Source: an uncultured Spirochaetaceae bacterium (GTDB taxonomy: Bacteria > Spirochaetota > Spirochaetia > Sphaerochaetales > Sphaerochaetaceae). From it: a stretch of DNA of 64,000 nt. Made by a program: the position numbers and the translations under genes. The notes beneath the pieces were generated by a model. That model was not told the origin of the DNA. It searched no databases and saw nothing but the letters and a program-made list of their open reading frames with translations. This document shows, piece after piece, positions 1 to 64,000 of the stretch (position 1 is its first letter; every line of letters begins with the position of its first letter). The stretch lies in the NCBI GenBank assembly GCA_944392965.1, contig CALXYM010000001.1:186001-250000 (forward strand), read 5' to 3'.

Positions 1-40
1 TTTATGTTTTGAGACTTGAAGAATAAATTCTTTTACACTA

Positions 41-70
41 TTTACATAGCCGTCATTTTTCAACTATAAT
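41..70 (+). promoter_or_regulatory. Promoter of rplM-rpsI with long leader
   Basis: A sigma-70-like promoter is visible: TTTACA at 41-46, 18-bp spacer, TATAAT at 65-70. It would start transcription near 77 and leave a leader of about 230 nt before rplM. The leader begins with a GC-rich hairpin (79-95, GGTCGGC/GCCGGCC with one G-U pair) and has a second small hairpin at 162-176. I see no open reading frame with a ribosome-binding site in it. A long leader before L13 suggests autogenous control, but no known L13-leader motif could be confirmed by eye. Confidence 0.6.
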
Positions 71-309
71 ACATTTTCGGTCGGCTTTGCCGGCCTGCAT
101 ATAAAAGGAACAGATCCATCTTTTCCAGAGTCTCCCTAAACTGTGGATGAGATTGTAATGTTTCCTCTTATAGGAAGTCTTAAGGGATTTCTGACTATGT
201 CAAACACCTTATTCGCCTTCCCACAGAATATGGTGGTTAGTTCTTAGGTCCTTTTGAGCCGGTGAGTCCTGTAAGATATGCAATAACGCTAACTTAAAGG
301 GTTTTGTTT

Positions 310-738
310 ATGAAGACTATTTTTATTAAGCCAGCGACTGTCGAGAAGAAATGGTATCTTATCGACGCGGAAGGCCAGAACCTCGGTCGTGTCGCAGTAA
401 AGGCTGCAAACATCCTCAGGGGTAAGAATAAAGCTGAATATGTTCCTCATCAGGATTTAGGGGACTATGTCATCATCATCAATGCTTCAAAGGCAACTGT
501 CACCGGCAACAAGATGGAAGATAAGAAGTACTATCGCCATTCCATGTATCCAGGTGGACTTAGAGAAGAGAAGTATGGTGATGTTCTTAAGAGAAAGCCA
601 ACCTTCCCTATGGAGCATGCTATCAAGGGAATGCTTCCTCATGGAAAGCTTGGAAGAAGGCTTTTCCTGAATGTGAAGATTTACGCAGGAAACGAGCATC
701 CACATATTGCTCAGAAACCTATTAAGGTGGAGCTCTAA
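310..738 (+). CDS. rplM: 50S ribosomal protein L13
   Basis: Ribosomal protein L13 of the large subunit, 142 residues, the usual bacterial length. Recognisable family blocks include WYLIDAEGQNLGRVA near the N terminus, the GDYVIIINA stretch and the AIKGMLPHGKLGRR segment that contacts 23S rRNA. The ATG at 310 is preferred over a TTG two codons upstream because AAAGGG at 296-301 lies 8 nt before it. It is followed after 11 nt by rpsI, the standard rplM-rpsI pair, and the two share the promoter at 41-70. Confidence 0.97.
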   Translation: MKTIFIKPATVEKKWYLIDAEGQNLGRVAVKAANILRGKNKAEYVPHQDLGDYVIIINASKATVTGNKMEDKKYYRHSMYPGGLREEKYGDVLKRKPTFPMEHAIKGMLPHGKLGRRLFLNVKIYAGNEHPHIAQKPIKVEL

Positions 739-749
739 GGAGGTAGATG

Positions 750-1163
750 ATGGCTAAGAAAGATGTTAAGAACACTGCCAACCTCGGACATGGGGTAGGA
801 AGAAGAAAGACGGCGGTAGCAAGAGTTTACCTCAGAGAGGGAAACGGACAGATCACCGTTAATGGAAAGAATGTTGACGAGTACTTTGTTGACGTGCTCA
901 ATGCTTCTCTTGTAAGCCAGCCTTTCAAAGTCACAGAGACTGAAGGCAAGTACGACCTCGTAATCAATGTCGTAGGTGGTGGAATCAAGGGACAGGCAGA
1001 GGCTTGCAGACACGGTGTTGCAAGGGCTCTCGTCGATGAGAACGCTGATTACAAGCCAGCTCTCCATGCTGCAGGACTTATGACTAGAGACCCGAGAATG
1101 GTCGAAAGAAAGAAGTATGGTCAGCGCGGAGCAAGAAGGCGCTTCCAGTTCTCAAAGAGGTAA
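750..1163 (+). CDS. rpsI: 30S ribosomal protein S9
   Basis: Ribosomal protein S9, 137 residues. Diagnostic are GVGRRKTAVARVYLREG at the N terminus, the GGGIKGQAEA block and the basic C-terminal tail ending FQFSKR, which reaches the P-site tRNA in the ribosome. Two ATGs are in tandem at 747 and 750; AGGAGG at 738-743 leaves 6 nt to the second, so 750 is chosen. It is the last gene of the rplM-rpsI operon and is followed by an intrinsic terminator. Confidence 0.97.
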   Translation: MAKKDVKNTANLGHGVGRRKTAVARVYLREGNGQITVNGKNVDEYFVDVLNASLVSQPFKVTETEGKYDLVINVVGGGIKGQAEACRHGVARALVDENADYKPALHAAGLMTRDPRMVERKKYGQRGARRRFQFSKR

Positions 1164-1188
1164 TCTTATATTACCCATTACATATTCA

Positions 1189-1212
1189 ACCGGTCCTTGT
1201 GGCCGGTTTTTG
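1189..1212 (+). terminator. Terminator after rpsI
   Basis: A GC-rich stem (ACCGG(T)CC / GGCCGGT) with a TTGT loop is followed by a T tract at 1207-1211. It lies 26 nt after the rpsI stop and closes the ribosomal protein operon. Confidence 0.8.
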
Positions 1213-1235
1213 TTTGCTGAAATTAATGATGTTAT

Positions 1236-2105
1236 TTATTTGGATATTGCCTTATTAGAAGAAGAAAACCCTAAACGTATGAGATAGATTCCCAATGCGA
1301 CGACTACTGCTACCACGACAAGTGACAGGATACCGTGCATTATAGGAACGAATATGGCATCATCTTCTTCTCTGAAAGATGAGAACATCGCACTTTGCAG
1401 TGTCAGAAGTGTTACGACCGACAGCGATAGCGACATTGTACGGTAGCACTTATAGTTTATATCATCGCTTTTCCTGTGCTTTATGAATCCATAGATCGAA
1501 GTGGAGAGGAAGATGAAGGAGTAAAGGGCGAATACGTATATAAGCATGCCGGGGTAGGAGAATGCGAAACTCTCTCTCACAAGATCCCTTGCTATGAATG
1601 TCAGAGGAAATGCCATGATAATCAGGAACACGCCAAGAAAAAGAGGAGTGTTCATCTTCTTTCTCCTTGCGAATAGTATCAGTGTTTTCATTAAGAATAC
1701 TATCAGGTAATATGCGGCAAGAGCGAGAAGCCAAGGAATATGGAATACTATCGCGACGACGCTTTTCAGTGTTATATATGCTCCATTGAAGATGAGGGAA
1801 CCTAACAGACTGTATTTCTGTCTGAGCTTTACATTCCGTACGATCTCTTTATTCTTTACCTTGTCTATGAAGGGTTTGAGTTTCCTCGTTTTGTAGCAGA
1901 TGACGGCTAGGGTATATGCTGAGATTGTGTAGAAAATAGGTGCGAAAGAACTTCCATCATATCCTTTTACGAATATGTAGGTAAGGGATATTGTAGAAAG
2001 TGCCGTCAGGGCTGTTACGCCCCATGCCGGGATGTCAATAATATTCGTCCACCGGAAAGAGGACGCTGAACGTGCTTCCTTTTCCTTTTTCGGATTCGAC
2101 TTCAA
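1236..2105 (-). CDS. Polytopic membrane protein of unknown function
   Basis: A hydrophobic protein of up to 289 residues with about seven predicted membrane segments separated by short basic loops such as KTRKLKPF and RRKKMN. I do not recognise a family. The longest frame starts with TTG at 2105 and would overlap the upstream histidine kinase gene by 71 nt, an unusually large overlap. The first membrane segment begins only near residue 27, so the real start may lie further in, but no clear ATG or ribosome-binding site decides it. It directly follows the kinase/regulator pair on the same strand, which suggests it is co-transcribed and may be sensed or controlled by it. Confidence 0.7.
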   Translation of the reverse strand: MKSNPKKEKEARSASSFRWTNIIDIPAWGVTALTALSTISLTYIFVKGYDGSSFAPIFYTISAYTLAVICYKTRKLKPFIDKVKNKEIVRNVKLRQKYSLLGSLIFNGAYITLKSVVAIVFHIPWLLALAAYYLIVFLMKTLILFARRKKMNTPLFLGVFLIIMAFPLTFIARDLVRESFAFSYPGMLIYVFALYSFIFLSTSIYGFIKHRKSDDINYKCYRTMSLSLSVVTLLTLQSAMFSSFREEDDAIFVPIMHGILSLVVVAVVVALGIYLIRLGFSSSNKAISK

Positions 2106-3105
2106 TTTTCGCCCCCGTTATATCCATTATCTTCTTTACAAGTGCAAGTCCTAGTCCATTGCCTTCGACTTTATGACTGCTATCAGCTTGATAGAACTTA
2201 TCATATATCCGTTTAAGCTCCGTCTCACTCATTCCGATGCCGTTGTCCTTGAAGATGACCCTGGTCCCGTTTTCCGCTTCTTCTATCCTGACGATTATTT
2301 TACCTCCTTCAGGGGTAAATTTCACGGCATTGGATATGAGGTTGCTCCATACTATGTTGAAAAGTTCCTCATCTGCGTATATGAATAGACTGTCTGGAAG
2401 ATCTGATTCTATTATTATGTTCTTACTGCTCCAGAGAGCCTCTGAATCAAGCAGTGCCACTCTTATCTGCTCGGCAAGATTGTATCTTTCCTTTTCCGCG
2501 AATATCGTCTGGTTCTCAAGTTTATTCAATTTGAGGATGTTTGTCGTAAGTGAGGAGAACTTATGTGTCGTCATGCTGATGACCTTCGTGTATTCCCTTA
2601 TTTTCTCCTTGTCATCCTCGGTCTCCAGAAGCATCGCATAGTTCTGGATTGTGGCAAGCGGGGTTTTCAGTTCATGAGAGATGTTTGAGATGAAATTCTC
2701 CTGCAGTGCCTCCATGTTCTCAAGCTCTTCCGCCATCTTGTCCAGACGGTATGCTATCAGGTCGAATTCTGTTTTTATATGATCTTCATTCCCATCCGTG
2801 ATCCTCACGGAGAAATCACCTGCGGTAATCCTGTCCGTGGATCTGAGTATTCTTTTCAGAGGCTTATCGACGACATAACGTTTCGTGAATGCGTTTATCA
2901 CGATGAACACTATGGTTATCGTCAGGCATAGGAATGTTGTGTAACGGGATATTAGAAGAACGATTTCTGTCGATATCTCAACATCGAATATGACTTTCAA
3001 TGCCTCATATACTACGACTGTCGATATCACTATCGCGACTGCTATTGCAATGAACAGGGTAAAGTAGCTTCTGAATGAGATTATGCTGTTACGATAGCCT
3101 TTCAC
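2035..3105 (-). CDS. Sensor histidine kinase (HAMP type)
   Basis: Membrane histidine kinase, 356 residues. Two membrane segments (about 12-33 and 47-70) flank only a very short external loop, so it probably senses something in or near the membrane. A HAMP linker follows (about 72-125), then the H-box SHELKTPLATIQNY with phospho-acceptor His144, and the ATP-binding domain with N-box SNLISNAVKF, G1 DNGIGMS and G2 GNGLGLALVKK. Its start overlaps the end of the response-regulator gene by 4 nt, so the two are translationally coupled partners. The short sensor loop resembles intramembrane-sensing kinases that respond to cell-envelope stress; that role is inference. Confidence 0.92.
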   Translation of the reverse strand: MKGYRNSIISFRSYFTLFIAIAVAIVISTVVVYEALKVIFDVEISTEIVLLISRYTTFLCLTITIVFIVINAFTKRYVVDKPLKRILRSTDRITAGDFSVRITDGNEDHIKTEFDLIAYRLDKMAEELENMEALQENFISNISHELKTPLATIQNYAMLLETEDDKEKIREYTKVISMTTHKFSSLTTNILKLNKLENQTIFAEKERYNLAEQIRVALLDSEALWSSKNIIIESDLPDSLFIYADEELFNIVWSNLISNAVKFTPEGGKIIVRIEEAENGTRVIFKDNGIGMSETELKRIYDKFYQADSSHKVEGNGLGLALVKKIMDITGAKIEVESEKGKGSTFSVLFPVDEYY

Positions 3106-3773
3106 TTTATTACCGCCTTGTAGCCAAGACCATGCACGGTAACGATCTCAAAATCATCGCAGCCTGCGAACTTCTCCCTTATCTTTGTTATGTATACATC
3201 GATGCTCCGGGCTCCTGTCGATGAGTCCATCGACCAGAACTCATTTAAAAGCTGCATCCTTGTAAATGTCTTCTTGGGAAAGGAAAGGAGTTTAAAGAGT
3301 ATGTTGAACTCCCTTACGGTAAGGCTTACCTCCCTGCCGTCCACGTATGCTGTCATCTCCTCTGAATCCATGACGAGGTTTCCTATCGTAAGCTTCTTCT
3401 CCGAGGCTATCTTCGCTCTTCTTAGGAGGGCGTTTATTCTCATTATCAGCTCCTCAAAATCGATCGGCTTAGTCATATAGTCGTCGACTCCGAGTTTAAA
3501 GCCCTTTGCCTTGCTCTCGATATCTCCTCTTGCGGTTACGAAGATTATAGGTTTCTCCTTGTCAATTTGACGGACGGTCGTTGCAAATTCAAAACCATCC
3601 TCACCATCCATCATTATATCTGAGATTATAAGATCAAAGTTCTTCTTCTCCATCTCCTCATATGCCTTTGCCGCAGAGGAGGCACCTGAGGTGTCAAATC
3701 CATGTTTAGTAAGAAATGCCGTCATGCTTTTCAATAAGAGCTCATCGTCCTCAACAACAAGTAAACTCACCAT
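3102..3773 (-). CDS. OmpR/PhoB-family response regulator
   Basis: DNA-binding response regulator, 223 residues. The receiver domain (1-120) has the acidic pair E8/D9-D10, phospho-acceptor Asp52 in ISDIMM, Thr80 and Lys102 in TKP. The C-terminal winged-helix domain (about 125-223) carries the EFNILFKLLS helix and the RSIDVYITKIREK recognition helix, ending in the usual VHGLGYKAV hairpin. AGGAGA lies just before the ATG. It is the first gene of a three-gene unit with the histidine kinase and a membrane protein, and is divergent from recX. Confidence 0.95.
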   Translation of the reverse strand: MVSLLVVEDDELLLKSMTAFLTKHGFDTSGASSAAKAYEEMEKKNFDLIISDIMMDGEDGFEFATTVRQIDKEKPIIFVTARGDIESKAKGFKLGVDDYMTKPIDFEELIMRINALLRRAKIASEKKLTIGNLVMDSEEMTAYVDGREVSLTVREFNILFKLLSFPKKTFTRMQLLNEFWSMDSSTGARSIDVYITKIREKFAGCDDFEIVTVHGLGYKAVIK

Positions 3774-3884
3774 TTTTCAATTCTCCTCTTAATATAGTAC
3801 AACTCTTTTGTTTGTTTTTTGTTGCTGTTCTTACTAGAGAATAGATTGTATTTTTTTAGTATTATTCATTTTGAGGTAAAATTC

Positions 3885-4310
3885 ATGAACGCATATGACA
3901 AGGCATTATATCTGCTCTCTGGGAGGGAACACACTGCGAAGGAGATAATGATGAAACTCTCAGCGAAAGGTTATGGAGAGGAGGAGATTGAGAGCGCGAT
4001 CATCAGGCTTGTAGCTGAGAAAGCCATCGATGATGCGAGATATGTAGAATCATATGTGAGAAGTAGGGCAAGAAAAGGTGGGGAATCCGTTACCCTGATG
4101 AGAATGAAGCTTCTGGAACGTGGAGTTTCAAGAGATAAGGTGGACGCGGTTTTGAATGTATATAGGGAGAGTGATGAGTATTTCGATTGTCTGAAAAAGA
4201 GCTATCAAGCGCTCTCCTCCAGAAAAGGGGAGGAGAAGGCGCTTCGTAGCTTGATGACGAAAGGTTATACGTTAAGTGAGATAAAAAGGGCGAAAGAGGA
4301 TCTTAATTAG
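3885..4310 (+). CDS. recX: RecX-type regulatory protein
   Basis: Regulatory protein RecX family, 141 residues from the ATG at 3885, which has GAGG 8 nt upstream. RecX binds RecA filaments and restrains or modulates them. The protein shows the three-helix repeat pattern of the family: [24 protein letters not shown], then [18 protein letters not shown], then [15 protein letters not shown]. recA is not in the window. The end overlaps the end of trpB on the other strand by 4 nt. Confidence 0.88.
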
Positions 4311-5599
4311 ATCTTCTTGCTCTGGATATGAGAGAGGAACTCGTCATATCCATCCTTCTTTATATCCTCTGGTTCATATTCGCTTATAGGGTAGTTCTCC
4401 ATTACGAAGTCTATGTCCTTGTCTCCTCGTCCTGAAAGGTTTACCAGGATGTTCTTCCCCTTGCCAAGTTTTTTTGCGAGCTTTACGGCATATGCAACCG
4501 CATGGCTGCTCTCAAGAGCGGGGATTATCCCCTCCATCCTTGAGAGGGCATAGAATGCCTCTACCGCTTCCCTGTCGGTCGCACTCTCATATCTTACCCT
4601 TTTGATATCATGCAGATAGCAGTGCTGTGGCCCAACTCCGGGGTAGTCCAGTCCGCTTGCAATGGAATACACAGGTAGGGGCTCTCCTTTCTCATCCTGG
4701 ATGAAATAGCATTTGAAGCCATGAAGAATTCCCTTCTTACCTCTTGCTATCGTTGCTGCGTTCATATCGGTATCCAATCCCTTTCCCGCAGGTTCGACTC
4801 CATAGATTTCGACATCCTTGTCATCAAGGAATGCTGAGAACAGCCCCATCGCGTTACTTCCTCCTCCGACACAGGCTACTATCGCATCGGGAAGGCGTCC
4901 ACTCTGGCTGATCATCTGTTCTCTAGCTTCTATACCTATAACAGATTGGAAATCCCTTACCATCTCAGGAAATGGATGGGGCCCAACCACACTTCCTATG
5001 CAGTAAATCTGGTTTACAGGATCTTCTAGGTATGCTTTGAATGCCTCGTCAACGGCATCTTTCAGTGTTCTTGTCCCACTTGTTACAGAGATTACCTTTG
5101 CACCAAGAATCTTCATCCTCGATACGTTGGGAGCCTCTTTCTTCACATCGACTTCCCCCATGTAGATGTCACAGTCGAGGCCTAGAAGAGCTGCTGCCGT
5201 TGCTAGTGCTACTCCGTGCTGGCCTGCACCGGTTTCCGCAATCACCTTCTTCTTTCCCATCCTCTTTGCAAGGAGCACTTCTCCCAGTGCATGGTTTATC
5301 TTATGGGCTCCGGTATGGTTCAGATCCTCTCTTTTCAAATAGATTTCTGCCCCACCTACGGCTTGTGAGAGTCTTTTTGCATGATATACCGGACTGGGAC
5401 GGCCTGTATAAGTCTCATTAAGCTCCTTGAGTTCCTTTAAAAAGCTCAGATCCTTCGATATCTCCTCATATGCAGCAGCGACTTCCTTCATCACCTTATC
5501 AAGGGCAGGGGGGACGAAAGATCCTCCATATTCTCCGAAATACCCGTTCTTATCGGGCATGTTGTCTGTATTGATTCCTTTTGTAATTAAATTAGGCAT
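4307..5599 (-). CDS. trpB: Tryptophan synthase beta chain, orphan
   Basis: PLP-dependent tryptophan synthase beta subunit, 430 residues, which joins indole to serine. The N terminus [13 protein letters not shown] and the Schiff-base lysine in HTGAHKINH (Lys100 from this start) are of the canonical TrpB1 type, as are AETGAGQHG, the phosphate-binding [10 protein letters not shown] and the final LSGRGDKD. No trpA or other trp gene is adjacent, so it may salvage indole, for instance from gut neighbours, or partner a distant TrpA. The start at 5599 is preferred to 5602 because GGAGG lies 5 nt before it. A roughly 25-residue charged tail extends past the usual end. Confidence 0.95.
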
Positions 5600-5619
5600 C
5601 ATGACCTCCTTATGAAGGT

Positions 5620-5649
5620 ATGATACTATTTAGAGAAACAATAAGTCAA
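5620..5649 (-). promoter_or_regulatory. Promoter of trpB
   Basis: On the minus strand TTGACT (5649-5644) is followed after 18 nt by TATCAT (5625-5620), five of six matches in each box. Transcription would start near 5613, about 14 nt before the trpB start codon, just enough to include the ribosome-binding site. Confidence 0.55.
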
Positions 5650-5665
5650 CTATGATTTGATCTTT

Positions 5666-6580
5666 TCAGCCTTTTATCTCTTTTTCAAGATTCTTGATCT
5701 TTTCAAGAATGGCCATGTGTTCTCCGTCCGTCATTTCATATCTCTTTCCAAATCGGGAGCTGTCAACTTTGAAAGATGCTTCTTCCGCTTCACCATCAAG
5801 GCTCGGCCATGGAATGAATCCCTCATCATTTATATGGCTATCATATGTACAGCCAAGAAATGTGCTCTTTCCTTCTTTCCTCCAAGGTCTCATAAGATAC
5901 ACGCTTCCGTTTCCAAGGCCGTCGTTTCTGAAAGAACAGTTCTGGAAAACGAATCCTGTATCCCTTTTAAATCCGCTTGGAGCAGAGACGTACCCATCCT
6001 CATTGGAGATGATACTTGTTCCTCTGAAAACGGCATCGGCTCCACCGAAGATGAAATCAACACCACCTGTGATGCTACCGTTCTCAAATAAGACTTTGTT
6101 CAGTTTCCTACTTGAAAAACAGCGGGGACCGTAAAAACCTCTTTTTTCCCTTTCCTTTTCAGGAAGCGGTGCAAGAAATAGTGTGTCCTGATGTCCGTAG
6201 AGCTCAACATTCTTCAGATATGCCCTGTCAACATCGAGATATAAGGCAAGAGCCTGTCCCACCTCTTCTCCTTTTCCTGCGTTGTTCTCTATTCTCAGGT
6301 TCTCAAGATAGAGCCTCTCTCCGGAGAAAAATGCCGTGTAGGTCCTAAATGTCCCCCTCTTATAACCATCGAGGAGAATTTCCCTTGCCCCATCTGAATA
6401 GGCTATCACGACATTCCCGATTCCTTTTACCGTGAGAAAAGCCTTATCTGAGAAGAGTTTCTCCTCATATCTGCCACTACTTATCAGGATCTCTGCCTCT
6501 GTGTTATAGGGGACGGCGTTTATCGCCTCCTGTATCGTATAATAATCCTCTCCGTTCCTTCCAACTGTCAGACTCAGCAT
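5666..6580 (-). CDS. Pectinesterase (CE8), apparently cytosolic
   Basis: Carbohydrate esterase family 8, 304 residues, which removes methyl esters from polygalacturonate. The right-handed beta-helix motifs are intact: GQALALYLD, GHQDTLF with catalytic Asp132, GGVDFIFGGADAVF with catalytic Asp175, and LMRPWR with the substrate-binding Arg231. There is no signal peptide: the chain starts straight into the first beta strand (MLSLTVGRNGEDYYTIQEAI). It therefore probably works in the cytoplasm on imported methylated oligogalacturonides, consistent with life on plant polysaccharide in a gut. It overlaps the next gene upstream by 7 nt. No pectate lyase or uronate pathway gene is nearby. Confidence 0.93.
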   Translation of the reverse strand: MLSLTVGRNGEDYYTIQEAINAVPYNTEAEILISSGRYEEKLFSDKAFLTVKGIGNVVIAYSDGAREILLDGYKRGTFRTYTAFFSGERLYLENLRIENNAGKGEEVGQALALYLDVDRAYLKNVELYGHQDTLFLAPLPEKEREKRGFYGPRCFSSRKLNKVLFENGSITGGVDFIFGGADAVFRGTSIISNEDGYVSAPSGFKRDTGFVFQNCSFRNDGLGNGSVYLMRPWRKEGKSTFLGCTYDSHINDEGFIPWPSLDGEAEEASFKVDSSRFGKRYEMTDGEHMAILEKIKNLEKEIKG

Positions 6581-7197
6581 TTTCTCGTCCTCCTCGAATC
6601 TCTTATCTTCTGCATTGCCATCTTTTTTACTTCATCATCGACTTTCTCGATGTATGGAACTGTTTTATCAGGATCGGTTATGTAATAACAAGAGATGGCC
6701 CATGCAATTGCCATCGCTATGTAATAGTCATCATTTTTTACCTTCACAATCGCCTCAAGCTGACTCTCAATAGGAGAGGGGATCTTATTTCTGTTTGACA
6801 TGATCCAGACGACGGCAAGTCTGCGCGCATAGACCCTTTCATCTGCAAGAAGAGAATGAAAATAGGCATAGGCTCTCTCAATCTCCTTTTTCCCGAATTT
6901 AAGGGATGCAGAGAGGGTGTCCGTTTCATCCCATGTCTTTAATAGGTTCAGCTGTGTGTTTAATAGTTCCAGTTTTTCTTCTATGGGGCATTTCCTAGCA
7001 GCTATGATGAAACCCCGTAGAAGTACATCCTCATGGTATTTTATTTCAAAGTCCATATCTTTTGTGTTTTTCGCAATCTTTCTCAGTTCAGGAATCCTAA
7101 CTCCGTATGCGGGATAGTCCAGGTTTGGAATGAGCTTTTCATTGAAGGCTTTGATCTTATCATCACTGATATTATCGTAAAGTTTAGTAGTTTCCAT
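6574..7197 (-). CDS. AlkD-like DNA alkylation repair protein
   Basis: Helical HEAT-repeat protein of 207 residues in the AlkC/AlkD-like DNA-glycosylase family, which excises positively charged alkylated bases. Family hallmarks seen are YGVRIPELRKIAK near the N terminus, the ETDTLSASL segment and YYIAMAIAWAISCYYITDP near the C terminus. It is somewhat short compared with the roughly 230 residues usual for AlkD. Its stop region overlaps the start of the pectinesterase gene by 7 nt, so the two form a small operon without an obvious functional link. Confidence 0.85.
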   Translation of the reverse strand: METTKLYDNISDDKIKAFNEKLIPNLDYPAYGVRIPELRKIAKNTKDMDFEIKYHEDVLLRGFIIAARKCPIEEKLELLNTQLNLLKTWDETDTLSASLKFGKKEIERAYAYFHSLLADERVYARRLAVVWIMSNRNKIPSPIESQLEAIVKVKNDDYYIAMAIAWAISCYYITDPDKTVPYIEKVDDEVKKMAMQKIRDSRRTRKC

Positions 7198-7301
7198 GCC
7201 TTGGATTATAGCAGAAAATATGCATCTTTCATGTATTGGACAGCTTTAATATGAAAACAGTTTTGTTCTATACTTCTTCTATCGTTCAGGAGGAAAGTGC
7301 C

Positions 7302-8111
7302 ATGAAAAAACTATTATCTCTCTTATTACTCGTAACACTCATATTTACTTCAGTATTCGCCCAGGGATCATCCGATGACGGTGTTGATAACTCTCTTGAT
7401 AACGTCCTCTCCAGAGGTACTTTCATCCTTGGTCTGGATGATTCATTTCCCCCGATGGGATATAGGGACGAATCAGGAGAGATCGTAGGTTTTGATATCG
7501 ACGTGGCCCGTGAGGTCTGTTCCAGACTTGGCGTGGAACTCGTCTGTCAGCCTGTGGACTGGAATGCGAAGGAGCAGGAGCTTGCTACAGGTAATATCGA
7601 CTGTATCTGGAACGGCTTCACCGTTACCGATGAAAGAAGACAGCAGATGCTCTTTTCTGATCCTTATGTAAATAATGCACAGGTTCTGGTCGTAAGGGGA
7701 GATTCCTCAGTTAACAGCATTTCAGATCTAGAGGGAGCGACGATCGGAGTTCAGGCAGGAAGCAGTGCCCAAGATGCCATAAATGACACTCCGGGATTTT
7801 TAGATACGATCGGATCCGTTGTCGAGTTCCGTGATAACCTCACCGCTTTAATGGATCTGGAGATCGGAGGCTGCGATGCTGTTGTGATGGATCTTCTTGT
7901 TGCTAATGACAACATAAACAGGAGCGGAAAGGATTTCAGGATTCTTGATGAGACTCTTGTAGAGGAGGAGTATGCAATAGGTTTCCGTCTCCATGATGTC
8001 GCATTGCGTGATGCCGTACAGGCTGAGATAAATGCGATGGCAGATGATGGTACTCTTGCTCAGATCGCGATAAAGTGGTTCGGTGCTGATATCACGGTAG
8101 TAGGAAAATAA
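7302..8111 (+). CDS. Amino-acid ABC transporter substrate-binding protein
   Basis: Periplasmic binding protein of the polar amino-acid family (SBP_bac_3), 269 residues. A classical signal peptide (MKKLLSLLLLVTLIFTSVFA, then Q) lacks a lipobox Cys, so it should be soluble after cleavage. The mature part shows FPPMGYRDESGEIVGFDIDVAREV and ATIGVQAGSSAQ, typical of glutamine/arginine/cystine binders; the exact ligand cannot be told. The ATG at 7302 is chosen over an upstream in-frame ATG at 7236 because AGGAGG (7288-7293) lies 8 nt before it. It is the first of a complete binding protein-permease-ATPase operon. Confidence 0.94.
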   Translation: MKKLLSLLLLVTLIFTSVFAQGSSDDGVDNSLDNVLSRGTFILGLDDSFPPMGYRDESGEIVGFDIDVAREVCSRLGVELVCQPVDWNAKEQELATGNIDCIWNGFTVTDERRQQMLFSDPYVNNAQVLVVRGDSSVNSISDLEGATIGVQAGSSAQDAINDTPGFLDTIGSVVEFRDNLTALMDLEIGGCDAVVMDLLVANDNINRSGKDFRILDETLVEEEYAIGFRLHDVALRDAVQAEINAMADDGTLAQIAIKWFGADITVVGK

Positions 8112-8112
8112 C

Positions 8113-8748
8113 ATGCAGCAGCTTCTACTGCAGATGCTTGATGGTACGGTTACCAGCCTTAAAGTATTTGTTCTCACCCTTATATTCTCTCTTCCTCTCG
8201 GTTTTATCGTAGCCAAGGGGAGGATGAGCCGGAATTTCCTTCTCAGGGGGATTGTCAACCTTTATATACAGATAATGAGGGGTACACCTCTTATCCTTCA
8301 GCTCATCTTCGTATACTTCGCCCCTTACTATGTAATAGGGTTTTCCTATGACCGTTTTACGGCAGTAATAGTCGCTTTCGTTCTCAATTACAGTGCGTAT
8401 TTCGCGGAGATATATCGTTCTGGATTGCAATCTATAGAGAAGGGACAGTATGAGGCATGTAAGGTGCTGGGATTTTCCAAGACTCACACCTTTTTCTTTA
8501 TCATACTTCCTCAGGTTGTGAAAAGAATTCTTCCTTCCCTTGGCAATGAGGTCGTTACCCTCGTCAAGGACACGGCTCTTGCACAGACGATAGGTGTTTC
8601 TGAGCTGTTCAGAGTGGCACAGAACGCGGCAAGCCGCATGTTCTCCACGATGCCTATTTTCGTAGCCGGCGTTTTCTATTTCATAATGAATTACATCGTC
8701 TCGAAGATGTTTGACTTCTTTGAGAAGAAGCTCAGTTATTACAGGTGA
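8113..8748 (+). CDS. Amino-acid ABC transporter permease
   Basis: HisM/GlnP-type inner-membrane permease, 211 residues, with about five membrane segments. The EAA loop that docks the ATPase is at QYEACKVLGFSKTHTFFFIILPQ, and RGTPLILQL is another family mark. The start codon follows the binding-protein stop by one nucleotide. A single permease gene implies a homodimeric channel. Confidence 0.94.
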   Translation: MQQLLLQMLDGTVTSLKVFVLTLIFSLPLGFIVAKGRMSRNFLLRGIVNLYIQIMRGTPLILQLIFVYFAPYYVIGFSYDRFTAVIVAFVLNYSAYFAEIYRSGLQSIEKGQYEACKVLGFSKTHTFFFIILPQVVKRILPSLGNEVVTLVKDTALAQTIGVSELFRVAQNAASRMFSTMPIFVAGVFYFIMNYIVSKMFDFFEKKLSYYR

Positions 8749-8752
8749 TGAT

Positions 8753-9505
8753 ATGGAAGAGTTGATGGTAAAAGCAGAGGGCATAAGCAAGTCATTCGGT
8801 TCTTTAGAGGTTCTCCATGATATCTCTTTTTCCCTTACTAAAGGGAATGTCCTGTCTATTATCGGTCCTTCCGGGAGTGGCAAGAGCACGCTTCTCAGGA
8901 TTATAACGCAGCTTGAGAAGGCTGATGGTGGAACACTTGAGATAAAGGGGTGCAGACTCTTTGAAAATGGTGTTTATGCTAAAGCTGAGGAACAGAAGAG
9001 GATAGGGCGTCTTACGGGTCTTGTATTCCAGTCTTTCAACCTTTTTCCTCATTTCTCTGTATTAAGGAACATCACGGAAGCTCAGAGAGCGGTTTTAAAA
9101 CGTAGTAAGGCTGAGGCTGAGGAGAAGGCATATTCCCTTCTTAAGAGGATGAGCCTTCAGGATAAGGCAAAAAGCTATCCATGTGAGCTTTCTGGAGGAC
9201 AGATGCAGAGGGTATCAATAGCTCGGGCTCTTGCTCTTGATCCTGAGATTCTTTTCTTTGATGAGCCGACGAGTGCCCTTGATCCTGAGCTGACAAGGGA
9301 CATATTGAATGTAATTCGGTCTCTGGCTGAGGAGAAGATGACGATGGTGGTTGTCACCCATGAGATGAACTTCGCGAAAGGCATCTCCGATCATGCAATC
9401 TTCATGGAAGGAGGATACATAGTGGAGGAGGGTGATCCTGTATCACTTTTCGAACATCCACAGAACAAGAGAACAAAGGAATTCGTTAAGAGTTTCGATG
9501 ACTGA
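8753..9505 (+). CDS. Amino-acid ABC transporter ATPase
   Basis: GlnQ/HisP-type ATPase, 250 residues. Walker A is GPSGSGKST, the signature is LSGGQMQRVSIARAL, Walker B is [13 protein letters not shown] and the H-loop is VVVTHEM. The ATG at 8753 lies 4 nt after the permease stop and has AGGTGA just upstream; a longer frame from 8711 would overlap the permease and lacks a site. It is followed immediately by a terminator, so this three-gene transporter is self-contained. Confidence 0.95.
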   Translation: MEELMVKAEGISKSFGSLEVLHDISFSLTKGNVLSIIGPSGSGKSTLLRIITQLEKADGGTLEIKGCRLFENGVYAKAEEQKRIGRLTGLVFQSFNLFPHFSVLRNITEAQRAVLKRSKAEAEEKAYSLLKRMSLQDKAKSYPCELSGGQMQRVSIARALALDPEILFFDEPTSALDPELTRDILNVIRSLAEEKMTMVVVTHEMNFAKGISDHAIFMEGGYIVEEGDPVSLFEHPQNKRTKEFVKSFDD

Positions 9506-9530
9506 TGGGGAGTAATCCCCATTTTTTTTG
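9505..9530 (+). terminator. Terminator of the amino-acid transporter operon
   Basis: ATGGGG/CCCCAT stem with AGTAAT loop followed by eight T residues, overlapping the last base of the ATPase stop codon. Confidence 0.85.
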
Positions 9531-9565
9531 ATTAACAAATTAAAGGGTTTTCGCATAAAGAATAT

Positions 9566-10167
9566 ATGCGAAATGATTTAAATACGGAACTGAAAAAACT
9601 ACAATGTAAGTATTCCCATTTCATATCTGACAGGGCTTTCTGGAATGGTAGACCGGTATTTGAATTCTTTTCAGAGAAAAGAGATCTTATAACGATACTT
9701 TGATAATACATTCTGATTTCCCGAAATATGTCGAGTTTAAGTTTTGTAAAAATAAGTATATTGGAGAGCATGTAAATTCTTCATTGCCGATTGTTGATAT
9801 AATTTTTATTGTGGTAGCGGATACAGGAATTACCAATAAGGCGTTATTTAAAAAGCATTTACTCGAAAGATCTAAAACATGGAAAAATAATAATGATGTA
9901 ATTGTAAGCGATATGACAGGGGACACAGTGTTTAAAATAAATAAAGAGGCCTCGTCAGGCCCCTCTGTTAATTCCCCGTCTTCACATAGAAGTCGGCGGT
10001 GGATTGATGAACTACGTTCACCCACCACGTCTAAAATATATTTTAGAGAGTTAATGAAAGTCCATAAAGTTCACTATCCATCGTATCTTAGGGAGGAAGA
10101 AAGGCTGTATGAGAACGTGCTCGAAGCGGGATATGTTCTTCTTTTGGAAAGGTGTGTTGGCAGATAA
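9566..10167 (+). pseudogene. Frameshifted hypothetical gene
   Basis: An ATG at 9566 opens a 45-codon frame that stops at 9701-9703; a second frame entered at 9700, shifted by -1, continues to 10167. Joined across the shift the two would give one polypeptide of roughly 200 residues (from MRNDLNTELKK to LLERCVGR). No canonical slippery heptamer is present at the junction, so decay is more likely than programmed shifting. I recognise no domain. The gene lies at the left edge of the accessory region, next to broken transposases, and is richer in A+T than the transporter genes beside it. Confidence 0.45.
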
Positions 10168-10247
10168 GATACTCATAAATGGATTTTTAAATAAAAACTC
10201 CTATCTGCACAGCGTTGTTAAAAGCCAGATGACGATATAGGATAGAT

Positions 10248-10326
10248 GCTGCTCTGTCGCCATCAGAGCAGAGTTCGGTGTGGAAGCCTCTTTGCCTGAT
10301 GATGACAGAGCAAAAAAGGCTTCCAC
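10248..10326 (+). repeat. Inverted repeats before a transposase fragment
   Basis: Two hairpin-forming repeats occur in tandem: CTGCTCTG/CAGAGCAG (10249-10256 and 10264-10271) and GTGGAAGCCT/AGGCTTCCAC (10280-10289 and 10317-10326). They lie immediately before the zinc-ribbon transposase fragment and may belong to its terminal or regulatory region; no matching copy is seen at the far side because that end is lost. Confidence 0.4.
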
Positions 10327-10328
10327 CA

Positions 10329-10703
10329 ATGAAAGAAAATATCTATTCCCGTTCAAGGAGAAGGACCCCCTGGACAGACAAGGCGTCAGTGACGCCGCTT
10401 GAGTCGTTTCTCGACAACCATGCGGCAGAAGAATACAGCCGCAGGCATCTACGGATATCTGATACGGAGGAAAGCGAGTTGCTCAACACATTTGAGCCAG
10501 CGGCCTGCCCATACTGCAAGAAAGGGAGATACAAGGGATATGGCTATCTGCGTACTGGCCTGAGGCGATACCGCTGCCTTGATTGCGGAAAGACATTCAC
10601 AATCCTTACAGGAACACTTTTCGAGAACCATAAGCAGCCGATAAGCGAATGGATAGACACCTGCCTTGAGCTGTTCTCTGAGCAGAGCTTCGAGGCAATC
10701 TCC
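10329..10703 (+). pseudogene. Zinc-ribbon transposase, N-terminal fragment
   Basis: About 125 residues of a transposase N terminus. A zinc ribbon (CPYC ... CLDC) is followed by FTILTGTLFENHKQPISEWI, a combination typical of IS1/IS1595-type transposases. The catalytic domain is missing: the sequence runs into an IS630-type element on the opposite strand near 10700, where an IS630 C-terminal motif begins. The family call at superfamily level is reasonable; which IS family it is cannot be decided. Confidence 0.6.
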
Positions 10704-11735
10704 AAGGCACTGTCTTCCGAGAGCTGAAAGCTCGCATTCTGCAATGTTCAGCCATGAGCCATGCTTGGGAGTGTAATGTATTTCCAGCTTCTGGGCGATA
10801 CAAAACGCCTCCTGGGGAGGAAATGCTTCATATAGCGATGAAATCCTGTGGGTATTCAGGTTGTCCATTACAAGTACGATCTTATCTGCACCGGGATAAT
10901 CGATGTCCACGAGCTCCCTTATCTGCTCAGCCCAGTCATTCTTTGTCCTTCTCTCATGAGCAATGGCTCTCCTCCAGCCTGCAAGCGGCTCGGTGAAAAG
11001 GAAGATGCTGGCTGTTCCATTGCGATGTATTCATTATCGTAATGCATCACGCCATTCGACGTCCTGAAGCCATGCCTTGTTTCCGCAAGCATCTGCACCG
11101 GCTTCTCATCCATGCAGATCACGGGAATAAGCGGATTGTATGGGCGTGCATACACTGACAGAACGTCTTCCATATTGGCGACGAATGCCGCATCAAGATC
11201 TTTCGGTATTGTCCAGCACTTCCTCAGGTGAGGTGAAAGCTCGTTTTTTTTAATACCCTGTCGACAGTTGTGTGCGATACGCTCTCAAGAATGCCAAGCT
11301 CCACAATCCTATCCGCAAGAAGCCTCAGCGTCCACGATTCATAGCCTTTAGGCGGAGCTGAGCATGCCAGCGCAATTATCCTTGCTTCTACATCTCCAGT
11401 CACTTTTGCGGGTACTGGAGGTGTCTCTCTCTTCTTCCTGTACAGCGTTGCCTCGAAGCCCTTCTCTGCATAGCTCGTTCTCACGTTTTGCACAGTCGTA
11501 GGCGTTGTATGATAGATGGCTGCGACTTCCTGTACCGTCATAGGCTTCTTGCCGTTTCTGTCAGATGCAAGGAGGATATTCGCTCTAAGGATTGTCCTTG
11601 CAGGAGCCTTACCCTTGCTTGTGATATCCAGCAGCTTATTCCGTTCTTCATCATTCAGTTCTATGAGGTATTTTGTTGTCGGCATACTCCATCCATTCCT
11701 TCAAGTATAGTCTTTCTTAAAGAATAGTGGACAGA
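10700..11735 (-). mobile_element. Decayed IS630-family insertion sequence
   Basis: An IS630 transposase is readable in three pieces on the minus strand: 11685-11224 (helix-turn-helix, MTVQEVAAIYHTTPTTVQNV), 11173-about 11005 (DDE first motif VICMDEKPVQML) and about 11005-10700 (second motif VLVMDNLNTH and third block HGSWLNIAECE). The first frame break is at an A8 run (minus strand, 11251-11244), where a -1 shift restores the frame and might be programmed slippage. The second, near 11008, is a one-base lesion. The C terminus is cut off at the junction with the zinc-ribbon transposase, so the copy should be inactive. Its outer right end is probably near 11700-11735. Confidence 0.75.
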
Positions 11736-12032
11736 ACCATTTTATACAAGATTTGGATATTACAAACTACTAGAAAATATTTATGATAACACTTTACTTC
11801 AGTTTGTATTTGTTATATTGAATGCTATTCATATTAATAATATAACATATTTTAACAAAGCTATAGGTTTATTTTCTTTTCCTTTAGAAAAATTACGTAT
11901 AATAAAATTTTAATTATTTATTTTCTAATATTGACACATATTTTATTGTGGTAGAAGTTTTTATTAAATATTTATTTCTTAGACTATATCTGGAAGATAA
12001 AATTTGACATATTGGGCTAATTATTTTAAACT
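11736..12032 (+). promoter_or_regulatory. AT-rich spacer with promoter of the RiPP-like cluster
   Basis: Roughly 300 bases of extremely AT-rich DNA separate the IS remnant from the radical SAM gene; no gene is seen in them. At the right end TTGACA (12004-12009), a 17-bp spacer and TAAACT (12027-12032) form a plausible promoter that would start transcription near 12039, some 18 nt before the proposed GTG start at 12057. A second TTGACA at 11931 lacks a matching -10 box. Confidence 0.5.
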
Positions 12033-12056
12033 TTGTTAAAAAAAGGGAGAAGTAAG

Positions 12057-13361
12057 GTGTATTTTGGAACTGAAGAAATTTTCTTTGTTGATATTATTGA
12101 TGACTCCGATAATATTTTAGTATATGTTCCTCTTCGAAGTTATTTAGCTTTGGTGAATAAGAATTTTAAGCAAAAAATGTTGAAGTCACAGGACTTTTCC
12201 AATAAGTTTTTATCATATTTAAAGAAGAAAAACTATATAGATCCAGTTGTATTGCATAAGAAATCTGTCGATATTCTTCCTCAATTATCGATTCCGGTTA
12301 CGGATGGGTGTAATTTAAGATGTGAGTATTGTTATTTTCGAGCTGGAGATGAAGATAAAAAAACAGTCCAGAGCAAAGAAGAACTAGCAAGCTATGTAGA
12401 GGCATATTTCAATAGAATTGAAAATTATCCCATAAAAAATAGTTCGAACATAATAGATGTAGCAATAGCTGGAGGGGGCGAACCTACTAGCCAGTTTGAA
12501 ACTATGAAATATGTTGTAGAATTAATTGAGGAAAAATGTTTGCATTTAGGATATAAAGTACGCTTTAATATGCCCACAAATGGATTTTTTGGAGATGAAA
12601 TCAGAGATTTTATAGTAAAGCATTTTTCTCAAGTTTCTTTATCTTTTGATGGCCCAGAAGATATCCAGAATTTTCAGCGTCCTACAAGGAGTGGAGGAAA
12701 AAGTTTCAAAAAAGTATATGAAACTGCAAAATTTTTTTACGATAGGGGATTATCATTTGCGTTTCGATCAACAATAACAGATTATAGTTTATATAGAATA
12801 CCTGAAATTTTAGATTTTTTTAATAAAGATTTTCCCCAAAAAATAATTGGTATTGAGGCAATGAATTTGTATGGAAGAGCAATAGGCAATTCAAAAGTAT
12901 CGCCTCCTAATCCGGTAATATTTGCAGATAAACTTTTAGAGGCATATGAATATGCCCATCGGAAAAAAATTAGCATTAAAACCGCAGGGGTGGGAAAGTA
13001 TGAGCAATTAAGAACTGTTTTTTGTGGTTCTGTAGGTATTCCAAATTGGACGATTACAACAGATGGTAGAATAACATCATGTACTCGTGATAACTTACCG
13101 GAAATATTTTCCTTCGGGCATTATGATAGAAATGAAAAAAAATTAAAATTGGATTTGAACAAAATAAAAAAAGTTCGTGACTTGAATATATTTAATTATC
13201 CCGAGTGTGCAGATTGTTTTTGCAAATATAATTGTGCTGGTGATTGCCCTGATTTAAGGGTGTCTAATATGATAAATTGTGATGCCACAAAGAAAGTTGC
13301 AGCATATGTTTTATTGAGTAAACTAAATAATAAGGAGATTTTATATGGAAGCAGTTGTTGA
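12057..13361 (+). CDS. Radical SAM/SPASM peptide maturase
   Basis: Radical SAM enzyme of 434 residues with a SPASM domain, the architecture of enzymes that cross-link or otherwise modify ribosomal peptides. The SAM-cluster cysteines are in CNLRCEYCYF (Cys85, 89, 92). The SPASM region shows CX13GX4C (CGSVG...GRITSC) and then CX2CX5CX3C (CADCFCKYNCAGDC), as expected for two auxiliary 4Fe-4S clusters. The N-terminal 75 residues, including a YVPLRSYLALVN stretch, may be the peptide-binding part. The GTG at 12057 has GGGAGA 6 nt before it; a TTG at 12033 is in frame but has no site. The last 17 nt overlap the start of a small Cys-rich peptide gene, its likely substrate. A+T content is far above the flanking chromosome. 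Confidence 0.9.
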   Translation: MYFGTEEIFFVDIIDDSDNILVYVPLRSYLALVNKNFKQKMLKSQDFSNKFLSYLKKKNYIDPVVLHKKSVDILPQLSIPVTDGCNLRCEYCYFRAGDEDKKTVQSKEELASYVEAYFNRIENYPIKNSSNIIDVAIAGGGEPTSQFETMKYVVELIEEKCLHLGYKVRFNMPTNGFFGDEIRDFIVKHFSQVSLSFDGPEDIQNFQRPTRSGGKSFKKVYETAKFFYDRGLSFAFRSTITDYSLYRIPEILDFFNKDFPQKIIGIEAMNLYGRAIGNSKVSPPNPVIFADKLLEAYEYAHRKKISIKTAGVGKYEQLRTVFCGSVGIPNWTITTDGRITSCTRDNLPEIFSFGHYDRNEKKLKLDLNKIKKVRDLNIFNYPECADCFCKYNCAGDCPDLRVSNMINCDATKKVAAYVLLSKLNNKEILYGSSC

Positions 13362-13518
13362 TGTCGGGTTAGAACAGGAATTACAGAACCTTATTCTTTC
13401 AGAAGTAGATTTGCAATATCACAAAAAACAAAATGTGTTACTTTCTTGCTCAAGTGATGGTTGCTCAAGAATTAGTTATTGTTCTTGTGATTGCAATGAC
13501 GGTAGTGGAACATGGTGA
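13345..13518 (+). CDS. Putative RiPP precursor peptide, Cys/Ser-rich
   Basis: A 57-codon gene with a strong ribosome-binding site (AAGGAG at 13332-13337, 7 nt before the ATG). It overlaps the end of the maturase gene by 17 nt in another frame, so translation is probably coupled. Residues 1-33 look like a leader (hydrophobic/acidic, ELQNLILSEVDLQYHKK), and residues 34-57 like a core with Cys at 35, 40, 46, 48 and 50, many Ser, three Asp and two Gly just before the last residues, ending NDGSGTW. Short blocks are SCSSDGC and SYCSCDC. Position next to a SPASM maturase, the split leader/core composition and the C-terminal Trp all fit a modified peptide. No Gly-Gly cleavage site is visible. The function is inference; the reading frame and site are seen. 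Confidence 0.75.
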   Translation: MEAVVDVGLEQELQNLILSEVDLQYHKKQNVLLSCSSDGCSRISYCSCDCNDGSGTW

Positions 13519-13527
13519 TTGGAAAAT

Positions 13528-13554
13528 AATGATGCAGAGTTTTTCTGCATCATT
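13528..13554 (+). terminator. Hairpin after the precursor gene (attenuator-like)
   Basis: A perfect 11-bp stem, AATGATGCAGA/TCTGCATCATT, with a GTTTT loop starts 9 nt after the precursor stop. Only a weak T run follows, and the next gene begins 12 nt later, so it may act as a leaky terminator or an mRNA 3' stabiliser that lets the peptide gene be expressed more than the genes behind it. Confidence 0.6.
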
Positions 13555-13566
13555 TAATCAACAAAA

Positions 13567-14400
13567 ATGAATCTTACATTTAATGAAATTGAAAGACATG
13601 TAAAAGATTTTCTTTTTAGAATAAATGCTAGTGGTGGTTTTTTTGAGCACCGAGTTCTTATTATTAGCCGACACATAAATAAAAAATATGTTAGTTTGTT
13701 TGGCCGTTTTTCAAACGATAAAGAATTCTTATTTAAAACTTTTGATCTTTTTCTTTGGGCATATTTAACAGATTTAACTTTGGATGCCTTTTCTTCTGGA
13801 GAATTTAATCCTTGGGAAATACCTAAAGCAACTTTTGGTGCCATGATTTTGTTCAATAATTATGTAGAGTGGATGAAAAGTAATTATGAAGAACGGTTTG
13901 TTCTTATTTTTTTTCATTTATATAATCAGCAAATGAAATACCAGATTCTAGAAAAACAATGGGAAATGCCATCTGAGTATTGTTCTTTTTATATCAATCC
14001 GGAAGAATATTACAAAAAGCAAATTGTTTTGTTGTTCCCAATAATTATTATTGATTTGCCGAAAAAAGTAAAAAACTTTTCAATAAAATTTCTTAAAGAT
14101 TATTACTCTTATTTACTTATTAGTGATGATTTAAATGATTTAGCATGGGATATACAGTCCAAAACACTGAGTTATGTAATCGCTAATTTTTATGAACGAA
14201 AAAAAAAGTTACCATCTCTTAATTCGGATTTTCATATACTTTTTAATGATATCTTACATGTCTTGTCTATTTTGCAATCAAAGCTTGAAAAAGCAAGTAA
14301 GCTTTTAAATATTGATAATTGGATCTGTGAAGAAGTTTTCTTTTCAATATCATATGAAGAATGGACAAATAAAATTAATCAAGATCGAAAACCATTGTGA
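13567..14400 (+). CDS. Isoprenoid-synthase-like protein (possible prenyltransferase)
   Basis: An all-helical-looking protein of 277 residues. One segment, LKDYYSYLLISDDLNDLAWD (about residues 176-195), resembles the second Asp-rich helix of trans-isoprenyl diphosphate synthases, with a DDxxD (Asp187, 188, 191) and a further Asp195; the glutamine that usually precedes it is Leu here. A reduced first motif DLTLD (Asp69 and Asp73) fits the other metal site. The family includes chain-elongating enzymes and ComQ, which prenylates a Trp of the ComX peptide. Its place between a Trp-ending peptide and two polyprenol-kinase-like genes supports a prenyl role. The assignment is by motif only and could be wrong; otherwise it is an unrecognised helical protein. 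Confidence 0.45.
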   Translation: MNLTFNEIERHVKDFLFRINASGGFFEHRVLIISRHINKKYVSLFGRFSNDKEFLFKTFDLFLWAYLTDLTLDAFSSGEFNPWEIPKATFGAMILFNNYVEWMKSNYEERFVLIFFHLYNQQMKYQILEKQWEMPSEYCSFYINPEEYYKKQIVLLFPIIIIDLPKKVKNFSIKFLKDYYSYLLISDDLNDLAWDIQSKTLSYVIANFYERKKKLPSLNSDFHILFNDILHVLSILQSKLEKASKLLNIDNWICEEVFFSISYEEWTNKINQDRKPL

Positions 14401-14488
14401 ATATTTGCAAATAATTGATGAGATAAATTATTAATGCATAAAAGTGTTGTCAATACATTAGAAATGAATTGGAAAGGATGAAAAATAC

Positions 14489-17470
14489 ATGGGTAAAGTA
14501 AAGAGAATAAAAACTGATTATACTATAAAAAATGTTTTTGAGAACCAAGAGTTGAAAGAGTCAAAAGTTCCTTTTTTTTCCTGTTTTGTAGATAGAGAAA
14601 ACTATCGGAATGATTTTTGGTATTCTCATTATATTCCAATGAAAAACAAAATTGAAAATGGAGTAGAACAAAATAAATGTGACATTATACATTTTTATGG
14701 AGATCCTGGCGTTGGTAAAACAGCTTTGATTAATAAATTAAAAAAGGAAATGGATGAACAAAGTCCTAATGGTCAAGGAGATTATTTGTATTTTGATTTT
14801 CATGGTTTTTCCGGAGAACTTTATGATTTGATTCAAAAATTAATTTTAGACTTACGAAAAAAATTTAAGTTTGAATTCCCATTAACAGAATATGCTAGTA
14901 TGAAAATTTCGGTTGAATTTAAAGATACAGCTCCTCTGTCTCGATCTTTTAGGGATGTTATACAAAATAATAGAGGGGTGGGACTTATCCGGACAATTAT
15001 AAAAAGAACATCTTTGGGAAATATAATTTATACGATAACAGACGTTATCGATTATATTGAAAAAAATTATGACATTGGTTTTGTAAGGACAATAAAAAAA
15101 CAATTACAAGATAAAGCTTTTAAAGAAAGTGTAAATTATATGAGAAAGATGAATGCATCTCATATATTGGAGAAAATTCATGTCTTTTTTGCGATTGATT
15201 TAAAAATGAATCTTATTAAGAGAGGAAAACCATTTGTCATTTTTTTAGATACATTTGATCAATATATTTGTGTAAATGAAACTCAACAAAAAGAGAAAGA
15301 TTGGTGGCTAAGAAATCATAATGATGGAATAATATTAGCTGTACCTAATGTTATCTGGGTGATTGCTAGTCGAAGTGGTTTGGATAAAGTAGAAAATGTT
15401 GGGTTAGACTCTTGGAAAAGTTTTGAAATCGATGAGCAAAAGATTAATTTTTTTGATAAAGATAATTCCATAAAATTGGTGAAATCCGAAGGACTTTCAG
15501 ATTGCGAAGTAGATGAAAATTTTTCTAGAATTTCAAAGTGCTCTCCTTTTTTTTTAAATCTTTTAGTTCAATTGTTCTATTCTATAGAGCCTAACACATT
15601 ATTGAAAGAAGGTTTTTTTTCTAATACATGCGACTTTACAGGGATTTTAAAATATTATTTTTCTCTTTTTGACTTGAAGGTACAAAAATTAATAAGTGTC
15701 CTTGCTCTTTTTGAAGAGGGATGGTCAAGTGAAATGATATTAAAAATAAGGGAAAAGCTTCCTTATTTTGTACAAGAAATCTATGAACAAATAATTCACA
15801 ATAAAATACTTGTTATACATTCGAAGGAGAATGATTGTTATTTTATTATTTCATATTTGAAAAATATTACGTCTAATGTTTTGGACGAAGCTGAAAAACA
15901 AGAAGTTTATCAAATTATAATGAATTATTATGCTAATAATTTGGATAGGAACACTTCGCCGTATGAACAATTAAATAAACTTATAAAATTCACGTTGGTA
16001 ATAGAGACCCCTTATGAAATTTTTTGCTCGATAGTTTTAAAGTATTTAATTGATTTAGTAATAAATATACGTTTATATGAACTCAATCAGCTATTGTGTA
16101 TATATGAAAATAGCGAAATATATAAATACAAGAAAAATTATGAATTATATTTGTCTATTTTTGCCTTACGCAATATTTATAATAATCTTAAAACTAGAAG
16201 AATAGATGAAGATTCTTTGGCATTCATGATTTCTGCATTATCTAATCAGGACATAGACATGAGTACAAGATGTATTTTATGTATGTCAATTAGCTATGAA
16301 GAACTATTGAAAGGTCGTTTTTTAGAAGCTATTGATTATGGGATGAAAATACAAAATATTGTCATACAGGATAAAGAAAGATTGATTTCAATATCGGCTA
16401 TAGCAAACGAAATAATTTCTAATGGATACTTATCGCTTTGGGAATATAAAAAAGGACTACAATTAGGAAGAGATGGATATGAGATGCGAAAAATACTCTT
16501 TGGAAAGAATCATTGGTATACTTTATCCTCTTTATGCAATATATCTAAGGCTTTATATGGATTGGGAAATTTCAAGCAAGCATATAATATTGATTGTTAT
16601 GGCTATAACAATGCTTATTTAAGTTTAGGCGAAAGCCATCCATTAACTTTACTTTTTCTTGAAAGATTAGCAGAAGATTTATCACAATTAGGCGATTATT
16701 ACAAAGCATATAGTTATAAAGAAAGAATAATGGAAATAAGGGAATCTTTGTTTGGTAAAAATAGCCCACAATTTTATTCTTCTCTATATGCTATTGCCGT
16801 TGCACATTCCTATCTAGGAGATTTTAAAGGTGCTCTTAATTTAAAGAGGAAAGTATATTCTTTTAGAAGAGAGGTTGAAGGAGAGAAACATCCACAGACA
16901 ATTAATTCTTTATATGGAATAGGAGTAGAATATTCTAAGCTAGGGCAATCTAAAGAGGCTTTAAAATACAAAAAGAAAGCATATGAAATGAGAGTTATTG
17001 TGTTAGGAAGAAATCATTTTGATACTATTTCTGCTTATTTTGGAATAGGGGAAGACCTTCTAAAATTAGGAAATATTTCAGAAGCCCAAAAGATATTTCA
17101 AGAAACCCTTGAAAATAAAATTTCATTATTAGGAGAAATGCATCCTGATGTTTTATCTGTTTATTATCAAATTGCGATTGCTTATTATAAAGCAGGTGCT
17201 CTTTCCTTAGCTTGGCACATTAGCCTAACAACTTTGAGAAAACGCAAAAAGATTTTTGGAGGCCTTCATCCAATGGTTTTTGCTTCTTCTTATTTATCTG
17301 GAAAAATTCTTATGGCAATGAAAAGATATTCTCATGCTTATAATTTTTTTAAATCAGCTTATGAGGGTGCTTTGAATGTATTAGGAATTCTTCATCCAGA
17401 TACAGAAAAATATCATAATGCATACTTGCAAATTCTTGGCTTGAAGAGAGGAGAAAAAAATGATGCATGA
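14489..17470 (+). CDS. STAND-type ATPase with C-terminal TPR repeats
   Basis: A 993-residue signal-transduction ATPase. Walker A is GDPGVGKTAL (Lys77, Thr78); a Walker B-like IFLDTFDQY has Asp254, and VIWVIASRSGLDKV follows like a sensor strand. From about 620 to 980 the chain consists of kinesin-light-chain-like TPR repeats of about 42 residues, recognisable by repeated LGxxHPxT/Y and GxxxxAxxxxxxAY patterns. STAND ATPases of this shape bind a ligand through the repeats and switch by ATP-driven assembly. Here it could regulate the peptide cluster, sense its product or act as an immunity or defence protein. It overlaps the next gene by 11 nt. No effector domain is obvious at the N terminus (first 50 residues). 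Confidence 0.8.
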   Translation: MGKVKRIKTDYTIKNVFENQELKESKVPFFSCFVDRENYRNDFWYSHYIPMKNKIENGVEQNKCDIIHFYGDPGVGKTALINKLKKEMDEQSPNGQGDYLYFDFHGFSGELYDLIQKLILDLRKKFKFEFPLTEYASMKISVEFKDTAPLSRSFRDVIQNNRGVGLIRTIIKRTSLGNIIYTITDVIDYIEKNYDIGFVRTIKKQLQDKAFKESVNYMRKMNASHILEKIHVFFAIDLKMNLIKRGKPFVIFLDTFDQYICVNETQQKEKDWWLRNHNDGIILAVPNVIWVIASRSGLDKVENVGLDSWKSFEIDEQKINFFDKDNSIKLVKSEGLSDCEVDENFSRISKCSPFFLNLLVQLFYSIEPNTLLKEGFFSNTCDFTGILKYYFSLFDLKVQKLISVLALFEEGWSSEMILKIREKLPYFVQEIYEQIIHNKILVIHSKENDCYFIISYLKNITSNVLDEAEKQEVYQIIMNYYANNLDRNTSPYEQLNKLIKFTLVIETPYEIFCSIVLKYLIDLVINIRLYELNQLLCIYENSEIYKYKKNYELYLSIFALRNIYNNLKTRRIDEDSLAFMISALSNQDIDMSTRCILCMSISYEELLKGRFLEAIDYGMKIQNIVIQDKERLISISAIANEIISNGYLSLWEYKKGLQLGRDGYEMRKILFGKNHWYTLSSLCNISKALYGLGNFKQAYNIDCYGYNNAYLSLGESHPLTLLFLERLAEDLSQLGDYYKAYSYKERIMEIRESLFGKNSPQFYSSLYAIAVAHSYLGDFKGALNLKRKVYSFRREVEGEKHPQTINSLYGIGVEYSKLGQSKEALKYKKKAYEMRVIVLGRNHFDTISAYFGIGEDLLKLGNISEAQKIFQETLENKISLLGEMHPDVLSVYYQIAIAYYKAGALSLAWHISLTTLRKRKKIFGGLHPMVFASSYLSGKILMAMKRYSHAYNFFKSAYEGALNVLGILHPDTEKYHNAYLQILGLKRGEKNDA

Positions 17471-18098
17471 TTTCGTACTTTTAATTACATCTGTTTTATT
17501 TGTTTCGTCTCTTATTCTAGTAGGTTTTATGCTTATGTGCACAAGAAAACTTGATACAGAAGTCGCTAGAAAGTTGGTTCATATTCTCAGTTCTTTCTGG
17601 TGTCTTTTTCTGTGTGAGTTTAGAAATATATGGTGGGCTTTGATAGGTCCTATAATTTTTATTATTATTAATACTTGGTTCGCATTTAGTAATGTCAGTA
17701 TAAATGTAGGATTTTCCGACAGGAGAAGAAATATAGGATTTTCATTATATCCTGTTTCTGCTTTTTTTCTTACGTTTCTTCTCTATACCAAAAGAATCGA
17801 TATGCAGGTTTTTTTAACTAGTTTTTTCATTTTAGGATTTGGTGATGGATGTGCCTGTATTTTAGGGATAAGGCTGGGTAAGCATAAATATAAGAGTATC
17901 GGAGGTTTTAAAAGTATAGAAGGCTCTATGAGTTTTTTTATCATATCTTTTATTATATGCATATTATTACAATTCAGTCTTTTTTATGCTTGTCTTATCG
18001 CTGTTGTTACGACACTTGCAGAAGCTTTTTCTTTTAAAGGATTTGATAATTTTATTATTCCTTTAACTGTGGTTATTATGTGTTTGCTAATAGGATAA
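17460..18098 (+). CDS. Polyprenol/phytol-kinase-like membrane protein (VTE5/SEC59 type)
   Basis: Membrane protein of 212 residues, about six or seven segments, in the dolichol kinase/phytol kinase/CDP-diglyceride-synthase-like family. Characteristic are RKLVHILSS after the first segment, GFGDGCACILGIRLGKHK, the SIEGSMSFF block and the ending FKGFDNFIIPL. Members use CTP or a related nucleotide to phosphorylate a polyprenol. It overlaps the STAND gene by 11 nt, has GAGAGGAG just upstream, and is followed 3 nt later by a DUF92 gene. The pair resembles the plant VTE5-VTE6 couple that turns phytol into phytyl diphosphate, suggesting supply of a prenyl donor or lipid carrier. Confidence 0.75.
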   Translation: MMHDFVLLITSVLFVSSLILVGFMLMCTRKLDTEVARKLVHILSSFWCLFLCEFRNIWWALIGPIIFIIINTWFAFSNVSINVGFSDRRRNIGFSLYPVSAFFLTFLLYTKRIDMQVFLTSFFILGFGDGCACILGIRLGKHKYKSIGGFKSIEGSMSFFIISFIICILLQFSLFYACLIAVVTTLAEAFSFKGFDNFIIPLTVVIMCLLIG

Positions 18099-18101
18099 TG
18101 T

Positions 18102-18911
18102 ATGGGAAATCTGTCAAATATGTATTCATTTATTTTGATTATAGCAATAATGCTGTTTGTATTTTTTGCACATTGTTTTAAAACATCGGGCTATTTTGCT
18201 CTTTTTTTACTTTTATTGTTTAGTTCTTTTATTGGTGGTTATGCTTTTATCATTTTTTATTCATTTTTTTTAATTTCTTCTTATTTCACAGGAAAGTTTA
18301 CATCTCATACTTCCGATGTTTCCCAAATTGTAGCCAAAACAGGCCCTCGTGATTGGGTTCAAGTTTTTTCCAATGGTTTTCCTTCTTTTCTTGCATTGTG
18401 TTTATATGCGTATACTGAAAAATATATATTTATAATTGTTTTTACTGTAGCGGTAGGCCAAGCATGCGCAGATACATGGGCAAGTGATATTGGAATTCTT
18501 TCTTCAAAAGAACCAATTTCTATTTTTACTCTTCAGCCTGTTCGACGTGGAGAATCTGGAGGTATAACTTTTCTCGGAACGATAGCTAGTCTTTGTTCTG
18601 CTACTATTTTTGCGATATTATATAACATTATATTTTTCAGCACATATGTTAATATTAAATATACATTCATTATCATAATAATAATTGAATGTGGAGTTTT
18701 TCTTGATAGCTTTTTGGGTGCTACGTTTCAAATTCATTATTTAGCAGAAAGTAACGGAGTATTTTATTTAAGTGAGATTAGTCGAAATTCTGATGGTTCA
18801 TTTAGAAAGAAAGCTAGAGGTTTTAAATTCTTTACAAATGACATGGTCAATTTAGTAAGTGGTTTGATTTCTGTTTTTTTGTCATGGTTTTTTTGTTGCT
18901 TAGTTAGTTAA
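18102..18911 (+). CDS. DUF92 membrane protein (VTE6/TMEM19 type)
   Basis: DUF92 family protein, 269 residues, with about six membrane segments. The family's two signature stretches are present: ACADTWASDIGILS, equivalent to the GADTxASExG motif, and RRGESGGITFLGTIASL. DSFLGATFQ later in the chain also fits. The plant member VTE6 phosphorylates phytyl monophosphate to the diphosphate. Its coupling to a VTE5-like gene 3 nt upstream makes a two-step polyprenol-to-diphosphate route likely here; the actual alcohol is unknown. It ends 19 bp from the convergent YcaO gene. Confidence 0.8.
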   Translation: MGNLSNMYSFILIIAIMLFVFFAHCFKTSGYFALFLLLLFSSFIGGYAFIIFYSFFLISSYFTGKFTSHTSDVSQIVAKTGPRDWVQVFSNGFPSFLALCLYAYTEKYIFIIVFTVAVGQACADTWASDIGILSSKEPISIFTLQPVRRGESGGITFLGTIASLCSATIFAILYNIIFFSTYVNIKYTFIIIIIIECGVFLDSFLGATFQIHYLAESNGVFYLSEISRNSDGSFRKKARGFKFFTNDMVNLVSGLISVFLSWFFCCLVS

Positions 18912-18929
18912 GGAAGATTTCGAGTATGT

Positions 18930-20759
18930 CTAAAAGAAACTGATCATTTTTTGTTTTAAAACTAATTTTATTTTTTCTATTTTTTGATATGAACAAAAAG
19001 AATTTAATTCGCATTCATTGATGCAATTTATGTGATTGCACTCTATTTGAGGGAAAAAAGGTATTTTTTTTGTGTGTCCGTCTAAAATTTTAAGAATGGA
19101 ATTAACTACAGAAATATTTGTAAAAGAACTTAATATATTCTCTAGAAAGTTTCTATTACGATTATGTAAATGAGCATCAAAATATAAAATGCATATGGTT
19201 AATATCAGGTCTAATTCTTTAGTTATATTATTTAGATTTTCTTTTAGCTGTGTTAATCGCCTGAGGCCTTCTTCCCATTTGTTAAGCCTTGCACAACACA
19301 TTATCGTAATGAATGTATTGTTAAGGATGGGTGAACTAAAAGGAAAAATTTTGAGAGATAATTCATGTTTCAGTAAAATCGAAGGCGTATTTTGCCCAAT
19401 AAGGGGTGCAGTTATATCTAGTAATGAAAGTAAAGTTTCCGCATCTTGCATAGATGTAAATGTATTATTATGCCATCGTTCGGATATGTAGTTATAAGTA
19501 TTTCCTATGCGGAAACGCATTTCTGTCATATGTGATGGAAACATTTCACTAAGGGATGGAATGATTATATGAAATGATGGAAAACCTAGATAAGATACGT
19601 CATGTATTAATATATCCAAATTCTGGTTCAAAACTTTCTTTATTGCCCATGCGCATAAAGTATTGTTATCTCCTTGTGGATTTTCAGAAGGGGTATAAGG
19701 TATAGATGATTCTAAAAGTATTTCAGGAGGATAACTGCCTTTTCCCATTTTATACGAGTTGAAAAAATTTTGATAAGAAAGATTAGTGTTGCTAAAATCA
19801 ATTTTAGAATATTGTGAAAATTGATTTAGGCTTTTTCCTTGCATACATTCTGTAAGGCATCGTTCAACTGCTATATAAAATTTGGGATGGGCTCCTAAAC
19901 GAATTCCATATGTTCCTTTTTCCCTATTTTGTATGATAAGAACTGCAACAGGATAATCTACTAAAGTGGAAGCATCTTTTATGCTGAGTTTATATTTCCT
20001 ATTTTTATTAATTTTTAAAAGTATTTTATACAGCTCCCTGTAAGGCTTAAAGAAACTTAGAGGGACATTAGGTATTTCTTTAGGCCCTGACAACAACATT
20101 TTCTGAACTTTGCGTTCAAAAATCTCCGATATGCCTTGGATTAAAGCTTCTTCTTTTGTGTTGCCTGCACACATTCCATTGGAACCATTTAAATCTAGTA
20201 ATTTTAAATAAGGGAGGTAATAAGTTCTTTTTTCTTTAATACTTTCATATGGGAGACAAAGTAAACCATGGCGTTTATATTTTATAAAATCATCGCATCC
20301 GATTTTTATAAGCCATTTTTCAATAGATGAATGATCTATACTTAATAATTTTTTATCTTGACGTAAGTTTTTGAGCCAAGGATCTTCTTGTTCCACATAA
20401 CTTGTAATATCTAAAAACTTTTCATCTGGATAGTATTCAAATCCATAAAGCTTTTGGGTCTGTTGTTTTGTATAGCTGGGAAGTAGATAATTATTTTGTA
20501 GCCGTTCCATAAGTTCTGCTAGGGCACTAGCCTCAGCTAATTCCTTTGTCATTCCTTTCCCGTTTTGCCCTATGTTTAATCCTTTTATTGTTACTCTGAC
20601 GGAGTATAAGTCTTTTGAGTTAATGTTGTACCAAGTTTCTTCTGTATCTATACCTAGATTTGAAAGAATACTTTTTATTTTTATAATAGTTTCCTGTGGC
20701 GTATTTTCTTTATAATGTGTGCAAAAATAAAAATTTTCTTGTTCAATTAATTCTTTCAT
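18930..20759 (-). CDS. YcaO-domain protein, E. coli YcaO-like
   Basis: YcaO ATP-dependent enzyme of 609 residues. The three nucleotide/Mg-binding motifs are complete: ASALAELMER (Ser78, Glu82, Glu85, Arg86), EIFERKVQ (Glu212 to Gln219) and RCLTECMQ (Arg300, Glu304, Gln307). NGMCAGNTKEEA and the helical repeat region after about residue 430 match the stand-alone E. coli YcaO layout and length (about 590) rather than cyclodehydratases fused to an E1-like partner. YcaO enzymes activate backbone amides to make azolines, thioamides or amidines. No partner (E1-like, dehydrogenase, TfuA) is in the window. Unusual is a C-terminal cysteine cluster, CX4CX3CX5C, near residue 580. It is convergent with the radical SAM operon but shares its high A+T content. 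Confidence 0.88.
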   Translation of the reverse strand: MKELIEQENFYFCTHYKENTPQETIIKIKSILSNLGIDTEETWYNINSKDLYSVRVTIKGLNIGQNGKGMTKELAEASALAELMERLQNNYLLPSYTKQQTQKLYGFEYYPDEKFLDITSYVEQEDPWLKNLRQDKKLLSIDHSSIEKWLIKIGCDDFIKYKRHGLLCLPYESIKEKRTYYLPYLKLLDLNGSNGMCAGNTKEEALIQGISEIFERKVQKMLLSGPKEIPNVPLSFFKPYRELYKILLKINKNRKYKLSIKDASTLVDYPVAVLIIQNREKGTYGIRLGAHPKFYIAVERCLTECMQGKSLNQFSQYSKIDFSNTNLSYQNFFNSYKMGKGSYPPEILLESSIPYTPSENPQGDNNTLCAWAIKKVLNQNLDILIHDVSYLGFPSFHIIIPSLSEMFPSHMTEMRFRIGNTYNYISERWHNNTFTSMQDAETLLSLLDITAPLIGQNTPSILLKHELSLKIFPFSSPILNNTFITIMCCARLNKWEEGLRRLTQLKENLNNITKELDLILTICILYFDAHLHNRNRNFLENILSSFTNISVVNSILKILDGHTKKIPFFPQIECNHINCINECELNSFCSYQKIEKIKLVLKQKMISFF

Positions 20760-21047
20760 TGTCCTATATTTTATTTTAATTGATAACTGTTAATAATTCT
20801 AGTTTTTTCAATTTTAATTGAACTGATAAATACCCTATTCTCCAGTCCAGATTTCATGTTTTGGGAATATGGATATCACATCATGGATTCCTTTCATATC
20901 TGAAGTATGTGAGATTAAACTATCGATGGATGTTAATCTTTTTATGAGGATGAATGCTGAAGGCTTTTGCAAAAATAATCGGAGTCCCATACTCGAAACT
21001 ATATCTTGATGGAGACTCCGTATAATGAGAGGTAGATTGAAAATTAT
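20760..21047. other. Right border region of the AT-rich island
   Basis: About 290 bases without a convincing gene between the YcaO gene and an outer-membrane protein gene, both on the minus strand. It holds the upstream region of ycaO and an inverted repeat CGGAGTC/GACTCCG (20980-20986, 21014-21020). Base composition changes from very AT-rich to ordinary across it, so it probably marks the edge of the acquired segment. A frame of about 68 codons (21040 to 20835, minus) is open but has neither a good start nor any similarity I recognise. Confidence 0.5.
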
Positions 21048-22136
21048 TTATTTCGCACTGTCATAAAGCGTGAAGGCGGCATCAGGATTGTATCTCACTC
21101 CTACAGATACATATTGAACATGTTGGAAATACATGTTGTTAAATGGTGCCCTCCCGTTATGATATGAGATTTCTAGAGATATCCATTCATTGAATTCCTG
21201 GGCAATTGTGAGAGTGTGATCTACATCCCAGGGTTTATTCTCGTCATAGAATATATGACCAGGATCTGAATAATTGATTTTTCCATCTTGGAATAAATGG
21301 CAGTCGTATGCGATTGTCGTATCTCCAAGATTTTTGAAAATAAGGTAGCTGAGTTCAATTCCGAAGTTTATGACCAATGCGTTATAGGAATCAGGGTATG
21401 GATTGTTTGGCTTCCCATCCTGATCCAGCCAGCTGGGTGCGAATATCCATGGTCTGAGGTTTGTCGTGATTCCCGGGACAGGGAAATTGATGTCAAAATA
21501 GACTCTCAGGAAATCAAGAGGTTCTACAGACAGCCCTAAATCCAGGGTATCCATCCTTTCATATTTATATGTTACCCAGAAGTCTTTAAGTTGATCGCCA
21601 GGTATCCTTTTCCAGACAGCATCCCCATAGTGAGAACAATAGTGATGGGCACCGAATCTGAAGGAGAATACGTCAGCGACTCTCATCGTCAGGCCGAAAA
21701 AATATACTCCATCATATCCGATGGTATCTGCGAATTCCCCCTCCATGTACCAGTTAATAGCGCCTTGCCAGGAGAAATCAAAGGAGATAGGGCTGAGCCA
21801 ATGATCGAACGTGAATGTATGGCGAAGTACGGATATCGTCTCTCCTAAGTTGATTTCAACCATGAATGGAGCACCTGCGAAAGGTCTTGTTAAGGGGAAT
21901 TTTTCTATGACATACTTCCCTTCGTTATCATTATAATCATCTTGCAGGATGTATTCGGGAAATCCATCGGCATAATAGCTCAAGTTTAAAGCGAGTTCTG
22001 GCTTGTTCTTATCAGCCATGTATTCCTTATAGAGCGGATCGAATGAGAACAATTCAAGTTGGTAGTCGAAATCTGCGAAAATAAGTGAGAGTGGTAGGAT
22101 CAGTGCTAACAGAATTACAATCAGTTTTTTCTTCAC
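21048..22136 (-). CDS. DUF1207-like outer-membrane beta-barrel protein
   Basis: A 362-residue exported protein. The signal peptide (KKKLIVILLALILPLSLIFA) is followed by alternating beta strands rich in aromatic residues. RFGAHHYCSHYGD resembles the HxSSHxGD motif of DUF1207 outer-membrane proteins, and the spacing of strands fits a barrel. Translation starts at GTG (22136) with AAGGGAGA 6 nt upstream. Its promoter contains a nine-base C tract in the spacer (see 22160-22188), so expression may be phase-variable, common for surface proteins. Confidence 0.75.
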   Translation of the reverse strand: MKKKLIVILLALILPLSLIFADFDYQLELFSFDPLYKEYMADKNKPELALNLSYYADGFPEYILQDDYNDNEGKYVIEKFPLTRPFAGAPFMVEINLGETISVLRHTFTFDHWLSPISFDFSWQGAINWYMEGEFADTIGYDGVYFFGLTMRVADVFSFRFGAHHYCSHYGDAVWKRIPGDQLKDFWVTYKYERMDTLDLGLSVEPLDFLRVYFDINFPVPGITTNLRPWIFAPSWLDQDGKPNNPYPDSYNALVINFGIELSYLIFKNLGDTTIAYDCHLFQDGKINYSDPGHIFYDENKPWDVDHTLTIAQEFNEWISLEISYHNGRAPFNNMYFQHVQYVSVGVRYNPDAAFTLYDSAK

Positions 22137-22159
22137 GATTCATCTCCCTTAACGCATAA

Positions 22160-22188
22160 ATGTTAATGGGGGGGGGTATTCATGTCAA
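22160..22188 (-). promoter_or_regulatory. Promoter with C9 tract in the spacer
   Basis: On the minus strand TTGACA (22188-22183) and TAACAT (22165-22160) are separated by exactly 17 nt, of which nine are an uninterrupted C run (22176-22168). Change in run length by slippage would change the -35/-10 spacing and so promoter strength. Transcription would start about 16 nt before the GTG start of the outer-membrane protein. Confidence 0.6.
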
Positions 22189-22241
22189 GCTGAATCTCTA
22201 CTCTAATTATGGATATCCTGATTGTCTGGCAAAAAAAAATA

Positions 22242-22313
22242 TGGACATGGTGGGGGTCGGACCCACCGCCCCTTCCGTGTGAAGGAAGTGCTCTCCCGCT
22301 GAGCTACATGTCC
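22242..22313 (-). tRNA. tRNA-Val (anticodon CAC)
   Basis: A 72-nt cloverleaf on the minus strand. Acceptor stem GGACATG/CATGTCC, D-arm GTAGCTCAGCGGGAGAGC, anticodon stem CTTCC/GGAAG with loop TTCACAC, and T-arm with GGTCCGACCC. Anticodon CAC reads the valine codon GUG. CCA is not encoded. A nine-T run follows the 3' end (minus strand, 22240-22232). Confidence 0.93.
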
Positions 22314-22365
22314 ATTTACATAGATTTATAAATTAAATCCACTCATTTTGTAAAGAGTAGGGGTG

Positions 22366-22830
22366 TTACTCATTTTCTAAAAGTACCACGGCGTATGCCT
22401 CTACGGCCTCATTTCTCCCCGTGGCATCCACTCCTTCATGGGTTTTTGCCTTCACCGATATTCTGGAGATATCTAGATTCAATAGTTTAGCAAGATTTTT
22501 TCTGATGTCCTCAATATGTTTTCTCAACTTTATTTTTTCCAGAATTACGGTTGCATCGAGATTGATTATATCCGCTCTTGTCTCATTCATGGTCTCTGCT
22601 AAGAGGATTTTGGAATCGATATTCCTGTATCGTTCATCACTTGGTGGAAAGTGAGATCCTATGTCTCCCATTGCCATAGCTCCGAGAAGGGCATCTATGA
22701 TCGCATGAATAAGGACATCCCCGTCGCTGTGGGCATCCTCTCCAAGCAGGGATGGTATTTCAATGCCTCCAACCATGAGAGGTCTGTTTGCAATGAGGCG
22801 ATGGTTATCATAACCGAATCCGATTCTCAT
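22366..22830 (-). CDS. ispF: 2-C-methyl-D-erythritol 2,4-cyclodiphosphate synthase
   Basis: MEP-pathway enzyme that cyclises CDP-methylerythritol phosphate, 154 residues, a zinc-dependent trimer. The N terminus MRIGFGYDNHRL carries the metal ligands Asp8 and His10; SDGDVLIHAIIDALLGA and DIGSHFPPSD are typical. The usual TTTEKLGFTGR near the end reads KTHEGVDATGRNEAVEA, a tolerable variation. Its start overlaps the ispD stop by 4 nt, as in many bacteria where the two are coupled or fused. Confidence 0.95.
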   Translation of the reverse strand: MRIGFGYDNHRLIANRPLMVGGIEIPSLLGEDAHSDGDVLIHAIIDALLGAMAMGDIGSHFPPSDERYRNIDSKILLAETMNETRADIINLDATVILEKIKLRKHIEDIRKNLAKLLNLDISRISVKAKTHEGVDATGRNEAVEAYAVVLLENE

Positions 22831-23627
22831 TCCTCTCCTCCCAGGGAATACAGCAGTTCCCTCATCCTTCTTGTGGCCCGAGCGCTTTTCCTTCCTTCCT
22901 CTCTCTCTTTTACGTATTGTTCTATCTGGCTTTCCGCATCAGGAATGTCACTGAAATATGTGATTTTCCTATTCTCGTGGCTGCCTTGGACGGGCATGCA
23001 CCTGTATCCCGCCTCGAGATAGATTTCGATGTCGTCGGTGGCTGCACTGTTTTTCGATTCCTCATGGGCTTTCAATATCTCTTTAAAGCGGAATATCTGT
23101 GGAGTCTGTACCCTTACAAGTCCCGTCCTGTCTATGCTCTCTTTTATGAAACCATCACTGGCAAGCCGTTTTACGCTGTCATTTATCCTTATCGCAGGAG
23201 CGGCGGCCCCTGCGATTGTTGCGGAGGCAAGGGTGCTTATTATCAATTCCGGACGCAGGAAAGGACGGGCTCCGTCATGTATCGCAACATATTCAATCCT
23301 GTCCTCAAACGCTTTAAGGGCATTGAGGGCCTTGCCAACGCTCTCTTTCCTCGTTTCGCCTCCTGGAATGATTAAAAAAGGGATGGTGTTTATATTTGCA
23401 AGATCTTCAAGTGCTATTATGGTCTCATCCTCGCACCCTTCAGGGCAGGTTACGCATATTGCACTCAGGCCCGGGATTTCAAAAAACGGCTCTGCCGCCC
23501 TATAAAGCACCGTGTGCCCGTCTATCTTAAGATATTCCTTTTTTACCGTGTTCTCATGTCCTTTATTGAAACGTTCCGATTTTCCCGCTGCAGTTATGAC
23601 CGCGGCAAATGATGGAAAGTTATTCAT
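22827..23627 (-). CDS. ispD: 2-C-methyl-D-erythritol 4-phosphate cytidylyltransferase
   Basis: MEP-pathway enzyme that joins CTP to methylerythritol phosphate, 266 residues. AVITAAGKSERF is the nucleotide-binding loop, followed by EYLKIDGHTVLYRAAEPFFE; VAIHDGARPFL and RVQTPQIFRFKEI are classic IspD motifs. It has a basic extension of about 30 residues (EREEGRKSARATRRMREL) beyond the usual end, just before ispF. It precedes ispF with a 4-nt overlap and follows carD. Confidence 0.95.
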   Translation of the reverse strand: MNNFPSFAAVITAAGKSERFNKGHENTVKKEYLKIDGHTVLYRAAEPFFEIPGLSAICVTCPEGCEDETIIALEDLANINTIPFLIIPGGETRKESVGKALNALKAFEDRIEYVAIHDGARPFLRPELIISTLASATIAGAAAPAIRINDSVKRLASDGFIKESIDRTGLVRVQTPQIFRFKEILKAHEESKNSAATDDIEIYLEAGYRCMPVQGSHENRKITYFSDIPDAESQIEQYVKEREEGRKSARATRRMRELLYSLGGEE

Positions 23628-23642
23628 CTTCTTTCTCCAAAT

Positions 23643-24158
23643 TTAAATTGTAGTGCTTTTAAGTCGTTCTAGATGGCTGAATATCGTTCTTTTCGCACTA
23701 TCTGAGTCGATACCTAGCACATAAGAGCATTCATCGACAAGGTGTGTGAGTGCATTTTCAAATAATCTTCTTTCTTGAATGGGTAGATCCCTGACTTTCT
23801 GCCTGTTGTAAAGGATGTTCACGACGACTGCCACATTTCCTATCGTGCCCGTTTTCAGAAGGTTCATCTGCAGCTGCTGCCGACTCTTCCAGTCTGAACC
23901 ATGGATGTCTTTCTTCTCCGACAGGCTCTGGATGGCTTTTTTCATATCCTCCTTCTTAGAGAGCCTTCTGAGTCCCAACGTTTCCGCGTTGGCTTTTGGA
24001 AGCAGGATGTTCATATCAAGAGAGGGGATTGTTATCACATAGTATTCCACGCTTTCCCCGTTAAGGACTTTTTCTGTTATATCGCTGATTACTCCGACTC
24101 CGTGAGTAGGATAGACGACTTTCTCGCCTATTGAAAATCCTTTTTTTTCATCTCCCAT
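23643..24158 (-). CDS. carD: CarD-family transcription regulator
   Basis: CarD/CdnL-type RNA-polymerase-binding protein, 171 residues from the ATG at 24158. The N-terminal Tudor-like RNAP-interaction domain starts GEKVVYPTHGVGVISDI and includes YYVITIPSLDMNILLPKANA. The C-terminal helical DNA-binding part includes RRLFENALTHLVDECSYVLG. Such proteins stabilise the open promoter complex, often at ribosomal RNA genes. No ribosome-binding site precedes the ATG, and TACAAT ends 9 nt before it, so the mRNA may be nearly leaderless. The carD-ispD-ispF order is common in spirochaetes and firmicutes. Confidence 0.92.
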   Translation of the reverse strand: MGDEKKGFSIGEKVVYPTHGVGVISDITEKVLNGESVEYYVITIPSLDMNILLPKANAETLGLRRLSKKEDMKKAIQSLSEKKDIHGSDWKSRQQLQMNLLKTGTIGNVAVVVNILYNRQKVRDLPIQERRLFENALTHLVDECSYVLGIDSDSAKRTIFSHLERLKSTTI

Positions 24159-24268
24159 GGTTGTTTTATTGTACCATATTTTCCGTTCTTGGGGATAACT
24201 CTTTTTTACCAGATGTAAGAATGGCACTTATCCTTCCATTTTTCCTTGTGAGAATTTATACTAGGCTC

Positions 24269-25777
24269 ATGAGCAGAGATAGATACATGGGTATTCTTAT
24301 TCACCCTACGAGTTTTTACTCCCCGTTCGGGGTAGGAGATCTTGGAGATGAGGCTCACGCCTTCATCGACATCGCATCGGAGAACAAGGTAAGACTCTGG
24401 CAGGTTCTTCCTCTCGGACCGACCGGCTACGGAGATAGCCCGTATGCGGCCCGTAGCACTTTCGCAGGTAACGAGCTCCTGATAGATCTAAAAGGGCTTT
24501 ATCTTGAAGGTTATCTGGATCTTGAGGATGTCATGAGGGAGGATGACCGCTCGGAACGTGTCGATTATGGTAAGGCGAGGAGTTTGAAATTCCCTCTTTT
24601 GATAAAGGCGGCGAGAAATTTCCTCAAAGGTGCCAAGAAGGATAAGAAATATCAGGAATTCTTGAAAAATGAGGACTGGTGGCTCTCCGATTATGCACTC
24701 TATCAGGTGCTCTGTGATCAGTTCAACGATTCAAGATGGTTCTCCTCCTGGCCGATGGAGCTTAAGAACAGGGTTCCTTCTGCCATAGCGAAGGTAGAAA
24801 AGGAGAAGAAGGATGAGATTGATATATGGAAGGTCCTTCAGTACTTCTTCCGTACCCAGTGGCTCTCCTTGAAAGAGTATGCCAACGAGAAGGGGATAAA
24901 GATCATAGGGGATATTCCTATTTTCGTCGCTCCTGACAGTGTCGATGCTTGGACGAACCGGAATCTTTTAAAGATAGATGAGGATGGGAATCAGGAAGCA
25001 TCCAGCGGAGTACCGCCAGATGCTTTCAGTGCCACGGGTCAGCTCTGGGGAAATCCTCTATACAGATGGAGTGAGCATAAGAAGACGGGATTTTCTTGGT
25101 GGATATCGAGAATAAGGGAAACGCTGAAGCTCTGTGATATCATAAGGATAGATCATTTCAGAGGGCTTGCCGCCTGTTGGGAGGTCCCCAGTGGTGAGGA
25201 GACCGCCATCAATGGTAAATGGGTGAAGAGTCCAGGAAAAGAGCTCTTAAGCGCTGTCAAGGCTGCACTTGGAGATGAGCTTCCGCTTATTGCGGAGGAT
25301 CTGGGGGTGATAACGGACGATGTAGTAGCTCTCAGGGATGGTTTCAATCTTCCGGGGATGAAGATATTGCAGTTCGCGTTTTCCAGGAAGGATGATGGGG
25401 AGTTTGATGCTGATAACCCGTATCTTCCACATAATATCGGGCCTAATTCTATCGTCTATACGGGAACGCATGATAACAATACCTCTGTCGGCTGGTATAA
25501 TGCGCTCAGTGAAGATGAGAAGGATTTGGTAAGAAGGTATTTTGAATGTCCTGATGATCAGGCTGTTTGGCAGATGATAAGGCATATCATGATGAGTAAT
25601 GCAAAATACGCTGTCATACCGATGCAGGATCTTTTGATGCTCGATCAGGATGCAAGGATGAACACTCCCAGTACCTGCGGTTCTTCAAACTGGTCTTGGA
25701 AGCTTAAGAAAGGGGAGATTGAAAGTCCAAACTGGTCCAGGCTTCATTATCTCATCAAACTTTATGGAAGGTATTAA
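24269..25777 (+). CDS. malQ: 4-alpha-glucanotransferase (amylomaltase, GH77)
   Basis: Amylomaltase of 502 residues that transfers alpha-1,4-glucan segments between maltodextrins. GH77 motifs: SPYAARSTFAGNELLID, IIGDIPIFVAPDS, the nucleophile Asp in IRIDHFRG, the acid/base Glu in LIAEDLG, and THDNNTSVGW. The ATG at 24269 fits the family N terminus; the frame is open further upstream but that part has no similarity and overlaps carD. TATACT at 24257-24262 lies 6 nt before this ATG and there is no ribosome-binding site, so it may be leaderless. It is followed directly by rsmE. Confidence 0.94.
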   Translation: MSRDRYMGILIHPTSFYSPFGVGDLGDEAHAFIDIASENKVRLWQVLPLGPTGYGDSPYAARSTFAGNELLIDLKGLYLEGYLDLEDVMREDDRSERVDYGKARSLKFPLLIKAARNFLKGAKKDKKYQEFLKNEDWWLSDYALYQVLCDQFNDSRWFSSWPMELKNRVPSAIAKVEKEKKDEIDIWKVLQYFFRTQWLSLKEYANEKGIKIIGDIPIFVAPDSVDAWTNRNLLKIDEDGNQEASSGVPPDAFSATGQLWGNPLYRWSEHKKTGFSWWISRIRETLKLCDIIRIDHFRGLAACWEVPSGEETAINGKWVKSPGKELLSAVKAALGDELPLIAEDLGVITDDVVALRDGFNLPGMKILQFAFSRKDDGEFDADNPYLPHNIGPNSIVYTGTHDNNTSVGWYNALSEDEKDLVRRYFECPDDQAVWQMIRHIMMSNAKYAVIPMQDLLMLDQDARMNTPSTCGSSNWSWKLKKGEIESPNWSRLHYLIKLYGRY

Positions 25778-26482
25778 TTGAATATCATCTTGTTTGAGAA
25801 TATTCCCTCTCTTATCCCCATAGGAGATGAGAGGGCAAAGCATATACTCTCCGTACTCCGTATGAAAAAAGGAGACAGGTTCAGGGCTGGCCTTATCAAT
25901 GGCAGGGAACTGATATGTACTATTGAGGATATCACGGATGATGGCATATTCGTATCCTCCGCAGAAGGTGATGACCTGAGTCATCTTTTCCCCCTTACCC
26001 TGATGCTTGCGGAGGTCCGTCCGATATCAATGCGGAGGATATTGAGGGAGGCTGTCAGCCTTGGTGTGGGGCATATAATGCTCCTGATCAGTGATCTTGG
26101 AGAGAAGAGCTATCGCGATGCCGGTCTTTATAAGAGCGGGGAGTATAAGAAGATCCTGATAGATGGTGCCATGCAATCCGGATTTACCGGTATTCCTCCC
26201 GTCTCGTTCTTCTCTTCCCTGGATGATGCGGTAAAAGCCGTTGCGAGTGACAGCAGGATCCTTCTTGATAACGTCATCGGCAGGGAAAGGCTTTCCAAAA
26301 TGAGACTCTCTGGTAGCGTAACGATTGCCATCGGGCCTGAGAGAGGCTGGAGTGAGAGGGAAAGAAATGTTATGCTGAAAAATGGTTTTATCCCCGCTTT
26401 GATGGGGAATAGGATTCTGAGAACGGAGACGGCGGCGGTCACAGCTACCGCCATGGCCCTTTCTGTGATGGATTTGATTTAG
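25778..26482 (+). CDS. rsmE: 16S rRNA m3U1498 methyltransferase
   Basis: SPOUT methyltransferase RsmE, 234 residues. The N-terminal PUA-like part includes HILSVLRMKKGDRF; the knotted catalytic domain shows IAIGPERGWSERE and NRILRTETAAVTATAMAL, both family signatures. Translation begins at TTG 25778, right after the malQ stop, so it is coupled to malQ. thyX follows 8 nt later. Confidence 0.93.
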   Translation: MNIILFENIPSLIPIGDERAKHILSVLRMKKGDRFRAGLINGRELICTIEDITDDGIFVSSAEGDDLSHLFPLTLMLAEVRPISMRRILREAVSLGVGHIMLLISDLGEKSYRDAGLYKSGEYKKILIDGAMQSGFTGIPPVSFFSSLDDAVKAVASDSRILLDNVIGRERLSKMRLSGSVTIAIGPERGWSERERNVMLKNGFIPALMGNRILRTETAAVTATAMALSVMDLI

Positions 26483-26490
26483 GAGGACAT

Positions 26491-27309
26491 ATGCATTCAA
26501 TAGTGCCTGAAGCTGAAAAGATATTGGACAAGGAGTTTCCCGTACTCGATCATGGGTTCGTACGTCTTGTCGATTATATGGGAAGTGACGACAGAATAGT
26601 ACAGAGCGCACGTGTAAGTTATGGAGAAGGAACCAAGACATATCGTCAGGACAAAGGGCTTATAAATTATCTGCTGAGAAACGATCACACGTCCCCGTTT
26701 GAGCAGGTCGTGTTCACGTTCCATCTGAAGATGCCGATCTTCGTTGCCCGCCAGTGGGTACGTCATAGGATGGGAAGGATGAATGAGATATCTGGCCGTT
26801 ATTCGGTTATGAAGGATGAGTGTTACATCCCTGATAAGGATCATATAGCTCTGCAGAGTGAGGATAATAAGCAGGGCAGGAAGGCAGAGGCTGTAGAAGA
26901 GGAAGTTGCTCTGAAAGTACAGCAGATTCTCAAGGATGAGCAGGATGTGATATTCAGGAACTATCATGAGCTGTTGGATATGGGAATTGCTAGGGAGATA
27001 TCCCGTATAGACCTTCCGCTCTCCCTTTATACCGAGTTCTACTGGCAGATGGATCTTCATAACCTCTTCCATTTCCTTGCGCTCAGAATGGATGGTCACG
27101 CACAGTACGAGATAAGGGTATATGCCAATCAGATATTCGAAATAGTGAAAGTGGTATGTCCTATTGCGGCGGAGGCCTTTGAAAACCATAAGCTTAACGG
27201 TGTAAGCCTCTCTGGAAAGGAGAAGGACGCCGTGAAGAAGATACTCTCAGGAGAGGAGAATCCTCTAAGTGGAAGAGAGCTTGAGATTTTCCTGGCTAAG
27301 TTGAATTGA
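26491..27309 (+). CDS. thyX: Flavin-dependent thymidylate synthase
   Basis: ThyX, 272 residues, makes dTMP from dUMP with FAD and methylene-tetrahydrofolate. The ThyX motif appears as RHRMGRMNEISGRYS, preceded by FEQVVFTFHLKMPIFVARQWV, and the C-terminal RMDGHAQYEIRVYA binds flavin and nucleotide. A strong AGGAGG lies before the ATG. It is last in the malQ-rsmE-thyX run and its 3' end overlaps the convergent radical SAM gene by 14 nt. Confidence 0.96.
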   Translation: MHSIVPEAEKILDKEFPVLDHGFVRLVDYMGSDDRIVQSARVSYGEGTKTYRQDKGLINYLLRNDHTSPFEQVVFTFHLKMPIFVARQWVRHRMGRMNEISGRYSVMKDECYIPDKDHIALQSEDNKQGRKAEAVEEEVALKVQQILKDEQDVIFRNYHELLDMGIAREISRIDLPLSLYTEFYWQMDLHNLFHFLALRMDGHAQYEIRVYANQIFEIVKVVCPIAAEAFENHKLNGVSLSGKEKDAVKKILSGEENPLSGRELEIFLAKLN

Positions 27310-28528
27310 TTTTCGCAAAGTAGTGTTTTCTCATATCGTTCTCGAAGTCCTTATCGCATTTGTATTCCCTCTTTAGGCAGGGCATCCATAGCGCGGGGTC
27401 TTCGAGACAGAGATATGTGAAGATGTTTTCTATGAAATCTGGGCTGAATGACGAGAAGAGGTGTGAGAACATCTCTTTTTTTATCTCGAACGGATATGAG
27501 TACTTTCCTGCTGTCAGCCTCTTCTCCATCTCGATGACTCGTGTCCTTACTTGCTTTTCCCTGATGAACCGGAGGTTCTCCCTGGTGAAGATCAGCGTGC
27601 CTGAGCTTATCATCAGGATCTCTGCGGGAGAGAAGCGTTTCTCTATTTCTTCAGCGATTCTCGAATACTCCTCCCTCCATCCCTTGAAATGGACCATTGG
27701 GTGGATGTGAAACCCAACAAGGGAGCCGTTGTCCCTAGCTCTTTGGGCACACTCAAGCCGCTTTAGAAGGGGAGCTGTTCCTCTCTCTTCCTTTTCTATT
27801 ATCGTTTCAGCGTTTAGCGACCATGTGAATATCATATTCCTTGGATATTTTCTCTTGAATACATCCTTATATGCTTTGCTTTTGAGCTCTATCACAAGAT
27901 TCGGGTGCTGCTCGGCGAAAGCGGCAAGATCGGAGAGGGTTGAATATTCATCCCCCAGAAATAGGGAATCAGAGGCCTGTCCCGTTCCTATATGCCATAT
28001 ACTGTCATCAAGATGGAGAGCACCTAGTTTCTCCTTCAGATTAGATACCACCTTTATTCTGTTCTTGTCGTAGAACGCCTGTACCGAACAGTATGAGCAG
28101 GAGAATGCACACTGTGTTATGACATCAAGAGTACTCAGTTTACAGCACCGTGTCTCCTCCCCATCTATGGGGCATGGACAGCGTCCGAATCCCAGTGTGA
28201 TGTCCTCCTGCAATACCTCGATCTTCCCTCTTTCCGGCTTCAGCGTGGGGAATGTCGAGTAATCGGTCTCCTCCCTCTCAAGTCTGTTCATCACCTCACG
28301 CATCGCAGTCATGAACGCATTTCTTCTCTGTCCCTTATCCTTTTTCAGAATCGTATTGATATCCACTTTTTCCCCTATGCTCTCTTCTGCAAAGAGCATC
28401 AGATCCACTTCGTTTTTTATCAATTCAAGCTGATTCTGTTCCGTAAGGTTGAAAAGCCCGATAAGCTCCTCTGTTTCCCTCTTTCTCTCTTCATTCAGGC
28501 TGTTTAAAAGGCTTTCTTTCGCGTTCAT
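27296..28528 (-). CDS. SPL-like radical SAM protein
   Basis: Radical SAM protein of 410 residues resembling the spore photoproduct lyase family. The cluster motif is CAFSCSYCS (CX3CX2C); before it lies a Cys-rich stretch CPCPIDGEETRCC not usual in plain SPL, and after it IWHIGTGQASDSLFLGDEY and the LVGFHIHPMVHFKGW block typical of the family. Spirochaetes do not sporulate, so it probably repairs another lesion or has another substrate. It is divergent from uvrC, 50 bp away, which hints at a DNA-repair role. Confidence 0.8.
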   Translation of the reverse strand: MNAKESLLNSLNEERKRETEELIGLFNLTEQNQLELIKNEVDLMLFAEESIGEKVDINTILKKDKGQRRNAFMTAMREVMNRLEREETDYSTFPTLKPERGKIEVLQEDITLGFGRCPCPIDGEETRCCKLSTLDVITQCAFSCSYCSVQAFYDKNRIKVVSNLKEKLGALHLDDSIWHIGTGQASDSLFLGDEYSTLSDLAAFAEQHPNLVIELKSKAYKDVFKRKYPRNMIFTWSLNAETIIEKEERGTAPLLKRLECAQRARDNGSLVGFHIHPMVHFKGWREEYSRIAEEIEKRFSPAEILMISSGTLIFTRENLRFIREKQVRTRVIEMEKRLTAGKYSYPFEIKKEMFSHLFSSFSPDFIENIFTYLCLEDPALWMPCLKREYKCDKDFENDMRKHYFAKINST

Positions 28529-28533
28529 TACGG

Positions 28534-28578
28534 AAATTCTATATTGCCAAAGTTTTTTCGTCCATATATCTTATTGCC
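28534..28578 (+). promoter_or_regulatory. Leaderless-type promoter of uvrC
   Basis: TTGCCA, a 17-nt spacer and TATCTT precede the uvrC ATG by only 6 nt, so transcription should begin at or next to the A of the start codon. No ribosome-binding site is present in that space. Confidence 0.55.
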
Positions 28579-30357
28579 ATGAGTGCACGAGATCAGGCAA
28601 GAAGTCTTCCGGATAACCCCGGATGCTATCTGATGAAGGATAAGAACGATGAGGTGATCTATGTCGGAAAGGCTAAGAACCTGAAACGCAGGGTGACCTC
28701 ATATTTCCTGCCGAACAGGGACTTGAAAACCACATGCCTGGTGGAGAAGATAGATCACATCGACTATATAATAACGGGTAATGAATATGAGGCTTTGATC
28801 TTGGAGAATAACCTCATAAAGAAATATACCCCTCACTATAATATCCTCTTAAAGGATGGCAAGAGTTATCCTGTGATAAAGATAACAAATGAGGATTTTC
28901 CTCGTATTTATAAGACGAGGCGTATCATAAAAGATGGCTCAAAATATTTCGGTCCATATGCCAAGCTCGGAGAACTTAACGCATATCTCGATCTCGTGTC
29001 TAAATCATTTCCGCTCCGTCTCTGCTCCGGACCTCTGTCTAAGAGGAAGGAGGCGTGTCTTTACTATCATATAGGTCGCTGCAGTGCACCTTGCATAAAC
29101 AAGATAAGCAAGGAAGAGTATGGGAAATACATAAAGTCCTGTGAGGACTTCCTCTCCGGAGATGACAGCTCGCTTATAAAACAGGTTGAGAAGGAGATGT
29201 ATGAGGCATCCAGGAATCTCGATTTCGAGACTGCTGCAAAAAAACGTGACGTTCTTGAGGCCTTGAAGGGAATGCAGGCTAATCAGATGGTCCAGGACTG
29301 GGAGGATGAGGAGAGCAGGGACTATGTCGCTATCGAGATGAGAAGTTATCTTACAACGGTCTCCATCATGCAGTTCAGGCATGGAAGCCTCATTGGAAAG
29401 GCCCTTTACCGCTCTGAGAGCTTAGGAGATGAGACCGAGACCCTATTTTCCTTCATCGTACAGTATTACTCAGATGGAGAGAGCCTTCCTCATGAGATCT
29501 ATGTCTCCCATGAGATAGATGCAGCCCTGATCGAGCGTTTCTTCAGTGAAAATTACAGCCATAAGGTACGTGTTCTTCTTCCACGTGACGGTAAACACTA
29601 CAGGATTCTTCGTCTTGCCGATGAGAATGCCACGAGAGATATAGAGAAGCGTCTGAAGGAGACTGATAACACTCCTGCACTGGAGATTCTACAGAAGGAA
29701 CTGAGGCTAGAGCGATTGCCTCGTCATATCGAGGGATTCGATATCGCACAGTTAAGTGGTAAATATACCGTTGCCTCTCTGATTGTGTTCAGGGATGGTA
29801 ATCCATCTAGAAGCGAGTACCGCCATTTCTCGATAAAAAGTCTGGAAGGGAAGATTGATGACTTTGAATCGATGAGAGAGGCTGTCAGCAGACGTTATTC
29901 CCGCCTTCTCGCAGAGGGAGCGGAACTTCCCGATCTGTTGATGATCGATGGAGGAAAAGGACAGGTGAATGCAGTAGTCGAGATTCTGGAGGCTCTTGGG
30001 GTTGCCGATAAGATTCCTGTAATAGGACTTGCAAAGGAGCATGAGGAGCTCGTACCTCCAAGAGAGGGGGAGACGATAAGGCTTCCTCATTCAAATGAGG
30101 GGCTCAGAGTTCTCATCGCAGTAAGGGATGAGTGCCATCGTTTTGCTACCTCTTTTAATCAGAGAATGAGGAGTAAGGAGGCTTCTTTCTCTCTTCTGCA
30201 GTCGATAGAGGGAATGGGAAAGAAAAGGAGCGAGAATGTGATGAAGGCCTTCGGTTCTGTTGAAAGAATCCTTTCCCTAAGTCCTGAGGAACTCAGCAAG
30301 GGCGCATCAATTCCTCTCGATGTTGCAAAAAGAGTATTACACAAACTTAACTTCTAA
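28579..30357 (+). CDS. uvrC: Excinuclease ABC subunit C
   Basis: Nucleotide-excision-repair nuclease, 592 residues. The N-terminal GIY-YIG domain (NPGCYLMKDKNDEVIYVGKAKNLKRR) makes the 3' incision; a Cys-rich stretch YYHIGRCSAPC and a UVR region (RNLDFETAAKKRDVLEAL) follow; the RNase-H-like domain with DMMIDGGKGQ-type LLMIDGGKGQVNA makes the 5' incision; and a helix-hairpin-helix pair (SIEGMGKKRSENVMKAFGS) ends it. Its 3' end overlaps holA on the other strand by 21 nt. Confidence 0.97.
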   Translation: MSARDQARSLPDNPGCYLMKDKNDEVIYVGKAKNLKRRVTSYFLPNRDLKTTCLVEKIDHIDYIITGNEYEALILENNLIKKYTPHYNILLKDGKSYPVIKITNEDFPRIYKTRRIIKDGSKYFGPYAKLGELNAYLDLVSKSFPLRLCSGPLSKRKEACLYYHIGRCSAPCINKISKEEYGKYIKSCEDFLSGDDSSLIKQVEKEMYEASRNLDFETAAKKRDVLEALKGMQANQMVQDWEDEESRDYVAIEMRSYLTTVSIMQFRHGSLIGKALYRSESLGDETETLFSFIVQYYSDGESLPHEIYVSHEIDAALIERFFSENYSHKVRVLLPRDGKHYRILRLADENATRDIEKRLKETDNTPALEILQKELRLERLPRHIEGFDIAQLSGKYTVASLIVFRDGNPSRSEYRHFSIKSLEGKIDDFESMREAVSRRYSRLLAEGAELPDLLMIDGGKGQVNAVVEILEALGVADKIPVIGLAKEHEELVPPREGETIRLPHSNEGLRVLIAVRDECHRFATSFNQRMRSKEASFSLLQSIEGMGKKRSENVMKAFGSVERILSLSPEELSKGASIPLDVAKRVLHKLNF

Positions 30358-31386
30358 TGGGGTATAAAGCTCTATCTTATTCTCTTTCGCCCCGTTTATG
30401 ATAATCGTATAGAGTATATCCTCAAAGAGTGCTTCTGCGTCACTTCCTGCTTTTTTCAGTTCGTTGTCAGAGATTATAAGGAACATTATGATTTTTTCTA
30501 TCTCCTCTTTCGAGTAGTTCCTCATCGCAAGGAAGATCCCGTCTCGACGGCGGAAATTGAATCCTTTCTGCGAAAAGCTCGAAGTCGTTATTCCATGGGC
30601 CTCCTTCTGTATCTCCTTATCTGTATAACCTTTTTCTTTCAGCATGATGGCGTTCTCTACGACTCTGAACTCACCAAGAAGCGTGGAGAGCGTTCCTATA
30701 AGTCGCATGGGGTCATTCAGCGCTATTGACTGGATTATCATGAGAGCCTCTTCCAGATCTCTTTTTGCGACGGCCTTGAAAAGGGTATATCCGTTCTCTC
30801 CTTTCTCCCTCGTGATAACCGATGATACGTCATCACCGTCTATCACCTTCTTATTTTCATCCTTACTTCTGTAGTATGAGCATATGAGCTCTATGAGGTT
30901 CTTCATCTCAGCCTTGTTGTTCTCAACTGAGGACATGATCTCCTCTATCGCATCCTCTGTAACCGCGAATGAGAGCCGGCGGAATGTGGTTTTTATCCAG
31001 TTTATCTTGTTACTTTCGAATTCCTCGTAGAATATCGTCTTCTCAATTCTTTTCTCCTCATCGGAGGAGAAGGGGGACGTGCTGTCGCTGGAGATCATTA
31101 TCAGGCTTACATCCTCTTCTGGAGTTTTGACATATTCCTTCAATCCCTTTACCAGGGGAGAGTCCTTTTTCGCAAGCTCAAGATGGTTAACCGTGATGAT
31201 GCGGTGTGATGAGAACAGGGAAGGCTGACGGAGTGTTGCGAGTATCGATGATGATGCATCATCCCCTGCGTAATAGCTTTCATCCTCCGCATCGGGGTAT
31301 TTTTCTCTCAGCGTTCTCCTTATCTCATCCAGTTTCTCTCTCTTATCGCCCTCTTCAGGACCTAAAAGCAGATATGCTTTCTCCAT
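30337..31386 (-). CDS. holA: DNA polymerase III delta subunit
   Basis: HolA-type clamp-loader subunit, 349 residues, that opens the sliding clamp. The N terminus YLLLGPEEGDKREKLDEI and the RQPSLFSSHRIITVNHLE segment are the usual degenerate AAA+ part, and the C-terminal collar region contains DPMRLIGTLSTLLGEFRVV. Similarity is clear but modest as is normal for this fast-evolving subunit. It lies 2 nt after the lexA-like gene on the same strand. Confidence 0.85.
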   Translation of the reverse strand: MEKAYLLLGPEEGDKREKLDEIRRTLREKYPDAEDESYYAGDDASSSILATLRQPSLFSSHRIITVNHLELAKKDSPLVKGLKEYVKTPEEDVSLIMISSDSTSPFSSDEEKRIEKTIFYEEFESNKINWIKTTFRRLSFAVTEDAIEEIMSSVENNKAEMKNLIELICSYYRSKDENKKVIDGDDVSSVITREKGENGYTLFKAVAKRDLEEALMIIQSIALNDPMRLIGTLSTLLGEFRVVENAIMLKEKGYTDKEIQKEAHGITTSSFSQKGFNFRRRDGIFLAMRNYSKEEIEKIIMFLIISDNELKKAGSDAEALFEDILYTIIINGAKENKIELYTPLEVKFV

Positions 31387-31388
31387 GT

Positions 31389-31955
31389 TTAATATCTCCT
31401 TATGCTCATCAAGAGGCGGGCATGAATTGTGACCTTGTTCGTCGTTGTCTTTCCCATCGTATCATTTTCTGGAATCAGGTCATAGAGACCATCGGGTCGG
31501 ATCAGGAGACGGCGGAGCATAAGAGTTTCCCGTTCTGCGGTGGAGCACAGTATTATCTCTCCGTTCTCTGCCGTATCCGTTTTCTGGAATATCCCTTCAT
31601 CCCCTGGAACGAGGCCGATGTTCTTCATCTCATCGGAGAATATCTGCATTGAGAAACAGGGGCGGTTTTCTACATCCTTTAGCCGTATATAACTGAAACC
31701 CTCATCTTCAAAGTGTGGAATCCTCTGATTGATGAGATCCTGTCTTTCCCCGTCAGAGAGGAGAAGTGAGCCGTCCTCGCTCTTTTTCAGGTATCCTTTC
31801 TTCTCAAGTGCCGCAACGACTTCGAATGATGCCCTCTTATTGAATGAGAAATGTCTTGAAATTTCTGAAATGGTCGGAAGTCTTGATGTGGATATGAACG
31901 TACTCATAAGGTAGTCCAATATCTCTTTCTGCCGTTTCGTAAGGGACTGCATCAT
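31389..31955 (-). CDS. LexA-like regulator lacking the protease dyad
   Basis: A 188-residue protein laid out like LexA: N-terminal winged helix-turn-helix (LTKRQKEILDYLMSTF ... LPTISEISRHFSF) and a C-terminal S24-type domain. In that domain the catalytic Ser of the GxSM motif is Glu109 (FSDEMKNIG) and the catalytic Lys of VKRL is Arg148 (LMLRRLL), and no Ala-Gly cleavage site is seen in the linker. It therefore should not self-cleave in the SOS response. It may be a stable repressor or respond to something else. It overlaps ptsH by 4 nt and precedes holA, suggesting one operon. Confidence 0.8.
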   Translation of the reverse strand: MMQSLTKRQKEILDYLMSTFISTSRLPTISEISRHFSFNKRASFEVVAALEKKGYLKKSEDGSLLLSDGERQDLINQRIPHFEDEGFSYIRLKDVENRPCFSMQIFSDEMKNIGLVPGDEGIFQKTDTAENGEIILCSTAERETLMLRRLLIRPDGLYDLIPENDTMGKTTTNKVTIHARLLMSIRRY

Positions 31956-32212
31956 TCAAACCTGTTCTTGAACAGTTCCTCAATGGTATCTGCCGCTGCC
32001 ACCTCATCATCTCCCTGACAGATGAGAGTCAATCTCGTTTTATAGGTTGCCCCGAGCGTTATTATTCCCATGATGCTTTTCGCGTTTATCCTCATGTTCT
32101 CTTTTTCTATTTCTATCTTGCTCTCGAATCTGTTTGCCGTCTCTGCGATGATGGATGCTGGCCGTGCATGTATTCCCGCTCTCGTCAGTACCTCAAGATT
32201 TCTTGTCGTCAT
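31952..32212 (-). CDS. ptsH: HPr-family phosphocarrier protein
   Basis: HPr of the phosphotransferase system, 86 residues. His15 in RAGIHARPAS accepts phosphate from enzyme I; Ser46 in NAKSIMGIITLGA is the regulatory site phosphorylated by HPr kinase. It overlaps hprK by 20 nt and is directly behind it, so kinase and substrate are made together. No PTS enzyme I or II is in the window. Confidence 0.94.
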   Translation of the reverse strand: MTTRNLEVLTRAGIHARPASIIAETANRFESKIEIEKENMRINAKSIMGIITLGATYKTRLTLICQGDDEVAAADTIEELFKNRFE

Positions 32213-33200
32213 AGCTCCCTTCCTTTAATGCGTCCGTATTATAGTACAGTTTCCTGGCTGCCTGACTCTCAAGCCATTTGAGTACGGACTGATCGAATTC
32301 CTTGGATGAGTAATATCCGAGCTTTTTAAGCCTTTCATTCCTTGCCGCCATCTCGATAAGGGAGGCCACGTTTCTTCCAAGGGACACGGGCAGAGTTATC
32401 TTAGGCAATGTAATACCCATGACGGATTCCGTCGCCTGATCGCCGAGCCTGTCGTAGTTCTTCTTCTCATCCCATCTTTCAAGGTGTATGAGGAGTTGTA
32501 CCTGTTTCTTTTCTCTGATCGCACCGACACCAAAGAGGTTGTGCAGGTTGATTATTCCCAACCCCCTTATCTCCATGTGATGTGCAAGCATCGGATTTTC
32601 CCCGCTTCCTATCAGATAGTTGTCAGAGAGCCTTCTGAGTTTTACAGTGTCATCACTTATAAGGCGGTGTCCCCGTTCTATGAGTTCAAGTGCAGCCTCA
32701 CTCTTTCCTATTCCGCTTTCTCCTGTGATGAGTATTCCTATTCCGAAGACTTCAACGAGTACCCCGTGTATGGTCTCCGTTTCTGCGAACACCTCGTCCA
32801 GCATCTGATAGGCTCTTCTGGAGAATACTGCGGAATCAAGGGGAGTTGTAAGTATCGATGTCGCACTCTTTTCCGCTATGTCTATAAAGTGTTCTGAGGG
32901 TTTTGCACCTCCAATGAATATCACGCAGGGTAGGTTATAGCTGAATAGCTTTTCTATGTTCTTCCAGTCATTGTTCTTTTCAAGCTGGCTCAGATAGGAC
33001 TGCTCTCCGCGCCCGAATAGCTGTATGCTGTCTCCGGAGAAGTCTACGAAGTAACCGGCGAGGGCCAGACCTGGACGGCTTATTTTATCCGTCGTTATCG
33101 CCCTTGAAAGTCCGCTTCTTCCTGCAAGACATTTCAACTGCAGATGATTGTGTTCTTTTAAATCAAGATCAAGAAGATCAAGGACTGTGAATTCACTCAT
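32193..33200 (-). CDS. hprK: HPr kinase/phosphorylase
   Basis: HprK, 335 residues, phosphorylates and dephosphorylates Ser46 of HPr and so senses metabolic state. The N-terminal domain carries the LVVxxG-like FTVLDLLDLDLKEHNHL; the kinase domain has the P-loop GESGIGKSEAALELIERGH followed by LISDD, and the C-terminal signature MEIRGLGIINLHNLFG. It heads the hprK-ptsH-lexA-like-holA run. Confidence 0.95.
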   Translation of the reverse strand: MSEFTVLDLLDLDLKEHNHLQLKCLAGRSGLSRAITTDKISRPGLALAGYFVDFSGDSIQLFGRGEQSYLSQLEKNNDWKNIEKLFSYNLPCVIFIGGAKPSEHFIDIAEKSATSILTTPLDSAVFSRRAYQMLDEVFAETETIHGVLVEVFGIGILITGESGIGKSEAALELIERGHRLISDDTVKLRRLSDNYLIGSGENPMLAHHMEIRGLGIINLHNLFGVGAIREKKQVQLLIHLERWDEKKNYDRLGDQATESVMGITLPKITLPVSLGRNVASLIEMAARNERLKKLGYYSSKEFDQSVLKWLESQAARKLYYNTDALKEGSYDDKKS

Positions 33201-33277
33201 GCTGAAATTATAGCATAATTATCGAGCCTGGACATTATATGGGGATATCTCAAAGACCTTGCTCCTTATAAAATAGA

Positions 33278-33302
33278 ACAGGACCGGTTCTCCCGGTCCT
33301 GT
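33278..33302 (-). terminator. Terminator after hpf
   Basis: A perfect 10-bp stem ACAGGACCGG/CCGGTCCTGT with a 5-nt loop lies just after the hpf stop; on the minus strand it is followed by TCTATTTTAT. It separates hpf from hprK. Confidence 0.75.
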
Positions 33303-33312
33303 CATTGATGGC

Positions 33313-33609
33313 TCATATACCCATCGTCTTCTCTTTCTCTTTTTTCGCAGCCGCCTGTATCTTGTCGGCTATCAGTTCAATTCCTTCATATAGTTCGTAG
33401 CAGTCCTGACTTACCACTTTTTCTTTTTTCCATGTGAAATGCATCATCGCATCTATATGGTAGCCGATGCCTTTTGTCTCTCTCTTTATTGCAATATCCA
33501 GATCATGCAGGTACTCATCGGCGAAAGAGAGTTTTTTCAGCTTCTTGTCAATGAAGTCTTTCGTTTCCTCGCTTGGCACGTAGTTGATTCCTCTAACAGT
33601 TAGATTCAT
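33313..33609 (-). CDS. hpf: Ribosome hibernation factor, short HPF type
   Basis: Short HPF/YfiA-family protein, 98 residues, that binds the small subunit of idle ribosomes. NLTVRGINYVPSEETKDFIDKKLKKL and the DLDIAIKRE strand are typical; it lacks the C-terminal dimerisation domain of long HPF. Placed between rpoN and hprK, it matches the conserved rpoN-hpf-PTS arrangement of proteobacteria. Confidence 0.92.
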   Translation of the reverse strand: MNLTVRGINYVPSEETKDFIDKKLKKLSFADEYLHDLDIAIKRETKGIGYHIDAMMHFTWKKEKVVSQDCYELYEGIELIADKIQAAAKKEKEKTMGI

Positions 33610-33780
33610 ACACGCTCCTCCTTTTCTACGCGAAGTATATCTTACTTTAAGTCTAACATGAGGAAATGGAGAATGATAGAAAAATATTTATAGTTTTAAT
33701 TAAGAGGTCTATTTATTCTTTCCTTGTGAAAAATGTTTTTCCTCCTGTTTCATGATAAAATAAAAGGGGAGGAGTACAAA

Positions 33781-34431
33781 ATGGATAGAGAAACTGTAGA
33801 CAGAACGATGAAAGCACTGAGGGCAAATGGATATGCTGTCACCCATCTGGATAAAAGAGATGAGGTGAGGGCATACCTTGAGTCTGTCATGAAAGAGGGG
33901 TCAAGCTGTGCCGTCGGAGGCTCTGTGAGTCTTGATGATTGTGATGTGTTAAGTCTTTTGCGATGTGGCAGCTATGAGTTCTATGACAGGTATGAGGAAG
34001 GTGTGGATGTGGAGGAGGTGTTCAGGAAAAGTTTTTCTGCCGATTACTACCTTGCAAGTGCCAATGCCATCACGGAAAAAGGGGAGTTGATGTTCATCGA
34101 TGGAAGAGGGAATAGGGTAGCTGCGATAACCTATGGTCCGAAGAAGGTTTTTCTCATTGTTTCTGTAAACAAGATATGCAGTAATTTAAAAGAAGCATGG
34201 CTGAGGTGTAAGACCATCGCATGCCCAAAGAACGCAAAGAGGCTCAACAAGGATACTTTCTGTGCAAAAAATGGAAGATGTATAAATACTGAGTTTAATG
34301 ATGATGATCTTCTTAACAGAGGAGTAAGGGGCTGTAAGAATACGATCTGCTCCTATACTGCCATAATGTCCCGGCAGATGGTAAAAGATAGGATAGAAGT
34401 GATTCTTGTAAATGAGGAGTGTGGATATTAA
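33781..34431 (+). CDS. LUD-domain (LutC/YkgG-like) protein
   Basis: LUD family protein, 216 residues. The fold's marks are the N-terminal helix MKALRANGYAVTHLDKRDEVRAYLESVM, VGGSVSLDDCDVLS and ANAITEKGELMFIDGRGNRVAAITYGPKKV. A Cys-containing C-terminal part (CKTIACPKNAKRL, CAKNGRC, GCKNTICSY) could bind a metal. LUD proteins take part in lactate use, but stand-alone members like this have no settled role. GGAGGAG lies 7 nt before the ATG. It sits on the opposite strand inside the otherwise continuous rpoN-hpf cluster. Confidence 0.85.
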   Translation: MDRETVDRTMKALRANGYAVTHLDKRDEVRAYLESVMKEGSSCAVGGSVSLDDCDVLSLLRCGSYEFYDRYEEGVDVEEVFRKSFSADYYLASANAITEKGELMFIDGRGNRVAAITYGPKKVFLIVSVNKICSNLKEAWLRCKTIACPKNAKRLNKDTFCAKNGRCINTEFNDDDLLNRGVRGCKNTICSYTAIMSRQMVKDRIEVILVNEECGY

Positions 34432-35777
34432 GTCCTGTTATAGGAGGAGTCGATTGCAAGTTCTGCTCTGTATTTAGCAACCGTTCGGCGGGCGACTTTT
34501 ATTCCCTCTTCTGCAAGCATGTCTGATATCTTCTGATCTGAGGGGGCTTTCTTTCCATCATAATTCTCTATCAGTTCTTTTATACGTGCTTTTATCGCAT
34601 TCTTGCTCATTTCTCCCTCATCACTTTTTAAAAAGCCTTTTGTGGAGGAGAAGAAGAAGCTTACGGGGAATGTTCCCCAGTCTGTCTCTATGTATTTTTT
34701 CGCACAAAGACGGGAGACTGTGGAGGCACTTAAGTTCAAGTATTCTGCCATGTTCTGCTGGGTATCTGGCAACAGGTAGCTTATGCCCCTTTCAAAGAAG
34801 TCTTTCTGCTTGTTTACAAGGTAGATTGCAATCCTGTGTAGGTTTGTCGTTCTTAATGCGATTGAGTCTATGATCGCCTCTGCCTTATCCCTGTTCGTTT
34901 TCAAAAAAGCGAGAGCCCCTTTGTTCTTCTTTTTATCATCTTTCATTTCCTCTTCCAGATCCACGTATTCTGCGGAGAGTCTCACATCCGGGAGATTGTC
35001 ACCATAATCGGTTATCTCGAGCTCTCCTGATGATGGATTTTTCTTTATTGCGATATCTGGATGGATATACGTCTCAAATTCAGTGTTGTATTTTTCTCCG
35101 GGGTAGGGGGTAAGTGTTTTAAGGACATCAATAAGAAGCCTGGCTTCCTCTTCATCTATTCCCAGCTTTTTGGAAATGAGATCAGTGCGGGATCCTTTTA
35201 TCAGTTCCATATTGTCTATCATGTAGGAGATGTTGTTCTCATCTTCTTTTTGCAGACCAAGCCCTTTCAGCTGGATTTTCAGGCTCTCCTTATAGTCTGA
35301 TGCTCCCACGCCTGCAGGATCGAGGCTTTGCACCACTTTCAGTGCACTTTCTCTCACATCCTCGTATCTAGAGGGGAGAATCTGATCAAGAGGTTGTGGT
35401 AAGAATCCTTTGCTGTCAAGAGAAGAAGCTATTATCAGAGCCGCTTCCTTCTCTTTGTCCGATAGATTCAGTGTCTCTATCTGCATCCTCAGATGTTCAT
35501 AAAGGCTCTCTTTTACGCTTATTGCCCTTTCCATCCATCCCGCTTTCTCATCCTCCTCATCCTTTGAAAGATAGTCTAAGGAAGAATCGATCGGTCGGTA
35601 TGTGCTCTCAGCTGAGTATCTTCCAGCCTTTACTTCTAGAAATGGATTTACCTCTTCTTCCTTTCTTATCACAGCTTCGAGCTCATCATAGCTCAGTGCC
35701 AGCATTTCAAGTTTCTGTATCTGGCTTTGCGATAGTCTGAGTTGTTGTTTCAGCGTAAGGGATAGGGTATTTTCCAT
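34428..35777 (-). CDS. rpoN: RNA polymerase sigma-54 factor
   Basis: Sigma-54, 449 residues from the ATG at 35777. Region I is glutamine/leucine rich (LTLKQQLRLSQSQIQKLEML), the central core-binding part contains DPAGVGASDYKESLKIQLK, and the C terminus has the helix-turn-helix TQQNMAEYLNLSASTVSRLCAKKYIET and the RpoN box ARRTVAKYRAEL. It needs AAA+ activators, none of which is in the window. It starts 4 nt after the lptB stop, which is the usual neighbour. Confidence 0.96.
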   Translation of the reverse strand: MENTLSLTLKQQLRLSQSQIQKLEMLALSYDELEAVIRKEEEVNPFLEVKAGRYSAESTYRPIDSSLDYLSKDEEDEKAGWMERAISVKESLYEHLRMQIETLNLSDKEKEAALIIASSLDSKGFLPQPLDQILPSRYEDVRESALKVVQSLDPAGVGASDYKESLKIQLKGLGLQKEDENNISYMIDNMELIKGSRTDLISKKLGIDEEEARLLIDVLKTLTPYPGEKYNTEFETYIHPDIAIKKNPSSGELEITDYGDNLPDVRLSAEYVDLEEEMKDDKKKNKGALAFLKTNRDKAEAIIDSIALRTTNLHRIAIYLVNKQKDFFERGISYLLPDTQQNMAEYLNLSASTVSRLCAKKYIETDWGTFPVSFFFSSTKGFLKSDEGEMSKNAIKARIKELIENYDGKKAPSDQKISDMLAEEGIKVARRTVAKYRAELAIDSSYNRT

Positions 35778-35781
35778 TCTT

Positions 35782-36507
35782 CTACCCCTCGAATGAAGAA
35801 CCGAAATAGATTTCCTTCGCCATCTCGTTCTCAATCAGTTCTTCCCGTGTACCGGAGACTATTATCAGACCATCTGAGATTATGTGTGCACTATGGGTGA
35901 TCTCCAAGGTGTCTCTCACATTGTGATCTGTAAGAAGGATACCGATTCCATCCTCTGAAAGCTGTCGGATTATCTGCTTGATCTCATACACCGCCTTGGG
36001 GTCTATTCCAGCGAACGGTTCATCGAGAAGTAGGAATTTAGGGCTTGTTGCAAGGGCTCTTGCGATTTCGGTCCTCCTTCTCTCTCCACCTGAGAGCGTA
36101 TACCCATATTGCTTCCTGACCCTGTCGATTCCAAAACGGGAAAGAAGTTCTTCTAGCTTCCTCTTCCTTTCCTCCTTGCTTATCCTCTGTTCCTCAAGAA
36201 TGAGCCGGATGTTGTCTTCAACCGTCAGCTTTCGAAATATGCTCGCCTCCTGAGGCAGATAGGCCAGTCCTCGTCGGCTTCTCTCATGCATCGGCATATG
36301 GGTTATATCCTCTCCGTTGAGGAGGATCTTACCACCATTTGCCTTTATGAATCCAACTATCATGTAAAATGATGTCGTTTTTCCCGCTCCATTTGGCCCG
36401 AGAAGTCCGGTGACCTCTCCTCCGGACATGGAGAATGTCACATCTTTTACTACATGTTTCTTCCCGTAGAATTTAGAGAGGGCGATGCATTCAAGTCTGT
36501 CAGCCAT
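35782..36507 (-). CDS. lptB: LPS-transport ATPase LptB
   Basis: ABC ATPase of 241 residues of the LptB type. Walker A GPNGAGKTTSFYMIVG, Q-loop ... YLPQEASIFRKLTVEDN, signature LSGGERRRTEIARAL, and LLLDEPFAGIDPKAV are all characteristic of LptB rather than of other ATPases. It would power extraction of lipopolysaccharide or an analogous glycolipid by LptFG, which are not in the window. It overlaps lptA by 8 nt. Confidence 0.93.
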   Translation of the reverse strand: MADRLECIALSKFYGKKHVVKDVTFSMSGGEVTGLLGPNGAGKTTSFYMIVGFIKANGGKILLNGEDITHMPMHERSRRGLAYLPQEASIFRKLTVEDNIRLILEEQRISKEERKRKLEELLSRFGIDRVRKQYGYTLSGGERRRTEIARALATSPKFLLLDEPFAGIDPKAVYEIKQIIRQLSEDGIGILLTDHNVRDTLEITHSAHIISDGLIIVSGTREELIENEMAKEIYFGSSFEG

Positions 36508-37120
36508 TGATCGTCCCCCTTATGGCGGAACTTAAATTTATGCTGTCATTGTTGATATCCAGATTTATCTGCTCTGCGGTATACTCATCTCCATTATATA
36601 TTACGCGACAGCTTCCTCTGAGCGTCAGCATCTCGTTTCCTCTGTCATATATTAACTGTTCGCTTGAACCTCTTATGATGTCCTCTCCATTTATCTTGCT
36701 GAAACGTACCATTGATGAAAGACGGAGAAGCTCAGATGCCATGTCATATTCAAGATGATTTGCCATTGCGCTCATCTCGCTCTCCCTGTCATCAATTTCA
36801 AAATAGGATGCGATAAGGAGGCGTTCTGCAACCCTGTCATACCATATTGAACTTGTTCTTATGGTAAGATTCCTTTCCGTATCTTCTATCGTTACTGCCC
36901 CTGAGCATTCTATGTAACGCCATTCTGCACCTGAGAGTGTTATGTTATCAGCACTTATTGAAAGATTTCCTGTCTCAACCCTCGCATCTCCTGCAAGTAT
37001 GACGCTTTCTGCACCATTTCTTAGGCGGACACGGCTTTCTGTTGCGGAGAATGTAATCTCATCGGAAAAGAGGGGAATACTTAGAAGTAGAACTAAAGTC
37101 AGAGTGATTATCTTCCTCAT
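36500..37120 (-). CDS. LptA/OstA-like periplasmic protein
   Basis: Secreted protein of 206 residues with a signal peptide (RKIITLTLVLLLSIPLFSD). Its repeated short beta strands (RLRNGAESVILAGDARVETGN and so on) are the OstA/LptA beta-jellyroll pattern that forms the periplasmic bridge. The assignment is supported mainly by this pattern and by the neighbours lptB and an LptC-like gene. Confidence 0.78.
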   Translation of the reverse strand: MRKIITLTLVLLLSIPLFSDEITFSATESRVRLRNGAESVILAGDARVETGNLSISADNITLSGAEWRYIECSGAVTIEDTERNLTIRTSSIWYDRVAERLLIASYFEIDDRESEMSAMANHLEYDMASELLRLSSMVRFSKINGEDIIRGSSEQLIYDRGNEMLTLRGSCRVIYNGDEYTAEQINLDINNDSINLSSAIRGTING

Positions 37121-37647
37121 ATTACTATCCTTCCCGAGCTTAGAGAGGAAAACGAGTATTCCTCTCTAAGTAGATTACCATAGAATGATAGACTGGAAAA
37201 CTCTCCCTCGCTGCTCTGCACCCGTACCTCTGAGTCCGTCTCAACCTCCTGAGTCCGTGTATCGAAGAGCAGTTCACCATCTGTTTCTATCATCATCTCA
37301 TCCCTTCTGCTGTTCAGCATGACATTCCCCCTCAGGTGAAGACGCTCTGTCTCTGTGTCTAGTTCTCCATAGTCAGCCCTTCCTTCCAGGATTATCTCTC
37401 CATCCACATCGCTCTGTGTGAAGGAGATGTTCTCTATCGTTGCTCTGCTGTCGGCTGAATAGAAGGAGGCTCTTTCTGCTGTGAACACTATTGGGCGTTC
37501 CGTTTCCTGATACAACGTGAATGTCCCTTTGTCGAGGATCATATCCGGCAGCATGAGCTCCCTGCCTGTAGTCTCTGGGCTCTGGCTGTTAGTGCAAGAT
37601 ATTGAGAGTATGAGGATCAGCAGTGGTATGGCGTATTTTGATATCAA
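37117..37647 (-). CDS. LptC-like lipoprotein
   Basis: A 176-residue protein with a lipoprotein signal ending LSISC, followed by beta-strand repeats (FTAERASFYSADSRATIENI, LHLRGNVMLNSRRDEMMIETDGELLFD). Location and strand pattern match LptC, which connects the inner-membrane LptBFG complex to LptA; true LptC is anchored by a membrane helix, so lipid anchoring is a variation. It overlaps the lptA-like gene by 4 nt. Confidence 0.7.
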   Translation of the reverse strand: MISKYAIPLLILILSISCTNSQSPETTGRELMLPDMILDKGTFTLYQETERPIVFTAERASFYSADSRATIENISFTQSDVDGEIILEGRADYGELDTETERLHLRGNVMLNSRRDEMMIETDGELLFDTRTQEVETDSEVRVQSSEGEFSSLSFYGNLLREEYSFSSLSSGRIVI

Positions 37648-38039
37648 CTTTTACCTATGAGCCGTGGCTCATATTCTCCTTTTTTGAAATGGAAGAAAAT
37701 AGCGGAGATCGCAAATCCGATTGCCACTCCTATGATTCCTGAGAAAAAGAGTGATACCTCGCTCTTCGTAAAGAATGATCCGATGAAGTAGAATAGGGGG
37801 AACATCAAGAGTGGAAATCCTAATGACATGAATACTGAGAACACTGTTTTCCCTCCTGGTAGATCGAGCATTACCTTCTCTCCAACCTCCACAGGTACCG
37901 ATCCATCATCCTTTAACTCAATCTTCGTATCTTTTCTCTGGCAGAATACGCTGCCCTTGCATCCTTCGCAGGCGTTCCTGTCACATCCTACGAATATTTT
38001 CCCATTCTCTTTTTCTAAGACGGTAACCTCTTTTTTCAA
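37644..38039 (-). CDS. RseC/SoxR-reducing-type membrane protein
   Basis: RseC-family protein, 131 residues. The N-terminal half has the cysteine cluster CDRNACEGCKGSVFC; VMLDLPGGKTVFSVFMSL leads into two membrane segments. In proteobacteria RseC works with Rnf in redox tuning of SoxR. Here it is coupled to the lptC-like gene by a 4-nt overlap and to the YmdB-like gene upstream by another. No rnf gene is present. Confidence 0.85.
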   Translation of the reverse strand: MKKEVTVLEKENGKIFVGCDRNACEGCKGSVFCQRKDTKIELKDDGSVPVEVGEKVMLDLPGGKTVFSVFMSLGFPLLMFPLFYFIGSFFTKSEVSLFFSGIIGVAIGFAISAIFFHFKKGEYEPRLIGKS

Positions 38040-38848
38040 TCTTTTTCCTCCGGCCTTCGTATCTCGACCTTCTCATCGATTGCGATTGCTTCTGTGGCTT
38101 TAAGGCTGTCCTCGTCTATCCTGACCAGAAGGCCTTCTATTCTGCCATCAAGCCATGCCTCATGGCTTCTTATCGGGATTCCTCCCTTTATCTTCCTTAT
38201 CTCTGTTTCAGGCTCAAATCCCGATACGCTCATGAATGATCCGACCCTTCCCGTATCTGTTATGTATGCCGTTCCATTCTCCGTCACATGGGCATCCGCT
38301 GTAAGCACCTTCGTATGGGTTCCCGCTACCGCTACGGCTTTGCCATCTAGAAAACAGAGCATCGTGTTCTTCTCTGCTGTCGTTGCCGCATGGAAATAGA
38401 CGATAAGGGACGCGTTTTCCTCTTCTGCTTTTTTCCTCAAACTCTCTGCGGCAAGAAACGCGTTCTGGGCACTCAGCTTTGCGAAATCGGCATTCCCGAT
38501 GAGATTTGCAATGAGGAATTTCCTTCCTTTCAGAGTTACAATCCGATAGCCCCTTCCCGGACAGTCAGGAGGCATATTATAGGGCCTGAGCATATAACCG
38601 GCTTTCTTTATATGCTCAACCATATCCACTTTATAAAAGAGCTTTTCTCCTCCAAGGGAGAGATCCACTCCGAGTTTACCAAGCTGCAGGGAGTGCATTT
38701 TCCCGATTCCATAACCGTTGGTCATTCCCTCCGCGTTGATCATAGTGTAATCAACCTGGTATTTCTCCTTCAGTGCGGGCAGACCATTCTTCAAAGCCTG
38801 GATTCCCGCCCTTCCTACTATCTCCCCAAGAAAAAGCAAGTTTATCAT
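38036..38848 (-). CDS. YmdB-like protein with degraded metal site
   Basis: A 270-residue protein of the YmdB/TIGR00282 phosphodiesterase family, begun at the ATG giving MINLLFLGEIVGRAG. The family's overall order of blocks is kept (GTHTKVLTADAHVTENGTAYITDTG, LVRPxNxP-like MLRPYNMPPDCPGRGY), but metal ligands known from B. subtilis YmdB are changed: Asp8 is Glu, the GEN site reads AEG, GNH reads GGE, and HTH reads HTK. It may have lost phosphodiesterase activity. It starts the run ymdB-rseC-lptC-lptA-lptB-rpoN and is divergent from the tRNA-Leu gene. Confidence 0.8.
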   Translation of the reverse strand: MINLLFLGEIVGRAGIQALKNGLPALKEKYQVDYTMINAEGMTNGYGIGKMHSLQLGKLGVDLSLGGEKLFYKVDMVEHIKKAGYMLRPYNMPPDCPGRGYRIVTLKGRKFLIANLIGNADFAKLSAQNAFLAAESLRKKAEEENASLIVYFHAATTAEKNTMLCFLDGKAVAVAGTHTKVLTADAHVTENGTAYITDTGRVGSFMSVSGFEPETEIRKIKGGIPIRSHEAWLDGRIEGLLVRIDEDSLKATEAIAIDEKVEIRRPEEKD

Positions 38849-38967
38849 ACAGAATAAAGTACCTTTTCTTGCTCCTAATGGCAAGGTAAAGAGAATGTTT
38901 TTTTGTTCTTGAAAACTTTACAAGATAGTAAAATTTATTGTAAGCTATAACGGCATTGAGAAAACTT

Positions 38968-39050
38968 GCCCAAGTGGCGGAATGGTAGACGCGTTAGTTT
39001 CAGGTATTAATGGCTGTAAGGCTGTGCAAGTTCGAGTCTTGTCTTGGGCA
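38968..39050 (+). tRNA. tRNA-Leu (anticodon CAG)
   Basis: An 83-nt class II tRNA: acceptor GCCCAAG/CTTGGGC, D-arm TGGCGGAATGGTAGACGC, anticodon loop TTCAGGT (anticodon CAG, codon CUG), long variable arm TGGCTGTAAGGCTGT and T-arm GTTCGAGTC. CCA is not encoded. A TATAAC at 38946-38951 is a possible -10 box. Confidence 0.94.
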
Positions 39051-39064
39051 TCCTGAAAAAAATT

Positions 39065-39093
39065 CCTCAAGGATTTGGTCCTTGAGGTTTTTA
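39065..39093 (+). terminator. Terminator after tRNA-Leu
   Basis: Perfect 9-bp stem CCTCAAGGA/TCCTTGAGG with a short loop, then TTTTTATTTA. Because the stem is symmetrical and preceded by an A run it could also end the sirtuin gene on the other strand. Confidence 0.88.
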
Positions 39094-39094
39094 T

Positions 39095-40006
39095 TTATAC
39101 CGTTTTCTTCTGAATCGTTTCCAGAAAATCAGCAATATCTGAATCTATGCAGATTGACTGTTTTCTAATTTCTTTTGGCGCTCCTGCTTCTTTGTAGTTC
39201 ACACAGACATATGTCGCGTCAGGGTTCTTATATGTCATGTTCCAGAAACTGTACTTTATTATCCCTGGGGTGTTAAAGCCGACTCCCAGTTCAAGAAAAA
39301 GGATTTTCATCCTTTCATGGCGTCTGATGAAATCAGAATAACGTTCTGCTGCACGGTGCCAACCCTCATCTTCGACGAAAGTATCATCTGATCTCAAATT
39401 CATCTCCATTGGCTTACCGCACACGGGACAGTATGGAACAAGATCGGAAGGAATGGACATTGAGATGCTTTTGCCATCAGGAATCAGAAGATCCCCGTTT
39501 CTTTTTATCTCATATCCTTGCGATAGAACCATCTTTTTTATCACATCCTCATTGTCATAGGTTTTCTGATGACATGGTACGCTGCACTGGAAAAGGCCGT
39601 AATCGCCTTGTGTGTAGAACAACCTCTTCTTATCGAATCCCATTCTCTGAAAACAATGATCCACATTTGTGGTCAATACGAAGTAATCCTTGTCCTTTAT
39701 GAGTCCATATAGTTGTTCATATACAGGTTTCGGAGGCCGCATGTAGCGGTTGATATAAACGTAACGGCTCCAGAACGCCCACTTCTCCTCCTCTGTGGAA
39801 TATGGATAGAAGCCTCCGGTGTACATATCGAGGAAATGGTATTTATCCTTGAAATCTCTGAAATAGCGATCAAAGCGTTCTCCTTCATATGTGTAACCTG
39901 CTGCCGTAGACAAGCCTGAACCTACTCCGATTATTACCGCATCAGAGGTTGTGAGAAGCTCTCTTATCTTCTTATAATCCGAGTTCTTTTCTGTAGTATT
40001 CCTCAT
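39095..40006 (-). CDS. Macrodomain-linked sirtuin (class M-like)
   Basis: NAD-dependent SIR2-fold protein, 303 residues. Markers are GVGSGLSTAAGYTY for the nucleotide loop, LTTNVDHCFQRMGF for the catalytic TQN-D region, and LFYTQGDYGLFQC where ordinary sirtuins have a catalytic His; Gln there is typical of class M sirtuins (SirTM), which ADP-ribosylate proteins instead of deacylating them. A zinc ribbon is suggested by YCPVCGKP and the upstream CSVPC. The start at 40006 (MRNTTEKN) is chosen since GAGG lies 6 nt before. It overlaps the macrodomain gene upstream by 35 nt, forming a writer-eraser pair. The GcvH-L and lipoate-ligase genes of extended SirTM operons are absent. Confidence 0.85.
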   Translation of the reverse strand: MRNTTEKNSDYKKIRELLTTSDAVIIGVGSGLSTAAGYTYEGERFDRYFRDFKDKYHFLDMYTGGFYPYSTEEEKWAFWSRYVYINRYMRPPKPVYEQLYGLIKDKDYFVLTTNVDHCFQRMGFDKKRLFYTQGDYGLFQCSVPCHQKTYDNEDVIKKMVLSQGYEIKRNGDLLIPDGKSISMSIPSDLVPYCPVCGKPMEMNLRSDDTFVEDEGWHRAAERYSDFIRRHERMKILFLELGVGFNTPGIIKYSFWNMTYKNPDATYVCVNYKEAGAPKEIRKQSICIDSDIADFLETIQKKTV

Positions 40007-40748
40007 CTTCATCCTCGAAAACATTGAAAACGACATGCTTGACCGTCCTATCTTCTTTTAGAAATTCCATTACAGCATTCACCGCAACTTTCGGCGCATC
40101 CTTTTTGGGATAGCCGAATACCCCGGTAGATATGCATGGGAACGCTATCGAGTTAAGATTATTCTCCGTCAAAAGCTTCAGACACGATGCGTAGCATGAA
40201 GAGAGTAGCACCTCATCATTCTCATCGGGCCTTCTTCCTGTGACTATCGGGCCGACGGTATGGATTATGTACTTGGATGGAAGTGCGTATCCTTTTGTAA
40301 TCTTTGCTTTTCCCGTCTCCTCCTCGCATCCTTGTCGCTTCATCACTTTCATCAGGTCCCTTCTCACTTCAAGTCCTGCGGCCGAGTGTATTATGTTGTC
40401 AATGCAGTTATGTAGGGGACGGAAACATCCGAGAAGGGCCGAATTCGCCGCATTCACGATTGCATCGACCCTTATTGTTGTGATATCTCCCTTGAAAAGT
40501 AACAGCCTCTTATCCAGAGTGGATGTCTCCATATCATCAATGGAGTATAGCCTCTTATTCCTGCACTCCTCTTCTAAAAGCTCATCCTGAACCTCATAGA
40601 ACTTATCAGGAAGGTCATATGGCATTGTCACGTTCATAAGCGCCCGTAGATGGAGGCGTGGATCTGTTATCCCATCCAGAGTCTCTGAATCCGGGGTATA
40701 GGCTTTTAAAGCATCTATCAGATAAGTCAGTCTATCATCGCTATCCAT
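39972..40748 (-). CDS. Macrodomain protein, probable ADP-ribose hydrolase
   Basis: A 258-residue protein with an N-terminal helical extension of about 80 residues followed by a macrodomain: FKGDITTIRVDAIVNAANSALLGCF, the CIDNIIHSAAG block, GYALPSKYIIHTVGP and SIAFPCISTGVFGYP. The Cys/His-containing loop LLGCFRPLHNCID matches the zinc-containing macrodomains that pair with class M sirtuins and remove the ADP-ribose those sirtuins add. It overlaps the sirtuin gene downstream. Confidence 0.9.
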   Translation of the reverse strand: MDSDDRLTYLIDALKAYTPDSETLDGITDPRLHLRALMNVTMPYDLPDKFYEVQDELLEEECRNKRLYSIDDMETSTLDKRLLLFKGDITTIRVDAIVNAANSALLGCFRPLHNCIDNIIHSAAGLEVRRDLMKVMKRQGCEEETGKAKITKGYALPSKYIIHTVGPIVTGRRPDENDEVLLSSCYASCLKLLTENNLNSIAFPCISTGVFGYPKKDAPKVAVNAVMEFLKEDRTVKHVVFNVFEDEDEEYYRKELGL

Positions 40749-40803
40749 GCCTCATAAGATAGCAGAAAGCATGGATAGCGTAAAGTAAGTACTTATATGT
40801 AAT

Positions 40804-40825
40804 ATAGTTACTAAAAGGTAACTAT
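40804..40825. repeat. Inverted repeat between nuclease and macrodomain genes
   Basis: ATAGTTAC/GTAACTAT, 8-bp arms with a 6-nt spacer, right after the nuclease stop and upstream of the macrodomain gene. It could be a weak terminator for the nuclease or an operator for the sirtuin-macrodomain operon; neither is settled. Confidence 0.4.
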
Positions 40826-41823
40826 AATAGTCCGAACCGCCTTGCTATATCCTCTGTTCCCGTATACTCAAACACGAGTTCTTTCAGTTCTGTGAAAAGA
40901 GAGAATATCGTCTCAATGATTTTGTTGCTACCTCCTGAGACGTAGGTTATCTCCTCAACATCCTCACTCTCTGCTCCACTTGGAAGGCTTGTTCTAAGCG
41001 ACCATAGGGAGAGATCGAGATCAGATTCGATTATCTCTTCCTGATCATCAGGAAGAGATGGGAAGAAATCTATGCCGGTTTTCTCTTCGACTGTATCCAC
41101 CGTCGTCGCGAAACTTTCAAGGCTTCTTGATGATCCCTCATTAGGCAGCAGGAATCCGATGGCCTTTATCTCCGGCTCCGTATAATCGAGAATTACCTTG
41201 TAATATTCATTTGGAACTGTGACTTCATTCTCTCCGATGGTCTTATAAGGGCCGTCCGTAAGGACTGGGCCTGTTACGACGTAGATGCTTTCGTTCTCAT
41301 ACGCCATGACCCTCACCGCCGCTTCGAGATCAGCCCAGATTCCTCTGTTGAAAGATGGATCCTGTGGGCTCATGTTCGAAAGATAGAACGTGTCGCTCAT
41401 CGCCTCTGCCGACCATCTGAAGTCTGCCGCAGGCGCCAGATGTCCCCTGTCATAGCCCGAACCCCTGTAGTCGCTTAATTCTGCAGAACCCGTACGTACC
41501 ATTGGATCAGGACGGAAATCATCATCCCTTTCGACGTTCGTATTGAGAACTTCCGCCTTTGTAAGCTCATATGCGACATAACTCGGCTGCTCCGCTTCTT
41601 CGTTATATGATAGCGTGTAACCCGTATGCCTTATGATCTGCTCTCCTTCAATAGGGGCAGGAAGTTCAAGATTCCCGATTCCCGTATCTGCGGTTAAGCC
41701 ATTGCCGCTCTCACTCTGCTCTGTGACAAAGCACATCACGATGAAAAGTACTACGATGATGACCAGGAGTATTATGATTTTCCTTAATATCCTCTTTTTT
41801 CTCTTAGTTGTCTTTTTTGCCAA
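40822..41823 (-). CDS. Membrane-anchored DNA/RNA non-specific endonuclease
   Basis: An NUC1/NucA-type beta-beta-alpha metal nuclease of 333 residues. A basic N terminus and one membrane segment (about 14-33) act as anchor; the nuclease domain has the YDRGHLAPAAD motif with the catalytic His, and NMSPQDPSFNRGIW with the metal-binding Asn. An amphipathic C-terminal extension of about 50 residues (GSNKIIETIFSLFTELKEL) is not part of the family. It probably degrades DNA outside the cytoplasm for nutrition or uptake. It overlaps the CPBP protease gene by 20 nt. Confidence 0.9.
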   Translation of the reverse strand: MAKKTTKRKKRILRKIIILLVIIVVLFIVMCFVTEQSESGNGLTADTGIGNLELPAPIEGEQIIRHTGYTLSYNEEAEQPSYVAYELTKAEVLNTNVERDDDFRPDPMVRTGSAELSDYRGSGYDRGHLAPAADFRWSAEAMSDTFYLSNMSPQDPSFNRGIWADLEAAVRVMAYENESIYVVTGPVLTDGPYKTIGENEVTVPNEYYKVILDYTEPEIKAIGFLLPNEGSSRSLESFATTVDTVEEKTGIDFFPSLPDDQEEIIESDLDLSLWSLRTSLPSGAESEDVEEITYVSGGSNKIIETIFSLFTELKELVFEYTGTEDIARRFGLL

Positions 41824-42640
41824 TTTGCGCTCTCCTTGAATGCCTTATGTAGATCATCTCTACTGCCATGATAATTATAATAGCCCAAACTAAAGAGATA
41901 ATCGTGTGAAAAACATCAAAGTTACCCTCATAAAGGAAAAAAGGTTCTGATGGAATGGTTTCTCCATCTTTTCTGTTGATTAACACCGCAATGAAGATAT
42001 TGTTTGCAATATGATAGCTTATATTCGCGGTATAACCTTTCTCTATAAAGGTAAGGGTACATAGGAATACCCCAGAGAGGAAGAAGTAGAGGAAGGAGAG
42101 AGCTGTGCTGTTAAAAAGAAGCGCCTCACTGTTCGGAAGATGAAGAACTGCAAAGAATGCGGAAGAGAGTACTGCCGAGAGTATCTTATATCTTAAAGAA
42201 CTGGAAAAGGAGGATGGAAGAATTATTTTCTGAGGGAGGATACGGAATACGAGCTCCTCAGAAAAGCACTGCATCGGAATAAAGAGAATGCTTATAAGAA
42301 GGGATATTGCTATTTCAACCGCTCCTGATTGGTTTGGCTGTATTCCTCCTCCGAAGAGACACCCTATGAGTGAGATAAGTAACGTGACGAGGAATATCAA
42401 GGCAAAGAGTTTTACGTCGACGGGGCCGATTAGTGCTTTCATCCCCTTTCCACTGCTTTTCTTCATTACAATGGAAATTATCGCAAGTGATATGGGATAG
42501 CCCACCATGAGCCTCAAGTAGAGCGCGTTCTTCGCTGCCGATGGGAAGAGAAGCAGTAACAAAAGCGGGATCACGATAAGCGTTGTCAGGAATGAGACGA
42601 TGAAAAGAATCAGGTAGTATATGCTTTTCTCTTTCTGCAT
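41804..42640 (-). CDS. CPBP-family intramembrane metalloprotease
   Basis: Abi/CAAX-type membrane protein, 278 residues, about eight membrane segments. The motif SEELVFRI gives the EExxxR active-site block; HIANNIFIAV further on supplies the second metal site and the FAVLHLPNS segment a third. Typical roles are bacteriocin immunity or peptide maturation. The ATG at 42640 is chosen by family length; no ribosome-binding site is seen. It is divergent from the TetR gene, and the operator sites between them could control both. Confidence 0.82.
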   Translation of the reverse strand: MQKEKSIYYLILFIVSFLTTLIVIPLLLLLLFPSAAKNALYLRLMVGYPISLAIISIVMKKSSGKGMKALIGPVDVKLFALIFLVTLLISLIGCLFGGGIQPNQSGAVEIAISLLISILFIPMQCFSEELVFRILPQKIILPSSFSSSLRYKILSAVLSSAFFAVLHLPNSEALLFNSTALSFLYFFLSGVFLCTLTFIEKGYTANISYHIANNIFIAVLINRKDGETIPSEPFFLYEGNFDVFHTIISLVWAIIIIMAVEMIYIRHSRRAQIGKKDN

Positions 42641-42701
42641 GAGATGAAAATAACATAGATCTGCCGAATCTGAGAATATGTGATTATCTGACATTTGTAT
42701 A

Positions 42702-42745
42702 TTGACAATATGTCAGTATAAATATATTTTATTGACAAGTTGTCA
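42702..42745 (+). promoter_or_regulatory. TetR promoter with two operators
   Basis: TTGACA (42702-42707), 17-nt spacer and TATTTT (42725-42730) form a promoter. Two palindromes of the form TGACAnnnTGTCA overlap it: 42703-42715 (on the -35 box) and 42733-42745 (around the start point). Their centres are 30 bp apart, about three helical turns, so two dimers would bind on the same face. They are the probable autoregulatory sites of the TetR gene that follows, and also lie upstream of the divergent CPBP gene. Confidence 0.7.
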
Positions 42746-42762
42746 GAAAAAAAGGAGTTGTC

Positions 42763-43401
42763 ATGGCGAAAGTGTCTAAAGAGGTCGTGGAAAACCGTCC
42801 CTCGGAGATTGTAAAAGCATGTAGAGAGCTGTATAAATCGTTCTCTTTCCAGGAGATAGGTTTCAAGGAGATAAGCAGAGAGGCCGGCATCTCAAGACCG
42901 ACGATATACAATTACTTCCAGACCAAGGAGGAGGTTTTTCTAGCCCTCCTTGAGGATGAGTACCGCCTCTGGGGAGACGATCTTGGAAAGATGGTTGATG
43001 AGAATGACAGCCTCAACAGTGATCTTTTTGCAGAGAGGATCGCCTCCAGCCTGCAGGAGAGGAAACTTTTATTGAAGATACAGTGCATGAACCTTTATGA
43101 GATAGAGGAGCACAGCAGAGAGGAGAGACTTGAGGAGTTTAAAGTCCTGTATGGAAGGGCCATGGGATTTATCGAAAAGGCTCTTGAGAAGTTCTTTCCC
43201 TTGCTTACAGAAGCAGATCGAGATGGATTCATCCTTGAGTTCTTTCCCTTCATGTATGGGATATTCCCCTATGTTCATCCGACGGTGAAACAGATGACTG
43301 CGATGAGAAAGGCGGGGATGAAGGAAAGGAGAACGACAACTTATGATATAACGCGGAAATGTGTCTCTGATCTAATGAAAGCAATATTAAAAGATGAATA
43401 G
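42763..43401 (+). CDS. TetR-family transcriptional regulator
   Basis: TetR regulator, 212 residues. The N-terminal helix-turn-helix reads FSFQEIGFKEISREAGISRPTIYNYFQTKEEVFLALL; the C-terminal ligand domain is unassigned but is of the type with FPYVHPT near the end. AGGAG lies 5 nt before the ATG. It heads a run with a flavin reductase, an ABM-domain protein and a flavodoxin-like protein, which it probably represses through the operators at 42703 and 42733 in response to a small redox-active or aromatic molecule. Confidence 0.92.
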   Translation: MAKVSKEVVENRPSEIVKACRELYKSFSFQEIGFKEISREAGISRPTIYNYFQTKEEVFLALLEDEYRLWGDDLGKMVDENDSLNSDLFAERIASSLQERKLLLKIQCMNLYEIEEHSREERLEEFKVLYGRAMGFIEKALEKFFPLLTEADRDGFILEFFPFMYGIFPYVHPTVKQMTAMRKAGMKERRTTTYDITRKCVSDLMKAILKDE

Positions 43402-43446
43402 ATTAACATTCTGAGCTCTTAATGCTTGGAAGAAGGAGAAGTGAAA

Positions 43447-43986
43447 ATGAAAAAGAATATTGGTCCAGCCCTTGCGCTCTATCCATCCCCCGTGATTGTT
43501 GTAGGCGCGATGGTTGAAGGAAAGCCTACATGGACACTTGTCGCCCATGCGGGAATCATGGCTCATAGCCATATTATGCTCTCCCTTGTTCAGGCTCATT
43601 ATGTGAATAAGGGAATCAAGGAGACGGGAAAGGTCTCTGTCAATGTCGTTGATTCGTCATGGCTTAAAGAGGCCGATAGAATGGGGACTGTAAGCGGAAA
43701 CAAGGTCGATAAATCAAAAGCCTTCGCTTTCACTATTGGGGAGAACGGCGCACCTCTTATCGATGATGCGAAAGTCTCTATCGAATGCGAGGTTGATGGG
43801 AATTACGAGCTTGAGCATTTTGATAACTTCATCTGCCGGATCCTTGCAACCTATGCAGATGAGAGTGTTTTGAATGCGGATGGGAAGATAGATTACCATG
43901 TGCTCAAACCCGTTCTCTTTGAGTTCCCGACCTATGAGTATTTCGTGACGGGGGAAGATGTCGGACAATGTGGGAAGATGAACTGA
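43447..43986 (+). CDS. Flavin reductase family protein
   Basis: FMN-binding split-barrel protein, 179 residues, of the flavin reductase/FlaRed group common in anaerobes. ALALYPSPVIVVGAMVEGKPTWTLVAHAGIM and the HYVNKGIKETGKVSVNVV block are typical. AAGGAG lies 8 nt before the ATG. It is coupled to the next gene by an ATGA overlap and shares the TetR-controlled unit. Confidence 0.88.
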   Translation: MKKNIGPALALYPSPVIVVGAMVEGKPTWTLVAHAGIMAHSHIMLSLVQAHYVNKGIKETGKVSVNVVDSSWLKEADRMGTVSGNKVDKSKAFAFTIGENGAPLIDDAKVSIECEVDGNYELEHFDNFICRILATYADESVLNADGKIDYHVLKPVLFEFPTYEYFVTGEDVGQCGKMN

Positions 43987-44312
43987 TGGCTATAGTGATG
44001 AATTTGTATTATACGGGAAAGGATGGAAGTGCCCGTAGGTTTGCCAATGAGATGTTGGGGAGCGGCATCGTGGATCAGATCAGGAGAGAAGAGGGAAATG
44101 AGAGATATGAGTACTTTCTTCCCCTTGATGATCCTGAGACTGTGCTTCTTATAGATGCATGGAAGGATCAGGCTGCGCTTGATCATCATCATGCATCACC
44201 CATGATGGCGGAGATTTCCCGGCTCAGGGAGAAATACGATCTCTATATGAAGGCGGAACGCTATGTCTCTGAAGATATCGAAGAGGGAGAGAGCAGGTTC
44301 ATACGTTCATGA
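43986..44312 (+). CDS. ABM-domain (antibiotic biosynthesis monooxygenase) protein
   Basis: Small 108-residue ferredoxin-like-fold protein of the antibiotic biosynthesis monooxygenase/quinol monooxygenase group. MNLYYTGKDGSARRFANEML, ERYEYFLPLDDPETVLLIDAWKDQAALDHHHASPMM are the usual strand and the DHHxxSPxM signature. Its start overlaps the flavin reductase stop. Probable role: oxidation or detoxification of a quinone-like compound with the flavoproteins encoded on either side. Confidence 0.88.
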   Translation: MAIVMNLYYTGKDGSARRFANEMLGSGIVDQIRREEGNERYEYFLPLDDPETVLLIDAWKDQAALDHHHASPMMAEISRLREKYDLYMKAERYVSEDIEEGESRFIRS

Positions 44313-44337
44313 TGTTGAGTCTGTGGAGGTGTAAAAT

Positions 44338-44874
44338 ATGAGAATCCTTGTTATAGAAAGCAGCCCGCATAAGAGTGGTTCATCGAACCTTCTCGCCTCA
44401 TCTTTTATTAGGGGCGCAGAAGAGAGCGGACATGAGGTTATCTTTTTTGATGCGGGACACAGCACAATACATCCATGCCTTGGATGTGGTAAGTGTGGTA
44501 TGAATGGCGAGTGCGTCCAGAAAGATGACATGAAAGAACTTGAAAAGCTGATCCTCTCTTCGGATATGATGGTATTTGTCACCCCACTTTATTACTACGG
44601 CTTCTCATCCCAGCTCAAGCTCACCATAGACAGGTGGTACAGCTTTACCACCCGTCTTTCCGAAAAAAGGATGAAAACCGCTCTGATCGTTGCAGCATGG
44701 GATGACAAAGACTGGACGATGCGGGATGTAGAGAGCCATTACCTCACGCTTTGCAGATACATGAATTTCAGAAACATCGGCATGGTTCTAGGAACGGGAT
44801 GCGGCTCCCCGTCAATGACCAGGTCAACCCGTTTCCCCGACGAGGCTTACCAGCTTGGGAAATCCGTCAGATAA
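44338..44874 (+). CDS. Flavodoxin-fold NAD(P)H-dependent oxidoreductase
   Basis: FMN-dependent reductase of 178 residues. ESSPHKSGSSNLLASSFIRG is the phosphate-binding loop; HPCLGCGKCGMNGECVQKDDM is the Cys-containing loop typical of iron-sulfur-flavoprotein relatives, and FVTPLYYYGFSSQLK binds the flavin. Last gene of the TetR-flavin unit. Confidence 0.9.
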   Translation: MRILVIESSPHKSGSSNLLASSFIRGAEESGHEVIFFDAGHSTIHPCLGCGKCGMNGECVQKDDMKELEKLILSSDMMVFVTPLYYYGFSSQLKLTIDRWYSFTTRLSEKRMKTALIVAAWDDKDWTMRDVESHYLTLCRYMNFRNIGMVLGTGCGSPSMTRSTRFPDEAYQLGKSVR

Positions 44875-44930
44875 CGGAGGTTTTTAAGAGCCTTCTGCAA
44901 GGAATCCCGATTATATGCTATATGTATTGT

Positions 44931-47444
44931 ATGGTCGGAATATTCGAGAGGCTCTTTTCCTTAATAGATGAGCATAAGACACTTGTGATGCCAACAGAGC
45001 AGGCCGCAAGATCCCTTTTATTCGAGTATGTCAGGAAGAGGGGACGTGCGGTTCCTTTTTCTTCCGTGATAGCATTTGACACTTTTAAGGAGATACTCTT
45101 TCAGAGGGATTCTTCTTTGAGAAAGGTGGATGGACTTACCCGGCTTCTTTTTGCAAAGAGCTTCATCGATAACTATGGCGACCAACTCTCTTATTTCATT
45201 CCGAATAGGAAATATCCAGAGATAAGGGAGCGTATGGTTTACTATATCGCATCCGCTCTGCCTTCCCTTGAGGAGGAAGATGACTTTTCCCATGATTTAA
45301 AGAGCGATGTTGATCTTTTAAAGACGAAGTACAGGGATTTTCTCTCCCTGGGAGGCTACTATGAGCCGATGTACATGGACGGGGAGGAAAATAGGCTCAC
45401 ATCCCCTTATGTCCTTGTATTCGCCTCCTCATCTCTGGAGATGGCATCATTTTATTCAAGACTGAAGGATAGGAGGAACATTTCTCTTTTTGACACGGAG
45501 ACTGTGCCCCTTCCTTCTCTTCCGGTCTACGATAACGAGAAGCAGGAGATAAGGAACACGTTTCTTCAGATGAAGGAACTCATAAAAAGCGGTGAGACTC
45601 TTGACAGGATTGCCATAAGCGTCTCTGGTTATGAGAGGCTTAAACCATATCTTGAGAGGGAGGCGTATCTTTTCGACATCCCCCTTTCCTTCATGCTTGG
45701 GAAAAGTGCTTTGGATTATCCTGCTGGCCAGATATTCTCCCTGATAGATGAGATATACTCCTCCTCATATGATCTTGAGAGCTTGAAGAAGCTCCTTTTA
45801 AACGCATCTTTCCCACTTCGTGATATGGAAGGTGCAAGAAGATTCATTCTAAATGCTCTTGAGATGGGGATAAGAGAACGGGACGAAGAGAACAGGTATG
45901 CCCTTGCCGATGTCGGCTTTATCTATCATGATCTTTCGCATTATATCGACAGCATAAACGAGACAGGCAATCCTGATTACCTTATAAATCAGGTGAAAAG
46001 CCTTTTTCAGAAGCTTTTAAAAGATGAGCAGTTCTCCGAAAATGATGAGGATGAGAGGGTTCTCTCTTTCCTTATGGACAGTCTGATGCGTTTTTCGGAC
46101 AAGGTGAAGGAGCTTCGCTCCCTTGGTCTTCTCTTTGGAAAAGAAAAACTTTTCTCCCTGTTTCTGAGGTATGCCAAGTCCACGATCTATGTCCCAAGGG
46201 AGAAAAAGGAAGGCGTAAGAGTCTATCCCCTTTCAGAAGCGGTGGGAATATATATACCAAATCATTTCATCATCGCCCTTAATGAGGATGAGGGGAGAAA
46301 GCTTAAAAAGAGTGGAAGCTATCTTTCCGATTATGAGATCCTCCGATCAAGGAATGAGGTGGATATCACACGGAATATGCTCTCCTCTTATGCTTCTCTT
46401 TCTGATAACGTGATATATTCAGCATCCCTTTCAACCTATAACGGGTACAGCCTTCCTCTCACCGATTTTTCCTCAAAGGTATCTCCCGTCCTTTTGAGGG
46501 ATGCGATAGCCGATGAACATATCATATTGAAAGAAAAATCAATAGAATATGACCTCTATCCCATACAGCAGAGAGGATATGTTGCAGCAAAGGAGAGATC
46601 ACTTTCGCTTAAGAAGGATGGAAAAGACATGGCCGGCTCCCTCCGTCTTGAGTGGCCTTCGTTTGATCTTGCTAGATGGGTATTCTCATCCTCCCAGATG
46701 GATAAATATCTCCGCTGCCCATTCCTTTATGCTGTTGACAACATTTTCCATCTTTCGAAAGAGCGTGAGTACGAAGTGAACACGTACCCTGCGATGGAGA
46801 TCGGCTCAAGACTTCATAAGGTGATCGAACTCTATTTTAAAAACGGAAAGGGAGATGAGGAGGAAAAGGTTGAGGAGTATTTGGATCTCGTCCTCTCCCT
46901 ATGGCAGAAGCGGCTTACACTCGATAGGAATCTGGAAGAGAAGGGACTTGGAAAGGATGTAATCGCACTCTCTGATGAGATGAGGGCTTTCATACATAAC
47001 CGCTACAAGAGAGGACTTGTTCAGCTTTTAAAAGCATTAAATGATAGAGGCAATGAGTTCTTGCTTGAAGAAAATCTTGACGGTCTCATTGGGGGTCTGC
47101 ACTTTACCGCTTTTCTTGACTGCGTAATCGACCATGGTGAGAGTGTCGAGATAATAGATTTTAAAACGACGAATGCCCCCTTAGAGAGCATTCAGTTCGA
47201 TATCTATAGAATGCTTTATGAGGGCATTCGCGAAAAAAGCGTCTCCTCCGCTTCCTATGCGATAATCAAGGAGGGAAAGATAAAACGCCCGAAAACCTTA
47301 AGAGACGATGAAGAGGTGCTTTCCGACATCGCTTCCGTCTCCATTGGAATCTCCTCCGGGGATTTCCATGGGGCAAATACTCTGAAAACCTGTCAATCAT
47401 GTAATGCGAAGGGAATATGTCGAAGGAGGTTCTTTATACGATGA
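44931..47444 (+). CDS. AddB/RexB-like helicase-nuclease subunit
   Basis: A protein of about 837 residues paired with an AddA-type helicase. The N-terminal half (VMPTEQAARSLLFEYVRKRG) is a degenerate helicase region; the C-terminal PD-(D/E)XK domain has GSRLHKVIELYF, EIIDFKTT and an iron-sulfur cysteine set (CPF ... CQSCNAKGIC), as in AddB nucleases. Such enzymes resect DNA double-strand ends for RecA. The start is uncertain: the ATG at 44931 is first in the homologous part, but no clear ribosome-binding site is seen, and 44922 is an alternative. It ends in an ATGA overlap with the helicase gene. Confidence 0.85.
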   Translation: MVGIFERLFSLIDEHKTLVMPTEQAARSLLFEYVRKRGRAVPFSSVIAFDTFKEILFQRDSSLRKVDGLTRLLFAKSFIDNYGDQLSYFIPNRKYPEIRERMVYYIASALPSLEEEDDFSHDLKSDVDLLKTKYRDFLSLGGYYEPMYMDGEENRLTSPYVLVFASSSLEMASFYSRLKDRRNISLFDTETVPLPSLPVYDNEKQEIRNTFLQMKELIKSGETLDRIAISVSGYERLKPYLEREAYLFDIPLSFMLGKSALDYPAGQIFSLIDEIYSSSYDLESLKKLLLNASFPLRDMEGARRFILNALEMGIRERDEENRYALADVGFIYHDLSHYIDSINETGNPDYLINQVKSLFQKLLKDEQFSENDEDERVLSFLMDSLMRFSDKVKELRSLGLLFGKEKLFSLFLRYAKSTIYVPREKKEGVRVYPLSEAVGIYIPNHFIIALNEDEGRKLKKSGSYLSDYEILRSRNEVDITRNMLSSYASLSDNVIYSASLSTYNGYSLPLTDFSSKVSPVLLRDAIADEHIILKEKSIEYDLYPIQQRGYVAAKERSLSLKKDGKDMAGSLRLEWPSFDLARWVFSSSQMDKYLRCPFLYAVDNIFHLSKEREYEVNTYPAMEIGSRLHKVIELYFKNGKGDEEEKVEEYLDLVLSLWQKRLTLDRNLEEKGLGKDVIALSDEMRAFIHNRYKRGLVQLLKALNDRGNEFLLEENLDGLIGGLHFTAFLDCVIDHGESVEIIDFKTTNAPLESIQFDIYRMLYEGIREKSVSSASYAIIKEGKIKRPKTLRDDEEVLSDIASVSIGISSGDFHGANTLKTCQSCNAKGICRRRFFIR

Positions 47445-50400
47445 AAACATTCGAGGAGTTCCTGGCTGTAAGGGGGAAAAAACTTTCCGATGAACAGATG
47501 GCCGTCGTCAAAAGCGATATCGCTACAGTTGTCTCTGCTGGTGCGGGAAGTGGAAAAACGACCGTCCTTTCATATCGTTTTCTTCGCCTTGTCATGGAAG
47601 AGAAGGCAAGGGTGGATGAGATACTCACGCTTACATTCACAAAAAAAGCGGCTGCTGAGATGTATGACAGGATATTCTCCCTTTTCTCCTCTCTTAGCAA
47701 GGAGAATGAGATTATCAAGGTGGAGATGCAGAACTTTGCTTCCTCTTACATCTCTACCCTCGATTCTTTTGCCAACGAGGTAGCCCGCACGGACAGTGCC
47801 CGTTACGGGATATCAAGGGATTTTGAGATTTTAGATGATGATGGGGAGGAGAGACTGGTAAGGAAGATAGTTTCATCTCTGTTTGAGAACCATAAAGCGC
47901 TTATGCTTCCCCTTTCCAGGGTTTTCAATCCTGATAGGATCGCATCCGATCTTTTCCTCCCGTTAAGCAGAGAAGTCAATATTTTAACGGATTTTAATGC
48001 GGAGATAGAAAAGAATACATATATATCATTCCTAAATAGGATTGAAAAATTTTTTATAACATATGCCACTTCGATTCTTGATGAGATTGAATCATATAAG
48101 ACTGCGGAGATGGATGATTCCATCTTTTTCAAAAAGGATGGAAGTGAATCCATTTCTTCAATAAGGGGATATATACGAGAGAGGGAGTATGAGAGGCTTC
48201 CAAGATTCAATCTTAATTCGGCTCGTTCAAAAATCTATGCGGATATAAAAAACGTGATTAATGAGAAGTGGAGGCCCCTTCTGCCGCTCTTGCAGTCTCT
48301 AAAGGAGAACATGTCATATTCTTTCGACTATCTTGAGGCATTCTCTCTTTTCATATCGCATTTGAACAGTGAGAAGAGAAGGAGGGGAGTTCTCAATTTC
48401 AGTGATACTTCGGCCCTCGCCCTTATGATCTTGAAAGAGAATGCCACGGTACGTTCCTACTACAAGAAGAAGTTCAGATATATAATGATCGATGAGTTTC
48501 AGGATAACTCCTCAGAGCAGAAGGATCTTTTATACATCCTCAGTGAGAAGGAGGATATAGCAGGATATGGTGTTCCAGAAAAGGAGAATCTTGACAATAC
48601 CAAGCTCTTCTTTGTCGGGGATGACAAGCAGAGCATCTACGCGTTCAGGAAAGCCGATGTCTCGGTATTCAACAATCTTAAAAGCGAGATCGTCTCCATC
48701 GGAGGAAAGTTCCTGAACATGAGAGCGAACTACCGTTCTGAACCTGCGCTTATCAGTCATTTCAATAAGATATTTCCTTCGATAATGCAAAGGACGGAAT
48801 TCTCTGATTATGCTTCCTCCTCAGAGGCTTTTTTTGAAGAAGAAGCGGGACGAGACCTTTCCTCTTATGAGGCATCATTCGATTCGATCATAGCCCGGGA
48901 TGCAAGAGGAGGCGTCAAGGGAAGCATAACCTACGCCAAAAGTGAGGAGATGGGGGAGGATGTCGATATAGGAGAGAGTGCAGAGAGTGAGGAGGAGAGG
49001 CTTAACGAGGCTGAGAATGAGGCTGAGTTCATCTCATCCCTTGTTAAGAGGATTGTAAGCGATCCCTCTTTCTCCATCCCGTCAGGAGAAAGCTCAAGAG
49101 TGGCGACTTATGATGATATCGCAATACTATATAGAACAGGCAAAAGCCAGATGCCGCTTGAGAAGGTGTTCAGGAGAGAGGGTATACCATACACCGTGAT
49201 ATCCAGCAATTCGATCACGTTGGAGGCGCTCACATTCGATATGACCTCATTCCTCTCCCTTCTCGTCTATCCGATGGATAAGAGGAGCTATCTGGCACTT
49301 CTGCGTTCTCCCTTCGTCCGGTTAAGCGATGAGGCGATAATGGATATCAGGGAGAGTTTTTCAGATTATGAGTTGAAAGGGGAGCCGTTTTCTCATATTC
49401 TTCCCACGTTTTCCCCTGATGAGAGGAGGAAGATGGAGGATCTTGGCGCCTTTTATCAGGATCTTAAAAAAGACATCGGTCGGTTAAGCGCGGAAAAGAT
49501 ACTTGACAGGCTGTACTACGAAACAGGTTACAGCAGTTACATAGAGTCGAAGATGAGCCTCTCCTCATATAAAGAACATTATGAATATCTTTGGGAGATA
49601 GCAGGGAAGATGGGTAACATCTTCGATTTCCTCTCATATTTGAAAGAGAGGATGGACAGCCCGGAGAAACTCGATATAGAGCTTTTGCGTCTTAACATGA
49701 GCGGTATCAGGCTTATGAATATCCACAAGTCGAAAGGACTGGAGTTTCCTATCGTCATCCTTGCCGGTACGAATTCCAGACCACGTATTTCTGATTCCTC
49801 TATTCTCATGCACAGCACATCCCCTGAGTTTATCTCTCTTGACCTGAGTGAACAGAAGGGAATAAAGAGGCTTTTCAATGAGTTCTCAAGACGTAGGCTC
49901 GATGCCGAGGCAAAGCGCCTTCTGTATGTCGCTCTCACGAGGGCTGAGACCCATCTCATTGTCATAGCTTCAGGAAAAAAGATAAGGAACAATACACTTG
50001 CAGCCTTATATGATGGTGCATCGTCATCTGATGGGGAAGTAAGACACATGAGTTTTAAAACCCTAAGTGAATCTGAAATTGGGAAGAAATGGGAGGAGAT
50101 GAACCACTACGATGAGTATTATGGAAAGGAATGCTTAGTTAGAGGTGCTTACAAAGAAGATAAGGCTGGAATAAAGGCCTTGTCTCATGAGAATGACGAA
50201 AGCTATGCCATATCTGGAAGCTTTAGGCGATTGAATGATTTCGATGGTGATGTTGATTCAATTCTTGAGAAATATGGCATCTATTCGGATTTTGGTACTT
50301 TGCTCCATGATGTTCTTGATGCTTCGTTTAAGAAAATCAGCACTCCTTACTATCGAAATTCCAAATTGAGTGAGAGTGAACAGGAGGTTTTGAACAAGGA

Positions 50401-50743
50401 GGCAGAAAGGGTTAGAGATTTCTTCCTCTCCTCAGAATTTTATAAATGTCATATCGAAGAAAAGAGCGTCTCTTCCGAGGTTCGGTTCTATATGCCGTTT
50501 GATGATCTTGTCGCAGAGGGTTCCATTGATCTTATCGTATTCGGTTCTGCTTACAATCTGATTATAGACTACAAGAGTGACAGGGAGATGAATCCTGATT
50601 ATCACAAGGGACAGCTCATCTCTTATATGAAAGCCGCAGAGAGCATATATGAAAAAAAATGCTACGGAGTTCTTCTTTATCTCCGTAGCATGGATAACGG
50701 GCCTTTCTGGGATGCCTCAGGCTCCGTCGTTAAAGTGCTTTAA
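47441..50743 (+). CDS. AddA-like UvrD-family helicase/nuclease
   Basis: ATP-dependent helicase of 1100 residues with a C-terminal nuclease domain. Walker A is AGAGSGKTTVLSYRF; motif II YIMIDEFQDNS, motif III KLFFVGDDKQSIYAFRKAD and later VALTRAETHLIVIASG are clear. The nuclease end has FGTLLHDVLD and LIIDYKSDREM. With the AddB-like gene upstream (4-nt overlap) it forms an AddAB/RexAB-type recombination machine in place of RecBCD. Confidence 0.93.
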   Translation: MKTFEEFLAVRGKKLSDEQMAVVKSDIATVVSAGAGSGKTTVLSYRFLRLVMEEKARVDEILTLTFTKKAAAEMYDRIFSLFSSLSKENEIIKVEMQNFASSYISTLDSFANEVARTDSARYGISRDFEILDDDGEERLVRKIVSSLFENHKALMLPLSRVFNPDRIASDLFLPLSREVNILTDFNAEIEKNTYISFLNRIEKFFITYATSILDEIESYKTAEMDDSIFFKKDGSESISSIRGYIREREYERLPRFNLNSARSKIYADIKNVINEKWRPLLPLLQSLKENMSYSFDYLEAFSLFISHLNSEKRRRGVLNFSDTSALALMILKENATVRSYYKKKFRYIMIDEFQDNSSEQKDLLYILSEKEDIAGYGVPEKENLDNTKLFFVGDDKQSIYAFRKADVSVFNNLKSEIVSIGGKFLNMRANYRSEPALISHFNKIFPSIMQRTEFSDYASSSEAFFEEEAGRDLSSYEASFDSIIARDARGGVKGSITYAKSEEMGEDVDIGESAESEEERLNEAENEAEFISSLVKRIVSDPSFSIPSGESSRVATYDDIAILYRTGKSQMPLEKVFRREGIPYTVISSNSITLEALTFDMTSFLSLLVYPMDKRSYLALLRSPFVRLSDEAIMDIRESFSDYELKGEPFSHILPTFSPDERRKMEDLGAFYQDLKKDIGRLSAEKILDRLYYETGYSSYIESKMSLSSYKEHYEYLWEIAGKMGNIFDFLSYLKERMDSPEKLDIELLRLNMSGIRLMNIHKSKGLEFPIVILAGTNSRPRISDSSILMHSTSPEFISLDLSEQKGIKRLFNEFSRRRLDAEAKRLLYVALTRAETHLIVIASGKKIRNNTLAALYDGASSSDGEVRHMSFKTLSESEIGKKWEEMNHYDEYYGKECLVRGAYKEDKAGIKALSHENDESYAISGSFRRLNDFDGDVDSILEKYGIYSDFGTLLHDVLDASFKKISTPYYRNSKLSESEQEVLNKEAERVRDFFLSSEFYKCHIEEKSVSSEVRFYMPFDDLVAEGSIDLIVFGSAYNLIIDYKSDREMNPDYHKGQLISYMKAAESIYEKKCYGVLLYLRSMDNGPFWDASGSVVKVL

Positions 50744-51956
50744 CCGCCTTGATTATCCTCTTCAGCGCATCCATCGTAAGGGCTCTGCTCGTACCGTAGT
50801 TTATCCTGACGTACTTCTTGTATCCTGATCCGAACCATGTGCCGTCATTCATGCACACCCCGGCATCAATACCGAAAAATGTGGAGAGTATGCCTCCTCC
50901 TGCCGCTATGGGGTAATGTTCAGGATCATTCAGCACCTTCTTTTCTATCTTCTCATATACGGCAGAGCAGTCCAAAAATGTCACGAAAGATGCCTCCGCA
51001 TTCGCAAGTCTCAACTCAGGGCATTCCTTTTCAAGGTATCTCCTCATCTCTCTTACTGTTTTCTCAAGGTATGAACATAATTCTTGATTGTATTCAAGGC
51101 AGTCAGTATAAGCTGTGCTCATCAGCTGTTTGATCGTATAACCAGGGGTCGTCACACGCAACGCCTTCTGTTTCCTCTTGAATTTATCTAGCATCTCTTT
51201 GTTCGAGAATATGGCGAATCCCGCATGTTCTCCCGCAAGGTTGAACGTCTTCGATGGAGCCATGAATGTTATGACGGCTGCCCCGATCTCCTCATTCGCT
51301 TTTCCCATCGGAATGTGCTGTACAGAGGGGTGGGTAAGATCCGCATGTATCTCATCCGAGATTACGATCTTGTTCTCCCTCTTTGCTTCACTGAGAACGA
51401 AAAGAAGATCCTCATGGTTGAATACAAGCCCTGATGGGTTATGAGGGGAGCAGAAAAGGATGATGGAAGCCTCTTTTGCTTTTTCTTTATAAAGATCCCT
51501 GTCAAGGGAGAATGTTCCATCTTTTTCCTTTTTCAGTGGCATGTCGAGCATTATCCTCTCATTGTCCGCACAGATTTCCATAAAAGGCCTGTATGTGGGA
51601 CTAGGAACTAGAATCTTATCACCTTCTTTTGAGAAAAGATCCACGGCCAATGCGATTCCATGTAATAAGCCGCTGACGAATACCACATCATCCTCCGCTG
51701 GAGTCCAGTCATGCCTTTGTCTGGTCCAGGATGTGAACATGTTTGTAATCGGGGCTTCCACAGGATAGCCGAATACTCCGGTCTCTGCCTCTTTCTCTGC
51801 CGTGGCTTTGATTGCAGGAGCGGTTTTGAAATCCATGTCTGCAACCCAGAACGCATCAGCATCCCTGTTTGAACATATGGATTCTATCATATCCTTATTC
51901 CACTTCACGCTGTCCGTATTCCTGCGGTCTATCACATTGTCAAAATCAAATTCCAT
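50730..51956 (-). CDS. MalY/PatB-type cystathionine beta-lyase or aminotransferase
   Basis: PLP enzyme of 408 residues, aminotransferase fold. FDFDNVIDRRNTDSVKWN and DADAFWVADMDFKTAPAI at the N terminus are the MalY/PatB signature; ILFCSPHNPSGLVF, VISDEIHADL and the Schiff-base Lys in FMAPSKTFNLAGEHAGF follow. It cleaves cystathionine or related C-S bonds. Its 3' end overlaps the helicase gene by 14 nt. It is adjacent to aroA but a direct link is not evident. Confidence 0.92.
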   Translation of the reverse strand: MEFDFDNVIDRRNTDSVKWNKDMIESICSNRDADAFWVADMDFKTAPAIKATAEKEAETGVFGYPVEAPITNMFTSWTRQRHDWTPAEDDVVFVSGLLHGIALAVDLFSKEGDKILVPSPTYRPFMEICADNERIMLDMPLKKEKDGTFSLDRDLYKEKAKEASIILFCSPHNPSGLVFNHEDLLFVLSEAKRENKIVISDEIHADLTHPSVQHIPMGKANEEIGAAVITFMAPSKTFNLAGEHAGFAIFSNKEMLDKFKRKQKALRVTTPGYTIKQLMSTAYTDCLEYNQELCSYLEKTVREMRRYLEKECPELRLANAEASFVTFLDCSAVYEKIEKKVLNDPEHYPIAAGGGILSTFFGIDAGVCMNDGTWFGSGYKKYVRINYGTSRALTMDALKRIIKAVKAL

Positions 51957-51964
51957 ATTGCCTC

Positions 51965-52405
51965 CTAGTCCTCATATGGCATCATATTCTTTCTGAATAA
52001 TCTGTAGAACAGGCCGTTTCCTGCGATTCTGAATTTCTCGCTTTCCACGTCTCTTAGGATTTCATTTTTCTTCTCCTCATCATAATAGGCATAATAGGAG
52101 AGGACACAACCCGAGTCAGAGAGGAGTGAGCTTAATCTGTTTGCGGCCCACGTACCTTTCTTCTCATCAGGAAGGAATATTGCGAAGATGTATCCCAGGT
52201 TTCTGTTTTCCCTGTTTCCTATGATAGTATTTATGTAATTCTCAATCGACAGAGGAAGAGATGACCCGGAGAGGGGAATGACGAATCCAAGCACGTCGCT
52301 TTCTCCATTTATCTCCTCGCATTTCCTAGCGTCTACCAACTGAGCATCTTTGAATGCGGAAGATATCTTTTTCGCCTCATCTCCTGAATATACTATGCTA
52401 AGCAT
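51965..52405 (-). CDS. Flavodoxin-like-fold hypothetical protein
   Basis: A 146-residue protein that I cannot assign. The alternating pattern (MLSIVYSGDEAKKISSAF, DVLGFVIPLSGSSLPLSIENYINTI, NLGYIFAIFLPDEKKG) suggests a flavodoxin-like alpha/beta fold, but the usual FMN phosphate loop with Ser/Thr is not present. It lies between aroA (8-nt overlap) and the MalY-type gene, 8 nt from its start, so all three are likely co-transcribed. Confidence 0.6.
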   Translation of the reverse strand: MLSIVYSGDEAKKISSAFKDAQLVDARKCEEINGESDVLGFVIPLSGSSLPLSIENYINTIIGNRENRNLGYIFAIFLPDEKKGTWAANRLSSLLSDSGCVLSYYAYYDEEKKNEILRDVESEKFRIAGNGLFYRLFRKNMMPYED

Positions 52406-53651
52406 TGTTCCACTCCTTTTTCACACTCTCAAGAAGTGTGAAGAATGTCGGGAATGTGACATCCACATTCCTTGTATCATCAATCTCTACTCCTCTTACC
52501 ATAAGAGAAAATATGGATAGGGCCATTATGATCCTGTGATCTCCGTATCCTTTGACATTTCCTCCATGGAGTATTGCCCCTGCATGGATCATGAGCCCAT
52601 CCTCCTCTTCCTCTATATTGGCACCAAGAGCTGTCAACTCATCGTGCATCGCACTTATCCTGTCAGTCTCTTTTATCCTGGCCTGTGGAACGTTTGTGAA
52701 ATGTACGTCGCTCTTAGCAAAGACGGCGAGAGTAGAAAGTATGGGAAGCGCATCCGGGATATCGTTTAGATCAAAAGTTCCACCTTTTAATTCATCTGGG
52801 CCTTTTACTTTCACACCATCTGTTACCCATTCAACCTTGCATCCCATCTCCTTTAGTACCTCAAGGACCCTCTTATCTCCCTGTGGATCATTTCTGTCAA
52901 GGCCAAGTACTGTGATGCTCTTTCCTGTCATTGCGGCAAGTGCAAAGAAGAATGAAGCAGAAGAGAAATCTCCAGAGACTGTGAACACTCCTGGTTTGAA
53001 AGCCTGCATACCCTTTACTTTGCTCTTAAGATAGTCTGTTGATATCTCATAATCGATTTCTTGCCTATCAAGCCATGAAAGGGTTATTGAGACATATGGT
53101 TTCTCGTAGAGCAGGGGACATTCGATTTCCACATCAGCTTCTGCGAGCACAGCTGCGAGCAGGAGGCTTGATAGATACTGGCTTGTCCTGCATTCAATTA
53201 CTGCTTTCCCTCCTTTTAGAGGACCTTTTATTGTCACAGGAAGAAATCCATTGTTATCCTTTATGTCCGCACCAAGAGAACGGTAGGCGTTTACGAGGGG
53301 GCCTATGGGCCTGTTTGAGAGGCTTTCATCCCCTTTTATCGTAATTTCCTTGCCCAGTGATGCAGCAAGTCCTAGAAGGAGATATGTTCCCGTTCCACTG
53401 TTACCAAGGTCCAGTATCGCTTTTTCAAAACCGGTACCCAGTTTCCTCGAATCAACGGAGTACTCGCACTTTTCTTCGTCATAGACGATCTTTGCTCCAA
53501 GAGCCTTGAGGGCTGAGGCTGTCGATTCCGTATCCGAAGAGAGTAGTGGATTCTTTATTACACTTTCTCCCTTTGAGAATGCCGCTATAAGGAGGGCTCT
53601 TATCGTCTGGCTTTTTGAGCCAGGAATCCAGATTGTGGCGTTATCACTCAT
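52398..53651 (-). CDS. aroA: 3-phosphoshikimate 1-carboxyvinyltransferase
   Basis: EPSP synthase of the shikimate pathway, 417 residues. IPGSKSQTIRALLIAAFSKG is the phosphoenolpyruvate/shikimate-binding start, LGNSGTGTYLLLGLAA and CRTSQYLSSLLLAA follow, with the C-terminal GYGDHRIIMALSIF. No other aro gene is adjacent. First gene of a unit with the flavodoxin-like and MalY-type genes. Confidence 0.95.
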   Translation of the reverse strand: MSDNATIWIPGSKSQTIRALLIAAFSKGESVIKNPLLSSDTESTASALKALGAKIVYDEEKCEYSVDSRKLGTGFEKAILDLGNSGTGTYLLLGLAASLGKEITIKGDESLSNRPIGPLVNAYRSLGADIKDNNGFLPVTIKGPLKGGKAVIECRTSQYLSSLLLAAVLAEADVEIECPLLYEKPYVSITLSWLDRQEIDYEISTDYLKSKVKGMQAFKPGVFTVSGDFSSASFFFALAAMTGKSITVLGLDRNDPQGDKRVLEVLKEMGCKVEWVTDGVKVKGPDELKGGTFDLNDIPDALPILSTLAVFAKSDVHFTNVPQARIKETDRISAMHDELTALGANIEEEEDGLMIHAGAILHGGNVKGYGDHRIIMALSIFSLMVRGVEIDDTRNVDVTFPTFFTLLESVKKEWNNA

Positions 53652-53917
53652 AATGAATACGAATTTATCTTTTTTATGAGATTTTTTAAAGATTCATCCC
53701 TTTCAAGTGAACAAATTTGAGACTTGAAGAATTAAGAAGATAGAAAAGAAGCAGCTTGGAGGATAAGCCCTGTGTGGCTGTCCTCCTATTTTATTACGGT
53801 TTCGTATGGTTGTTTTCCTTCTGGTGAGAATAACAAAAAATAAATATAATCGAGGTATAAGGATTATCCATTTCCTTTTACTGTGTTTGAGGTTCATGAC
53901 TACATGAGGGTGCAACT
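53652..53917. other. Spacer between aroA and a TetR gene
   Basis: A 266-bp divergent spacer. It holds a 17-nt sequence (53716-53732) that recurs exactly at 8-24 of the window, and a terminator-like hairpin GGAGGA/TCCTCC (53758-53786) followed on the plus strand by TATTTTATTA. No gene precedes that hairpin on the plus strand, so it may end a short unannotated RNA or serve aroA as an attenuator. No coding sequence is seen. Confidence 0.45.
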
Positions 53918-54484
53918 ATGACTGACTTTACAAAGACAGCTCTTGCCATGGCTTTAGAAGATCTGCTTACGAAGAAGGCTCTATCGGAACTGACCGTAAA
54001 GGACATAACTGACAGAGCAGGGGTGAACAGGCAGACGTTTTATTACCATTTCAAGAACATTCATGATCTCCTTAAATGGGCGACGGAGATGGAGGTTGAA
54101 CAGATAATAAAAGAATGCAGGGAACGTAAACTTTCCTGGAAGGAATTCATATTGTTCCTGGCAGGAATCGTCAGGGCGGATAAGAAGATAATAGTAAACG
54201 CCTATAATTCCATTGACAGCAGGACGTTTCATTGTTTTGTTGATATCATGGTCTCACCCCTTGTCCGGGAGATGGTGGAGGCAAAGACTGCATCAAGGAC
54301 GATCAGCAGCGAGGATAAGGACGCGATCTTCCAATATCTTTTTAATTTCTTCCTTGGCAGTTTCTTCTCCTGGATAGATGGCGAAGATGGTCTGGATGAC
54401 AATATAGGGCTCCAAAAACGTATAGATTTTATTGAAATAGGGCTGGATGCCATCATAGCATCTACTGATGAAGGAAAAATTTAG
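53918..54484 (+). CDS. TetR-family regulator (DhaS-like)
   Basis: A 188-residue TetR-type protein. TKTALAMALEDLLTKKALSELTVKDITDRAGVNRQTFYYHFKNIHDLL is a very typical helix-turn-helix of the DhaS/TetR-C33 subgroup; the C-terminal domain is all-helical. GAGGG lies 9 nt before the ATG. Followed by an inverted repeat and then a radical SAM gene, possibly its target. Confidence 0.9.
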   Translation: MTDFTKTALAMALEDLLTKKALSELTVKDITDRAGVNRQTFYYHFKNIHDLLKWATEMEVEQIIKECRERKLSWKEFILFLAGIVRADKKIIVNAYNSIDSRTFHCFVDIMVSPLVREMVEAKTASRTISSEDKDAIFQYLFNFFLGSFFSWIDGEDGLDDNIGLQKRIDFIEIGLDAIIASTDEGKI

Positions 54485-54506
54485 ACAACCATGCCGATGT
54501 TGTCTA
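54483..54506 (+). repeat. Inverted repeat after TetR gene
   Basis: TAGACAAC/GTTGTCTA with CAT and ATG inside, overlapping the TetR stop codon. It could end the TetR transcript or be an operator for the radical SAM gene 65 nt downstream; the T run after it is weak, which favours the second. Confidence 0.45.
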
Positions 54507-54570
54507 TATTTAAAGAAAAAAGAGTCCGGTTTATTTTCGATTGTTTTTTCAAAGTGTTATATTTAACGGT

Positions 54571-55908
54571 ATGAATATAACAGACAATGCTAAGAAACTG
54601 GGGCTGAAAACAGCCCTCTCATATTTGGAGAAGGATCCAGAGAAAAACATACCGAAACTTATCGGTATGATTGAAAAGGTTGCTCCTAAAACCGTTCAGC
54701 TTGATACCATTAAGAAATATCTGACGGATAAGGATAACAACTGGAACATCCTCGTAAAGAGTCTGTATACCGATATCGATGACGATGTGAGGAAGACTCT
54801 TTTCACAAACTTCATCGTCAATGCCTTCTACGGATGGAAGCTCAAACATGATGAGCTGATGCAGAAATATAACTGCAACATTCCTTGGACGATGCTCATC
54901 GACCCGACGAGCGCCTGTAATCTCCATTGCACGGGATGCTGGGCTGCCGAGTACGGTAATAAGCTCAATCTATCTTTTGAAGAGCTTGACAGTATAATTA
55001 CCCAGGGAAAGGAGCTTGGAATGAACTTCTTCCTCTTCTCCGGTGGCGAGCCGCTTGTAAGGAAGAATGACATCATCAGACTTTGTGAGAAGCATAATGA
55101 TTCCGTATTCTCCGCGTTTACAAACGGAACTCTTATTGATGAGGAATTCGCATCAGAAATGCTCCGTGTGAAGAATTTCGTGCCAGCAATCAGTGTCGAG
55201 GGCTTTGAAAAAGCTACTGATTTCAGAAGAGGGGAGGGAACATTCTCTAAGGTCGTCAATGCCATGAGGATTCTCAAGGCCCATAAGCTTCCATTCGGAA
55301 TCTCTTGCTGTTACACCAGTAAGAACGTCGATGTCATCGGAAGTGATGAGTATTTCGACTGGATGATTGAAATGGGGGCAAAATTCTGCTGGCTATTCAC
55401 ATTTATGCCTGTCGGAGTCGGTTCTCCAACGGAACTCATGGTTACAGCAGAACAGAGAAAGAAGATGTACGAGACCATAAGGGAATTCAGGAAGACCAAG
55501 CCGATCTGGACAATGGATTTCTGGAATGACGGAGAGTACGTTGAGGGATGCGTCGCAGGTGGAAGATATTACCTGCATATAAATGCGAATGGAGATATGG
55601 AACCATGTGCGTTCATCCACTATTCAGACAGCAATATAAGGGAAAAGACCCTGCTGCAGGCTCTGCAGTCTCCGCTCTTCCAGTCCTATAAGGCACATCA
55701 GCCTTATAATAGGAATCATCTCAGGCCATGTCCCCTCCTTGATAACTATGGAAAACTTGCAGAAGTCGTCAAGGAAAGCGGAGCTTATTCAACCGATCTT
55801 GAGAACAAGGAGGATGTTGATGAGCTTTGTGAGAAGTGTCATGAAAAGGCTGATAAGTGGGCTCCTGTTGCTGATGATCTTTGGCATAAGAGCCATCCGG
55901 GGGCATAA
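54571..55908 (+). CDS. Radical SAM/SPASM protein of unknown function
   Basis: Radical SAM enzyme of 445 residues. The cluster motif is CNLHCTGCW (CX3CX2C) preceded by IDPTSA; FLFSGGEPLVRK follows. A C-terminal SPASM-like region has GCVAGGRYYLHINANGDMEPC and later CPLLDN and CEKCHEKAD. Family members are frequent in gut anaerobes, but their substrate is unknown. The N-terminal roughly 100 residues before the cluster are helical. TATATT lies 7 nt before the ATG and no ribosome-binding site is present, so the mRNA may be leaderless. No precursor peptide was found next to it. Confidence 0.85.
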   Translation: MNITDNAKKLGLKTALSYLEKDPEKNIPKLIGMIEKVAPKTVQLDTIKKYLTDKDNNWNILVKSLYTDIDDDVRKTLFTNFIVNAFYGWKLKHDELMQKYNCNIPWTMLIDPTSACNLHCTGCWAAEYGNKLNLSFEELDSIITQGKELGMNFFLFSGGEPLVRKNDIIRLCEKHNDSVFSAFTNGTLIDEEFASEMLRVKNFVPAISVEGFEKATDFRRGEGTFSKVVNAMRILKAHKLPFGISCCYTSKNVDVIGSDEYFDWMIEMGAKFCWLFTFMPVGVGSPTELMVTAEQRKKMYETIREFRKTKPIWTMDFWNDGEYVEGCVAGGRYYLHINANGDMEPCAFIHYSDSNIREKTLLQALQSPLFQSYKAHQPYNRNHLRPCPLLDNYGKLAEVVKESGAYSTDLENKEDVDELCEKCHEKADKWAPVADDLWHKSHPGA

Positions 55909-55951
55909 TCAGGTATTATCCTGATCAGAAATAGAGAAAGTAAGTAGTTTT

Positions 55952-55993
55952 ACAGAGCGGTGGAGCATTTTTGCTTTGCCGTTCTGTTTTTTT
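55952..55993 (+). terminator. Terminator after the radical SAM gene
   Basis: Nine-base-pair stem ACAGAGCGG/CCGTTCTGT (one G-U pair), inner AGCA/TGCT pairing, then seven T residues. It lies 43 nt after the stop. Confidence 0.8.
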
Positions 55994-56208
55994 GCATTCC
56001 CTGTGGATTCCATACTCTTAAAAACCTTCATTTGTTCCATCCGCCACATGTATAATATTACTATAGGAGATGAATAATGTAGCCACGTCACTGAAAATGG
56101 TTATTGATACTGTTTGGGAAATAAGGGCGTTCCATTCCTGTGTCTTTTGAATACGGTGGAAACAAGTGTATATGTGGATGAGATGCTGTCCATAAAGGGG
56201 AATACAGA
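55994..56208. other. Spacer before a CPBP protease gene
   Basis: A 215-bp spacer. A TATAAT at 56051-56056 is a likely -10 box without a convincing -35. A 26-codon frame from 56072 has no proper ribosome-binding site and I do not call it. Otherwise nothing is seen. Confidence 0.4.
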
Positions 56209-56946
56209 ATGATGAAGTTATATAATAAAAGCGAGCTAGCCTTTACTCTGATCGCTATAGCAGTTTATTGCGTGTTGCAATCCATGGCAAATCCAATGAA
56301 TCAAATTACAGGCATTGACTACTCCATGAGTGCTGTTTTCTGTGTTTCTCAAGCTGTTCTCCTTCTGTGCTTTATCATGAAAAACCATTTGTCTCAAGAT
56401 TACGGGCTTTGCAGATCTTCCATTCCATCTAAATGTTTTCTTTATTATCTTCCTCTGGCTGTTTTGATAACGAGGAACTTCTGGAATGGAGTGGCATTTA
56501 ATTTTACATTGACTGAAACTATCTGCTATGTCATCTATATGATCTCTGTTGGATTTATTGAAGAAGTGCTTTTCAGAGGCTTCTTATTTAAAGCGATTGT
56601 GAAAGACAGCGTAAGGATGGCATCTGTCATCTCGAGTGTTACATTTGGATTGGGACATTTTCTGAACCTGATCAATGGCAGTGGAATGGGAATGGCAGAA
56701 AACCTATTCCAGATTACAGGAGCCATCGCAATTGGTTTCCTCTTTGTCATCCTTTATTATCGGGGAGGGAGCCTATTACCATGCATTATTACCCATTCTC
56801 TGATAAATATAACGGATGCTTTCTCAGATAATTCTGGTCTGACAGTGGGAAAGAGCATTGTTTTTCAGTTAATACTGCTTTTCGTTACTGTTGCTTACGC
56901 TTTTATTCTTACAAGGACTCTTCCTGAAAAACGGCAGGATGCATAG
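56209..56946 (+). CDS. CPBP-family intramembrane metalloprotease
   Basis: Membrane protease-like protein of 245 residues with about seven segments. The active-site block is EEVLFRG (EExxxR); TFGLGHFLNL and CIITHSLINIT give the further His and Asn/His metal-site motifs, in the usual order for CAAX-processing/bacteriocin-immunity relatives. It stands alone between two transcription units. Confidence 0.88.
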   Translation: MMKLYNKSELAFTLIAIAVYCVLQSMANPMNQITGIDYSMSAVFCVSQAVLLLCFIMKNHLSQDYGLCRSSIPSKCFLYYLPLAVLITRNFWNGVAFNFTLTETICYVIYMISVGFIEEVLFRGFLFKAIVKDSVRMASVISSVTFGLGHFLNLINGSGMGMAENLFQITGAIAIGFLFVILYYRGGSLLPCIITHSLINITDAFSDNSGLTVGKSIVFQLILLFVTVAYAFILTRTLPEKRQDA

Positions 56947-57003
56947 CTCTCGGAATGTCGTTATTGAACTGTTCCGTATTTTTTCTGAAAATTACATATT
57001 TTG

Positions 57004-57046
57004 AATATATGTCATAATTGACATATATTTGAGAATCTGTCATAAA
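57004..57046 (+). promoter_or_regulatory. Promoter with long palindrome before the SCP2-like gene
   Basis: AATATATGTCA/TGACATATATT (11-bp arms, 4-nt spacer, 57004-57029) is a perfect palindrome that covers a TTGACA -35 box (57018-57023). CATAAA at 57041-57046, 17 nt later, is the likely -10; it ends 7 nt before the ATG, so transcription would be leaderless and a bound regulator would block the -35. Confidence 0.5.
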
Positions 57047-57053
57047 AATTGAT

Positions 57054-57530
57054 ATGAAAGCATTCTTGAAAACGACAGTGTGCAGTGTGGTTCTGCATGT
57101 GTTATATAGGGCATTGAAGGTTCTTGTCAGGAAGGATAGCCGCATTAGGCATGAATTTTCCTCTTTTAAAGATGGCTTTACCATCCGCATCACCCTCTCT
57201 ACAGAAGGTCCGTCCGTCGTAATGCGTAAGGAGGCGGGGCGTCTTTCGTGGATCAAGGAAGCGGAAGGGGAGGATCTGGAACTTAAATTCAAGAGTATTG
57301 ATTCTGCTTTCCTTGTCTTTACCGGAATGATGGGGATAAGCCGTGCATATGCCGAGCACAGGATCACCGTCAAGGGTGATATCGCGGATGTGATGACGCT
57401 TGTGCGCATGATAGACATCGCTGAGGCATATCTCTTTCCTCGTATAATGTCCAAAAGGGTTCTAAGAGCGGTTCCAAGCAAGGAAAGAAGCTCTTTAAGT
57501 GTCTATAGAATGGTTTTGTTAGGATTTTGA
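57054..57530 (+). CDS. SCP2-like sterol-carrier-domain protein
   Basis: A 158-residue protein whose middle (DLELKFKSIDSAFLVFTGMMGISRAYAEHRITVKGDIADVMTLVRMIDIAEAYLFP) looks like the SCP2 lipid-binding fold as found in bacterial companions of Fe-dependent alcohol dehydrogenases. The N-terminal segment (KTTVCSVVLHVLYRALKVLV) may be a membrane-associated helix. Its stop shares a nucleotide with the start of the Fe-ADH gene, so the two proteins are probably used together, perhaps on a hydrophobic aldehyde or alcohol. The SCP2 call is by pattern only. Confidence 0.65.
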   Translation: MKAFLKTTVCSVVLHVLYRALKVLVRKDSRIRHEFSSFKDGFTIRITLSTEGPSVVMRKEAGRLSWIKEAEGEDLELKFKSIDSAFLVFTGMMGISRAYAEHRITVKGDIADVMTLVRMIDIAEAYLFPRIMSKRVLRAVPSKERSSLSVYRMVLLGF

Positions 57531-58720
57531 TGATGTATGTACCTTCATATTTTGAGTTTGTGAATTCTGCGAAGCTCCTTTCGGGAGATTACGCGCTTGA
57601 GAACATTGCATCAGAGATGAACCTCCTTGGTTCTGTCCGTCCGATCATCCTGTCGGATGCGACTCTGGAGAAGATAGGTTCTGTGAAACTTTTGACGGAT
57701 GCTCTGGCAAAAGGTGGTATGCGTCCTTCTTCTGTTTATACCGATATCCCGCTTGACAGCTCGATAGAGAAAGTGAACGAGATAGCGGTGATTTACAGGG
57801 AGAGGAACGCAGACGGCATCATAGCCCTTGGAGGTGGTTCCGTAATAGATACGGCGAAAGGGCTCAGGATGCTTATCAGCCAGGGAGGAAGGGATATAAT
57901 GCGCTACGTCGGTTCGGAGATGCTCAATAAGGGGCAGAACGTCCCCTTTGCCGCGATTCCAACCACGAGCGGAACCGGGAGCGAGGCTACTGGGGTTGCG
58001 GTGATCAAAGACGGGGAGAGGAAGGTAAAACTTGAGTTCATCTCATCCTTCCTCCTCCCTGACATCGCAGTTCTGGATGTCCGTGTACTTGAATCCATGC
58101 CACCTCGTATCACGGCTCTTACAGGTCTTGATGCTCTTACCCATGCGATTGAGGCCTATTCTTGTCTGCAGAAGAATCCCATAAGCCAGTGCTATGCGAT
58201 CTCTGCGATAAAACTCATAATGGCGAATCTTGAACAGGCTCTGAGAAAACCGAAGGATAAAAAGGCCCGTATATCAATGGCTATTGCATCCTATATCGCG
58301 GGGGCTGCATTCTCTAACAGCATGGTAGGTATCGTACATGCGATAGGCCATAGCGTTGGAGGAGTCTGTTCTGTTGCCCATGGCGAGGCTATGACGATCC
58401 TTCTGCCTGTATGCATGCGCTATAACAGAGATTACGCGAAAGAAGATTACTCTGAGCTTTTGCTATATCTTTCTTCCCCTGATGTGTACGCATCAACGGA
58501 TGCCGCGGCAAGAGCTGATAAGGCGATAGCAGTTGTGGAGGATTTTATAGCAAAGATAAAGGAAAGTGCTCCAATTGCAACAAGACTGAGTGAGCGTGGA
58601 GTGATGAAAAGTGATTTTGAAGAGATTGCCATTCGTGCGATGAATGATGGGGCGCTCATCGTCAATCCCCGCAATGCTGATAAGGATGATATCCTCAAAA
58701 TCCTCGATGAGGCATTCTAA
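57530..58720 (+). CDS. Iron-containing alcohol dehydrogenase
   Basis: Group III (Fe-type) alcohol dehydrogenase, 396 residues. IIALGGGSVIDTAKGLRML binds NAD(P); IPTTSGTGSEATGVAVI and the metal-binding Asp/His set in GLDALTHAIEAYS and IVHAIGHSVGGVCSVAHGEAM are complete. AGGA at 57521-57524 precedes the ATG at 57530, which overlaps the stop of the SCP2-like gene. Substrate is not evident. Confidence 0.93.
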   Translation: MMYVPSYFEFVNSAKLLSGDYALENIASEMNLLGSVRPIILSDATLEKIGSVKLLTDALAKGGMRPSSVYTDIPLDSSIEKVNEIAVIYRERNADGIIALGGGSVIDTAKGLRMLISQGGRDIMRYVGSEMLNKGQNVPFAAIPTTSGTGSEATGVAVIKDGERKVKLEFISSFLLPDIAVLDVRVLESMPPRITALTGLDALTHAIEAYSCLQKNPISQCYAISAIKLIMANLEQALRKPKDKKARISMAIASYIAGAAFSNSMVGIVHAIGHSVGGVCSVAHGEAMTILLPVCMRYNRDYAKEDYSELLLYLSSPDVYASTDAAARADKAIAVVEDFIAKIKESAPIATRLSERGVMKSDFEEIAIRAMNDGALIVNPRNADKDDILKILDEAF

Positions 58721-58757
58721 TAAGTTTTATATATCTAACTAAAATGATTTACCGGTC

Positions 58758-58792
58758 TCCTGTTCCTTTTTCTTTCTGGAACAGGATTTTTG
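58758..58792 (+). terminator. Terminator after Fe-ADH
   Basis: Perfect stem TCCTGTTCC/GGAACAGGA with an 11-nt loop followed by TTTTTGTTTT. Confidence 0.88.
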
Positions 58793-58856
58793 TTTTCATA
58801 TAATTCATTATAAGAAAAGAATAAAATAGAAAAATTAAAAATTTTTGAAAAAGTAC

Positions 58857-59000
58857 TTGAACTCGAGGGTACCTTAGTGTACTATTATGTTAGCTTAAAC
58901 AAACATATATCTCCCTCTTTTTAGTTCCTTGTTGGTTAAGCTTGATTGTGGTACGAGAACTCCTTTGTAAGCCATTGCACTCTCGTGCCACAATTTTTTT
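58857..59000 (+). ncRNA. Candidate small RNA
   Basis: In a gene-free interval a promoter (TTGAAC 58857-58862, 17-nt spacer, TACTAT 58880-58885) is followed by a very strong intrinsic terminator: TTGTGGTACGAGA/TCTCGTGCCACAA (58946-58958 and 58981-58993, 13 bp with one wobble) then seven T residues. A transcript of about 110 nt would run from near 58892 to 59000. It opens with an unpaired-looking stretch holding CTCCCTC (about 58911-58917), complementary to ribosome-binding sites, a common feature of bacterial regulatory RNAs. No coding frame with a start is apparent. Confidence 0.5.
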
Positions 59001-59004
59001 GTGA

Positions 59005-59026
59005 ATAAAAACGCCTCATCTGAGGC
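59005..59026 (-). terminator. Terminator of the GlnQ-type ATPase gene
   Basis: GCCTC/GAGGC stem with ATCT loop (59013-59026), followed on the minus strand by TTTTTAT. It lies 9 bp after the ATPase stop. Confidence 0.75.
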
Positions 59027-59034
59027 ACTTTGTT

Positions 59035-59778
59035 TTAAAGAATATGATCTAAGAAGCTCTTTGTTCTCTCGTTTTTCGGATTCGTGAAGAGCTCTTCAGG
59101 GCTTCCTTCCTCGATTATCTCGCCTGCATCCATGAAGATCACCTTGTCTGCAGCTGCTCTGGCAAAACCCATTTCGTGCGTTACAAGAAGCATCGTCATT
59201 CCGTCCTTTGCAAGGGAAAGCATTACATCCAATACTTCCTTTATCATCTCCGGATCTAACGCGCTTGTCGGCTCGTCGAAAAGCATCGCCTTTGGCTGCA
59301 TTGCCAATGCCCTTGCGATTGCCACCCTCTGCTGCTGTCCTCCAGACAGCATGTTTGGATGCGCTTTTGCTTTCTCTGCGAGTCCAACCCTGTCCAAAAG
59401 CTCCATGCCGAGCTTCTCAGCCTCCCTCTTTCCCATGTTCCTTACCCTTCTCGGTCCTATTGTGACATTATCAAGGACGGTAAGATGAGGAAAGAGGTTG
59501 TATGACTGGAATACCATCCCGACCTCTTCTCTTATCTTTCTTATATCAGTCTTTGGGTCTGTAATGTCCACGCCGTCTATGTATATGTGTCCGCTGGTGA
59601 CGCTTTCCAGTTTGTTTATGGTTCTCAAAAGCGTAGACTTACCGCTTCCAGAAGGACCGATTATCACAACAACTTCTCCATCATTGACGGTAAGGGATGC
59701 GTTTTTCACCGCATGTACCGTATTGTTCCCGCTACTATCATAATCCTTATAAAGGTTCTTTATCTCTATCTTCGCCAT
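59035..59778 (-). CDS. Orphan amino-acid ABC transporter ATPase (GlnQ type)
   Basis: GlnQ/HisP-type ATPase, 247 residues. Walker [10 protein letters not shown], signature [15 protein letters not shown], Walker [15 protein letters not shown]-loop LLVTHEM. It is highly similar in layout to the ATPase at 8753-9505, but no permease or binding protein is adjacent: downstream is a terminator, upstream a spacer and an outer-membrane protein gene. It presumably serves a transporter encoded elsewhere. Confidence 0.93.
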
Positions 59779-59859
59779 TATGTTCCTCTATGATTTATTC
59801 CTTTCTCGAGTAACAGAAAAAGAATAATCAAATAATGCGGTAACGTAAAGTTGAAGGAT

Positions 59860-60501
59860 TTAGAAGGTGAAAGCCGCTCCTATGAAAGGTTCCACATGAT
59901 AAAGCATCACACCTCCTCCTGCACCTCCTGTATGGCTTGGATCTCTCTCATCGTGCCATGAATAGGCTAGGGGGAAGAATGGATTTAGTGTCGCAGAAAT
60001 GCCCGCACGGAGTGCCAAGTGAGTATTGAAGCTGTAAAGAAGGGAAAGGGAGGCGAACATATCCATGAAATCGAATGTAATCCCTTTTATAGAATGTCCT
60101 TCATCTTTTGCATTTATCCAGCCATACTGCATTGCATAACCGACGGAGAGATCAAGCATCCAATCTTCATTGAATTCAATTCCTATCGCTGTTGCCACAT
60201 ATGGTGTGATCGCATAGTCATACAGGTATTCTCCCTCAGGCATCTCCCGCATCATCGGAAATGCCGCTCCAAGACCGAATTGTATTCCATATAGGAAAGA
60301 GCCGAGGTTAGCATAAAGCCCGACATCAAGGTTTATCTCCGCTCCGAATTCTGAATACTCCTTTCCAATGTTCTCCTCGCCTGTCCAGAGGATGTTACCT
60401 CCGTCAAAATACGGGGCTATGCTTATGCTTATATAATTTCTTGAATATGCTGAAGTGATGGCGGTTATCGCAATTAAACCGATAAGCAGAATTTTTTTCA
60501 T
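59860..60501 (-). CDS. Outer-membrane beta-barrel protein
   Basis: Exported protein of 213 residues. The signal peptide (MKKILLIGLIAITAITSAYS) precedes about eight amphipathic strands, for example ISISIAPYFDGGNILW and SFLYGIQFGLGAAF, and the chain ends in GAAFTF with a terminal Phe, the outer-membrane insertion signature. The family is not recognised. It is preceded by its own spacer and probably transcribed alone. Confidence 0.75.
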   Translation of the reverse strand: MKKILLIGLIAITAITSAYSRNYISISIAPYFDGGNILWTGEENIGKEYSEFGAEINLDVGLYANLGSFLYGIQFGLGAAFPMMREMPEGEYLYDYAITPYVATAIGIEFNEDWMLDLSVGYAMQYGWINAKDEGHSIKGITFDFMDMFASLSLLYSFNTHLALRAGISATLNPFFPLAYSWHDERDPSHTGGAGGGVMLYHVEPFIGAAFTF

Positions 60502-60554
60502 AAATCCCCTCCGTTTATTTAATTGTAAGAGGGGATCTGGAATAACGTAAAGTT

Positions 60555-61916
60555 TTATTTCTTCTGGAGTGGTTTTATCTTTTTTCTGTACACATCAAGG
60601 TAGAACACGATGGAAAGTCCAAGGCCGATCAGGTCCGCCACGGAGAAGGCCCACCATGCACCGTTTATGCCCCAGATGCGGCTCATTATAAACGCAGCGG
60701 GTACAAGGATTCCAAGTTGTCTCAGGATTGAGATTATCATGGCATATACGCCGATTCCCGTCCCTTGGAACGTGGCTCCAAGTGCGATTGATATGCTTGC
60801 CGTTAAGAAGCAGAAGGATATGATTCTTAGTGCGGGGATACCCAGCGCGTTCATCTCCTCAGAGGAGTTGAATAGCCCAAGAAGGAACCTCGGACAGAAC
60901 TGGAAGATGAGAAAGCCGACGAGCATTATGGAAAAGGATATCATGCATCCTTTCCTTACTGTCTCGGTAATCCTATGACGGTTCTTTGCCCCGTAGTTGA
61001 AACCTATGATGGGAATCATACCTGCAGACAGGCCGAATACTGGCATGAAAACGAAGCTCTGCAGCTTGAAGTAGACTCCGAATACGGAGACAGCTGTCGT
61101 GCTGAATGCTATCAAGATACCATTGAGAGCACTTACCATCACAGTAGAAATGCTGTTCGTGATTATGGTTGGCACTCCGACCGAATATATCTCCCTTATT
61201 ATGTGGCTTTCAGGTTTGAAACCTTTCATCATGAGATTTATATGTTTATTCCTATGGATGAAATAGAGGGCAAGCATGGCTGCTACAACCTGTCCTATCA
61301 CAGTCGCGATTGCCGCTCCAGATACGCCCATTCCAAATGTGAATATGAAGATCGGATCGAGTATGATGTTTATTATGGCTCCGACTGTTTGGGTTATCAT
61401 CGGATGGAATGAGTCTCCGGTGGCCTGCATTATCCTCTCTCCCGTGACTTCCAGGAAGATTCCTCCAGAGGCAATCAGACATATCCTCGCATAGACGAGA
61501 GACATTGAAAGCAGTTCTGGATCATCTGTGAAAAGAGCAAGAAATGGTTTTGCGAAAAGAAATGCGAAAAGTGCGAATCCCAACCATGTCATCAATGCCA
61601 GGAAAAGGCCATTCCTACCCGCATTGTCAGCTTCCTCTTCTTTCCCTTCTCCCAGTCTTCTGCTTAAAAGGCTGTTCACTCCAACCGCAGTTCCCACGGC
61701 GAATGCGATCATAAGGTTCTGCAGAGGGTAGGCGAGGGTTACTGCTGCAAGGGCCTCCTCACTCAGCCAGGAGACGAATATGCTGTCAACTATATTATAT
61801 AGTGCCTGTACGAGCATGCTTATCATGATTGGAAGACTTATCTTCATTATGAGCTTTCCAATCGGCTCGTATCCCATTATGTTTCCTTTGATTTTTCTTT
61901 CTTCTGATTCTTCCAT
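60555..61916 (-). CDS. MATE-family efflux transporter
   Basis: Multidrug/toxin-extrusion type exporter, 453 residues, twelve membrane segments. KISLPIMISMLVQALYNIVDSIFVSWLSEEALAAVTLAYPLQNLMIAFAVGTAVG is a clear DinF/NorM-type start and LSRRLGEGKEEEAD the conserved cytoplasmic loop. The ATG at 61916 gives the usual 10-15-residue tail before the first segment, though an internal ATG at 61877 has the better ribosome-binding site (AAAGGAA). Single gene. Confidence 0.9.
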   Translation of the reverse strand: MEESEERKIKGNIMGYEPIGKLIMKISLPIMISMLVQALYNIVDSIFVSWLSEEALAAVTLAYPLQNLMIAFAVGTAVGVNSLLSRRLGEGKEEEADNAGRNGLFLALMTWLGFALFAFLFAKPFLALFTDDPELLSMSLVYARICLIASGGIFLEVTGERIMQATGDSFHPMITQTVGAIINIILDPIFIFTFGMGVSGAAIATVIGQVVAAMLALYFIHRNKHINLMMKGFKPESHIIREIYSVGVPTIITNSISTVMVSALNGILIAFSTTAVSVFGVYFKLQSFVFMPVFGLSAGMIPIIGFNYGAKNRHRITETVRKGCMISFSIMLVGFLIFQFCPRFLLGLFNSSEEMNALGIPALRIISFCFLTASISIALGATFQGTGIGVYAMIISILRQLGILVPAAFIMSRIWGINGAWWAFSVADLIGLGLSIVFYLDVYRKKIKPLQKK

Positions 61917-62048
61917 GACAGAATACCGTACAGCAGGAGAAAAGTACTTGTCAATGGGGTGCTAATTATTTAGTATGCCGTCAGATAACATGTATCTTGA
62001 AATAAGGGTGGAAAAATAAATAAAATCAATCCAGTTGAGGAGAATAGG

Positions 62049-63353
62049 ATGACTGTATGTAAATTTGGTGGATCAAGTGTTGCGGATGCGTCTCAGATAA
62101 AGAAGGTGAAGGCGATTCTGGATAGTGACAGTAAGAGGAATGTCGTCATCGTCTCCGCCCCAGGTAAGAGGTGCAGGGATGATGAGAAGATCACGGATCT
62201 CTTATATAAATGCAATGAGATGGTCCAGAATGGTGGCAGCTGTAAAAGTATGTTCTCCACGATCGAGAAGCGTTTCTTATCCATCGCAGATGAACTGAAT
62301 GTCGATAGGAAAGCTCTTATTTCCCAGCTTGAGGAAATCAGATGTCTCATAGATGCGGGAAGTGGTGCCGACTATGCAGCAAGCCGGGGAGAGTATCTTT
62401 CAGCATTCCTGATCAGTCAGTATCTTGATTTCGAGTTTGTTGATGCCTCTGACTGTATCGTCATCAATTCGGATGGTACTGTAAATCCATACAGTTATGA
62501 TAAGATCAGAATGATCGTCGATAACTCGAAGAAGAAGGGGTTCGTATTTCCCGGCTTCTACGGTTCAACCGAGGATGGAGTTGTCAAGACGTTCTCCCGT
62601 GGAGGATCAGATATCACGGGAAGTGTGGTCGCAAGGGCGGTAGGGGCAGCCCTGTACGAGAACTGGACCGACGTCTCAGGCTTTTTAAGTGCAGATCCCC
62701 GTATCGTTGAGGATGCGAAAACAATAGATACGATAAGTTATAACGAGGTCAGGGAGCTTTCAGATTACGGAGCATCAGTATTCCATGAGGAAGCAATAGC
62801 CCCTGTCATGAAATCGGGAATTCCAATAAATATTAAGAATACGAATTCTCCTGAGGATAAAGGCACTCTGATAACCCCGGAGGGAGGAGAGAGAAAGCTC
62901 GCGGGAGTGTCTGCGAAAGCGGGGCTTTCAAGAATCAAAATAAGAAAGCTCATGCTTTTCAAAAAGCATGGAATGCGTCATGCTCTTCTGACAATGCTTC
63001 ATATTTTTGGCATTCGTCCTTCCTTCTCCCTTTACGGGATAGATTCCATCGTCTGGTTCTATGACAGCAGGATGGCTTCAGAGAGCGTGCTTGCAGCCAT
63101 GTGTGAGAGGCTGAAGAGTGAGTTTGAGCTTGATGAAGTATCTGTCGATCATGGTCATGCGATCCTGGGTGTCGTGGGGTCTTCAGTGCCTTCTGATGGT
63201 TCTTACATAAGGGCTGCGAAAGCGCTTGAGGATGCTTCAATTCCTGTCTCCTTCCTTAATTACGGCTCAAGTGACGTATCCTACTCATTTGGTATCGCTG
63301 AATGTGATAGGGAGAGGGCTGTCAAGGCCGTATATGATGCGCTTTTCAGATAA
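62049..63353 (+). CDS. Aspartate kinase
   Basis: Aspartokinase, 434 residues, first step of the lysine/threonine/methionine family. VCKFGGSSVADASQIKKV is the kinase start, GADYAASRGEYLSAFLIS and FSRGGSDITGSVVARAVGA the substrate and nucleotide loops, and two ACT-like segments form the end (from about residue 300). GAGGAG lies before the ATG. The next gene starts directly after its stop. Confidence 0.92.
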   Translation: MTVCKFGGSSVADASQIKKVKAILDSDSKRNVVIVSAPGKRCRDDEKITDLLYKCNEMVQNGGSCKSMFSTIEKRFLSIADELNVDRKALISQLEEIRCLIDAGSGADYAASRGEYLSAFLISQYLDFEFVDASDCIVINSDGTVNPYSYDKIRMIVDNSKKKGFVFPGFYGSTEDGVVKTFSRGGSDITGSVVARAVGAALYENWTDVSGFLSADPRIVEDAKTIDTISYNEVRELSDYGASVFHEEAIAPVMKSGIPINIKNTNSPEDKGTLITPEGGERKLAGVSAKAGLSRIKIRKLMLFKKHGMRHALLTMLHIFGIRPSFSLYGIDSIVWFYDSRMASESVLAAMCERLKSEFELDEVSVDHGHAILGVVGSSVPSDGSYIRAAKALEDASIPVSFLNYGSSDVSYSFGIAECDRERAVKAVYDALFR

Positions 63354-64000
63354 TGCATGATATCTGGAATCCATGGCATGGCTGTAGGAAGATAAGTGAA
63401 GGCTGTGCCAACTGCTACATGTATTTTCTCGATAAGGTGAGAGACCAGGATGGCAGTAGAATCTATAAGACGAATAACTTCTATTACCCTCTTTCCAAGA
63501 CGAAGGAGGGTGCGTATCGGATAAAATCGGGGGAGATGATCCGGGTCTGCATGACAAGCGATTTCTTCCTTGAAGAGGCTGATTCATGGCGCCCTGAGGC
63601 ATGGAGCGTGATGAGGGAAAGGAGTGATGTCATATTCTTCCTTCTCACAAAGCGTCCTGAAAGAGTTTTAAGATGCCTTCCCTCGGATTGGAATGAAGGC
63701 TGGGAGAACATCTTCTTCAACGTCAGTGCGGAAAATCAGAGAAGGGCAGATGAGAGGATCCCGATTCTTTTAGAACTTCCATTCAAGCATAAGGGGATAA
63801 TGTGTGCTCCCCTCATCGGCTCTGTGAGTATTGAGAAGTATCTTGCATCTGGAAAGATTGAACAGGTGATTGCAGGAGGGGAGAACTATGAGGGAAGCCG
63901 TCCCTGCGATTTCAACTGGATAAAACGGCTGAGGAAAGAGTGTGAAAATCACGGTATCACGTTTGCCTTCATAGAGACTGGGACCATTTTCATTAAGGAT
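63354..64000 (+). CDS. DUF5131 (phage Gp37/Gp68-like) protein, truncated by the window end
   Basis: An open frame from the ATG at 63354 to the end of the window, at least 215 residues. It begins WNPWHGCRKISEGCANCYM, whose CX6CX2C is the N-terminal signature of the DUF5131 or Gp37/Gp68 family, and continues with VCMTSDFF, FFLLTKRPER, FFNVSAENQ, VIAGGENYEGSRPCDFNWIK. Members are found in phages and bacteria and may be radical-SAM related; their function is not established. Coupled to the aspartate kinase by position only. Confidence 0.85.

Follow-up and report, generated by a model that had tools for sequence, protein, structure and literature searches.

We found that the small open reading frame at 13345-13518 of the window (the 64,000-nucleotide stretch of DNA analysed here) is almost certainly a genuine precursor peptide, and that it belongs to a unit of three genes. 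The precursor, a radical SAM/SPASM maturase, and a third gene co-occur in two distant loci, where the core of the peptide is conserved and its leader has diverged. We regard the frame as a genuine precursor of a new type of radical-SAM RiPP; the conserved partner points to prenylation, and this chemistry remains unproven. As a full explanation of the locus we favor, with reservations, a RiPP operon with a three-gene core that yields a cross-linked and then prenylated peptide. No activity has been shown. The features were:

12045-12049, + strand: Shine-Dalgarno GGGAG of the maturase (read from the sequence; start GTG at 12057)
12057-13361, + strand: radical SAM/SPASM peptide maturase, 434 aa (Pfam Radical_SAM, E 7e-17)
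13332-13338, + strand: Shine-Dalgarno AAGGAGA of the precursor (read from the sequence)
13345-13518, + strand: precursor peptide, 57 aa, ATG start, MEAVVDVGLEQELQNLILSEVDLQYHKKQNVLLSCSSDGCSRISYCSCDCNDGSGTW; leader about residues 1-34, core about residues 35-57 (CSSDGCSRISYCSCDCNDGSGTW)
13567-14400, + strand: class I isoprenoid-synthase-fold protein, 277 aa (AF2 model, Foldseek, VIA; homologue in the related locus L027)
14489-17470, + strand: STAND-type P-loop ATPase with TPR repeats, 993 aa (TPR_12, E 1e-34; weak AAA_16/NB-ARC)
17460-18098, + strand: VTE5/SEC59-like polyprenol (phytol) kinase, second copy in the genome (homology, motifs)
18102-18911, + strand: DUF92/VTE6-like isoprenyl-phosphate kinase, second copy (PF01940, E 6e-47)
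18930-20759, - strand: YcaO-like ATPase (PF02624, E 3e-40; NF040716, 198 bits, cutoff 700)

The sequence-only reading had described an overlooked precursor gene here, and its coordinates, strong ribosome-binding site, 17-nt overlap with the maturase (which ends at 13361), five-Cys C half, and terminal GSGTW were all confirmed. The AAGGAGA lies 6-7 nt ahead of the ATG. The Cys are residues 35, 40, 46, 48, and 50, the peptide contains 8 Ser, and its sole Trp, Trp57, is the C-terminal residue. None of the 1288 ORFs of at least 50 aa from 300 shuffles of the surrounding island had at least five Cys in the last 25 residues, a simple mononucleotide shuffle that is indicative only. The peptide matched no Pfam or NCBIfam family and no solved structure. 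Standard gene finders had been expected to skip the frame; given its length and strong ribosome-binding site, it could well get called.

Searching viral contigs with the window maturase retrieved its closest relative (42% identical over 410 residues) in L027, a locus of the 51-kb IMG/VR contig IMGVR_UViG_3300048574_000532. Directly upstream of the L027 maturase there is a 62-codon frame preceded by the ribosome-binding site AGGAGG. Its product ends in SGCDRDGCNRINFCGCDCNDSSGTW and the window peptide in LSCSSDGCSRISYCSCDCNDGSGTW; the two share 19 of 40 residues (BLASTP, E 2e-15). The last 23 residues have all Cys and the terminal Trp in common (...DGC.RI.[YF]C.CDCND.SGTW-stop), and D38, D49, and D52 of the core are kept as well, including the spacing C48-x3-D52, with position 45 being Tyr in the window and Phe in L027. 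Of the 19 shared residues, 12 are encoded by different codons. Over the final 23 codons the differences fall 7/6/15 on codon positions 1/2/3, a bias that is expected of translated sequence, and in the preceding 17 codons they fall 9/10/13. Judged by its codons, the peptide core is conserved translated sequence.

A conserved core with a leader that is free to vary is the signature of a RiPP precursor. Thus, the features sought in such a precursor (a small frame by a maturase, a conserved core, and a variable leader) are all present, on the strength of one relative only. The L027 frame, which stands beside the closest related maturase and keeps the whole core, supports the earlier interpretation as a radical-SAM/SPASM precursor. 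It was also predicted that a small frame with conserved Cys spacing and Trp would be found behind related maturases: the frame was conserved, with its Cys spacing and Trp, in the only close relative found, but its position was not, since the peptide lies downstream of the maturase in the window and upstream in L027. The picture of two genes held for the precursor and the maturase and was incomplete, as it missed the third conserved gene at 13567-14400. No genes other than these three were found common to both loci; the STAND/TPR, VTE5/VTE6, and YcaO genes are absent beside the L027 core. Because the third gene of the conserved unit has an isoprenoid-synthase fold, the chemistry to be expected is a different one.

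L027 contains endolysin and tail-fibre families and thus looks like a phage. Its RiPP cassette adjoins genes for a GIY-YIG nuclease, an Mrr endonuclease, and DNA methyltransferase/restriction functions (L027:10207-15429, - strand), and for this reason it appears to be mobile cargo. When the cassette was compared with plasmids at the DNA level, a nuclease gene was the sole match.

At the level of the maturase, the CxxxCxxC motif comprises residues 85/89/92 and the SPASM Cys are residues 323, 342, 384, 387, 393, 397, and 408. All of them are kept in L027, and the protein qualifies as a SPASM radical-SAM peptide maturase. Its nearest profiles, none of them anywhere near its cutoff, were those of PapB, SCIFF, and similar enzymes that cross-link peptides; the top NCBIfam profile, the PapB ranthipeptide maturase (NF047865), reached 98.2 bits for a cutoff of 340, and membership was not met. 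The best PDB relative was 5wgg, which we take to be CteB. Upstream of the gene there is a promoter-like TTGACA-17-TAAACT at 12004-12032, in a scan that was not above shuffles. A role as a defense gene was considered and rejected: PADLOC recognised no defense system, and the similarity to viperin is that of radical SAM proteins in general.

Other radical-SAM loci were met on plasmids. Edwardsiella (L024:6316-6495) and Salmonella (L026:6076-6249) plasmids carry radical-SAM RiPP operons with peptides FEFLCCRGG...GGRW / GGHW, together with a glycosyltransferase-like gene, an ABC transporter, and an S8 protease. A prenyltransferase was ruled out as the extra gene of these Trp-ending loci, since that gene is weakly glycosyltransferase-like. 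On a Methylocystis iwaonis plasmid, a 128-aa frame that is extremely rich in Cys, Asp, and Glu (L023:7170-7556, + strand) and missing from the PLSDB gene table immediately follows a radical-SAM gene that shares 34% identity with the window maturase. Finally, a Candidatus Chlorohelix plasmid groups three radical-SAM genes, a 98-aa protein, and a WD40 protein in one cluster (L022:7989-14548).

The 277-aa product of the third gene matched nothing in Pfam or NCBIfam. Using its AF2 model, the PDB matches listed by Foldseek were class I isoprenoid synthases throughout (prob 1.00), VIA-align matched geranyltransferases, MoeN5, and related enzymes at Z 13.5 over 232 residues, and the two best matches in a viral structure library were trans-prenyltransferases. 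The homologue in L027 (9265-10140, after the maturase; about 30% identity, tblastn E 5e-23) gave this class in every one of its listed Foldseek PDB matches, and these are only supportive because its model has low confidence. Both models are modest (pLDDT 67 for the window and 56.5 for L027), and all-helical bundles easily reach middling Z values. Apart from L027, no convincing relatives were found in plasmids, the genus, the phylum, or viral contigs.

Two D-rich motifs sit within long helices, as expected: the FARM D69xxxD73 (D82/D86 in L027) and the SARM D187DxxD191xxxD195 (window numbering), which is kept in both homologues. PalQ has the same DxxxD pattern at D89/D93 (FARM) and D200/D204 (SARM) (PMC10853753). 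The FARM lacks the second Asp of the canonical DDxxD and no RRG follows it, from which we infer that the protein is unlike a normal prenyl diphosphate synthase. At the position three residues ahead of the SARM, where PalQ, ComQ, and Ord1 have a Gln (PalQ Q197) implicated in Trp recognition (PMC13290415, PMC10853753), there is a Leu in both proteins (Leu184 in the window, Leu193 in L027), and this leaves the prenyl acceptor unproven. Of the features tested for the ComQ/PalQ group, the isoprenoid-synthase fold and the first D-rich motif were thus met, and the upstream Gln was not; as a putative member of that group, the enzyme fails in this one feature. On the modeled fold it is probably a ComQ/PalQ-like peptide prenyltransferase, and that it may work like PalQ is plausible by analogy.

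The operon lies in a stretch from about 11.75 to 21 kb with 27-31% GC, compared with a background of 44%, and this stretch was probably acquired. Just outside its left edge there are apparent IS remnants (10278-11685, identified by reading only), with a zinc-ribbon transposase fragment on the + strand and frame-broken IS630-like pieces on the - strand. The STAND/TPR protein scored 151.7 bits against NF040586 FxsT, below the cutoff of 300, and did not pass as FxsT; it could possibly be a sensor, an immunity protein, or an effector. A genus relative harbors an array of STAND/TPR genes about 30% identical to it (L069, G010:C24:14073-18665); its first matched stretch contains two TAA codons.

The VTE5-like gene overlaps the TPR gene by 11 nt, presents the motifs RKLVH and GDG..LG..LGKHK..KSIEGS (read from the sequence), and encodes a protein with up to 34% identity to the partner of DUF92 in genus relatives. 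DUF92 was found in 46 of 48 genus genomes, and in each of the seven loci inspected the two VTE5/VTE6-like genes are neighbors. The genus has a single such pair, to which this genome adds the one in the operon; its housekeeping DUF92 paralogue is on contig C25 (G000:C25:17035-17781). From their distribution, such pairs look like housekeeping genes in the genus. The DUF92 domain and the paired kinase meet what is expected of a VTE5/VTE6 kinase pair, with VTE5 assigned by motif and homology only and the activity inferred. In plants, phytyl diphosphate arises from phytol through phosphorylation by VTE5 and VTE6, so an extra pair next to an isoprenoid-type transferase hints, by inference, at a supply of donor. 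The YcaO-like gene forms the end of the low-GC island and was not found in the other 47 genomes of the genus; its role in the pathway is uncertain. It is of the S12-modification type, well under the NCBIfam cutoff, and has a C-terminal Cys cluster, CNHINCINECELNSFC. No protease or exporter was identified in the window or in the L027 locus.

In the pathway that we infer, the leader would dock on the maturase, which would form radical cross-links from the core Cys, the likeliest being ranthipeptide-type thioethers to conserved Asp. PapB joins Cys to Asp or Glu at spacings of 0-6 (PMC9413430). With D38, D49, and D52 conserved, Cys-Asp thioethers are our leading guess, and C48-x3-D52 as well as D38 and D49 may provide the partners. 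The isoprenoid-synthase-fold protein would then attach an allylic isoprenyl group, with Trp57 as the likeliest acceptor in the peptide, as ComQ and PalQ do. All the characterized trans-IDS-like peptide prenyltransferases (ComQ, ChrPC, PalQ) target Trp (PMC13290415), and PalQ requires it exactly at the C terminus (PMC10853753). In the window only, the extra VTE5/VTE6-like pair could turn an isoprenol into the isoprenyl diphosphate donor, and the STAND/TPR protein might sense the product or serve immunity. The pathway would yield a cross-linked peptide with a C-terminal lipid, acting as a signal or an antimicrobial. These steps are not equally secure. We are confident that the maturase cross-links Cys, and we think it fairly probable that the isoprenoid-fold enzyme acts on this precursor. 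That it acts on Trp57, with prenyl transfer itself inferred, falls just short of what we would assert; this Trp is invariant in both loci, and only two loci are known. Donor supply by the VTE5/VTE6 pair is a tentative proposal.

An ordinary radical-SAM RiPP (of the ranthipeptide, sactipeptide, or cyclophane type), with the maturase cross-linking as its only chemistry, seems unlikely and still deserves weight. Trp57 would itself be cross-linked or serve as a recognition residue, and the isoprenoid-fold protein would make a separate terpene or prenyl diphosphate, for example for self-protection. This would agree with the resemblance of the maturase to PapB, SCIFF, and other peptide maturases, and with the unrelated Edwardsiella and Salmonella plasmid RiPPs, which also end in Trp (GGRW/GGHW) with no prenyltransferase-like gene recognised. 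However, the third gene is among the only three common to two distant loci, and we infer from its FARM without the second Asp and its missing RRG that it is not a normal prenyl diphosphate synthase. The Leu that replaces the Trp-recognition Gln lends some support to this explanation and also to another, that the enzyme prenylates Cys, Tyr, or another core residue instead of Trp57. Five core Cys and Tyr45 are available as acceptors, but the maturase is expected to use the Cys, Tyr45 is not invariant (Phe in L027), and the characterized enzymes of this type all use Trp (PMC13290415). Hence, we consider it improbable.

We give even less credit to a hybrid pathway in which the island YcaO would install an azoline or thioamide on core Cys or Ser besides the radical-SAM chemistry. 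Although the core is rich in both residues and the YcaO gene is in the low-GC island and in no other genus genome searched, it lies on the opposite strand, most resembles the S12-modification type, and is missing next to the L027 core; the neighbors examined include neither a cyclodehydratase nor a TfuA partner for it. Lastly, a spurious small frame that resembles L027 by chance or through contamination is scarcely credible and already contradicted. There is only one other copy in the collections searched; yet 19 of 40 residues are identical through mostly different codons, and both loci have the same conserved neighbors and a strong ribosome-binding site.

The three-gene unit is rare. Neither the 48 genomes of the genus nor the 393 of the phylum yielded a second copy, and the viral collections gave one contig with the unit, that of L027; two further matches of a relaxed viral scan were discarded as one phage protein gene read in the wrong frame. 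No close relatives of the maturase were found in 60 related and 393 phylum genomes (the best was 32% over the catalytic part), and its other tblastn matches in phages and plasmids were below 35% identity, with unrelated neighborhoods where examined. Of the 22 matches to the pattern C-x-C-x-C-x-D-x2-G-x-W-stop among about 85,000 species genomes, none lay in a plausible precursor frame and none had a maturase or isoprenoid-type gene nearby. A maturase profile run on about 740 genomes around loci titled Clostridiales and Roseiflexaceae found nothing; no positive control was included.

Returning to the cross-linked and prenylated peptide, it may represent a new class of RiPPs: a SPASM enzyme would cross-link the five-Cys core, the isoprenoid-synthase-fold enzyme would lipidate the C-terminal Trp of that peptide, a dedicated VTE5/VTE6 pair would provide the donor in the host of the window, and the core cassette would also be carried by phages; we suggest this combination with some hesitation. 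If true, radical-SAM cross-linking and ComQ/PalQ-type prenylation, which we found described only separately, would share one ribosomal peptide and give a rigid, lipid-tailed scaffold. We found no description of this pairing in the open-access literature. The third enzyme would define a new clade of prenyltransferases, which may either do without the usual Gln when recognising Trp or have another target.

Among known systems, FxSxx-COOH systems with AP-ATPase/TPR genes (PMC7159879) share the radical-SAM/SPASM enzyme, a small variable precursor with a conserved C terminus, and, in the window only, the STAND-type ATPase/TPR gene. In contrast, the window precursor ends in GSGTW and does not meet the FxSxx terminus, the TPR protein is under the FxsT cutoff and outside the L027 unit, and no metallopeptidase was identified. 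PapB/PapA ranthipeptides provide the nearest NCBIfam profile, and the window core has C48-x3-D52 and further Cys/Asp pairs. However, this one conserved Cys-x3-Asp is not a CX3D repeat array, and the window adds an isoprenoid-synthase-fold gene and a C-terminal Trp. As far as the account of them in PMC13290415 goes, ChrPC-type prenylated and cyclized RiPPs also use an isoprenoid-synthase-type enzyme that acts on Trp of a ribosomal peptide, whereas in the window no separate cyclase domain was seen and a radical-SAM partner is found instead.

PalQ-PalX and ComQ-ComX of Paenibacillus alvei and Bacillus (PMC10853753, PMC13290415) have a small precursor adjoining an isoprenoid-synthase-fold enzyme, as found here, with Trp at the very C terminus of PalX, DxxxD in both the FARM and the SARM of PalQ, and little sequence similarity to known synthases. 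They differ in that the window has no recognised NHLP leader and no histidine kinase in the operon, and the window and L027 enzymes have Leu for the Gln before the SARM. Moreover, the unit of the window and L027 adds to this arrangement a radical-SAM/SPASM maturase and a five-Cys core.
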